Part shown: positions 1 to 36,563 of the stretch, piece by piece
How the letters are laid out: every line of letters starts with the position of its first letter
Numbering within the stretch: the first letter of the stretch is position 1
IMG/VR virus record: IMGVR_UViG_3300008113_000531
Location: 1-36,563 of that record
Origin: a virus
Length of the DNA stretch: 36,563 bases
Strand: one strand, 5' to 3'
Translations under genes and position numbers: made by a program
Notes under the pieces: model-generated
Database searches by the model: none
What the model saw: only the letters and a program-made list of their open reading frames with translations
What the model was told of the DNA's origin: nothing

Positions 1-83
1 AAGATATTGATTTGACCTGAGAATAAAATCTCTTCAATATCTTTAGAATTGTAAACGGCAATACCTAGATTGTCTATATGCAT
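1..83 (-). CDS. Unrecognised protein, N-terminal fragment (runs off left edge)
   Basis: An open frame of 27 codons runs off the left edge; the product begins MHIDNLGIAVYNSKDIEEIL. The start was chosen because a TTGACA-N17-TAAAAT promoter lies directly upstream with its -10 box exactly six bases from this ATG, the spacing seen at three other genes in the window. No Shine-Dalgarno sequence is present, so a leaderless message is likely. The upstream late genes end ten bases before it, so the host-type promoter probably lets it be expressed separately from the tail block. I do not recognise the protein, and too little is visible to assign a role. Confidence 0.55.
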   Translation of the reverse strand, partial: MHIDNLGIAVYNSKDIEEILFSGQINI

Positions 84-89
84 GTCAAC

Positions 90-118
90 ATTTTAGTTGA
101 CTTTTATTAAATTGTCAA
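90..118 (-). promoter_or_regulatory. Host-type promoter, -10 box six bases from an ATG
   Basis: TTGACA (113-118, complement) and TAAAAT (90-95, complement) are separated by exactly 17 bases. Six bases then separate the -10 box from the ATG at 83, so the transcript would begin at or within a base or two of the start codon. The -35 lies inside the 3' end of the upstream gene. Confidence 0.65.
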
Positions 119-326
119 GATCTGAATCACGTTTTTGGTATTGTTCCTGCCAAGTTTTTGCTCTGCGTCCTGCCAATTCGGCCTTGTACATATCCAAGAA
201 AACTGTAATCTGATGTTGAACATTTGGATTATTGGATTGGAAGTACTTTCGCGATAGATCTTGTATCTTGTTTTCAACCTCAGCATCCTTTAACGAACTA
301 AGGTCATCTGCTAGAGGATTAAACAT
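93..326 (-). CDS. Small conserved T4-like phage protein, unknown function
   Basis: A 77-residue acidic, probably all-helical protein beginning MFNPLADDLSSLKDAEVENK and ending in an Asp-rich tail (DSDLDNLIK). The ATG at 326 was preferred over one 13 codons upstream because it overlaps the stop of the preceding structural gene as TAATG, the coupling used throughout this genome. Its look (PLADDLS at the start, a middle segment like QITVFLDMYKAE, a DLDNLIK end) recalls a small hypothetical protein of marine T4-like phages, but I cannot give it a T4 gene name. Its place as last gene of the tail/fibre block suggests a virion or assembly role; this is inference. Confidence 0.7.
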   Translation of the reverse strand: MFNPLADDLSSLKDAEVENKIQDLSRKYFQSNNPNVQHQITVFLDMYKAELAGRRAKTWQEQYQKRDSDLDNLIKVN

Positions 327-1240
327 TATTCGAACGATGCTCCGTTGTTGCCAATGCAATACCACTTACCAGAAGTATATTGTAGTGTACATCCTTCGCC
401 AATTGCGTCGAAGCGAATTGCTCCACCGCCTGAGGCTTTCCATCCAGCCTGGGCAGCACTAACAACCATTTGTCCCGTAGCCAATGACTTGACTAACAGT
501 ACTTTGACCTGTCCTTCCGCGCCAGCAAGTAGAGTTGAAGTTTCCTCACCTGCAATTTCAAAGTATGATGTTTTCTTTTGTGAGTTAATATTTCCAGAAC
601 TAATTTCTTCTGATAAAGAATCGTAGTTAGTATATTCGGCGGCCGACAACTCTGTATCAAACTCTCCTAGATATCTCACCCACATATCATCTCCGCCCAA
701 ATAGGTCGAAAACTCTAGTAATTGAGGTTGTCCTGATGTTTTAAAATTAACAGGATAACTACGGTCATATTTTACATCGCCCCCGCCCGATGTTGCCCAT
801 GTGATTGAAAAACTATCTACTGGATCTAACGAACTAACTTCAACAATCATTCTAGCAAATCGATTATTTTCTAATGTAGTACTGCTGGTAGTATCCCAAT
901 TTATCACAATAGACAATGCATCAGCATCTAAAATAATTCGTTGATGCCCACCATTTCTAAATTGTACTTCCGGTACACCGGTACTGAATACTCCCGGAGC
1001 ATAGGACTTTTCTGTGTTAGTAACTAATAGTGTGTTATTAATTGTGTTACCTGAAAAATCGTTTACACCGTTAATTTTTGCAGTGGTATCTTGTAGAGTA
1101 CTAATTTCCGATCCAGCAAGAGCAAGACTTGACTTGATAACGTCAAAATTATCTCTAAATCCCTGTGAGTCGTTGTCGACGCCTGCAACTGGAAATGCTT
1201 CGTCGATGTTTATGTAAATGCTGTTAATTTGGCTAGCCAT
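326..1240 (-). CDS. Virion structural (tail/baseplate-associated) protein
   Basis: A 304-residue protein. Residues 1-50 carry a recurrent marine T4-like phage module (FPVAGVDNDSQGFRDNFDVI, then a short helical stretch), related in pattern to the NDGTGDxLRxxFxKxNxN modules of the neighbouring genes. The rest is Ser/Thr/Gly-rich and beta-strand-like, with a C-terminal stretch that looks like a small jelly-roll (IRFDAIGEGCTLQYTSGKWY). It has its own late-type motif AATAAATA at 1258-1265 and a good ribosome binding site (AAAGGA). It is coupled to the small downstream gene through TAATG. Likely a baseplate or fibre-attachment protein; which one is not clear. Confidence 0.75.
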   Translation of the reverse strand: MASQINSIYINIDEAFPVAGVDNDSQGFRDNFDVIKSSLALAGSEISTLQDTTAKINGVNDFSGNTINNTLLVTNTEKSYAPGVFSTGVPEVQFRNGGHQRIILDADALSIVINWDTTSSTTLENNRFARMIVEVSSLDPVDSFSITWATSGGGDVKYDRSYPVNFKTSGQPQLLEFSTYLGGDDMWVRYLGEFDTELSAAEYTNYDSLSEEISSGNINSQKKTSYFEIAGEETSTLLAGAEGQVKVLLVKSLATGQMVVSAAQAGWKASGGGAIRFDAIGEGCTLQYTSGKWYCIGNNGASFE

Positions 1241-1257
1241 ATCTTATTCCTTTAGTG

Positions 1258-1265
1258 TATTTATT
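1258..1265 (-). promoter_or_regulatory. T4-like late promoter motif AATAAATA
   Basis: The motif lies 17 bases upstream of the structural gene starting at 1240, leaving a leader of about 12 bases that holds an AAAGGA ribosome binding site. It differs from T4 consensus TATAAATA only at the first base. Confidence 0.55.
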
Positions 1266-4137
1266 ATACGTTATAGCGGTAGTTTGTAAATTTTAGGAAC
1301 TGTTCTTTAGAATTTCCTAGTGTACTATCAATCAAAAATCTATCAATTTCGTAGTCAATGAGTCCAAAATCAAAACCGCTGTTCTTAACATTATCTAGTA
1401 CAAACTGTCCTTGACCAGGTTTGCAATAACATAACGGGATAGCATTTACAAAACCAGTTGCCGGACTTTGACTATCTTGTGAGGTTTTCATCCACATTGG
1501 CAAGAATTCATTTTCTATTGCAATTGCCCTAGAAGAATTTCCATCTTGTGCAGTGATACTGAGATTACGTAAATTTGTTCTAATATTAATTAGACTACTT
1601 GGATATGCGTATTCTTGATCTTGTCCGCTGGCATATACTGCGGTGTTATCTGCGGTATATGGATCCTTGACAGGTCTAAAACGATCAGGTTGGTCTTCAA
1701 GTAATTTTGCTTGGTTCTCTGCTGTGGATAGGTCGCCCTGTGCGGCACTGTTCCTTGCTTGATTTACCAGTGTTACGGAATTGTTTTTTGTAGGAAGTTT
1801 AATTTTTAATGCAGCAGATTTTTTACCTACTTCATATTCATCTAACACTTGAATATAAATTACTTCGTACAAAATGTCGTTAGATCCTTGCTCCTTGGCA
1901 ACGGCTCTGCCGACCTCGCCCATCTTAAAACGTTTGCGTTTAATATTTCTATTTAAGAAAGGCACGTATTCTTCAATACTTCTTGTTTCAATACCGGCAT
2001 ATACTAATAATCGTAAATCAGTTTGCACTCCAAACTTTGGATCATTTAATCTATAGATGCGCTCGGGGGTAAACACGCTGGAGTCATTGATAAAGTTACT
2101 AAAGTAATTTCTGCTATCAATTTTCTGATAAGGTCGCGCATAGATATTACTATATAATCTATCTGTACTTTCATCAATGGATAGTCTAAATTCTCCTACT
2201 ATTGCACTGTAGTTAAATTGGTCCGATGCAAACACTGAGAATGTATAACTGCGGTCATATGATTGAGTAGCGCCGTCGAAGGTAGTGGCGGCAAATATTT
2301 CTTCCCATGTATTAATGCCAATGTCTGGCTTATTGCTGTTAGAAGATGTGTGATTTTGTTTGCATATAAAACGTCTACCGATGTAATTGATAACATCACC
2401 TAGTTCGAATACAGTACCAACTGTCCATGCCCTACTTGCATTATCGAATAGTGTTAGGCCTGGAGCACCATCAACGGAAAATTGCGGCACACTACCAATA
2501 ATTTCTCCTCTGGCATTCAAGGTTAACCCAGGAGGCAACTTACTTGCTGTGCCATCGCTGTTTGTTGTTAACAACTGATATGATAACACTGCTCTTGGTA
2601 CACTGGTTTCTGCAATCACAGATAGTGTACTTGTAAAATTAGCACGTATCTTGCCAAGGTCCCTACCAGTAATAAACTTAATAACACTGTCTACTTCCCC
2701 TAAAATTTTGATATCAAAAGTTTTAGGTGCAATATTTGTATTATATATCAACGTGCTTTCAATAAATCGTTTAGTGAGAACTGTTGGGTTTCCTGCACCG
2801 TCGCGAGCCGGCACGTCAATCTTTAATGGTATGTCTAATCTTAACAAGGCGTACTGTCCGCCAACAACTGTTTGACTAGTGTAGGACAGTACTTTATATT
2901 GATAAGACCCAATTCTTAAATACTCATTGAGTATTCGTGTGACATCTTGATCTGTCAATGGATTTATCTGTAAGAAGTTTTGACCGTAGGGAGCATTAAC
3001 TCCTACAACAACAGCCACTTCTGATTCTGTATATCCAGTTGCATCATACTTGATAGCGTTGACTGTAAATTTATAATCTCTAGTAATAGCCGGCTGATAG
3101 GGAACAAATCCGAATATTTCTCCGTTGTTGGGATCTAAAAATAATCCTTCGGGTAATAGACTAGGAGTGCCATCTGGGTTAAAGTCGTCTAGTTCGTAGA
3201 TCAACGGGCTTAGTGCCGGATTAGCATCAAACGCTTCTAGTATTATAGTAACATAGTTGTTGGCTCTTTTAATTCCAAGATTACTTCCGCTGAGCCAAAA
3301 TGCACCTCTTAGGTATGTTGCATCGGCAGTAAATGTTCCGTCGCCTACTTGTAGTATAGTGTTATCGGCACGTAAGAAATCATCTCCTACAACATATATA
3401 CTAAACTTTCGTCTAATAACACTAATGCCGTCTGTGATACTTACATAAAACTCGTATCTACGATTTAGTTTTCTAGGAGCCTTGACTAGGTCAATAAAGT
3501 CAAATACTACACTGTCGTACAAAAATGTATCTAATCCTGTTCGTGGAGTTACTCCAAAGTCAAACGGATTGCTGTCAAATAAATTTGTATCAAAGTATCC
3601 GTTGCCGGCACTGATATCTAATGCAAGAATAGGGTCAATCTTTCCGCTGATTAATCCAGATGCTGATAGAGTTAGTCCCGGTGGCAGTTCGCCATCACCG
3701 TCTTGTATGAAAAAATCTAAAGTATCTCCGGCTTTAATATCTTGATCAATGGCAGTGAGATTAAATTCGATATAGGTGTTGTCCAATACAAATGCTTGAC
3801 CATTTGGATTTATAGATAGATCGCCGCCTGGAGTTACCCATACTGGCTCATCTGGGCCTTCTACATACATGTAGAAAGTTCTATCACTTATTTCGTCGTT
3901 GAGTGTTGCTCTGATAACAAATCTAAACTCAGTTCGAACATTAACTTCAAACGGAGTTCCTTTGATATTGCTACCGATGATGCGAAGCCCGTCGGGCAAC
4001 TTGCCAGAAATCACAGCGAATGTAACTCCGGCTAGATTGCCTACTAGGGGATAGGTTGGAAGTGCTTGATTTAGACTGACTCTTTCTTGGAGTTCGCCCA
4101 AACTACTTCCGCTTTTTAGTGTCCAAACATTTAGCAT
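1264..4137 (-). CDS. Large tail protein with Ig-like (He_PIG-type) repeats and a chitin-binding-like insert
   Basis: A 957-residue structural protein. Four copies of the He_PIG-type signature, roughly LPxGLxLxxxGxIxGxxP, are visible near residues 47-62, 149-166, 328-345 and 533-551, so much of the chain is probably a string of bacterial Ig-like domains. Residues about 570-614 follow the spacing of a CBM5/12 chitin-binding module (RAWTVGTVFELGDVINYIG, then KQNHTS, then PDIGINTWEEI). The C-terminal third has no recognisable domain. A late-type motif GATAAATA lies at 4156-4163, with a GAGGAA ribosome binding site. It sits between other tail genes. Probably a long adhesion or baseplate-associated protein; the sugar-binding idea is inference. 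Confidence 0.75.
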   Translation of the reverse strand: MLNVWTLKSGSSLGELQERVSLNQALPTYPLVGNLAGVTFAVISGKLPDGLRIIGSNIKGTPFEVNVRTEFRFVIRATLNDEISDRTFYMYVEGPDEPVWVTPGGDLSINPNGQAFVLDNTYIEFNLTAIDQDIKAGDTLDFFIQDGDGELPPGLTLSASGLISGKIDPILALDISAGNGYFDTNLFDSNPFDFGVTPRTGLDTFLYDSVVFDFIDLVKAPRKLNRRYEFYVSITDGISVIRRKFSIYVVGDDFLRADNTILQVGDGTFTADATYLRGAFWLSGSNLGIKRANNYVTIILEAFDANPALSPLIYELDDFNPDGTPSLLPEGLFLDPNNGEIFGFVPYQPAITRDYKFTVNAIKYDATGYTESEVAVVVGVNAPYGQNFLQINPLTDQDVTRILNEYLRIGSYQYKVLSYTSQTVVGGQYALLRLDIPLKIDVPARDGAGNPTVLTKRFIESTLIYNTNIAPKTFDIKILGEVDSVIKFITGRDLGKIRANFTSTLSVIAETSVPRAVLSYQLLTTNSDGTASKLPPGLTLNARGEIIGSVPQFSVDGAPGLTLFDNASRAWTVGTVFELGDVINYIGRRFICKQNHTSSNSNKPDIGINTWEEIFAATTFDGATQSYDRSYTFSVFASDQFNYSAIVGEFRLSIDESTDRLYSNIYARPYQKIDSRNYFSNFINDSSVFTPERIYRLNDPKFGVQTDLRLLVYAGIETRSIEEYVPFLNRNIKRKRFKMGEVGRAVAKEQGSNDILYEVIYIQVLDEYEVGKKSAALKIKLPTKNNSVTLVNQARNSAAQGDLSTAENQAKLLEDQPDRFRPVKDPYTADNTAVYASGQDQEYAYPSSLINIRTNLRNLSITAQDGNSSRAIAIENEFLPMWMKTSQDSQSPATGFVNAIPLCYCKPGQGQFVLDNVKNSGFDFGLIDYEIDRFLIDSTLGNSKEQFLKFTNYRYNV

Positions 4138-4155
4138 TTCTACGATTCCTCGAAG

Positions 4156-4163
4156 TATTTATC
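4156..4163 (-). promoter_or_regulatory. T4-like late promoter motif GATAAATA
   Basis: It lies 18 bases upstream of the ATG at 4137, with GAGGAA between. The spacing is nearly the same as for the motif at 1258. Confidence 0.55.
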
Positions 4164-4189
4164 GCACGGAACCGTAGACTGAATTTGGA

Positions 4190-5395
4190 TTATGTGTTAG
4201 AAGCGCCCGACAATGCAATATTATACCAGCCGTCGTTGAGTCTAACTTGTAGTCTGCCGGCTGGACCACTCAACGGGCTACCACCAGCGTCTGTTGCTTG
4301 GTAGTTATGAATAATTGTGCCGTCATTTATAAACGGAGTTAGTGCATTTCGCTCTGCGTTGCCAATAGAACGCAAGTTGAGTGCTGTGACCTTTAATTCG
4401 CCCTTTGAACTATATCTCAATAAGTCTGTGGCGTCCGGAATTGTAGTTCTTGCTTCTAACAAATCTTGAAACGCAGAAATAGCACTGTCTCCAGAACCTA
4501 ACACAAATGTTGTTGGAACAATACCAGGCGTTGCGTCTGTTTGATCTTCAGCAATAAATGCAAAGATACCTGCTAAACCTTCTGATGCAGTGCCGCCTAC
4601 GCCAACTTTATTATTAAAACTAACATAAAAGTTACCGCCTAGAATATCATTTGTTTGAATGTTATCAGGATTAGCAGCCACTCCCCTATAAGTTCTATAT
4701 TCGTTTATGTTAGGCAATGTTAACTCGCCACCACCCATGTCTGCAATTTTTCCAAAGTGTACCCACGGCTGTTGTTCATACTGAGTAAACGTAAACGGGG
4801 ATTCTTCAGTTCCTAATTGAAAATTAGCAAATGGGCTAGGATCAGAAAATGTTATTTTGTCTCCGCTGATCACAGTAGTTGAGTCTGTTGCTGTATTAAT
4901 TAGTGTAATACTATCACCACCAAACGTATTATTTGTGGCATTGACCAGTACTTGAGTACTGTCCGAACTTAGTACATTTCCGACCAAATCCGACTCTACT
5001 GTAACTGCTTGTATAGTTCCTGAACTGATAATATTACCACTGACATTAACATTGCCTGTATTGGTAATTGAACCAGTGGACACGATAGCGATTCCGCCGT
5101 CTCCTGTGATTGTTAATTTCTTAGTTGTGTTAGTGCCGACATTGTTTATGTTGCCAGTGAAACTTAAATTACCAGTCCCTGTGATATCATTACCGTTAAG
5201 AATAACATCACCTTCCATATTGCCTGAAAGTACAGCATTCTGTCCCACAGCAACACCGCCTAAGGTTATGCCATCCCCTACGTATATAGGATCAACGCCT
5301 GCTGTTAAGTAGTCAGTTACAAAGACCAATTCACCAATTGCTGGTGTATATAGTAATCTTTGTACGTCTGTTCCTCTTCTAATCTGTAAAGCCAT
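4190..5395 (-). CDS. Tail fibre protein with Mtd-like N-terminal domain
   Basis: A 401-residue fibre protein. Residues 1-50 (MALQIRRGTDVQRLLYTPAI, GELVFVTD, IYVGDGITLGG) match the pattern of the major-tropism-determinant N-terminal domain common at the virion-proximal end of phage fibres. Residues about 55-140 are Asn/Thr/Gly/Ile-rich beta repeats (GNDITGTGNLSFTGNINNVG), as in trimeric fibre shafts. The C-terminal region ends LQVRLNDGWYNIALSG, a short motif often found at fibre tips. It is read from the same unit as the gene ending at 5414, 18 bases upstream, and has a GGAG ribosome binding site but no late motif of its own. Nothing in the window suggests a diversity-generating retroelement acting on it. 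Confidence 0.8.
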   Translation of the reverse strand: MALQIRRGTDVQRLLYTPAIGELVFVTDYLTAGVDPIYVGDGITLGGVAVGQNAVLSGNMEGDVILNGNDITGTGNLSFTGNINNVGTNTTKKLTITGDGGIAIVSTGSITNTGNVNVSGNIISSGTIQAVTVESDLVGNVLSSDSTQVLVNATNNTFGGDSITLINTATDSTTVISGDKITFSDPSPFANFQLGTEESPFTFTQYEQQPWVHFGKIADMGGGELTLPNINEYRTYRGVAANPDNIQTNDILGGNFYVSFNNKVGVGGTASEGLAGIFAFIAEDQTDATPGIVPTTFVLGSGDSAISAFQDLLEARTTIPDATDLLRYSSKGELKVTALNLRSIGNAERNALTPFINDGTIIHNYQATDAGGSPLSGPAGRLQVRLNDGWYNIALSGASNT

Positions 5396-5413
5396 TTAGA
5401 TTTTCTCCAACTT

Positions 5414-6052
5414 TTAAAGTATTCCTGCATCTACTGACAGATCAGTAGGTGATATAATGGTGCCACAATCTAGACCAATCTGCGCCAATAAGTATGTGAA
5501 CGAACTAGTATAGGTATTATCTAATGTGCCGAAGTCAAAAGTATTTATCGTACTATTCAAGTCCCTAACAGAGATGCCGTCTACTCGTGCAGGCCTATAA
5601 TTAGGAAGGCCTGGGTTCGGTTGTACTCCAACGATATTACCAGCGGCAATGATATAATCCGGACTTAACGGATAAACCCTACCCATTAAGTTACCGTTAA
5701 ATGCACCGTTGAACATGGATGCAGTAATTATGTTACCTGCTATACTACCAGTGGCTGTTAAACTACCCACATTAATGTCTTTACCGACAAAGTTTGTACT
5801 GATTACTACTTTGTTACCATCTAGTGTAATGGCCAACTTGTCGTTGACTGCAAGTGTTTTAAACTCTAGAGTGTTTACGGTCTTTTGTTTGAATAGTCCT
5901 ACACCGTCGCCAACGTTTGCGGCCACGGTGCTAACGTCGATACTGGTTTCAAGTTCAACAAGATTGTCATTGATCTTTTGAAACGCGGTACGGAGATCGT
6001 CCCCTGTACCGTCGTTTGCTATGTTTCCTATGTCAATTAGTGTTATGTTCAT
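5414..6052 (-). CDS. Structural protein with NDGTGD N-terminal module
   Basis: A 212-residue protein. Residues 1-35 hold the virion module LIDIGNIANDGTGDDLRTAF followed by QKINDNLVELE, almost the same as the start of the giant fibre encoded just upstream, so both probably dock at an equivalent place on the particle. A short Thr/Gly/Asn beta region follows, then a distinct C-terminal domain (YRPARVDGISVRDLNSTINT). The ATG lies five bases from a late-type GATAAATA motif that itself abuts the stop of the giant fibre gene; no Shine-Dalgarno is visible. Initiation may therefore be leaderless. Likely a short fibre or baseplate-associated protein. Confidence 0.75.
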   Translation of the reverse strand: MNITLIDIGNIANDGTGDDLRTAFQKINDNLVELETSIDVSTVAANVGDGVGLFKQKTVNTLEFKTLAVNDKLAITLDGNKVVISTNFVGKDINVGSLTATGSIAGNIITASMFNGAFNGNLMGRVYPLSPDYIIAAGNIVGVQPNPGLPNYRPARVDGISVRDLNSTINTFDFGTLDNTYTSSFTYLLAQIGLDCGTIISPTDLSVDAGIL

Positions 6053-6057
6053 AATGA

Positions 6058-6065
6058 TATTTATC
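6058..6065 (-). promoter_or_regulatory. T4-like late motif GATAAATA, five bases from the ATG
   Basis: The motif begins right after the TAA of the giant fibre gene and ends five bases before the ATG at 6052. In T4 the late box spans about -13 to -6, so +1 would fall on the A of the ATG. No Shine-Dalgarno is present. Confidence 0.5.
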
Positions 6066-9000
6066 TTAACAGCGGCCCACTGCTACTTCCACAACACCCG
6101 GGGCAGCGTCTGTTTTGGCTGCTAGTGCTTTACCGATAATAGTACCCGCACTTGGATCGTTGTTTACAATAGCGTGACCTGGTTTAGCGGCTGCTACCAG
6201 GATATCTCCCTTTTTAACCATGCCTACTACTTTAACTGGAACACGACCTTGTAGGGCTACACAGACCTTAATTCCTGGGCAAGCATCATTCATAATGTAA
6301 GCGGCAGAGGCTGAAACAACACCTGCTACACGACGATCCATATGTAACTGTGTAGTTGTTACTTCACGTTCACCGCCAAATATTAGAACAGTGCCTACTT
6401 CGTAGTCTTGATCACCTTCGTAGTATTCTGCTAAGTCAGCATAGGTAGCAATCAATTTGCTGCCGCTGGTTAGGCTCCAGTTGCCTTCAATACTTCCAAG
6501 CGCCGCGTTGTCTGCACCTGCTTTAATCAATGGTGTTTTAACATGGGTGCTGAAGTTACCTTCAGTGCCGCCGACTGTGGTAGTTGCGCTGACACTAGTT
6601 GCACTAGTGATTGACCCAGTGCCGCTGGTACTCAAGTTACTGCTGACGCTTAATGTTCCAGTTAACGTGGTATTACCGCGGATATTAACAGTGGTCGCTC
6701 CGGGTGTTGATCCTACTGATTCAAATGTTGTAACACCGCCTGGTGTCTTTATAGACAAGGTAGTGCCGACCACTTCAATTGTTGAAAAACTATCAATTAT
6801 TAGACCCTTGACATTGATCTTGCCGGATGCATCTGTTTGAACAATACTTGTTGCGGCACCGTTGGTGGTAACTGGCTTAACATCGTAACGAGTAGCAATT
6901 GGATTAGCAGTATTGGCAAACATTAATCCAGCAGTAGAAGTGCCGCCGATAAAACTCTGATGTTGCACACCGTCACCGTCAATCACTGCCTGTCCAAATG
7001 TAATTGCCGCTGGACTTGCATTAGACCCAATTCTATTACCCAGCAAGTATCCTGTGGTAATATGTTGTAGTTTTCCTAGAGTAACACCAGTAGTTGCACT
7101 AGTAGATGTCTGTAGTTCAATCCAACCACTGGTTGCAGTAAATTCTGTGTTCTTAAAACTAGCAAGTCCTCTATCTGCTTGTGTAATGCTGGTAGCATTT
7201 ACACGAGTCGTGGCCGCAGTCATCGCTAACTTACTCTGCGCAATGGCTGCACTATCATTAATGTGGAAGTTAGTGATAGGATTGTTTGCCCCAAGACCGC
7301 CACGCAACTTGTAGGTAATAACGTTACCGTCACGAGTGATAGTTAAATCACTGCCGCCGCCAATAGTAGTTGAGGTATTGGTAATAGTCGCAGTGCTGTT
7401 ATTAACGTCAATCCATTCGGCACCGCTATACATTAGGAAGTCTAAGTTAGCCTTGCCACTTACATTAACTTTTGTATCAGCAAGTTGTTGATTATCGACA
7501 TATGCCTTATTAACTGCATCCGTGTCTGCCGCTGGCGCACCTACGGCTTGGAGTTTAAATCCTCCTATGTTCAGGTTTGCTATTGGACTTAAAATACCTG
7601 CACGATCTAAAAATCCTGGACCAATTACATCTGCTTCGTCCACTGCTTCATCTGTACTACGGAATAAACCTAAACGTAGGTCTACGTATCCTTCGATGGC
7701 GTTTTCTGTTGGCACAGCATCGGTGGCAGCATCTGTAAACTTCTCATCATTAGAGAATTCACTGATAGCAACACCTCGTTTGAAACCAATACCGTCTAAG
7801 TTGCTTAACGCAATTGACGCTGAGAATGTTACACGACCAGTGCCTTGGTCAACTGTAAAGAATCGACCTACACGGAAGATACCGTTTTGGTCAGTGGTTA
7901 CATAGAATACACGACCTCTAGTACGTTCTTCAACTTCACGACTTTGAGTTGCGGTTCTAGGAGGACCGTAAATCTTGCTTGGATAATTAGTTGAGTTATA
8001 TCCGCCAGTGCCGATGTCTAAGAAATCATGCCCTGTTACACGACATGTACTAATACGAACCACGATGTCGGCAAATTCATCGGCAGCAAGACCAATACGT
8101 ATAGTTGGAGAGTCAAGTAAGTCTAAATTTGTAGGAGCGTAAACTGAACTATTAAGACCTGTTGCTATTGTACCTACTAAACTTTTTTCAGTTACGTCCG
8201 TAAATCTTAAAATACCGTAGCCTGCACTAACGCCTTGATCTATGTAACTTGTAACGGCATGCATCTTGCCATCCCATGCAAATAACATATCAGCAGAATT
8301 TAATCGATCAATTACTGAGTTTTCAGTGATCCTATCAATGGCAATAGCAACGTCTCCGATAGTAGCACCTAGAGTCTTGCCAGGATTACTTGGATCAACT
8401 TCCGTGACATTGTTAGGATCGGCTACTAACTTGATGTAATCGTAGGTTGTATCAAAACTTAATACACTTGCATCGCTGGCCAAGTTGTTGTTTAGCGGAT
8501 CTTTGTTGGCATAGGCTAGAACACGGTAAACGCCTGCCTCTTCACCGGCACCATTGGGATCGTCTACGAAGGTCAACGCAGTACTTGGACGTACTGGATT
8601 AGTATCATCGATCTCGTAGAATTCGAAGTTTTGATTACATCTGATAGTCAGTGGCTGATCATGTGACAGGCCCACTGCTAGACCTGTAGTGGATGTATCG
8701 TTGTTACCGCCGGTGCTTAGGTTAATACGTACAATATTTCCTTGACCCCATACAGTTGTTGTGCCCGTTCCGTATGTGCCCGGATCACTGCTGTATTCAA
8801 CAGTTACACTGGTAGACGTGCTGGCTGTTGCAAGTACACGTTTGTTATAATTCGTATTGCTGTTGCCCGCTACAGTGTAAAATGTTCCTACTCTTGGCAC
8901 ATAATCTGGGTCAACAAAATTAAATGTCACTGAGTATGGACCAATACCTGATACACTGCCGGCACTGGTAATGGTCAATGGTACACTGGCCGACACATCG

Positions 9001-12000
9001 GTTACTGTTGCAACTTCGTATCGTCCAAACCCATTACCAGTAATACTTCCAACGGTAATACTAAAGTTAGTACCTGGACCAATTTCAGCGCCAGCACTTA
9101 GTAAATCGCCTACGGTATATTGTATGCCGCCACCGGTTAAACTAACTACAGTGACTTGATTGCCCGCCACCACAATATTTGCTTTGGCTCCGTTGCCAGT
9201 GCCGCCAGTTAGTGGCACATTTAAATATGTACCATTGGTATATCCGGTGCCGCCCACCAATGTCGCCGCACCAAATTCAGCAATAATTCCAGCCCCGTGA
9301 TTAACTTCAAGTTCGGACACATTGTATGGCGGATAGTCTAAGTTATAGACGTATATTTCTAAGTCGTCCTTAATGTTGTCTAAACTGTAAATGCCAGTTT
9401 TGTAAACACGACCAACTTGCATCATGTTATTACGTAGTCTAGATCGATCTGGAATTTCTAGTGGATCGCTGCCCGATGATACAAGTCCGTATTCACCGTT
9501 GGCGTTAGAACCGTTTAATGAACGAATCTGGCCGCCGTTGTTAGCATAGTAGGCAGTGTAGCAATAGTATGAAAACACAGACACTGCTTCAACTAATCCA
9601 GTGTTAGTGGCAACTAATCCATAGCCTAGGTCGTTGACCTGTGTGTAGTCATTGGAACACATACTAGTGTTACCTGGACTCAATAAGTCAATGTCGTCGA
9701 TGTATGTAATTGTAGTAGTAGTACCGGTACCGAACACGCCCGGATCGCCATCAACAAATTTAAATGTCATCGATGACACTGTTGTTGATATACATTCAAC
9801 TGTTTTATTGTATCCGGGATTGCTGTTGCCGCTGATTGTATAACGTGTTTTTTCGTAAAGCGCAACTGATTGCGTAGCATGGTTAAGAGTTACGTAGAAC
9901 GCACCATTGTCTGGATCTTCTATCTTATTGCCAAACGTTGTAACACCTATATTCAGCGGGTTGGTGATGCCTGCGGCTACTGCACTTCTAGGATCACTTA
10001 CTACTAATCGATAAACTGGGTAAACGATCGACTTACCAGAAGGAATAATAGTTGTTATATTAAAATTAGGATTTTGAATCACTGATGTAACAATGTCCAT
10101 CAATGCAGTTAGTCTAGTAACAGATGCTGAGCCGTCTAACGTGTTGTCAAGCACTTGTGTAACTGGAGTTGCTATACCATTTAAAGTTTGATAACTAGTT
10201 GCTGGTGTAGTTTGATTCAAAACATTAATGGCAGTTGCCTTGGCTATTTCTAATGCTGCCAAAGTTTCTGTTAGTTGTTCGCCTACCACTAATCCTGCAC
10301 GAGCAGTTTGATAACTTTGTGCTGATCGAACAGCATTGTATGTCCCGCCATATAACAAGTCTGCACTAACGTTGGCCACAATGAATCCAGTATCTCTGGC
10401 ACACTTGGCAAAGTCGTAACTCAATTGTCCGGGAACTGATCCAGAGCCGTCAATCAAAGGCACTACATCGCCATTAGGCAATCTAGAAATTGTGAAAGAA
10501 GTTGGATTTAATACTTCCTTAACATAATATTTTACGCCGCTGGATAGACCGCCAAGTAATACCACAGTACTCGGGGCAGCACGGAATAACAAGTCGTTGA
10601 CTCCGTCAGCGCCACCTAGCAAACTACCAAATATTTTTATACTATCATTGACTTTAAAACCAGTACCGTTTGTAGTAATAGTAATAATAGTGTTGGTATT
10701 AGTATAAGTTGTGCCGGTGCCTGTTTTACTGATAGTTGCAACCGCACCCTGTCCAACACCGCTGGTAGCAGTTAATGGTACGTTTGTGTAAACTCCAGCA
10801 GTAGAGATTGCATCACCACTTAAATTTTTAGTGCCTTGTAATGCCCCAATACTGGAACTTACACCAAACTCTATTGGCATTCCAGCACGAAGGTTGGCTG
10901 TACTATCACAGGTTAATTGATCTGTTGATGCTGATGTTGCAGTAACCGTTGTTTTATAAGTTACGCTAATAAAACTAATAACTTCTGCTTCGATAAATTT
11001 TTTGTTAGAAACTAATAATGAACGAGCATCAACTGCATTTAGTGGATTATCTAGGATTTCAATCAGTTCATCAAACAGCGCATTAACTTTGGCTGTTCCC
11101 AGTGCGCCTGTTGTGTTAAACGAATCTGTAACTTGTGGAACAGCAGTTTGATAACGTGTAGCCACAGGTTGATTGTCGATAATTGCCAGCATCAAGGTGT
11201 TAATATATTCCACCGTTGCAACTATTGTTTCCAACTGTGTTTCAATTATATCTTGCGCACTTGCTGTGCTTTTAAAATATGAAAGTCCAGTTTGTACAGT
11301 TTCTAAATTACCGTTATAGAATACATCGTGCGCAATTGCCTCGACGATATAGCCTGTTTCTTTCTTATAATTATCTACGTTATAAGTAAACCTTAGATTT
11401 AAATATCTTAGTACATCGCTTTGCAATAGTGATTTAAAAGATTGTAATCTTGTTTGAGTCTCTACTAATGTGTTGGCCACTGTGGAAACAGAAATATTGA
11501 CTATCGCTGGTGTTGCCACTACTCCGCCAAATATAATGTTTTTAATAATGTTTAACTTGCTGACTATCAATGATGATTCAGTTGAGGTTCCTGCGCCACC
11601 GCCGGTGACTTGATCTACATCTGTTTGCGCTAAGTTGGCCACTAGTATTGGAACCCCAGTGATAACATTTGGTAACAAGCCAATAATGTGGTTTAATCCT
11701 CCCACAATTTGAGCAGTCTGTCCGCTGATCAACGTAGTATCGTCGTCAGGATTGAAATACCTCAGACCGGAAGACACACTTGCGGTATTACCACCGTAGA
11801 TAGAATCGTAAATACTTGCCCATAGATTCTGCTCTAATTCTAGCCCGTATTCTACCTCATCAAATACAAATGACGGATACACTGCGGTAATCTTAGCAAT
11901 ATATTCTGCTTTTAAGAATTCAAAGTTTGCTTCTAATATTGTTCGTGCATTATTTAAATCAGTACTTGTTCCAGAGGTATTAGGAATTACATATGTGGCC

Positions 12001-14258
12001 GCGGCCGATAAACCATTAGTAACAACATCGATAATCTCAGTCAAGTTTGCATTTGCTCTTGATCGTGCTAATGTGTTGGTTACTAATACTTCATCGATTT
12101 TTGTTCTTAAAAAGGTCAATGCTTCTATAGTTGCATTACGTTGAAATTCAAGACTTGTGTCATTAGAAATATCCAAATTATCGTATGGCATTTTACCATA
12201 GTACGAACGTGCCGCATACACACTCTTATAATTCGAACCAAACAAAAAGTCTTCACCGAGTGCATCAATGATATATCCGAGGTCGCGAGCGCATTTTGTC
12301 TTGTCAAACACAAAGTTGGGTCGCAATACTGTATCAATATATCCAATGACTTCTGCTTTGATAAATTCTTTATTCTTAAGAATAAGTTGTCTTGTACCAG
12401 AAAAGCCAGTGCCGTCATTAGTGAAAGTATCAACTTTGAATGTACGGCCTTGTACAACAAATGAACACGGAGTTGCTGGCGCACGTTCTGAACCAGACAC
12501 TAATAGTTCTGTGTCACTGGGTTGACTTACTACGTTAAACGGCAAGTTGCCGGTAAACCCGTCTACGTATTGACCGCCAGCAAAACGTTGTTTGTTTAAT
12601 GATCCTGAAAAACTTGAACCTTGTTGAAAGTACGGACTCTTGGACAATACCTGTGCTTCGGGATCCAGCACCATCATAAAGCCGCCGTGGCCTTGACAAC
12701 TAACCTGACGAATGATTGTAGCATCGCCGCAAAGGAATACATCTAATTCTCTATTGTTCTTGCGAATACTTGCTCTATCACTGGCATCTGTTAGATAATG
12801 ATACCCATACTCTGTGGTAGTAATAACCATGCCGTCGAAGTTTAAATCTCTACGGAACCAAATGTCGGCCCATGGGCTTTCGCTTGGCCTGTCTGCTGGT
12901 CGAATAATTACACGACGGAATTCGTCACCTACGATAGATACGTTTTGTGGTATACGAATTGGGAAGTCTTCTTCGTACGTGCCAGATTCTAAATAAATTG
13001 TCAAGTTCAAAGACTTAACAGGTTGGTCGAATTCTAAATTCTCACCTTCGACAAATGTGCCTTCTACATCTTGTAAATCGATATAATCTTCACCGATAGG
13101 GCTACCAGCATCTGATCCGTAGTACAGATAAATGATACCCCTTGCACGACTTGTGCGACCTACTACTAATTTACCAGCAACAATATCTGGTCTAGGCAGT
13201 AGGCCTTGATCAACACGGCCGCCGTCGTTGTTTGTAAAGTAAACTCGAGTTGTGCCTTCAGCACCTTCTTCAATTCTGCTGACTTCTGAAAATCCTTTAC
13301 CTTGACCAAACGCAATCAACTGACGATAAGGGCCAGTTTCAATTGGTGCTTGATCCATTAATTCTTCTGCTTTTTGGGCAGCACGGTTAAGGCTGCGATA
13401 AGCATATGCCCATGAGCGTCCTTCTTTGCCTAGGGGAGTGTTTGATTGATCGTCGGTACCGGAGGTAGAAACATATAAGTTGATGTTACTAGCATATGTA
13501 CTAGCATCTACATAGTATTTGGTTGCTGCCTGAAGGTCGTCGCTGCCAGTTGGCGTTCCGCGCCCTGATAATTCTCCGGGGTGATCGCTTAAAAATAACT
13601 TGTCCAGCATTGTACGATTTGCTGTACTACCTGCACGGGTGATAACTTCGCTGGTACGTGGTACTTGAATACCACTGGCGCCGGCAGGCACATTTAAGTA
13701 TCCCTGCATTGTATCGCCGGTTACGTTGACAAACTTGTTATCAACATAGCCTTTGTTTACTGCAAATGTATCAGCAGTTGGTCCGCCGTCGGGATATTCT
13801 TCTGGAGGGTAATGAGCGGCATTAAATTGTCCTACACCGATGGCAAAATCGCTGTCGTTGGTCGGTGCATATAAATTACCAATCATCGATCCAGCGGCAT
13901 CTAAACTAAACTGTAGACTCGGTAGTGGATCGTCCTGAACTCTAGAACTCAATGAACTAATAACAATGTCGCCAATGTTAGCGCCACTTGTGGGCTGGGC
14001 AATTGTTATACCAGGACCAGCGGCAATTTCTTTAAAGACTAATGCACTACCACCGGGGTTAACTACTGGGATCTTGCCCGATTCACCTATTAACGAACTA
14101 GGAGTATCTGCTAGGTCAGTGAACGCAATTTGTCCACCTAATCCAAATACCGAATATAGTTCTTGAAAATTTTCGTTGGTTTTTCTAAACGATTCGCGGA
14201 TACTATCGCCTGTGCCATCATTACCTTCTACGCCGATGTCTATGAGTTTTCTTGACAT
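6066..14258 (-). CDS. Giant tail fibre protein (2730 aa) with beta-helix region, four internal repeats and a chaperone-like C-terminus
   Basis: At 2730 residues this is the largest gene of the window. Visible order: residues 1-36, docking module (LIDIGVEGNDGTGDSIRESF); 110-255, fibre linkers with two NKGYVDNK/KYYVDA-type motifs; about 260-530, a pectin-lyase-like beta-helix region (LYVSTSGTDD, YLESGTYEEDFPIRIP); about 629-1320, four copies of a helical repeat (best seen as FDKTKCARDLGYIIDALGED at 651-670 and YDFAKCARDTGFIVANVSAD at 1281-1300), the fourth split by a roughly 180-residue beta insert; a long beta-rich shaft; and 2606-2730, a terminal domain (YADLAEYYEGDQ, GRVPVKVVG, KGDILVAA) resembling the peptidase_G2/intramolecular-chaperone type domain of phage appendages. 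Self-cleavage is possible but not shown. Late motif GCTAAATA lies at 14288-14295. Confidence 0.85.
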   Translation of the reverse strand: MSRKLIDIGVEGNDGTGDSIRESFRKTNENFQELYSVFGLGGQIAFTDLADTPSSLIGESGKIPVVNPGGSALVFKEIAAGPGITIAQPTSGANIGDIVISSLSSRVQDDPLPSLQFSLDAAGSMIGNLYAPTNDSDFAIGVGQFNAAHYPPEEYPDGGPTADTFAVNKGYVDNKFVNVTGDTMQGYLNVPAGASGIQVPRTSEVITRAGSTANRTMLDKLFLSDHPGELSGRGTPTGSDDLQAATKYYVDASTYASNINLYVSTSGTDDQSNTPLGKEGRSWAYAYRSLNRAAQKAEELMDQAPIETGPYRQLIAFGQGKGFSEVSRIEEGAEGTTRVYFTNNDGGRVDQGLLPRPDIVAGKLVVGRTSRARGIIYLYYGSDAGSPIGEDYIDLQDVEGTFVEGENLEFDQPVKSLNLTIYLESGTYEEDFPIRIPQNVSIVGDEFRRVIIRPADRPSESPWADIWFRRDLNFDGMVITTTEYGYHYLTDASDRASIRKNNRELDVFLCGDATIIRQVSCQGHGGFMMVLDPEAQVLSKSPYFQQGSSFSGSLNKQRFAGGQYVDGFTGNLPFNVVSQPSDTELLVSGSERAPATPCSFVVQGRTFKVDTFTNDGTGFSGTRQLILKNKEFIKAEVIGYIDTVLRPNFVFDKTKCARDLGYIIDALGEDFLFGSNYKSVYAARSYYGKMPYDNLDISNDTSLEFQRNATIEALTFLRTKIDEVLVTNTLARSRANANLTEIIDVVTNGLSAAATYVIPNTSGTSTDLNNARTILEANFEFLKAEYIAKITAVYPSFVFDEVEYGLELEQNLWASIYDSIYGGNTASVSSGLRYFNPDDDTTLISGQTAQIVGGLNHIIGLLPNVITGVPILVANLAQTDVDQVTGGGAGTSTESSLIVSKLNIIKNIIFGGVVATPAIVNISVSTVANTLVETQTRLQSFKSLLQSDVLRYLNLRFTYNVDNYKKETGYIVEAIAHDVFYNGNLETVQTGLSYFKSTASAQDIIETQLETIVATVEYINTLMLAIIDNQPVATRYQTAVPQVTDSFNTTGALGTAKVNALFDELIEILDNPLNAVDARSLLVSNKKFIEAEVISFISVTYKTTVTATSASTDQLTCDSTANLRAGMPIEFGVSSSIGALQGTKNLSGDAISTAGVYTNVPLTATSGVGQGAVATISKTGTGTTYTNTNTIITITTNGTGFKVNDSIKIFGSLLGGADGVNDLLFRAAPSTVVLLGGLSSGVKYYVKEVLNPTSFTISRLPNGDVVPLIDGSGSVPGQLSYDFAKCARDTGFIVANVSADLLYGGTYNAVRSAQSYQTARAGLVVGEQLTETLAALEIAKATAINVLNQTTPATSYQTLNGIATPVTQVLDNTLDGSASVTRLTALMDIVTSVIQNPNFNITTIIPSGKSIVYPVYRLVVSDPRSAVAAGITNPLNIGVTTFGNKIEDPDNGAFYVTLNHATQSVALYEKTRYTISGNSNPGYNKTVECISTTVSSMTFKFVDGDPGVFGTGTTTTITYIDDIDLLSPGNTSMCSNDYTQVNDLGYGLVATNTGLVEAVSVFSYYCYTAYYANNGGQIRSLNGSNANGEYGLVSSGSDPLEIPDRSRLRNNMMQVGRVYKTGIYSLDNIKDDLEIYVYNLDYPPYNVSELEVNHGAGIIAEFGAATLVGGTGYTNGTYLNVPLTGGTGNGAKANIVVAGNQVTVVSLTGGGIQYTVGDLLSAGAEIGPGTNFSITVGSITGNGFGRYEVATVTDVSASVPLTITSAGSVSGIGPYSVTFNFVDPDYVPRVGTFYTVAGNSNTNYNKRVLATASTSTSVTVEYSSDPGTYGTGTTTVWGQGNIVRINLSTGGNNDTSTTGLAVGLSHDQPLTIRCNQNFEFYEIDDTNPVRPSTALTFVDDPNGAGEEAGVYRVLAYANKDPLNNNLASDASVLSFDTTYDYIKLVADPNNVTEVDPSNPGKTLGATIGDVAIAIDRITENSVIDRLNSADMLFAWDGKMHAVTSYIDQGVSAGYGILRFTDVTEKSLVGTIATGLNSSVYAPTNLDLLDSPTIRIGLAADEFADIVVRISTCRVTGHDFLDIGTGGYNSTNYPSKIYGPPRTATQSREVEERTRGRVFYVTTDQNGIFRVGRFFTVDQGTGRVTFSASIALSNLDGIGFKRGVAISEFSNDEKFTDAATDAVPTENAIEGYVDLRLGLFRSTDEAVDEADVIGPGFLDRAGILSPIANLNIGGFKLQAVGAPAADTDAVNKAYVDNQQLADTKVNVSGKANLDFLMYSGAEWIDVNNSTATITNTSTTIGGGSDLTITRDGNVITYKLRGGLGANNPITNFHINDSAAIAQSKLAMTAATTRVNATSITQADRGLASFKNTEFTATSGWIELQTSTSATTGVTLGKLQHITTGYLLGNRIGSNASPAAITFGQAVIDGDGVQHQSFIGGTSTAGLMFANTANPIATRYDVKPVTTNGAATSIVQTDASGKINVKGLIIDSFSTIEVVGTTLSIKTPGGVTTFESVGSTPGATTVNIRGNTTLTGTLSVSSNLSTSGTGSITSATSVSATTTVGGTEGNFSTHVKTPLIKAGADNAALGSIEGNWSLTSGSKLIATYADLAEYYEGDQDYEVGTVLIFGGEREVTTTQLHMDRRVAGVVSASAAYIMNDACPGIKVCVALQGRVPVKVVGMVKKGDILVAAAKPGHAIVNNDPSAGTIIGKALAAKTDAAPGVVEVAVGRC

Positions 14259-14287
14259 TAATATGCTCCATATGACTTGTGTCCTAA

Positions 14288-14295
14288 TATTTAGC
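14288..14295 (-). promoter_or_regulatory. Late promoter-like motif GCTAAATA for the giant fibre
   Basis: It lies 29 bases upstream of the ATG at 14258, with a TATGGAG ribosome binding site between. It is divergent from the plus-strand motif at 14316. Confidence 0.45.
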
Positions 14296-14315
14296 GTAAG
14301 ATTTTATAATCTTAA

Positions 14316-14323
14316 TGTAAATA
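14316..14323 (+). promoter_or_regulatory. Late promoter-like motif TGTAAATA, five bases from the ATG
   Basis: It ends five bases before the ATG of the zinc-ribbon gene at 14329, with no Shine-Dalgarno. It deviates from the consensus at one position (G for A at the second base), so confidence is limited. Confidence 0.4.
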
Positions 14324-14328
14324 CGTGT

Positions 14329-14616
14329 ATGCTTATTCGAATAGACAAAGAAATTACAAACCATACACGAGTTAGTAAACTTGGAGTAGAACACTGCTAC
14401 GTTAGAGAGCGTAGTATAGCAGTGTTCCGATGCGATAATTGCGGTGGAGGATTTACTAGACCACGCGGCAGTATGGATCCTAAGAGATTAACTAATAATG
14501 TATTCCATTGCTGTGGTAATTGTGATGCTAAAAGATTTGCGCAGAACAAGGGTATTGAAAAGAAACAAATCTGGGACATGCCTGCTAGTAGCCTAAAAAC
14601 AATAGGCCGTATATAA
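14329..14616 (+). CDS. Small zinc-ribbon protein, unknown function
   Basis: A 95-residue basic protein with two Cys pairs, C35-x2-C38 and C62-x2-C65 (with C61 adjacent), giving a typical zinc ribbon, and a basic TRPRGSMDPKRL stretch between them. The ATG at 14329 was chosen because upstream codons in the same frame are antisense to the giant fibre gene. A late-like TGTAAATA motif ends five bases before the ATG and there is no Shine-Dalgarno, so it may be leaderless. Similar small zinc-binding proteins occur in marine T4-like phages without assigned function; the fold suggests nucleic-acid binding. It and the next gene form a short plus-strand island between minus-strand blocks. Confidence 0.75.
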   Translation: MLIRIDKEITNHTRVSKLGVEHCYVRERSIAVFRCDNCGGGFTRPRGSMDPKRLTNNVFHCCGNCDAKRFAQNKGIEKKQIWDMPASSLKTIGRI

Positions 14617-14621
14617 ACGTC

Positions 14622-14629
14622 AATAAATA
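14622..14629 (+). promoter_or_regulatory. T4-like late promoter motif AATAAATA with strong ribosome binding site
   Basis: The predicted transcript starts near 14635 and immediately contains AAGGAGGA (14636-14643), six bases before the ATG at 14649. It is the best leadered late unit in the window. Confidence 0.6.
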
Positions 14630-14648
14630 AATCACAAGGAGGAACATC

Positions 14649-14966
14649 ATGTTCAACAAAATTAAAGAATTCTTTACAGGCAAACCAGCAGAGCCAGTTA
14701 AAGAAGTTGTAGCGGAAGCGCCATACAAAGTAGAAGTAAAATCATTCGAGGATACATCGGATATCGCTATTGCACAACGTCCTGCACCTGTTGCTAACAC
14801 AGCACCAGTTGAGGCACCTAGCACCGTTTGGCCGTTCCCTACAGCAGTTGGAGTTGCGCCAGAGTCAGTTAAGGCTGCACCTGCTAAAAAACCAGCCGTT
14901 AAAAAGCCTGCCGCTCCAAAGAAGCCAGCAGGCGGAAAAAGAAGTGGACGTAAGCCTAAGGCTTAA
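14649..14966 (+). CDS. Histone-H1-like basic Ala/Lys/Pro-rich protein
   Basis: A 105-residue protein with three parts: an amphipathic, Lys-rich N-terminus (MFNKIKEFFTGKPAEPVKEV), a neutral Ala/Pro/Val middle, and residues about 76-105 made almost only of Lys, Ala, Pro, Gly and Arg (KKPAVKKPAAPKKPAGGKR), like a histone H1 tail. This composition suggests nonspecific DNA or RNA binding, perhaps in packaging or nucleoid remodelling; that is inference. It has the clearest late-type leader in the window: AATAAATA at 14622-14629, then a strong AAGGAGGA ribosome binding site. Its TAA stop overlaps the stop of convergent uvsE within a shared TTAA. Confidence 0.8.
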   Translation: MFNKIKEFFTGKPAEPVKEVVAEAPYKVEVKSFEDTSDIAIAQRPAPVANTAPVEAPSTVWPFPTAVGVAPESVKAAPAKKPAVKKPAAPKKPAGGKRSGRKPKA

Positions 14967-15976
14967 TTCTTACTTTGTTCGTATAATGCAAAACTAGCAA
15001 GGTTCTTTCCCTTGCTTTCTGCCATGATATCGAACTGATCCCAGAAACTCAGTGCCCATTCGTTACAGGCTCTATTCCAATAGAAGTCTGAATGTGCTCT
15101 GAGTTTTGCCTTTTTATATCCAGTTTCCAACAATACTGGAAAGTTTGGTTGTGTACTAGAGCAGTGTCCTACCAGGATATCTTCACGACTGAGACTGTAA
15201 TGCATTACTGGTCTTACACCCCTCCACGAATCAATTATGCGTAAAACTCTATCGTCGGTGGGCTGTAGATATGTTCCACTATGGATCCAGTCATGGTGTA
15301 TGTCAAGCACCAGTGCGCAGTGTTTGACGAGTTCAATGCTACTGTCAATTCCCCAGGAGATTTCGTCGTTTTCGATTGTGATGCAGTTTCTTGCCTCGGT
15401 GGATAATCTTGGCAAGACATCGATAATACCTTGGGGGCCTCTTCGACCCGAGATGTGTACGTTAATCTTAAAGTCCTGGAAAGTCTTGCCGTATCCCATC
15501 CAGCGGGCCATATCCACATGATATTCGATCTCCTCTATTGACCTGTTGACAATGTCCGGATTGTCACTAGCAAGCACAGTAAACTGGCCAGGATGAAAAC
15601 TAAGACGAACATTGTTTTTACGAGCACTATCGCCAACAACGCTGAAATGCCGCTCACAATACTGAATAACATCGGGCTTACGCCAGAAGTAACTAAAAGT
15701 GGGCTCAGTATATACAGGAAGGATATCACTGCTAATACGAACCATCCTAAGATTTTCATGTTGTTCTCCTACTTTTTCTACAAGCATACGAACACTTTCA
15801 ATGTTCTGCTTCATTAAATCCCAAAGTTTTTCTTCGGCTACTTGACGACTTTGTCGCTTGAGCCAACTAACTGTGGTACTACCTGTGTTATACTTTTTGC
15901 AATCGTCTTTGGGTTTAATACCATTAACTTGATGCGGATGATCGATCCACTTACACGCAAAACCAATTTTTTTCAT
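14963..15976 (-). CDS. uvsE: UV-damage endonuclease (UvsE/UVDE family)
   Basis: A 337-residue TIM-barrel nuclease that nicks DNA 5' to UV photoproducts, starting the alternative excision repair route. The family motifs are in order: RISSD (80-84), SFHPGQF (126-132), H153, NVHISG (172-177), ENDE (202-205), LDIHHDW (224-230), H259 and RAHSDFY (293-299); the His, Glu and Asp residues in these blocks form the metal site in characterised members. Length is normal for the family, so it looks intact. The ATG overlaps the stop of a 49-residue membrane protein as ATGA, and both follow a perfect consensus promoter at 16129-16157. For a phage of sunlit water a repair role for phage DNA is plausible. Its stop codon overlaps that of the convergent gene. 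Confidence 0.93.
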   Translation of the reverse strand: MKKIGFACKWIDHPHQVNGIKPKDDCKKYNTGSTTVSWLKRQSRQVAEEKLWDLMKQNIESVRMLVEKVGEQHENLRMVRISSDILPVYTEPTFSYFWRKPDVIQYCERHFSVVGDSARKNNVRLSFHPGQFTVLASDNPDIVNRSIEEIEYHVDMARWMGYGKTFQDFKINVHISGRRGPQGIIDVLPRLSTEARNCITIENDEISWGIDSSIELVKHCALVLDIHHDWIHSGTYLQPTDDRVLRIIDSWRGVRPVMHYSLSREDILVGHCSSTQPNFPVLLETGYKKAKLRAHSDFYWNRACNEWALSFWDQFDIMAESKGKNLASFALYEQSKN

Positions 15977-16122
15977 AGGTACTTAATAACAAGTTGCTCG
16001 ACTACAAGGTAGTACGACCAGAGTGGAAAAATAAATGCAAAGAAAGTGCTCCAAAAGCCCTGGGCAATAACCAGGCCAGCAATCCATGCTACAAGTAACA
16101 ATAAACTAATCAAGTGTCTCAT
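15973..16122 (-). CDS. 49-residue hydrophobic membrane protein
   Basis: A short frame encoding a protein that begins MRHLISLLLLVAWIAGLVIA and contains one or two membrane segments (residues about 4-20 and 22-42), with a charged end (EQLVIKYL). Support for it being real: its TGA stop overlaps the uvsE ATG as ATGA, and its ATG lies exactly six bases after the -10 box of a perfect TTGACA-N17-TATAAT promoter. There is no Shine-Dalgarno, so the message is probably leaderless. I do not recognise the family. Placement suggests co-production with UvsE, but no functional link to repair is evident. Confidence 0.7.
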   Translation of the reverse strand: MRHLISLLLLVAWIAGLVIAQGFWSTFFAFIFPLWSYYLVVEQLVIKYL

Positions 16123-16137
16123 GCTATAATTATAGCA
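16122..16137. repeat. Perfect 16-bp palindrome over the -10 box and start codon
   Basis: TGCTATAATTATAGCA reads the same on both strands. It covers the -10 hexamer of the uvsE-unit promoter and the first base of the 49-residue gene. It could be an operator for a dimeric repressor, or a by-product of two TATAAT boxes facing each other. Confidence 0.6.
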
Positions 16138-16157
16138 CAACTATCGCCAGTTGTCAA
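16129..16157 (-). promoter_or_regulatory. Perfect consensus host-type promoter for the uvsE unit, -10 box six bases from the ATG
   Basis: TTGACA (16152-16157) and TATAAT (16129-16134), both on the minus strand, are 17 bases apart. Six bases follow before the ATG at 16122. The -35 lies in the 3' end of the glycosyltransferase gene. Confidence 0.8.
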
Positions 16158-16836
16158 CTACTATAGTATCGGCTACATGTTCTGGATTGGGAGTACCGTG
16201 AAATACAAATATACTAGTGTTGGGATCTACTTCTGGATCTCGAACTGTCTTAAAGGTTTGTACTGCACCCATTCTGCTTAATTCCGAATGACGGCGTACT
16301 TGCCATTTGTAACTTTGTATCCAAGGATCGGGATAAAATTTAATACTTGGTTGATGTAGTTTCCAAATCCAATCTTGGTCTCCCATTAATCCGGATGATT
16401 GTCTACGGTCTGAACGATATAGATTCCAAATATCTGAGTAATGACCACTACACCATCGCATCACTGAACTGTTTAACTTGGGAATTTTGTTAAAAATCTT
16501 GCCAGGATCTTCAAATCCAATAAAATGTCCGGGCATATGAGTCAATAATTTGTCGATATTATCGATGATAACAATATCCAAATCAAAATACAGATTGGTT
16601 TCGCCTGCTGTAAAGTGGTCGTCTTTGAATAGATATGTTTTCCACCACCAGCCTTTGATGGTTTCATCAACGGGCAATGACTTGATTTCGATCCTAGGGT
16701 CAAGACCTTGGGGGTCTTCGGTGAAACATACAAAGCGATGGGGTACTGTTAGATGCCTCTGCACCATATTATACAGTTTGTTTACATAATCGGAACTGTA
16801 CTTGTTTCCGAATTTAAGGCATAGAACGTTTAGCAT
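16141..16836 (-). CDS. Glycosyltransferase-like protein (GT-A fold)
   Basis: A 231-residue protein whose residues 66-100 (KTYLF, then NLYFDLDIVIIDNIDKLL) have the DxD signature (D85-L86-D87) of GT-A nucleotide-sugar transferases, preceded by a HRFVCFTED strand as in GT8-like enzymes. A later GDQDWIW motif is typical of the acceptor side of this group. The sugar donor and acceptor cannot be told; phage or host surface glycans, or phage DNA, are possible targets. It is third in a unit after the QueD-like gene and a small membrane protein, 15 bases from the latter. The promoter for the next unit lies across its own 3' end. Confidence 0.75.
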   Translation of the reverse strand: MLNVLCLKFGNKYSSDYVNKLYNMVQRHLTVPHRFVCFTEDPQGLDPRIEIKSLPVDETIKGWWWKTYLFKDDHFTAGETNLYFDLDIVIIDNIDKLLTHMPGHFIGFEDPGKIFNKIPKLNSSVMRWCSGHYSDIWNLYRSDRRQSSGLMGDQDWIWKLHQPSIKFYPDPWIQSYKWQVRRHSELSRMGAVQTFKTVRDPEVDPNTSIFVFHGTPNPEHVADTIVVDNWR

Positions 16837-16851
16837 CTACTATTTAACCTT

Positions 16852-17010
16852 CTACCAGTGGCGTATTACTCCTGCTATGATAAACAGGTTGGTAATTATG
16901 TAGCATAGCACAACGGCAGTTCGAATATAGGCAATTTTATCTGCTTCTTTATCCGAACTGCTGGCCTTTTCGCCCAGTGCTTTAGCCCACAGCCGCCAAA
17001 GTCTTTTCAT
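16852..17010 (-). CDS. 52-residue small membrane protein of T4-like phages
   Basis: A short frame encoding a protein with a charged, helical N-terminus (MKRLWRLWAKALGEKASSSD, then KEADKIA) followed by one transmembrane segment (residues about 31-48, VLCYIITNLFIIAGVI) and a short RHW end. A WAKALGEKA...DKEADK pattern of this kind is one I recall from small proteins of marine T4-like phages with no known role. The ATG overlaps the stop of the QueD-like gene as TAATG, giving translational coupling. Predicted topology is cytoplasmic N-terminus with a single anchor; this is inference from charge. Confidence 0.78.
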   Translation of the reverse strand: MKRLWRLWAKALGEKASSSDKEADKIAYIRTAVVLCYIITNLFIIAGVIRHW

Positions 17011-17534
17011 TAGCCCTCATAAACTGCCGAGTTGCCAGCGTGTTCAAATACTTCAGCACTTCGAAGTTTGACTCCTTGGCCAACCGGGTAACGTGCTTCA
17101 AATACACGACCGTCTGGATGTGTCCATCCGCGACCTTCTTTGTATGCTTGTAGTATTTCGTTCATAGTTTGATAAGCCAACTCAGCAAACTTTTCGCAAC
17201 CTACTGCTTCTACAATACGTAGATCTAGTACACCGCCCTCTGCTTGCTTGCCTAACTTGGCAAGTTCTTTAAACTTTGGCAAATGAGGATCATCTGAACC
17301 TACTACAGTAGTATGATCAAACTGCCAATCAGCCCATTCTTTAAATGCTTTGAGGCCACCGAAGTCCATGACCCAATTGCGGTCGTCTAATGTTTCTGAT
17401 TCGAAAATTAATTTGATACCGATTGAGTATCCGTGTAGTAATGAGCAGTGACTATGTGTACTTCTCCACTGTCTAAAACAGCATGATAAGCCGCGATCGT
17501 TACCGTAAGTTTTTGTTGAAAGATATTTTGCCAT
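17010..17534 (-). CDS. queD: QueD/6-pyruvoyl-tetrahydropterin synthase-like protein, phage subfamily
   Basis: A 174-residue protein of the PTPS/QueD family, whose members convert dihydroneopterin triphosphate to 6-carboxy-tetrahydropterin (queuosine and deazapurine route) or a related pterin. Visible motifs: HCSLLHGY (29-36), VMDFGG (55-60), FDHTT (72-76), GCEKFAE (112-118) and the C-terminal EVFEHAGNSAVYE (161-173). The usual zinc-binding HGH is HGY here (Y36), and the usual earlier His is Phe or nearby non-ligand residues, so the metal site is altered; I recall the same HGY form from other phage homologues. Cys30, Asp73-His74 and Glu164 remain. It is the first gene of a unit behind TTGACA-N18-TATAAT, with a leader of about 60 bases and AAGGAG. 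Activity is uncertain. Confidence 0.82.
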   Translation of the reverse strand: MAKYLSTKTYGNDRGLSCCFRQWRSTHSHCSLLHGYSIGIKLIFESETLDDRNWVMDFGGLKAFKEWADWQFDHTTVVGSDDPHLPKFKELAKLGKQAEGGVLDLRIVEAVGCEKFAELAYQTMNEILQAYKEGRGWTHPDGRVFEARYPVGQGVKLRSAEVFEHAGNSAVYEG

Positions 17535-17558
17535 TGTAATCTCCTTGATTAAGCAATG

Positions 17559-17596
17559 GCGGCAGAGTTTATATTGCGGGATGACGCCTAGGCCGC
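17559..17596 (-). other. Possible hairpin in the leader of the QueD-like gene
   Basis: The leader of about 60 bases has complementary arms GCGGC (17592-17596) and GCCGC (17559-17563), plus a palindrome GCCTAGGC next to the first arm. No preQ1 riboswitch signature was found. It may be a simple stabilising or regulatory hairpin. Confidence 0.3.
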
Positions 17597-17604
17597 ATAT
17601 ATGT

Positions 17605-17634
17605 ATTATATAGGAATTACTGTGAGTGTGTCAA
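17605..17634 (-). promoter_or_regulatory. Host-type promoter for the QueD-like unit
   Basis: TTGACA (17629-17634) and TATAAT (17605-17610) on the minus strand, spacer 18. It gives a leader of about 60 bases ending in AAGGAG. The -10 overlaps the stop region of the gene ending at 17606. Confidence 0.75.
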
Positions 17635-18181
17635 GATTTTTAAACGTAACATTTGCCAAATGCCAACTTTCTGGCATTTTCCAATTGCTGTTATTAAAAA
17701 CTGTAAAATACTTATCAGGGTGCTCTACGAACACTCTAGAGATCTGATATATCCAGTATTTAGGATCAACTGCAACACTCGTGCTGGCAGAATAGTTATC
17801 AGTATCTTTGTACACATTGTTGACCAAGCCGTTGCTACTGTACAAGTCAAATCCAATCAATGAAATATTGTTTGAAAACAATGTTGCCAGTAGAACTGCG
17901 TATGGCCCACTGCCCCAATGTATGGCATTGTCTGCACGTTGACTGCCCTGTGGGGGTGTTGGTAGCGGATTGGCATGTTCTGATTTAATGTACTGCGGCC
18001 TAGTCCATATGGCCATGTCTTCCATTTGTGCAGAACACGAGTCTCGAAATGGTTTAGAATCTACACATACCAAGTGGTCAACAAACGTTTCTTTGTAGAT
18101 AGAATTGCAGCCAATTTTAGGACCTGATAGTTTATCTAGGTCTACAACTTTTCGACTTTCACCGTTGCCTATTACTATCAT
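17606..18181 (-). CDS. Rossmann-like protein resembling DUF115 or sialyltransferase-type enzymes
   Basis: A 191-residue protein opening with IVIGNGESR (2-10), then IGCNSIY (23-29), DHLVCVD (35-41) and later HWGSGPYAVLLATLF (88-102) with SLIGFDLYS (107-115). This order of a nucleotide-loop start, a GxN-type strand and a GSG...GFDLY block resembles the core of DUF115/MptE-like and GT42-like sugar transferases, but the resemblance is loose and the reaction cannot be assigned. The ATG overlaps the stop of the upstream late fibre gene as ATGA, so it is likely made late with that fibre; modifying the fibre or the host glycan is a guess. Its 3' end overlaps the -10 of the queD promoter. Confidence 0.6.
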   Translation of the reverse strand: MIVIGNGESRKVVDLDKLSGPKIGCNSIYKETFVDHLVCVDSKPFRDSCSAQMEDMAIWTRPQYIKSEHANPLPTPPQGSQRADNAIHWGSGPYAVLLATLFSNNISLIGFDLYSSNGLVNNVYKDTDNYSASTSVAVDPKYWIYQISRVFVEHPDKYFTVFNNSNWKMPESWHLANVTFKNLDTLTVIPI

Positions 18182-19722
18182 TTACCTATGTAGCCAAAGG
18201 ATTTCCATTCTCCAGGCTTGCCACCAGTTATACATACCCATCCAATGAATCCTGTATCTTCTGGTTGCGAGTTCCAAGCAATGTCACCTTTGGTCCATAC
18301 ACCAGTCTCGGGAATCCGTGCAGATGTAATGAATTTCTTACCGCCAAACATAACGGCCCCATCAACTTGTAAATCAACTTCAGGGTTGGGATTAGTTACA
18401 TTTACAGACAGTTTACCAAACACATTGATATTTCTATCTGTTCGTTGTTTATCACCTAGTGCAATATCGCCTAGGTTATTTACAGACAAAATTTTGTCTG
18501 TGGCGGCCACAATAGCAAAGTCTTTGCTAGTTGTTTCAATTTTGTTTGCAGTGAAGTTTAAATCGCCAGTTAGATCTTTAATAGCAAATGGTCGAGTTAC
18601 TGTGACTGCATTATTGGATACTTCTAAATGGTTGTCTACTGTAAAAGATCCACTGACTGCAAGTTCCGATAATACACCCACACGAGTCAAACTACTGGTC
18701 TTAACTGACTCTCCAAGATTCTGCAGGTCTAATACTTTAGATTTGTTAATATAGTAGGCACGATTATCGTTTAGGTCGATGCTTTCTGAACAAACAAATC
18801 TATCAAAATTTGGTGCTAGGAAGAAACTGCGAGTATTACCTTCGCCCTTCCATTGAATTCCCTTGCCGTAGACACTTTCTGTTTCTGTGGCAACAAAGTC
18901 CAAACTAGAACTACGTTGCATACGAGTGTCTGATGTTAATTTTGCCACATGAAGTTCACCGCCTATGCGAAGATTACCTGTGACAGACATTTCTCCGTTG
19001 ACTGTGACTTCTGCGTTCTTAGATTTGGCATTGCCGATAACAACGCTATTTCCTTGCATTGTTATTCTATCAGTGTTGTCTGTGATCAAACTTAATTTGT
19101 TTGATCCCCATGTGCCGATTCGAGCAGCGCCAGTTGATTCGTCTCCGCCTAGTACAATCAATACACCAGCGTCTTGAATTGTAACAGCACTAAGCATTTG
19201 TTCTGTGTTGACACTAACACGATTATACAAATCGTTTGCGTAGAATGTTTGTCCTACGCTGATATTACCATCAATTTTTAATCCCAGTAATGTTCCAACT
19301 TTAGTTAGATTAGAACTGGTTACGCTGTCGCTGATACGACCTTCCTCAAGTACAGGAACACCGTTAATCTGATCTAGATCTTGCCTATTAGTGCCGTAAA
19401 ATGTAATTGCCTTGTTATAACTATCTTGGTCCTGCTCTGTAATAATACGTTTAGCACGTATTGTTGTAGCAGTGATCTCATTAGTAACATTGATAGTCGT
19501 AGCATTGACGACTCCAGTGTTAACTTCAGTGGAATTAACTTTATTTTCTACGGTTAAATCGCCTAATATTCGATCTAATCGAAGTTTTGTAAGCACAACT
19601 CCGTTGTCGTTGATTGCTATCTGCTGTCGAGACGCAGAATCAGTAATACCCGCACCGCTGGCAGCGCCAGTTTTTAGTGCAGATTTAAGTTCGTTTAGGA
19701 TTTGATCAATGTTTTGGCTCAT
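18178..19722 (-). CDS. Tail fibre/structural protein (514 aa)
   Basis: A 514-residue fibre-like protein. The N-terminus (MSQNIDQILNELKSALKTGA) is a short helix, followed by repeated beta segments with GDLTVEN, GNISVGQ, GEMSVTGNLRIGGELHV and similar strings typical of triple-stranded fibre shafts. The C-terminus (GDIAWNSQPEDTGFIGWVC, then GGKPGEWKSFG) is a tip motif frequent in aquatic T4-like phage fibres. The ATG at 19722 was chosen over one 25 codons upstream, because a perfect T4 late motif TATAAATA lies at 19730-19737, only seven bases from it; the longer frame would cross the promoter. No Shine-Dalgarno is visible, so initiation is nearly leaderless. Divergent from the plus-strand fibre pair. 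Confidence 0.83.
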   Translation of the reverse strand: MSQNIDQILNELKSALKTGAASGAGITDSASRQQIAINDNGVVLTKLRLDRILGDLTVENKVNSTEVNTGVVNATTINVTNEITATTIRAKRIITEQDQDSYNKAITFYGTNRQDLDQINGVPVLEEGRISDSVTSSNLTKVGTLLGLKIDGNISVGQTFYANDLYNRVSVNTEQMLSAVTIQDAGVLIVLGGDESTGAARIGTWGSNKLSLITDNTDRITMQGNSVVIGNAKSKNAEVTVNGEMSVTGNLRIGGELHVAKLTSDTRMQRSSSLDFVATETESVYGKGIQWKGEGNTRSFFLAPNFDRFVCSESIDLNDNRAYYINKSKVLDLQNLGESVKTSSLTRVGVLSELAVSGSFTVDNHLEVSNNAVTVTRPFAIKDLTGDLNFTANKIETTSKDFAIVAATDKILSVNNLGDIALGDKQRTDRNINVFGKLSVNVTNPNPEVDLQVDGAVMFGGKKFITSARIPETGVWTKGDIAWNSQPEDTGFIGWVCITGGKPGEWKSFGYIGK

Positions 19723-19729
19723 AGTACAG

Positions 19730-19737
19730 TATTTATA
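19730..19737 (-). promoter_or_regulatory. Perfect T4 late promoter TATAAATA, seven bases from the ATG
   Basis: This exact consensus lies seven bases upstream of the fibre ATG at 19722 and implies a leader of only about two bases; no Shine-Dalgarno. It faces away from the plus-strand late motif at 19773. Confidence 0.75.
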
Positions 19738-19772
19738 TAGATGCCTGGGAGTAAATAGCAAACTAAAATTCG

Positions 19773-19780
19773 CATAAATA
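19773..19780 (+). promoter_or_regulatory. T4-like late promoter CATAAATA for the plus-strand fibre pair
   Basis: It lies 24 bases upstream of the ATG at 19805, with ACAGGAC in the leader. Together with 19730-19737 it forms a divergent late promoter pair 35 bases apart. Confidence 0.65.
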
Positions 19781-19804
19781 TTGTTACAACAGGACAAATT
19801 TAAA

Positions 19805-21646
19805 ATGCCAGCAGCCTTTTACGACTTTTTTAGGAAGATCAAGTTCCTACCCAACGATATAAGCATCGAAGCGGACAGCACAACTGACACCGCACAGATA
19901 GAAGCGGGCACTAATATCGCTTTTGATGTTGAAGACAGCACCACAGGGCCCGGTGCTACTACAGATAAAGTTGTTATCAACGGCGCACGGTATGATACTT
20001 ATGTACCGGTAACAGGAGCATTGCCCGGAGAAAGTGCTATTATACGTTTAGAGCGCGATGCTCTAGGAACTTCTGGATCCATACAAACAGATATAATTAT
20101 CGAAACTGATCCTCTTAGTCCTATCTTGGTTGATAGAATTGATGGTAATAGAATTAGGATTGGTTCTAGCAGTCCAACCATACCGTTCAGCAGAGAGCAA
20201 ATTGAAGACTTTGTTGCACAATTATTAATTGGCGGAACTCACACTGAGATCACAGTAAACTACGATGACCTAGGAAGTCCTGTTCTAGGCAATATTGATC
20301 TTGCTGTGACGTCTACACTACAAACAGTGACCAATCGCGGTGCCACAACTACTAATGCAGTCAGCATTACAAACGCCACAGGATCAACAGATTCAATCAC
20401 TGGCGCATTGAAAATTACTGGTGGTCTAGGAGTATTTGAAAACGTCAATGTGGGCGGAAACATTGCCACAACAACGGGCACAGTCAGTGCCACAAGATTA
20501 ACCAGTACCGTTGCCACAGGAACTGCACCGTTGACTGTGGCCTCAACAACCGCAGTGGCCAATCTGCAGGCCGCAACTGCCAGTAAATGGCACACTGCTA
20601 GAACCGTTACATTTGCCGGCGGCGATGTAACTGGTAATTTCACTATCGATGGCAGTGCCGATGTGTCTAACGTTGTGCTAACTATTGGTGCAGATAGTAT
20701 TGCACTGGGTACAGACACCACTGGCAACTATGTGGCAGCAGGCGCTGTTTCTGGGAATGGGTTATCAGGAAGTTCAAGTACTGAAGGCGGCACATTCACT
20801 GTCGCTTCAAATGCCACAGCAACCAATACTGGCAGTACCATTGTGTTCAGAGATGCTAGTGGAGACTTTAGTGCTAATAGTATAACAGCATCCTTAAACG
20901 GTAATGCTCTAACTGCATCTTCTTTTCAAACAGCAAGAAATATAAATGGCGTTTCGTTCAGTGGCGGCGCAGATATTGTTGTTGAACCTTATGTAGAAAG
21001 TGATGAGTCAACTAATGCTGCCAGATATATTACATTTGTTGATTCAACAACGGACGGATATCAACGATTAAATGAAGACAGTGGATTAACTTATAATCCC
21101 AGCACTGGTATATTAAGTTCCACAACTTTCAGTGGGGCTGTATCTAGTAGTTCAGTGACTATCACTGGCGGCACAATCAACGGCACCACTATTGGTGCTA
21201 CTACTGCTTCTAGTATCTCTGCTACCACTGTGACAGCATCAGATACAGTTACGTTTAATGCATCGGCTATAGAAGAAGTTAGTGTGCAGGCCGATGCCGC
21301 AACAGGAACTATAACATTGGATTGTAAAACTAACAGTGTGTTCTATTACACCTCCAACGCTACTGGTAACTGGACACTGAATTTTAGAGGCGACGGCGCA
21401 ACCACTATGAACACATTCCTGGCAGTGGGAAAAAGTGTCACAGTGGTATTTTTAGCCACACAAGGAGTTACTGCGTTTTATCCTACAACTTATCAAGTAG
21501 ATGGAGTTGGCGTTACACCTCGATGGTTAGGCGGTACAGCACCCACAGGCGGCAATGCTTCAAGCATTGACAGTTATTCATTTACTATTATTAAAACAGC
21601 CGCAAGTACATATACAATTCTAGCCAGCCAAGCAAGATTTGCCTAA
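19805..21646 (+). CDS. Tail fibre/structural protein on the plus strand (613 aa)
   Basis: A 613-residue fibre-like protein. Residues 1-20 (MPAAFYDFFRKIKFLPNDIS) are distinctive. Residues 129-155 carry REQIEDFVAQLLIGG and TEITVNYDD, a strand-helix motif common in marine phage structural proteins, and 199-217 contain TGALKITGGLGVFENVNVGG, a shaft repeat of the same group. The middle is Thr/Ser/Ala/Gly-rich; the last 110 residues form a separate tip domain (TITLDCKTNSVFYYTS to ILASQARFA). The ATG at 19805 follows CATAAATA (19773-19780) and an ACAGGAC ribosome binding site. The gene is inverted relative to most of the tail genes and is read with the LamG adhesin nine bases downstream. Confidence 0.83.
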   Translation: MPAAFYDFFRKIKFLPNDISIEADSTTDTAQIEAGTNIAFDVEDSTTGPGATTDKVVINGARYDTYVPVTGALPGESAIIRLERDALGTSGSIQTDIIIETDPLSPILVDRIDGNRIRIGSSSPTIPFSREQIEDFVAQLLIGGTHTEITVNYDDLGSPVLGNIDLAVTSTLQTVTNRGATTTNAVSITNATGSTDSITGALKITGGLGVFENVNVGGNIATTTGTVSATRLTSTVATGTAPLTVASTTAVANLQAATASKWHTARTVTFAGGDVTGNFTIDGSADVSNVVLTIGADSIALGTDTTGNYVAAGAVSGNGLSGSSSTEGGTFTVASNATATNTGSTIVFRDASGDFSANSITASLNGNALTASSFQTARNINGVSFSGGADIVVEPYVESDESTNAARYITFVDSTTDGYQRLNEDSGLTYNPSTGILSSTTFSGAVSSSSVTITGGTINGTTIGATTASSISATTVTASDTVTFNASAIEEVSVQADAATGTITLDCKTNSVFYYTSNATGNWTLNFRGDGATTMNTFLAVGKSVTVVFLATQGVTAFYPTTYQVDGVGVTPRWLGGTAPTGGNASSIDSYSFTIIKTAASTYTILASQARFA

Positions 21647-21654
21647 GGACAACA

Positions 21655-23658
21655 ATGCCATTATTAAGTACATTAAGTAATGCAGGAATTCAATCGTATG
21701 GTAATCGAGGTATAAGGGCCGGCGGCTCTGCATTTTTTAATGCTGGCGGAGATTATCTTGCAGCCCCATTGAGTGCTGCATTTACGCATACCGGTAACTT
21801 TACAATAGAACTGTGGGTGTATCCCACAAACTTATCACAATTGAATCTGTTGTGGAGACAAGGCAACTCGGTATATATGTGGATAAACACCATTGGACAA
21901 GTGGCTTGGTATCACGGATCTAATCCATATTCGTTTAGTGCTGCCACAGTGACTGGCAACCAATGGAACCATATTGCCGTGGTTAGAAATTCAGGAACAA
22001 TCACTATCTATATCAACGGCGTTGGTTCAGGATCAGTGTTTAATACTGCCACTGTTGCGACAGGCTTTACACCACTGATAGGAACTTGGAATGGCACATC
22101 GCTTTATCAATTTTTTGGTTATATAACAAATGTACGTGTTGCTAAACAGGCACTTTATACAGCCAACTTTGCACCTAGCGGAATACCGTTAACTGTTAAT
22201 AGTCAATTATCGACCACTACTCAATTGTTACTAAACATGCGAACAGCATCAACATTGATCACTGATTCTAGTGCTAACAACTTTGCGCTGACCAATGTTA
22301 GTGTAACTCACTCTGATTTTACGCCGTTCCTACAACCTTTTGTGACTCCCGGTACGGTGGTGTTGCAAAGTGCTACAGTAACTCCCACAACTTTTACACC
22401 CAGTGAAGGTACTACAATAACATTTAACATTGTGGGAACCAACACACCCAACGGCACGTACTATTATACCGTTGAAGAAGATATTGCTACAGGTGCAGTT
22501 ACAGGTGCAGATTTTACCGGTGGAGTATTATCGGGAACATTTTCTATTAGTAGCAACACTGGAAGTTTTCCGTTAACAGTTTCTAGAGATTTAGTAACAG
22601 AAGGTTCTGAAGAATTTGTAGTATATGTTAGGAAGGATTCCATTTCGGGTGCAATTCTCGGAACTTCTGGCAACATAACTATCTCTGATACTTCAATCAC
22701 GCCAGTATTCACTGCGGAACCCGGAAGTATAAATGAAGGCGATACTGAAACATTTACAGTGGCCAACGTTGGTCCAGACGGCACTTACTTCTTTACAGTA
22801 TTAAACGGTACCTCAGCCAACGCAGACTTCAGTGCAGTCAGTGGTTCATTTTTAGTAAGTGGCGCCACCGGCGGTATTGACAATGGCACAGGATCATTTG
22901 ACATTACCACTGTGGCAGATCGACTAACAGAAGGTAGTCAAACATTCCAAGTGCAAGTGCGTAGCGGTAGTGTCAGTGGCGCTGTGGTAGTGACGAGTGC
23001 GGTCCAGACTATCAACGATGATTCGCTGACACCGGCATTTACTATTACACCGGCAAGTATCAACGAAGGAAGTTCTGGATCGTTTACTGTAAACAACCTT
23101 GGCCCAGCAGGAACGTATTTCTGGACAGTGTTTAATGGTACTACTACTGATGTCGACTTCTCTGCTGTCAGCGGATCATTTACCACATCTACGCTCAACG
23201 GAAACGGATCATTTAATATAACACCTATAATTGATTACGTTACTGAAGGAGCAAAAACATTCCAAGTACGGGTTAGACAGGGATCCGTCGTTGGTACGGT
23301 ATTAGTAACCAGTTCCAGTGTAACAGTTAATGATACATCTACAACAGTTAATGCGGTTGCATCGGGATCGGTAGTTGAAGGATCTTCCGTACTTTGTACA
23401 GCCGCCGCTGTTGCCTTCCCAAATGGTACTTATTATTGGACTATATTGAACGGCACAACCGCTGACGCAGACTTTCCAGCCACAAGCGGATCATTTGTAG
23501 TTACCAACGGAACTGATGCTTCGTTTTTAGTTGCAACTGCAACTGACGGACAACTTGAGGGTGCGGAAACATTCCAAGTTCAAATTAGAAGAAATAGTAT
23601 TAGTGGCACTGTAATAGCAACCACTAATACTATAACAATTAGCGCAAATGTTACTTAA
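21655..23658 (+). CDS. Adhesin-like fibre protein: LamG domain plus four Calx-beta-like repeats
   Basis: A 667-residue protein. Residues about 30-180 form a concanavalin/LamG-type lectin fold (FTIELWVYPTN, QWNHIAVVRNSGTITIYING, GYITNVRVAKQALYT), usually a sugar- or protein-binding module. From about 236 to 664 there are four repeats of roughly 100 residues, each with xxSxNEGxxxxFTV or similar, NGTYYxTV or GTYFxTV, DFxxxSGSF, LTEGxxTFQVxVRxGSxSG and a TxNDxS-type end, the Calx-beta pattern, often calcium-binding. Repeats 2 and 3 are the most alike. Likely the distal host-recognition part of the inverted fibre pair. The ribosome binding site is AAGGACA. Its TAA overlaps the stop of the convergent 401-residue gene in a shared TTAA. 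Confidence 0.83.
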   Translation: MPLLSTLSNAGIQSYGNRGIRAGGSAFFNAGGDYLAAPLSAAFTHTGNFTIELWVYPTNLSQLNLLWRQGNSVYMWINTIGQVAWYHGSNPYSFSAATVTGNQWNHIAVVRNSGTITIYINGVGSGSVFNTATVATGFTPLIGTWNGTSLYQFFGYITNVRVAKQALYTANFAPSGIPLTVNSQLSTTTQLLLNMRTASTLITDSSANNFALTNVSVTHSDFTPFLQPFVTPGTVVLQSATVTPTTFTPSEGTTITFNIVGTNTPNGTYYYTVEEDIATGAVTGADFTGGVLSGTFSISSNTGSFPLTVSRDLVTEGSEEFVVYVRKDSISGAILGTSGNITISDTSITPVFTAEPGSINEGDTETFTVANVGPDGTYFFTVLNGTSANADFSAVSGSFLVSGATGGIDNGTGSFDITTVADRLTEGSQTFQVQVRSGSVSGAVVVTSAVQTINDDSLTPAFTITPASINEGSSGSFTVNNLGPAGTYFWTVFNGTTTDVDFSAVSGSFTTSTLNGNGSFNITPIIDYVTEGAKTFQVRVRQGSVVGTVLVTSSSVTVNDTSTTVNAVASGSVVEGSSVLCTAAAVAFPNGTYYWTILNGTTADADFPATSGSFVVTNGTDASFLVATATDGQLEGAETFQVQIRRNSISGTVIATTNTITISANVT

Positions 23659-24860
23659 CTAACCTTAAGCAGGATAATTTCTTCGTTGATGCGACCGTTC
23701 ATCTTGGTATCGGTGGCATTGATGTCCTCGAGGAACTTGCGTAACTGTACCTTACCTGCCGCTTTGAACTCTTTGAGTTTGTCTTCGGGCTTGCGTAGTG
23801 TTTTGCAAACGCTTAAATTTTCATTAAAGCCTGTAATCGTAGTGCCTTTAACACCCAAGTCCATGTACTCGTTGGCCACATACTTGCCTAACTTACGACT
23901 CTTGGTGTTATAAACCCACAACTCCTTGGCACCAACAATATCAGCAGGATTGACACTGACCAATTTCAGTGGTTCGTTGGTCTTCATGTACTTGAGTTTA
24001 GCAACAATTTTGTCTTTTGGAACAACTTTGGTCTTGCGTGGCGCACGGTTTACCTTGGCTTCTTGCATGAGCATTTCGCAGGCATTTTTAATTTCAGTCA
24101 AAAACACAATAAAGTTCTTGATCTGCTTTTTGCTACGGTGGCTGTAACCTTCACGCAACTGCTCACAGCCTTGGCCGCTGGCCAGTTCTTCAAGTTCTTC
24201 CAAATCACGTTTGTAGAAATCGCGAATAATGCGGGCATGTGCTGCCTTTGCACCCTTACCTTTCAGCAAGTTCAAGACCTTAAATGCTTTTGCATCAAAG
24301 TTTTCAGGATCATTTTGAAAGTCTTCGTAGGCAGTTTCTAATTCTTCAGTCATCAACAAGGCAACTTCACGTAGTCGCTCTTGGATAGTAGGAGTGTATA
24401 CTTCTTTCTTGGCGGCTTCTTTTTCAGCGGCAGCATCTTCTGGATCAACATCGTCGGCACCTTCGGCAAGCACTTTTTGAATCTCAGCAGTTAACCAAAC
24501 AGCAGTGTCGCGACCCTTGTTGAAGTCCTCACGATATGCGGACATGCCACGAAGCAAACAACTGGCAACGGAACCCATGGTAGTGTTGATGCGGTTGTCT
24601 TTGATCTTCTTCATTGCCACGATGTCTGCTTTGTCGAATTCGTTGTCGGTCATCCACTTGACAACAAAGGGCTTGAAACTTTTAATATCACTTTCCAAGC
24701 GATAGTAGGTCATTGCATTGACAAAGTTTCTATGGAACTTGTCTGCGTCCCAAGTTTCGCAACCTTCCCAAACTGGACTGTGGTCTTTAACTACACGAGT
24801 ACGATGTGCAATAACTTGCTTCTTTGTTACTCGAGTTTTAGATGTATCTTTTGTTGCCAT
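23655..24860 (-). CDS. Lysine-rich cytoplasmic protein of unknown function, under a perfect consensus promoter
   Basis: A 401-residue soluble protein, rich in Lys, Glu and Ala, with no signal peptide or membrane segment. The start MATKDTSKTRVTKKQVIAHR was chosen because it follows AGGAG and lies about 25 bases after the predicted transcription start; a longer frame would cross the promoter. The N-terminal half contains a charged, probably helical or coiled stretch (DVDPEDAAAEKEAAKKEVY); the C-terminal half has KAKxxPRKTKVVPKDK-like basic segments and a beta-like region (KELWVYNTKSRKLGKYVANE). I do not recognise the family. A single-gene unit with TTGACA-N17-TATAAT and a good ribosome binding site suggests strong early synthesis, possibly for host takeover or nucleic-acid binding; this is inference. 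Confidence 0.75.
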   Translation of the reverse strand: MATKDTSKTRVTKKQVIAHRTRVVKDHSPVWEGCETWDADKFHRNFVNAMTYYRLESDIKSFKPFVVKWMTDNEFDKADIVAMKKIKDNRINTTMGSVASCLLRGMSAYREDFNKGRDTAVWLTAEIQKVLAEGADDVDPEDAAAEKEAAKKEVYTPTIQERLREVALLMTEELETAYEDFQNDPENFDAKAFKVLNLLKGKGAKAAHARIIRDFYKRDLEELEELASGQGCEQLREGYSHRSKKQIKNFIVFLTEIKNACEMLMQEAKVNRAPRKTKVVPKDKIVAKLKYMKTNEPLKLVSVNPADIVGAKELWVYNTKSRKLGKYVANEYMDLGVKGTTITGFNENLSVCKTLRKPEDKLKEFKAAGKVQLRKFLEDINATDTKMNGRINEEIILLKVS

Positions 24861-24891
24861 TTTCTGCTCCTGTTTATTAACTAATACAGTA

Positions 24892-24920
24892 ATTATACAG
24901 TCAAAATGGTTCATTGTCAA
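24892..24920 (-). promoter_or_regulatory. Perfect consensus host-type promoter for the 401-residue protein
   Basis: TTGACA (24915-24920) and TATAAT (24892-24897), minus strand, spacer 17. It gives a leader of about 25 bases with AGGAG. The -35 is embedded in a set of inverted repeats. Confidence 0.82.
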
Positions 24921-24961
24921 TGCCAAAAGGCACAACATGAACCATTCTGCGACCCTTTTGG
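24905..24961 (-). repeat. Interleaved inverted repeats after the WYL_2-like gene, pseudoknot- or terminator-like
   Basis: Reading the minus strand: CCAAAAGG (24961-24954), AATGGTTCAT (24946-24937), CCTTTTGG (24930-24923), ATGAACCATT (24914-24905). Arms 1/3 (8 bp) and 2/4 (10 bp) interleave, allowing an H-type pseudoknot. Alternatively arms 2/4 form one long hairpin enclosing GTGCC-TTTT-GGCAT. It begins one base after a stop codon and overlaps the next promoter. Confidence 0.6.
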
Positions 24962-24962
24962 A

Positions 24963-25271
24963 TTAAAGAGTGAAATTAATGTGCTTGACGTTTTCGAATT
25001 TGAAACTACGCCAATTTCCAACATCCGTTGCCCAAACTGTGCATAACGTGTCTGAAGTTTTTGGTTCTTCAACTGTGGGACAAATACCTTCTTTGAGTGT
25101 ACACTTCATTTCGCGAATGGTACCATCTACTTTGGCAAATTTGATTTCCACATTTTCGTGCATTTTGAGTACACCCAAAAGCCATGTTCGGAATGTTTTA
25201 CGTTCTTCTTCGTTGGCAGTGCTGTACCAGGTCTCGTCGAAATCTACTAGATCTTTTACTTGTTCAGTCAT
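24963..25271 (-). CDS. WYL_2-like small protein (Sm-like SH3 beta-barrel)
   Basis: A 102-residue protein whose C-terminal 65 residues follow the pattern of the WYL_2 family (formerly DUF2693): a [19 protein letters not shown] strand pair, a short Pro-containing loop, then [17 protein letters not shown] and an IxF end. Members are common in T4-like phages; the fold is a small SH3-like barrel and the function is not established. The N-terminal helix ([18 protein letters not shown]) also fits. It is the last gene of the unit that contains clpP, its ATG overlapping the clpP stop as ATGA. A complex set of inverted repeats begins one base after its stop codon. Confidence 0.8.
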
Positions 25272-25897
25272 TTTTCACCTCTTTTGGAAACTACTTTGTC
25301 AGCCAGGCCATATGCCACTGCTTCTCCTGCACTCAAGAATGTATCGAACTTCATTGTTTCAAATAGTTCAGCATACTGTTTGCCCGCAGTATTATGTCGA
25401 ACATACAGTTCAGTCAACCGTTCGTTGATACGTTTACTTTCTTCAAAACTACGTTTTGCATCCTCAAACTCTAATTCTTGAACATGTACTGAACCACGAG
25501 TACCAGGAGTACCTGAACTCACACGATGAATCATAGTGCGGCTTTCCGGCAATACAAATCGTTTGCCAGGGGCTCCTGCCTGTGCAAGAAAACTGCCCAT
25601 ACTACAGGCCTGCCCAATCACATAGGTAGCAACGTCCGGCTGGATAAACTGCATGGTGTCATAGATGGCCAAGCCAGCAGTCACACTGCCACCGGGACTG
25701 TTGATAAACAGATTGATGTCTTTATCCCCGCTTTCGCTTTCAAGGAACAGTAATTGTGCCACAATAATACTAGCAGTATGTTCGTTGACATCAGTGTCTA
25801 ACATGATAACACGATCCTTTAACAGGCGTGAGTAAATGTCATAGGCACGTTCGCCTTTGTTGGTTGATTCAACAACCATGGGAATAAGATTAGGCAT
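25268..25897 (-). CDS. clpP: ATP-dependent Clp protease proteolytic subunit
   Basis: A 209-residue serine peptidase of the ClpP family, which forms a double-heptamer chamber fed by an AAA+ unfoldase; no ClpX or ClpA is in the window, so it may use host unfoldases. Catalytic residues are in place: Ser99 in GQACSMGS, His124 in TMIHR, and Asp185 in [32 protein letters not shown] (65-80) is the oxyanion/strand region. Compared with E. coli ClpP the His-to-Asp distance is about 12 residues longer, with extra sequence around [18 protein letters not shown] in the handle region. No long propeptide is seen. It overlaps the upstream gene by eight bases and the downstream WYL_2-like gene as ATGA. Possible roles are host protein turnover or virion protein processing. 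Confidence 0.95.
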
Positions 25898-26597
25898 TCG
25901 TTTCCTTTGTTAGTGAGAATTTGTAAAGTTTATAAAAATACATTTGATCTAGTCTGTCTACATTATAATGTGTATCCAGTGTGATTGTCATCTTTTCCAC
26001 TACCAATTGTGTGAACATTTCTAATAGGGGATTGTCATTGGCGATTTCAATGTTGAAAAGATAAGTGCCTTCAGTGAACCAAAATCTGTGCAGGTTTCGT
26101 TTCTTTTGTCTGCTGGTTGTGGTCTTTAAGTATGTCAGTGTTAACTGATCTTTGTTCGTCAACGCACTGCCGTTCATCAATCGAGGAACATCCGTGGTGT
26201 TATATTGTTTTTTGAAGTCTTCGTAGGCCATGTCTTCTTGGTAAAAATAAGGAAGTTTGTAATATATACCAACATCCTGTTCCTTGCATGTTCGAACATG
26301 ATTTTCTAATAGATGGCATACTCGACTTCGATAGTCACTGAGTCTACCATTACCAGACAAGTTGTTCCAGAAAAACTTTCTTGTGTAATATTTCCGCACC
26401 CGCTCTGCAAGTTCTCGAGTTTCGTCGGTGATATTTTCAATTACTCGCAGATCATCTAGTGGAAAATAGCCCTGCTGTGTTTCAACTAGATTCTTGAGAC
26501 TACATGCAAGTACCAAAGGATCGTCTTTGAACTCTTTGATTTCTTCTTTGTAAGTGGAAGAAAAGATACTAATAGAATCGTCAACTGTGATATTCAT
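25890..26597 (-). CDS. Unrecognised 235-residue protein
   Basis: A protein beginning [20 protein letters not shown]. It is rich in charged and aromatic residues, has no signal peptide or membrane segment, and looks mixed alpha/beta. Segments such as [20 protein letters not shown] and [17 protein letters not shown] suggest helices; the end ([11 protein letters not shown]) looks like a strand. No known catalytic motif is evident. The ATG at 26597 was chosen because it overlaps the stop of the upstream gene as TAATG; a longer in-frame start would run deep into that gene. Its stop lies inside clpP, an eight-base overlap, so the two are probably translated together. Confidence 0.7.
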
Positions 26598-26830
26598 TAT
26601 CTGCCTTCTGTGTATTTTTGACCTCGTGGTCCGTTGCTGACAAAATCCATACCGGCCATACGACCTTCGTACATACGACCATTCCAATTCATGAGTAGTT
26701 TAACACTCTTGTTCATGACCACTGTCAAGTTACGTCCTTCGTTAAAGTTCATTACTTCTGCTTTAACTGTTCGATTTGTGCTTTCTTGTGTGACATCGCA
26801 TGTCGCATCGTATCTAATTTTTGTAGTCAT
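26597..26830 (-). CDS. Small basic phage protein, unknown function
   Basis: A 77-residue basic protein (MTTKIRYDATCDVTQESTNR at the start) with alternating strands (VKAEVMNFNEGRNLTVVMNK, VKLLMNWNGRMYEGRMAGMD), suggesting a small beta barrel. The end (GPRGQKYTEGR) is flexible and basic. I do not recognise a named family. It sits in the middle of the clpP unit and is coupled at both ends: ATGA with the gene upstream and TAATG with the gene downstream. Its size and composition would fit a small nucleic-acid or protein binder, but nothing shows this directly. Confidence 0.7.
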   Translation of the reverse strand: MTTKIRYDATCDVTQESTNRTVKAEVMNFNEGRNLTVVMNKSVKLLMNWNGRMYEGRMAGMDFVSNGPRGQKYTEGR

Positions 26831-27228
26831 GGTGTTTTAAAGTTATAGCCTACCAGGACACTGCCAACGCCTGGCTCGTCACCTGCAATTGAGTCTAGCA
26901 AGTCGTAATTTTCTTCTGCACGAACGATTGCTTCATAGGCTTTTTTCAGTGCAGGATTATCCTTTATACGCTGTTCACGTGCCCGTTGTTTGTCTCGCTG
27001 TTCACGTGCCCATTGCAACAATGATTCCGCATCGGGTGTTAGTTCGATACTGGCATAGTTTGACTCAATGGATTTCCATACGCTTCCGTCGTTGACTTCA
27101 ACGCAATTCATGTTGGGATTATATCTCATCATACCTGCACCTACACTACCCGGACTGATATATGGGTTAGATGGTGAGCCCCCAGATACTGTAATGTATC
27201 TACTGCTGGAGTTAAGACCTTTGATCAT
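26827..27228 (-). CDS. 133-residue protein with tail-protein-like N-terminus
   Basis: Residues 1-55 (MIKGLNSSSRYITVSGGSPS, then GAGMMRYNPNMNCVEVNDGS VW) resemble the short modules that recur in phage structural proteins; residues about 65-115 form a highly charged helix or coiled coil (LLQWAREQRDKQRAREQRI). I recall proteins of this kind from marine T4-like phages, where they are hypothetical. Oddly, it is encoded in the early-type clpP unit rather than with virion genes, so it may be a scaffold or an assembly factor rather than a virion part; that is inference. It overlaps the upstream 50-residue gene by 17 bases and the downstream gene as ATGA. Confidence 0.72.
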   Translation of the reverse strand: MIKGLNSSSRYITVSGGSPSNPYISPGSVGAGMMRYNPNMNCVEVNDGSVWKSIESNYASIELTPDAESLLQWAREQRDKQRAREQRIKDNPALKKAYEAIVRAEENYDLLDSIAGDEPGVGSVLVGYNFKTP

Positions 27229-27364
27229 ATTGCTTTGCCTTGTTAATAACAGCCATCGCCTCTTCGAACTTGCTGTGCTCTAATTGTTTTTCTATTACTT
27301 CATCCCATGGTCGAACCCAACCTATGTAGGGTTGAGTCCATCGATAAGTCCAGTGACGTGTCAT
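27212..27364 (-). CDS. 50-residue Trp-rich small protein
   Basis: A short protein starting MTRHWTYRWTQPYIGWVRPW, with five Trp in its first 20 residues, followed by a charged helix (KQLEHSKFEEAMAVINKAKQ). The ATG at 27364 was selected because it overlaps the stop of the upstream gene as ATGA; an in-frame start 20 codons upstream would lie wholly inside that gene. No family is recognised. It overlaps the downstream gene by 17 bases, the longest overlap in the window, so translation of the two is probably linked. Confidence 0.62.
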   Translation of the reverse strand: MTRHWTYRWTQPYIGWVRPWDEVIEKQLEHSKFEEAMAVINKAKQYDQRS

Positions 27365-27801
27365 TTGTACTTGTCGTCTAATTCTACGTTGGTCAAGCCT
27401 GCAATAGTTTGGAAACTTTTCCATGCCTTGTTTGCGGCTGGATTCTTTTCCAATTCACTGCTGGGCAACACTGCTTCTAGCCAAATTTCTGGACGACGAC
27501 TAGGATGTGCGCCAAACTTACGTGGCTGGTGTAGCAGGCCTCTTTCCCAAAGTTCAATGCTGACACTACGGAATCGATCCTCATCTGTATATCCAGCCCA
27601 CTCTGGATTGCTGTGACTAAAGAATCCCTGATTGTAGCCATTATCTGTACCACCTCCGTAGCCAAGCCAAATACCCTGCCACTGATCGGCATCACGAGGA
27701 TCAAAATCTGTACGGGTAATTAGTACGAGTACATCATCGATGTCTACTACACCGTCTACAATGTCACGTACACAACGGCTATAACTAAGTCCAATTTTCA
27801 T
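27361..27801 (-). CDS. Conserved T4-like phage protein (MKIGLSYSRCVRDIVDG type)
   Basis: A 146-residue soluble protein. The N-terminus MKIGLSYSRCVRDIVDGVVD with the following DVLVLITRTDFDP is a pattern I recall from hypothetical proteins of marine T4-like phages; no function is known to me. The middle has Gly-rich and aromatic segments (WLGYGGGTDNGYNQGFF) and SVSIELWERGLLHQPRKFG, followed by RRPEIWLEAVLP. The ATG at 27801 lies one base after the stop of the metallophosphoesterase gene and follows a weak GTGGAAA ribosome binding site; longer in-frame starts would lie inside that gene. It is second in the operon that starts at 28648. Confidence 0.75.
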   Translation of the reverse strand: MKIGLSYSRCVRDIVDGVVDIDDVLVLITRTDFDPRDADQWQGIWLGYGGGTDNGYNQGFFSHSNPEWAGYTDEDRFRSVSIELWERGLLHQPRKFGAHPSRRPEIWLEAVLPSSELEKNPAANKAWKSFQTIAGLTNVELDDKYK

Positions 27802-27802
27802 A

Positions 27803-28648
27803 TTAAATTTCCACAATAAAGTTAGAATCGAAATTGGGATTCTCATCGTGGTAACCACGAGGGTTACATACCACACGAGTGTCTCCAATCATATAGTCAA
27901 ATGTTTGATGCATGTGTCCGTGTGTCCACAATTTGATACGGTCGTGATCTAGAATAAACTCACTCAAGTCACTGGCATATCCGCCATTCATCAGGGTGTC
28001 GTTTTTGTAGTACTCATGAATACTCAAATGACTAGGAGCATGATGACTACAAATCACTACTTTGGCGTCTTGGGGCAAGCCCAACATCACTGACTTGAAA
28101 TATTCCACAGTGCGGCGATGTTCGCCGACAGTGCGAGCGGGTAAAAACTTTCTGAATCCTTCTTTAGCAATCCGGATAACTCTAAAGTCATTCATGGCAG
28201 TTTCAAGATGATACAGTGTTAGACTGTCTGCTTTGTTGCAGTCGGTCCACATGGTGCCACCAATAAAGGTAACATCATCTATTACCTTGGTACCTTTGTC
28301 TAACAAATAGACGTTATTGAGTCCCATGGAGTCTAAGGCCTCTTGGACATAAGACGCACTGAGATCAAACTTACCATGATAATGCTCATGGTTGCCAAGC
28401 ACATAAATCACATGCGGAAATTGGAAACTACACCGTTTAAAGAAATCTCTATATCTTTGAGCAGCCGCTTGCCTACGTCCTAAATTTGGAATCACAGTAG
28501 GATCCATTGGATGTACAGGTGGGTGATCGTGAAGATCCTGCGTGACGCAGATATCACCGCTGAGTACTAACACATCCGCACCAAGTTCATTCTTGATATG
28601 GATGTCTTCGAACTCTAAATGTAAGTCGGATACAATTTGTATTTTCAT
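27803..28648 (-). CDS. Calcineurin-like metallophosphoesterase
   Basis: A 281-residue phosphoesterase with all five family motifs: SDLHLEF (7-13; Asp8, His10), SGDI (30-33; Asp32), GNHEHYHG (85-92; Asn86, His87), CSHHAPS (200-206; His202 and His203) and THGHMHQTFD (242-251; His243, His245). These bind two metals that act on phosphomono- or diesters; the substrate is unknown (RNA ends, cyclic nucleotides, DNA and protein phosphates are all known in the family). The start at 28648 is fixed by motif I at residue 7. A TTGACA-N17-TATAAT promoter lies directly upstream with the -10 box six bases from the ATG and no Shine-Dalgarno, so this first gene of an eight-gene unit is probably leaderless. Confidence 0.9.
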   Translation of the reverse strand: MKIQIVSDLHLEFEDIHIKNELGADVLVLSGDICVTQDLHDHPPVHPMDPTVIPNLGRRQAAAQRYRDFFKRCSFQFPHVIYVLGNHEHYHGKFDLSASYVQEALDSMGLNNVYLLDKGTKVIDDVTFIGGTMWTDCNKADSLTLYHLETAMNDFRVIRIAKEGFRKFLPARTVGEHRRTVEYFKSVMLGLPQDAKVVICSHHAPSHLSIHEYYKNDTLMNGGYASDLSEFILDHDRIKLWTHGHMHQTFDYMIGDTRVVCNPRGYHDENPNFDSNFIVEI

Positions 28649-28654
28649 GTTGAT

Positions 28655-28683
28655 ATTATACTGCAATTATGATTTTTTGTCAA
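28655..28683 (-). promoter_or_regulatory. Perfect consensus host-type promoter for the phosphoesterase-clpP unit, -10 box six bases from the ATG
   Basis: TTGACA (28678-28683) and TATAAT (28655-28660), minus strand, spacer 17, then six bases to the ATG at 28648. No Shine-Dalgarno. The -35 is inside the last codons of the upstream gene. Confidence 0.82.
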
Positions 28684-29023
28684 CAGCATCGTGCCATTTA
28701 AGAGTCCAGAATGTATAATCTACATCTTTGAGTTTGGCCGTAACTGCATATTGATAACCATATGACGAGTGATCTATACGTCTATGCCATTGCGGACTTT
28801 CTATAGCATGTGACATGATCCATTTTCCGGATTCAGAATTTTGCCATTCATGTAAAGGCATGGCCGCATATAAATCTGGATCATCAACATCGCCCATGGT
28901 AAACTTATGTACTGTTACATTGTGAATACGATAGGCACGATTGTCGATGACTATAGTTTCATAATTCTGGCCTTTTGGAGTATTACCAATGTAACCATTT
29001 TCTGGTGCCAAATGCCGAGACAT
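28667..29023 (-). CDS. Unrecognised 118-residue protein
   Basis: A soluble protein beginning MSRHLAPENGYIGNTPKGQN. The middle block (DDPDLYAAMPLHEWQNSESG, KWIMSHAIESPQWHR) is rich in Trp and His and looks like the most constrained part; the C-terminal half (YGYQYAVTAKLKDVDYTFWT) looks like beta strands. No catalytic pattern is identified. The ATG overlaps the stop of the gene upstream as TAATG. The -35 box of the next promoter lies inside its last codons, so the promoter region is shared with the coding end. Confidence 0.68.
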   Translation of the reverse strand: MSRHLAPENGYIGNTPKGQNYETIVIDNRAYRIHNVTVHKFTMGDVDDPDLYAAMPLHEWQNSESGKWIMSHAIESPQWHRRIDHSSYGYQYAVTAKLKDVDYTFWTLKWHDAVDKKS

Positions 29024-29493
29024 TATAACTCCAGACCGTTGGCCCTTGCATAGTTTTCACGTTCTGCTTCACGTTCTGCTTCGTGCCGGTCGCACAATGT
29101 TCTAACCCAGCCGCCGCCTCTGCGTGTACCAGGAACACCGCAGTCTTCACAAGAACATCCTGCCCACATCTCCGCCATACGTACCATTCCGTCTATTGTG
29201 TCGTCACCGCCTTGATAATAAAAACGTAGTCCACCAAACTTTTCTTTGATCTGTTCTACAACAACCTGTGGGACTTCATTGGGAATTTTGTGATTGTGGG
29301 GATTATCTTTAAGCAAGGCTTCTCTAGTATTATTACGCCATTTAGTGTGACCATCTATCTGACTGCAAAGTGCTTCAAGAATTGGCCACCAACCTGAACC
29401 TACAGCAAAGCCGCCGTAGGGGTTGGCAAACATTTTTGGATAAGTTTCTTCCATGCGTTTAACAAAATCGTCATACTGTGTTTCTTCAGTCAT
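29023..29493 (-). CDS. Phage protein with YGGFAVGSGWW motif and zinc-binding C-terminus, unknown function
   Basis: A 156-residue protein of a type I recall from various tailed phages without known role. Conserved-looking blocks: YPKMFANPYGGFAVGSGWW (18-36), VEQIKEKFGGLRFYYQGGDD (79-98) and MVRMAEMWAGCSCEDCGVPG (103-122), followed by GGWVRTLCDRHEAE. Cys residues in CSCEDCG and the LCDRH pair could bind one zinc. The N-terminal start MTEETQYDDF overlaps the upstream stop as ATGA. The C-terminal 25 residues are a charged helix (EAEREAEREN). A protein- or nucleic-acid-binding role is possible; nothing shows it directly. Confidence 0.75.
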   Translation of the reverse strand: MTEETQYDDFVKRMEETYPKMFANPYGGFAVGSGWWPILEALCSQIDGHTKWRNNTREALLKDNPHNHKIPNEVPQVVVEQIKEKFGGLRFYYQGGDDTIDGMVRMAEMWAGCSCEDCGVPGTRRGGGWVRTLCDRHEAEREAERENYARANGLEL

Positions 29494-30290
29494 GATAGTT
29501 TCCTATGTGTTTTATTAATTGACTCTACTCGCTGTAGCAGTTCAAAATCTAAATCGTGATCTATTGCTTCTTCAATTATAGCAGCCACGTCCTTGGGAAA
29601 GCAACCACCGCCCCAACCATACTGCGAATCTGGTCCAGGCACATCCATGTGTGTATATCCAATGCGATCATCCATGATGGCTAGAGATTTTAAATTGTTC
29701 CAAACAACTCCTTCAGCATCTGCCAACAGTTTGAAATCATTCATAAAAGTCACTTTTGTTGCTAGATAACTGTTCATCATATATTTGTACAGTGCGGCAG
29801 TTTTTATATCAGTTAATAGTAGTTTTTCTTCTACCATTGGTACACCTTCTCTAACAATATCTCGAGCCCTTGTACACCATTCGTAAGAACCACCAAATAC
29901 AAAATATTCTGCATTGGCATAGTCTGTGATGTTGTTGGCCGCAGTTAAAAACTCTGGACAATAGACTATGTTGGGATATTCTTCTTGCAATTGAGCATAC
30001 ACACTGGGAGGCGCAGTGGTTTTGCAGATGATTGGAATTTGTTTACTAATGTTTACAAACATCAATTCTTTAAGAGTCTGTTCTAAAATACTTGTATCGC
30101 AATGGCCGTCTTCCAATGTAGGATCCACAGGTGGACTTGGAACACAAACATAGATACCGTCACATGATGTGAATTTATCCAATTCGGCCGAGTCTGACAT
30201 TTTAGGATCTCTGATAACGAGGTCGTGATGTCGGTGAGCCCATGCTATTGCCGATCCCACATAGCCGAATCCTATAATTCCAATTTTCAT
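29490..30290 (-). CDS. UDP-glucose/GDP-mannose dehydrogenase-like protein, short form
   Basis: A 266-residue NAD-dependent sugar-nucleotide dehydrogenase homologue. The N-terminal Rossmann motif is IGIIGFGYVGSAIA (3-16); the central helix has LYKYMMNSYLATKV (167-180), giving the Lys169 and Asn173 of the family; the thiol site GWGGGCFPKD (225-234) supplies Cys230 and Asp234; CPEFL (111-115) gives the Glu. The characterised family has about 390-450 residues with a C-terminal sugar-nucleotide domain; here the chain ends soon after the Cys motif, so that domain is missing. It may be a minimal or differently assembled enzyme, or bind another substrate. It lies in the ligase unit, coupled on both sides by ATGA overlaps. 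Confidence 0.85.
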   Translation of the reverse strand: MKIGIIGFGYVGSAIAWAHRHHDLVIRDPKMSDSAELDKFTSCDGIYVCVPSPPVDPTLEDGHCDTSILEQTLKELMFVNISKQIPIICKTTAPPSVYAQLQEEYPNIVYCPEFLTAANNITDYANAEYFVFGGSYEWCTRARDIVREGVPMVEEKLLLTDIKTAALYKYMMNSYLATKVTFMNDFKLLADAEGVVWNNLKSLAIMDDRIGYTHMDVPGPDSQYGWGGGCFPKDVAAIIEEAIDHDLDFELLQRVESINKTHRKLS

Positions 30291-30511
30291 CGAAGAGCGT
30301 CCATGGTAAGTTCTTTGCCGTAGACATGTGCCACGGGTTTAAGCCAACCATTGTTGATACACTCAGCAATGATTAGTCGATATTCGCGTGGACACTTTTC
30401 ATTGATTTCAAAACTTGCTCTAGGACAAGTAACGTATTTGTCTACGAGCATGAAGTTAGGGTCACTCTGACGAATGGTCCTAATGTTGCTTTGATAAGTT
30501 GTAAATTTCAA
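30287..30511 (-). CDS. Small conserved T4-like phage protein with TTG start
   Basis: A 74-residue protein (KFTTYQSNIRTIRQSDPNF after the initiator) with EINEKCPREYRLIIAECINN and GWLKPVAHVYGKEL blocks; I recall this type from marine T4-like phages, function unknown. The start is TTG, overlapping the ligase stop as TTGA, with GGGAG about eight bases upstream. The next ATG in frame is 20 codons further in, after residues that look constrained, so the TTG start is preferred. A TTG start combined with stop overlap implies low, coupled translation. Its stop overlaps the dehydrogenase start as ATGA. Confidence 0.72.
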   Translation of the reverse strand: MKFTTYQSNIRTIRQSDPNFMLVDKYVTCPRASFEINEKCPREYRLIIAECINNGWLKPVAHVYGKELTMDALR

Positions 30512-31821
30512 ATCTTTTCTCCGGGAGCAAATCCACGGAACTGTTTAAAACGTGGAAAGCGCAGGCTGTATGTTCCGTCTTGATTTTGTGTAATAGCATC
30601 AGCACGAACTTCTGCCACCATGCCCACACAGTCGTCTTTAAACTTCCAAAAGCCATCACGTTGCTCGTCAGTAAGTCCACTGCCCACATTGACTCGAATG
30701 TCTTTGCCATCGTCAACGCCTTCGCAGACCAACGCACCAAGTCGGCCCACATTCTTACCTGTGCCTTCTTCAGTGGCAACTACAGTAAGACTGACTTCGA
30801 TAAACGGCTTGAGTTTTAGCCATGCCACGCTACGTTTGCACTTGTAACCTGCATGGGCATCTTTAAGCATGATACCTTCGTAGCCGCCTTCAATTGCCTG
30901 TGCATTGATTTCTTTGTAACGACTTTGTCCTTCGGCAGTATCCAAGTCAACTAGTTCTTGTGCCACAACGGTAACATTAGGTAATGCAGATTCGTTGGCA
31001 TCAAACCATGTCTTTAACCATTCGCTACGTGCTTGTTGTGTAGTAGCACTTTCGCCTGTTTCAAACTGTGCCAGCGGCAATATATCAAACAAATTAAGAA
31101 CTGCATCGTTGGCTTTTGCACTGGTCTTGCGATGAATCTGTTTCATCAAGTCTTGGAAACTGCCACTCATAATTTCACCGTCCAATACAGTTGGCTCAGT
31201 GAACGTATGTGCAATTTTTGCAATTTGCTCTTTGACATGTGGAAAGTTTACAAGTTCCTTACCGTTGCGACTAAACTGGTCCACCCGACCGTCTGGATAC
31301 ACGATAGTAATAACACGAACGCCGTCGAGTTTAACTTCGATAATCTTTTTACCAATGACTTTGCCTTCGTGATTAGCACTGTCATGCGCCAATTGGCAAC
31401 TGAACACTGGTACTGCATATTGCGGGAATTCTTTTTCTGTCACACGATTGATTGTTGCTTCGCTGAATCCTGCTCGCATATCTTTGATAAGGATTCGACG
31501 ATACCAACCATTCCACTGTTCTTTAGTGGCTGATTTCATCAGTGTTTGGATCATATCCCTCGCTGTATTACCGGTGACATTGCGAGTAGTAAAGCCAGTA
31601 AGAGCGAGAGTAAAACTATCCCAAGGTAGGCCAGGCCCGTCTTCATCTGTTTTCTCCGGTATTTGTTTGAGTCCAAAGGTGATCATTGCATCTAGTGCAA
31701 GACGACATCCTTCGAAAAATTCTGCATTGCCTGCTTGGGCTTCTGCCAACACAATGCTTTCTTTAACCAAACGACTGTTGTCGCTTTCAATTTGTTTAAT
31801 TACTTCCCATGGTGTACGCAT
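30508..31821 (-). CDS. 30: ATP-dependent DNA ligase (T4 gp30 type)
   Basis: A 437-residue ligase that seals nicks through an enzyme-AMP intermediate. Nucleotidyltransferase motifs are in order: motif I EVKLDGVR (162-169; Lys164 is the AMP acceptor), QFSRNGKE (182-189), LDGEIM (213-218), LNLFDIL (242-248), YEGIMLK (314-320) and WLKLKP (334-339), then an OB-domain end with FPRFKQFRGF. A helical N-terminal domain of about 130 residues matches T4-type ligases; the protein is slightly shorter than T4 gp30. The start at 31821 follows AGGAG and a TTGACA-N17-TAAAAT promoter with a leader of about 20 bases. It heads a unit of five genes. Role: Okazaki joining and repair of phage DNA. Confidence 0.94.
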   Translation of the reverse strand: MRTPWEVIKQIESDNSRLVKESIVLAEAQAGNAEFFEGCRLALDAMITFGLKQIPEKTDEDGPGLPWDSFTLALTGFTTRNVTGNTARDMIQTLMKSATKEQWNGWYRRILIKDMRAGFSEATINRVTEKEFPQYAVPVFSCQLAHDSANHEGKVIGKKIIEVKLDGVRVITIVYPDGRVDQFSRNGKELVNFPHVKEQIAKIAHTFTEPTVLDGEIMSGSFQDLMKQIHRKTSAKANDAVLNLFDILPLAQFETGESATTQQARSEWLKTWFDANESALPNVTVVAQELVDLDTAEGQSRYKEINAQAIEGGYEGIMLKDAHAGYKCKRSVAWLKLKPFIEVSLTVVATEEGTGKNVGRLGALVCEGVDDGKDIRVNVGSGLTDEQRDGFWKFKDDCVGMVAEVRADAITQNQDGTYSLRFPRFKQFRGFAPGEKI

Positions 31822-31846
31822 AATGCTCCTGTCTGTGTAAGTGTAT

Positions 31847-31875
31847 ATTTTACTGCCAAACGAACTCTGTGTCAA
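31847..31875 (-). promoter_or_regulatory. Host-type promoter for the ligase unit
   Basis: TTGACA (31870-31875) and TAAAAT (31847-31852), minus strand, spacer 17. The leader is about 20 bases and carries ACAGGAG before the ATG at 31821. Confidence 0.72.
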
Positions 31876-32563
31876 CTACTTTAACATAGTTTAATTGAGT
31901 TTCTTTGGTTTTAGTTATAAAGTTAACGCCGTGTGCTTTAATTTTGGCACGAATCTTTTGGGTAGCCCCAACTTCTGCTAGTTTTTGTTTGCTTAAAAAG
32001 TTTACCAAATAGCCAGTACTGGTAATGGCATCGTGTCCAAAACATGTCAATTTTGGAATAAACCGAACTCCGATGTATCGAACATCTATGGTCATTGTTT
32101 CACCAACTGTGCCTAGATGGTCTTGCCGTGTTGACCTAACTTCTTTTTCAAGTTTTTTCTTTTCCATTTCTTTGTAGTAGGTGTTTGGAACACTGGCTAC
32201 TACTGCAAAGTCTTTGAATCGAACTTCGGGAGTTTGTGTATTGGCAAATACACGTTGCATATAGTCTCCAAGATTATCTGCAATGACCCCAAAGGTCAAT
32301 CGTCTATAATAATGTATAATGGCCTGAGCATTATCAACATCATCTTGCGTAACATTGATTAGAACTTTGTATTCTTCTCCAGCAATTTCAGGAACAAGTT
32401 GATATGACAAATGTTCTTTACTGGTCCATGTACGTTTGTTGGTATCGGAGAATGTTATGCTAGAACTACTGGTAAAGCCTTCTAACCGATGGATAGCACA
32501 GGCCATTGTGAGTACTTCTTCAACGGCCCAGGTTTTATCATTTACGGAATTTGTCTTAGTCAT
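31850..32563 (-). CDS. Unrecognised 237-residue protein
   Basis: A soluble protein beginning MTKTNSVNDKTWAVEEVLTM. The first 50 residues look helical and then Ser/Thr-rich (GFTSSSSITFSDTNKRTWTS); the centre contains a Lys/Glu-rich helix (YYKEMEKKKLEKEVRSTRQD); the last 80 residues form a beta-like domain (GVRFIPKLTCFGHDAITSTG, KIRAKIKAHGVNFITKTK). No family is recognised. The C-terminal part could be an OB-like or similar small barrel, but that is a guess. The ATG at 32563 lies inside the upstream gene, which it overlaps by eight bases. It stands between the IF-1 and ligase units, and the ligase -35 box lies in its 3' end. Confidence 0.7.
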   Translation of the reverse strand: MTKTNSVNDKTWAVEEVLTMACAIHRLEGFTSSSSITFSDTNKRTWTSKEHLSYQLVPEIAGEEYKVLINVTQDDVDNAQAIIHYYRRLTFGVIADNLGDYMQRVFANTQTPEVRFKDFAVVASVPNTYYKEMEKKKLEKEVRSTRQDHLGTVGETMTIDVRYIGVRFIPKLTCFGHDAITSTGYLVNFLSKQKLAEVGATQKIRAKIKAHGVNFITKTKETQLNYVKVVDTEFVWQ

Positions 32564-32804
32564 TGAGATCTGCAAGTGTGTGTTGACTGATAAGAATATT
32601 CTTTCCAATTTCAAATAATCCGACACCACCGATTAGATCTTTAATACTTGCATGGATTTCCACATCGCCATCTGCGGTCATGCTGGACACAACAAATTCC
32701 TCAATGAGTCCATTTTCAACCTGTGTGCGCAAGTGATCCAAGACTTCTAATAAGTCATTTTTTAGTTTTTTCTTGCTACGGTCATTAATACTGATTACTT
32801 CCAT
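32556..32804 (-). CDS. Small acidic phage protein, unknown function
   Basis: An 82-residue protein starting MEVISINDRSKKKLKNDLLE, with a long N-terminal helix, then VSSMTADGDVEIHASIKDL and GGVGLFEIGKNILISQ. The hydrophobic Gly-rich segment is too short and too polar for a membrane anchor. I cannot name a family. The start follows a strong AGAGGAG ribosome binding site and a TTGACA-N17-TATACT promoter, whose -35 box begins immediately after the IF-1 stop codon. It is the first gene of a two-gene unit and overlaps the next gene by eight bases. Confidence 0.75.
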   Translation of the reverse strand: MEVISINDRSKKKLKNDLLEVLDHLRTQVENGLIEEFVVSSMTADGDVEIHASIKDLIGGVGLFEIGKNILISQHTLADLND

Positions 32805-32826
32805 ATGGATTCTCCTCTATGGATAT

Positions 32827-32855
32827 AGTATAACACCTAAAGGCTTAGATGTCAA
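32827..32855 (-). promoter_or_regulatory. Host-type promoter for the 82-residue gene
   Basis: TTGACA (32850-32855) and TATACT (32827-32832), minus strand, spacer 17. The -35 begins right after the IF-1 TGA. The leader is about 16 bases with AGAGGAG. Confidence 0.75.
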
Positions 32856-33071
32856 TCACAGTCTGTAGGTGATTCGACCTTTGGATAAATCATAAGGGCT
32901 CATTTCTACTCGAACTCTATCGCCCATGATGATTTTGATTTTATTTTGGCGCAGTCGTCCATTGGTGTAGCAAGTGATAACGTGTCCATTTTCCAAAGTA
33001 ACACGAAACATGTTACCCGGCAGAACTTCGGAGATGGCACCTTCCAACTCGATTAAATCTTCTTTGCTCAT
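32856..33071 (-). CDS. infA: Translation initiation factor IF-1 homologue
   Basis: A 71-residue OB-fold protein matching bacterial IF-1 nearly end to end: [19 protein letters not shown] (1-19), [12 protein letters not shown] (21-32), GDRVRVEM (50-57) and [14 protein letters not shown] (58-71). IF-1 binds the A site of the 30S subunit next to helix 44 and works with IF-2 and IF-3 in start selection. The family length is about 72, so it is complete, though it ends at the Arg-Leu without the usual extra basic residues. The hIsGk(M/I)RxNxI segment is more diverged here ([15 protein letters not shown]). The ATG overlaps the stop of the AbrB-like gene as ATGA. As a phage gene it may bias host ribosomes to phage messages; that is inference. 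Confidence 0.93.
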
Positions 33072-33235
33072 ACTTTTTTGATGACCATTGCACCGTCGGT
33101 GACTTCAATGTGCATGGTGTCACCTTCTTTCCATCCTTGCTGTTCGCAGATTTCGGGAGGGATTTTGAATATAACATTATCCGGGTCTCCCGGAATGTCT
33201 TCAAATAGTTCTTCAACTAGGTAAGTTTTACTCAT
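33068..33235 (-). CDS. AbrB/MazE-like 55-residue DNA-binding protein
   Basis: A 55-residue protein with the swapped-hairpin pattern of the SpoVT-AbrB group: [19 protein letters not shown] (21-39), then [16 protein letters not shown] at the end. These usually dimerise and bind DNA as small regulators or antitoxins; no toxin partner is adjacent, IF-1 being the next gene. I recall similar short proteins from marine T4-like phages. The start follows a TTGACT-N17-TATAAT promoter with the -10 box exactly six bases from the ATG and no Shine-Dalgarno, so the message is probably leaderless. The stop overlaps IF-1 as ATGA, making an AbrB-like/IF-1 operon that might be autoregulated. Confidence 0.82.
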
Positions 33236-33241
33236 ACTGCC

Positions 33242-33270
33242 ATTATATGATCTATTGCGATGTAAGTCAA
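33242..33270 (-). promoter_or_regulatory. Host-type promoter for the AbrB-like/IF-1 unit, -10 box six bases from the ATG
   Basis: TTGACT (33265-33270) and TATAAT (33242-33247), minus strand, spacer 17, then six bases to the ATG at 33235. No Shine-Dalgarno is present. Confidence 0.75.
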
Positions 33271-33279
33271 ATTAAATGG

Positions 33280-34899
33280 TTATATTTTTATTCTAGTTCT
33301 AGGATACACTTGTCCAGATGTTGGTCTTAAGAAATAATCTGGTTTTGGATAAACACCGCCACTAACTGGTCGTTCTTGTTTGTGTGCAAGAAAACGGTTT
33401 GGGCTATTGATCAAATCGTATACATCAGACAATCCATTATTATTGTCGAACACTTGATTTTGTTTAGCAGTGGCAATGAGATAACTTCTTGCTTGATCAT
33501 TGTTCATAGAAGGATACATTTCTAATGCACAGGCCAGCACTCCACACACTTGAGGACTGGCCATGCTGGTACCACTGTAAATATCTTGTGTATATGATGC
33601 ATTGCGACTGTCGGCGACGCCACCACTGTTCACACTGCTTTGTATTCCTGATCCGGGTGCCCAAATATCGATTCTAGCGCCTCTGTTACTGAAGCCGGAT
33701 TTTCTATCTGTGGTTGTATTATCAATAGATCCTACACATATGGTTGCAAGACTCAGGTCTGGTCTAACAGCGCCGCCCGGTGTTCCAAGATCACTGGTAT
33801 ATATTTGTTCGTTGCCTATTACAGCCACATAATTGTTCCAGTCTGCATCGTTTGGTAGCCCTAGCGTTGCTGACTCATTTCCGGCGGCACCTACAACAAT
33901 TATACCCTCGGCAATACAATCAACGATATCCTGTTCTGTGGCTGCATTTCTAGAAGGAACAACTAAAAAATCTCTCCCTTCGGCTCTAACTGTTATCAAA
34001 CCGTAAGTGGCTAGTTGGGCAACAGTAAATGGCCCATCTACAAGTGTGCCTCTGTAATTAACTTGAAGAATAGCACCAATAGTCATGAATCTATAAAATC
34101 CCCAACTGTTATTTGTTATAGTTGGATTGCGTCTTCCTGTGGCAGGGTTAATTGGTTTGTCACGATGAAACAGTCTGACCCAATCATATAAAGTGTTAAC
34201 AATATTACCGTTGGGATTTGTACTGTAGGGATTTATATTATAAATGTTTGCTGACCTAGCCCACCCTTGTGTGTTGCCGCAGGCCGTACCTGCAACGTGT
34301 GCGCCGTGATTATTATCGGCCTCGGCACCGGTGCCTGTGTAGGGAGTATAGACGTAAGGTTGGGTCAAAAACGGTGCATACCAATTGTATTGTATTACCC
34401 GAGATCCACCAGTGCCATCACTGTTAACAGCATACTCTGGATGTGCTGGATTAAAGTGTCCGTCTACTATAACAACGTCAACATTTCTACCCTGTGTGGT
34501 AACGCTGATAGTGGCATTTATATTTGAGGTTCCATCGGACCCCCAATTTGCTCGTTGTTCGCCTTCTACACAACGTAGCAGTCCCCAATTTCTGTAAGCA
34601 GAACTCAATGCTCCGCTTTTATTAAAATTACCTGTTTGTGTATAACTAGGTCTAACAACAAGGCCTTGTTCCTGGGGAGTTAATTCTGCAAACATCACTC
34701 TTGAATCTTTTTTTAATTCTTCGGCTTCTGCATCACTTAACATATAGTGTGTGTTGCGACTTATTTCACGTCTATTGACGCACTCAACTGCTCTATTGGG
34801 AATATACAAACTGCCACCTGGTGTTTCCATATCCTCATAGAAAGCATCTAGGTCATCTTTATTTTTTAAAGTGACAATGTATTCTTTTAAATCGCTCAT
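33280..34899 (-). CDS. Subtilisin-like serine protease (S8) in the virion gene block
   Basis: A 539-residue protease with the full S8 triad: Asp146 in VVIVDGHFNP, His198 in NNHGAHVAGT, and Ser445 in YSGTSMASPQ, plus the oxyanion Asn341 in GAAGNES. Residues about 5-75 (KEYIVTLKNKDDLDAFYEDM and following) resemble an I9-type propeptide, which would need self-removal. There is no signal peptide. The C-terminal 40 residues are a Pro/Tyr/Arg-rich tail with PxSGxVYPxPxYFLRP repeats, perhaps a virion anchor. It is read two bases after the upstream fibre-like gene and so is probably made late. Possible roles are processing of tail proteins or digestion of host surface proteins at entry. Confidence 0.92.
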   Translation of the reverse strand: MSDLKEYIVTLKNKDDLDAFYEDMETPGGSLYIPNRAVECVNRREISRNTHYMLSDAEAEELKKDSRVMFAELTPQEQGLVVRPSYTQTGNFNKSGALSSAYRNWGLLRCVEGEQRANWGSDGTSNINATISVTTQGRNVDVVIVDGHFNPAHPEYAVNSDGTGGSRVIQYNWYAPFLTQPYVYTPYTGTGAEADNNHGAHVAGTACGNTQGWARSANIYNINPYSTNPNGNIVNTLYDWVRLFHRDKPINPATGRRNPTITNNSWGFYRFMTIGAILQVNYRGTLVDGPFTVAQLATYGLITVRAEGRDFLVVPSRNAATEQDIVDCIAEGIIVVGAAGNESATLGLPNDADWNNYVAVIGNEQIYTSDLGTPGGAVRPDLSLATICVGSIDNTTTDRKSGFSNRGARIDIWAPGSGIQSSVNSGGVADSRNASYTQDIYSGTSMASPQVCGVLACALEMYPSMNNDQARSYLIATAKQNQVFDNNNGLSDVYDLINSPNRFLAHKQERPVSGGVYPKPDYFLRPTSGQVYPRTRIKI

Positions 34900-34901
34900 T
34901 G

Positions 34902-36563
34902 TTATGCCTCTAGTTGTACTAAGGTCAACGTTACTTGAATAGTGGCTACTCCGCTACCTTTGTTTTTTACAGAAGCGTAGATAGTAGTAGCCGCAGGAGT
35001 GTCTCCGTTGAATCCTAGGGTAGCAGGAGTAAACGATACAGTTTGATTAAGAGAGGTTGTAATTACTTCTGCAATAACACCTGTACCCGGTAACGGATCT
35101 GTAGTTTCTAATCTTGATGCATCGGCTGTTCTTGCGGCAGCAGTGGTGTACAGTCTTACCCATGCAGGAATCTCAACAGTCATACCTAGTAACGCATAAG
35201 TTTTAAATCCAGTTATAGATATATTTCCAGTTGCATCGATTGCCAATGCTCCTGTGGTTGCAGATGCAGTAGTCCTTGAACCTAAGCCAGTGCCACCACC
35301 GCCCGACACAGTGGTAAATGAAAAACTGCCAGCGCCGTTGGTAGTCAATACTTGTCCAGCAGATCCGTCTGTAATTCCAAGGTCGGTTAATTGTGTTGGA
35401 ATAATATTAGTAATATCAGTAAGATCGCCAATGTCTTCGGCTATGTTTGGCAAGTTCGTTAAGTCAACAAAACTACCACTGAACAATGCTGGTTTGTTTG
35501 TTAAGTCAGCATAACTACCACTGAACAATGTTGGCTTGTTTGTTAAGTCAGCATAACTACCACTGAACAATGTTGGCTTATTAATTAAATTATTATAATC
35601 GCTTGTTAATACACTTGTGCCGGTACTGTTAATAATGTCGCCGCTTGCTGGCAATCTTAGTCGACCGTCAGTTTCAAAAATCCATTGCTTTTGCGACGGA
35701 CCTACATTAGTAACAACTGCTACAATTCTATCAGAGGTCAATGTAACTGATTCTAAATCAGTTACGGAGTATATAGAAATACCAGTGTCTTTGGCCCAGT
35801 TAGAGTAAATGTTTAATTCGTCTGTGGCTCCTTCGACTTCGGGCGTTATTGCTCTGCCTACAGTGATAGAATTTAAACTGGTATTGCCACGGAACAACAC
35901 ATCATCTAATGTGTCAGAGCCGCTGACTGCACTCACTGAAACTAGTGTGAATTTTTCATTTGGTGCATCCCAAGAAATAACCTGTCCGCCTTGAGGATTT
36001 CCTAATTCAAACGGCAAACCATCGATGGTTGGGTTTCCGGTTCTAACTCCCTGAGCATCAACAGGTCCTATCAACCCACCTGCTACTACACCTCTCAAAT
36101 TTCCAGAAACGACTGTGGCATTGATAGTGCCAGTGATATTAATATCACCCGTTCCAACAATGTCATTGCCGCCTAGGCTTAAATTACCGCCCAGAGTTGG
36201 GGAAGCGTCATCTTGTACTGATAGTATACCTACGCCATCGCCCTCTAGGCCCACAGTGTAGATCTCTTTTAACATTACATCAAGTTTTCTCAGCGATTCG
36301 CCAGTGCCTTCGCGTTGCACAGATTTAGCAATCATAAAACCTGTACCGTCGGTTAATTCTAGAACGGCTCCGTCTACACTGGCTGAAATTGTAAAGTTGT
36401 CAGCATCGACGATCTGTTTAACGTAAAAAATAGCGTTAGTAGGAACACCGCCAAATGCAGTATTGTTACCCTCGGATTGAAATAATAATGCTTGACCAAG
36501 TCTTAAATTTGTAGTGTCACCTTGGAGATAATTAGTGTCTGCACTAGTACTGACTACGGCTGT
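34902..36563 (-). CDS. Fibre-like structural protein, 5' end outside the window
   Basis: At least 553 codons; the frame stays open to the right edge, and the codons beyond the first internal ATG at 36335 look coding (FYVKQIVDADNFTISASVDG), so the true start is outside. A docking-type motif (REGTGESLRKLDVMLKEIY) lies just after that ATG, followed by beta-rich shaft (GGNDIVGTGDINITGTIN), then tandem 14-residue repeats ending in YADLTNKPTLF, then a Gly-rich linker (SGGGGTGLGS) and a C-terminal domain of about 110 residues (YALLGMTVEIPAWVRLYTTA). Similar YxDLTNKP repeats are common in marine phage fibres. It precedes the protease gene by two bases. Confidence 0.82.
   Translation of the reverse strand, partial: TAVVSTSADTNYLQGDTTNLRLGQALLFQSEGNNTAFGGVPTNAIFYVKQIVDADNFTISASVDGAVLELTDGTGFMIAKSVQREGTGESLRKLDVMLKEIYTVGLEGDGVGILSVQDDASPTLGGNLSLGGNDIVGTGDINITGTINATVVSGNLRGVVAGGLIGPVDAQGVRTGNPTIDGLPFELGNPQGGQVISWDAPNEKFTLVSVSAVSGSDTLDDVLFRGNTSLNSITVGRAITPEVEGATDELNIYSNWAKDTGISIYSVTDLESVTLTSDRIVAVVTNVGPSQKQWIFETDGRLRLPASGDIINSTGTSVLTSDYNNLINKPTLFSGSYADLTNKPTLFSGSYADLTNKPALFSGSFVDLTNLPNIAEDIGDLTDITNIIPTQLTDLGITDGSAGQVLTTNGAGSFSFTTVSGGGGTGLGSRTTASATTGALAIDATGNISITGFKTYALLGMTVEIPAWVRLYTTAAARTADASRLETTDPLPGTGVIAEVITTSLNQTVSFTPATLGFNGDTPAATTIYASVKNKGSGVATIQVTLTLVQLEA
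35459..35584 (-). repeat. Three tandem 42-bp repeats in the fibre-like gene
   Basis: Units at 35459-35500, 35501-35542 and 35543-35584, each encoding a 14-residue repeat of the form (L)FSGSYADLTNKP. Units 2 and 3 are nearly identical in DNA, unit 1 differs at a few positions, and partial copies flank them. Such arrays can gain or lose units by slippage. Confidence 0.85.

Follow-up and report, generated by a model that had tools for sequence, protein, structure and literature searches.

The 36,563 nt window studied here (the whole stretch of DNA analysed, IMG/VR virus record IMGVR_UViG_3300008113_000531, positions 1 to 36,563) and its relatives contain genes whose ATG lies exactly six bases after the -10 box of a sigma-70-type promoter (N6), or four to five bases after the TAAATA core of a T4-type late promoter. 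This geometry was conserved across unrelated genes and lineages, was confined to ATG at both promoter types and was accompanied by a scarcity of Shine-Dalgarno (SD) sequences. Judged from sequence, both sets of candidates very probably give rise to leaderless mRNAs, on which translation begins by recognition of the 5'-AUG. The results support the leaderless interpretation given in an initial annotation of the window, and the layout is wider than was claimed there, as T4-type late promoters show it too.

Most genes of the window are carried on the minus strand. They include genes for tail and fibre-like proteins, a ClpP-type protease, an ATP-dependent DNA ligase, a UvdE-like endonuclease, a QueD-like enzyme and the translation initiation factor IF-1. 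The nearest large contigs are uncultured IMG/VR phages of approx. 100-270 kb, and the lineage is one of uncultured jumbo phages / T4-related large viruses infecting aquatic bacteria. Isolates were remote, the best being Pseudomonas jumbo phages of the PA5oct group (53% identity for the terminase of the related contig G005, 62% for the ClpP of the window). IF-1 similarity was tried for host assignment and was uninformative, its top hits being scattered over Clostridia, Proteobacteria and others.

Sigma-70 promoters six bases before the ATG

According to the initial annotation, four genes of the window (ATG at 83, 16122, 28648 and 33235) follow a TTGACA-N17-TATAAT-N6-ATG-type arrangement and lack an SD. 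All four arrangements were present, on the minus strand, and no SD was found at any of them (Table 1). The only non-consensus boxes were the -35 box TTGACT (33235) and the -10 box TAAAAT (83). The genes named for comparison (17534, 24860, 31821 and 32804) had AAGGAG/AGGAG sites and longer leaders, as claimed. When promoters matching at least 10 of the 12 consensus bases were counted in the window, three ATGs of open frames of at least 35 codons were found at distance 6, versus none at 16 background distances (0-4, 8-18); the gene at 83 is truncated by the window edge and therefore too short for this count. The start of the metallophosphoesterase is set by the conserved N-terminus MKIQIVSDLHLEF. 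Compared with PF04014, the 55 aa gene gave an E of 3e-5, just below the cut-off.

Table 1. Promoters and associated genes in the window.
Feature	Position	Strand	Remarks
Promoter TTGACA-N17-TAAAAT	90..118	-	six bases before ATG 83
Gene with predicted leaderless start	1..83	-	cut by left end of window after 27 codons
Promoter TTGACA-N17-TATAAT	16129..16157	-	six bases before ATG 16122
49 aa gene, predicted leaderless start	15973..16122	-	phrog_16613, E 5.5e-19
UvdE-like endonuclease gene	14963-15976	-	comes after the 49 aa gene
Promoter TTGACA-N17-TATAAT	28655..28683	-	six bases before ATG 28648
Metallophosphoesterase, 281 aa, predicted leaderless start	27803..28648	-	phrog_1649, E 2.6e-53
Promoter TTGACT-N17-TATAAT	33242..33270	-	six bases before ATG 33235
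55 aa gene, predicted leaderless start	33068..33235	-	weak MazE/AbrB-type match; phrog_661
Translation initiation factor IF-1 gene	32856..33071	-	PF01176, E 7.6e-24; PDB IF-1 chains down to E 2.5e-27
TAAATA late core	6058..6063	-	five bases before ATG 6052; kept in relative L166
Predicted leaderless late gene, baseplate/fibre-connector-like	5414-6052	-	TAAATA spacing
TAAATA	14318..14323	+	five bases before ATG 14329 (95 aa ORF), predicted leaderless late gene
TAAATA	16841..16846	-	four bases before ATG 16836
Candidate leaderless late gene, glycosyltransferase	16141-16836	-	TAAATA spacing

At the 16122 promoter, the -35 TTGACA (16152-16157) is embedded in the VVDNWR-stop codons of the upstream glycosyltransferase gene. 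In relatives, apparently the same glycosyltransferase-embedded promoter precedes different genes, again at N6. The UvdE-like endonuclease gene was found directly behind an N6 promoter in many relatives (20 endonuclease loci with N6).

A fifth match in the window, TTGACA-N18-TATAAT-N6-ATG at 17598, was rejected as a leaderless mini-gene. It opens a frame of nine codons only, and it is located where the QueD-like gene at 17534 has the 5' end of its leader RNA, a conserved element that was also seen in relatives. This leader (17535-17600, minus strand) was present in 38 of 41 distinct QueD upstream regions of relatives (e.g. L195:7574-7661, L232:7154-7241). Immediately ahead of the SD it has an H-type pseudoknot made up of a 5 bp P1 and a 5 bp loop-to-3' helix. 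Pairing was seen in 99.1% of cells, and covariation was 0.406 versus 0.142 in shuffles (0/500). No match was found in Rfam 15, and the leader is a candidate for an unlisted queD/preQ1-type riboswitch in phages.

The spacing was then counted in 240 related IMG/VR loci, retrieved with three window genes, with the window added. The promoter threshold and frame length were those used above, and ATGs were counted per distance from the -10 box. The distribution was bimodal. A peak one base wide was found at distance 6 (115 ATGs, versus 19 at five and 10 at seven bases), and a second, broad hump at 25-35 bases formed the SD-bearing class. An SD was present in 61% of cases at 22-36 bases versus 8/115 at six bases. 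The distance-6 genes belong to about 50 protein families. Because relatives were retrieved with three genes, some families are over-represented, and this bias was addressed by collapsing families and by counting in whole contigs. After collapse, distance 6 still held 20 families, where the background was 0.75 per position, and the nine nonredundant large contigs gave 42 cases at this distance versus 4.9 expected. The scan of relatives that had been proposed with the initial annotation showed enrichment, and its view that the six-base spacing is hard to explain by chance was borne out.

A motif-free count of positional hexamers before 2787 distinct gene starts recovered SDs first. It also recovered TTGACA beginning exactly at -35 from the ATG (43 versus 3.3 expected) and TATAAT at -12 (49 versus 6.2 expected), which are the textbook coordinates if the ATG is +1. 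The sigma-70 -10 box occupies -12 to -7, so a distance of six bases puts +1 on the ATG. The peak at exactly six is hence the -10 placement that would make +1 coincide with the start codon, as looked for in leaderless genes. Leadered promoters in the same phages showed an initiation-like pyrimidine, A and T at distances 5, 6 and 7, with the A at distance 6.

The six-base spacing was conserved in related phages, since all four window sites had relatives that keep N6. For the metallophosphoesterase it was kept in 13 relatives besides the window, some below 60% identity, and other relatives had an SD leader instead with the identical Met start. The 33235 gene had N6 in L008 and L092, and also in L007, L089 and L098 with a weaker -10 box. 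The N6 geometry of the 16122 gene was found in L119, and a homologue of the 83 gene with N6 in L473. No true starts were found downstream: the conserved SDLH motif of the metallophosphoesterase opens at residue 7, and the ATG is the only start codon ahead of it.

At distance 6, long frames began with ATG in 108 cases, versus 17 with ATT, 23 with ATA, 8 with GTG and 2 with TTG. The excess of ATG over ATT and ATA controls for a preference for A then T at the transcription start, which of itself makes ATG more frequent at this place. The strong peak was confined to ATG at both the sigma-70 and the late promoters. An in-frame stop within 60 bases upstream left no alternative start in 44/62 early-type and 66/111 late-type candidates. 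Of the leaderless candidates, 5/62 of the early type and 1/111 of the late type had an SD. The share was 44% among other genes and 62-71% among genes with leadered promoters. This scarcity is partly automatic because the -10 box occupies the SD region.

T4-type late promoters and limits to the lineage

In several relatives the 33235 gene was found without a sigma-70 promoter and with TAAATA a few bases before the ATG instead, and late promoters were therefore tested generally. Their spacing was bimodal as well: 68 ATGs were counted at four bases and 103 at five, and another hump covered 17-24 bases. Among the positional hexamers of the 2787 starts, TAAATA was found 66 times at a gap of five bases (6.9 expected) and 45 times at a gap of four (7.2 expected). 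The nine large contigs gave 114 cases at distances 4 and 5 together versus 6.4 expected. When the TATAAATA-like core was tested, TAAATA was recovered ahead of gene starts with a gap of 4-5 or 17-24 bases, and the first two bases varied. The T4 late core TATAAATA spans -13 to -6 (PMC1524935), so five bases is the spacing with +1 on the ATG. Sigma-70 and late promoters thus peaked at different distances, each as predicted from its own +1.

Inspection by eye showed a resemblance of the 95 aa ORF at 14329 to a conserved family; TAAATA-N4/5-ATG is present in 33 of the 37 members of this family. In some cases the TAAATA coincides with the upstream gene's stop codon. Stop-codon spacing was rejected as the source of the late peak, as TAA-starting hexamers overall were flat with distance. 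A gp55-type late sigma factor (phrog_234) was identified in six contigs (G005, G006, G007, G008, G009 and G012), and was not found in the window fragment, G001, G003, G010 or G014. BLAST detected a homologue of the T4 gp45 clamp in G012 only.

We also observed divergent open frames whose ATGs are separated by only approx. 20-40 bp and each have a TAAATA of their own four to five bases ahead (G001 at 107106 and 111243, G003 at 73432 and 75588, G005 at 25850 and 264675, G014 at 191309). The shared region of such pairs is partly palindromic. The window also has a pair of divergent fibre-like genes, one at 19722 on the minus strand and one at 19805 on the plus strand. ATG 19722 has TATAAATA seven bases ahead of it and, as a start, looks better than TTG 19797 further upstream.

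Neither peak was found in T4, S-CRM01, PA5oct and Melnitz, which were used as controls (3 versus 2.4 expected for sigma-70, 13 versus 13 for late promoters). Even PA5oct, of the group of isolates nearest to the lineage, did not have the architecture. The initial annotation had spoken of a systematic set in a T4-like phage. This holds for the uncultured lineages of the window itself but not for T4-like phages at large, as the four isolates lack it. Usage also varied within the lineage: G012 had an early peak and no clear late peak, and G014 the reverse. A generic, phage-wide feature was rejected. In an unbiased IMG/VR sample the bump was weak (11 at distance 6 and 7 at distance 7, versus approx. 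3), and the strong signal therefore belongs to the relatives of the window. Among the unbiased loci L366-L437, perfect TTGACA-N17-TATAAT promoters had a small ATG excess at seven bases (19 for any frame, 10 for long ORFs), which is perhaps another phage group with a shifted start.

Proposed expression and its alternatives

In the mechanism that we propose, host RNA polymerase with a sigma-70-type factor would recognise TTGACA-N17-TATAAT, and the -10 box would fix +1 seven bases downstream, on the A of the ATG. With +1 on this A the mRNA would begin with 5'-AUG, and the terminal AUG would be recognised, mostly by 70S ribosomes, without an SD. The T4-type late promoters would follow the same logic, with TAAATA ending five bases before +1. 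We infer the position of +1, the 70S route and the timing from sequence, the "early" timing of the N6 genes being drawn from their host-type promoters. A plausible benefit is compaction, with the promoter inside the tail of the upstream gene, or divergent genes sharing approx. 20-40 bp, and no room for a leader. Read-through transcripts from upstream promoters could also carry the candidate genes.

It is improbable that the genes instead depend mainly on longer polycistronic transcripts and on translational coupling to, or 70S scanning from, the upstream gene, with the near promoter secondary and the spacing a result of dense packing. Upstream genes do end nearby (gene 28667-29023 stops 18 bases ahead of ATG 28648, and the -35 box sits in its final codons), and for many of the promoters the -35 box falls within the coding sequence upstream. 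Such expression would, however, need neither a fixed six-base TATAAT gap nor a five-base TAAATA gap, nor TTGACA exactly at -35; in the divergent pairs neither gene has a neighbour upstream that runs the same way, and the flat distribution of TAA-starting hexamers also argues against it.

We consider it very unlikely that the ATG is merely part of an initiation motif, pyrimidine-A-T-G, with translation starting elsewhere. Leadered promoters prefer A at distance 6 and T at distance 7, which would fit such a motif, as would the slight rise of short-frame ATGs at six bases (46, versus 34 at five and 30 at seven), but the peak consists of long-frame ATG (108) and not of long-frame ATT or ATA (17 and 23), conserved proteins start at the N6 Met and most candidates have no alternative start. 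Strongly disfavoured, and the least probable of all, is a statistical by-product of AT-rich, dense phage genomes and biased sampling of relatives. Two of the three retrieval-gene families do give 34 of the 115 distance-6 cases; the peak nevertheless stayed after family collapse (20 versus 0.75 expected) and was repeated in whole contigs, and T4 and PA5oct are more AT-rich, yet have no peak.

Initiation factors and known leaderless systems

The product of the IF-1 gene of the window belongs to the IF-1 sequence family. Its start overlaps the stop of the 33068-33235 gene (ATGA); the gene is not itself leaderless and would be expressed by translational coupling. The small AbrB/MazE-like gene and IF-1 form a conserved two-gene cassette with the ATGA overlap. 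In G005, IF-1 itself lies behind TTGACA-N17-TATAAT-N6-ATG and is predicted to be leaderless. Besides the window, IF-1 was present in five of the nine large contigs (G001, G005, G006, G007 and G014), and was not found in G003, G009, G010 and G012. We rejected IF-1 as a strict requirement, as G009, G010 and G012 have a peak without a detected IF-1 (these contigs may be incomplete). In the view of a review (PMC9031893), it is mainly 70S ribosomes that bind leaderless mRNAs, at the 5' AUG; in vitro, IF1 and IF2 stimulate this binding and high IF3 inhibits it. As the presence of IF-1 is patchy, a role for the phage IF-1 in leaderless expression is an idea only. A two-stage leaderless programme, early with sigma-70 and late with a gp55-type factor, in which the phage's own IF-1 tilts host ribosomes to the 5'-AUG and bypasses the SD pathway, might be envisaged, but we regard it as doubtful.

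The classical single leaderless mRNA is that of phage lambda cI. The likeness lies in the use of host RNA polymerase and in a start codon at the mRNA 5' end, here predicted; unlike the single lambda gene, dozens of gene families and two promoter classes are involved. The T4 late promoters share the core motif, and a gp55-type factor is found in several relatives, but T4 and S-CRM01 have no ATG peak at four to five bases from TAAATA. The Thermus phage phiYS40 has leaderless middle and late mRNAs, with IF2 up and IF3 down (reviewed in PMC3594737). Many of its mRNAs lack a leader, as is predicted here, and the review ties leaderless use to changed expression of initiation factors. In contrast to phiYS40 with its Thermus host, the phages here are T4-related, have sigma-70 consensus and T4-type late promoters, and some have their own IF-1. 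In Actinobacteria and in Deinococcus-Thermus, the phylum of the phiYS40 host, leaderless genes whose -10 box lies approx. ten bases ahead are common (PMC3160421). These TA-led genes resemble ours in having a -10 element at about ten bases before the start codon and no SD (PMC3160421; PMC12340547); ours differ in being phage genes with the full -35/-10 consensus, mixed with SD-led genes, and in the additional late promoters. A literature search, with subscription journals mostly outside its scope, found no published systematic leaderless set in a T4-related phage. The parts are thus known; what appears to be new is that a T4-related lineage uses them systematically and in both classes of promoter.

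Confirmation would make leaderless expression a genome-wide layout in a lineage of large T4-related phages, beyond single genes or Thermus. Start-site programs that rely on the SD may misplace such starts in annotation. As the same gene can be leaderless in one phage and SD-led in another, these phages would provide a natural set in which it is testable when and why leaderless translation is used.
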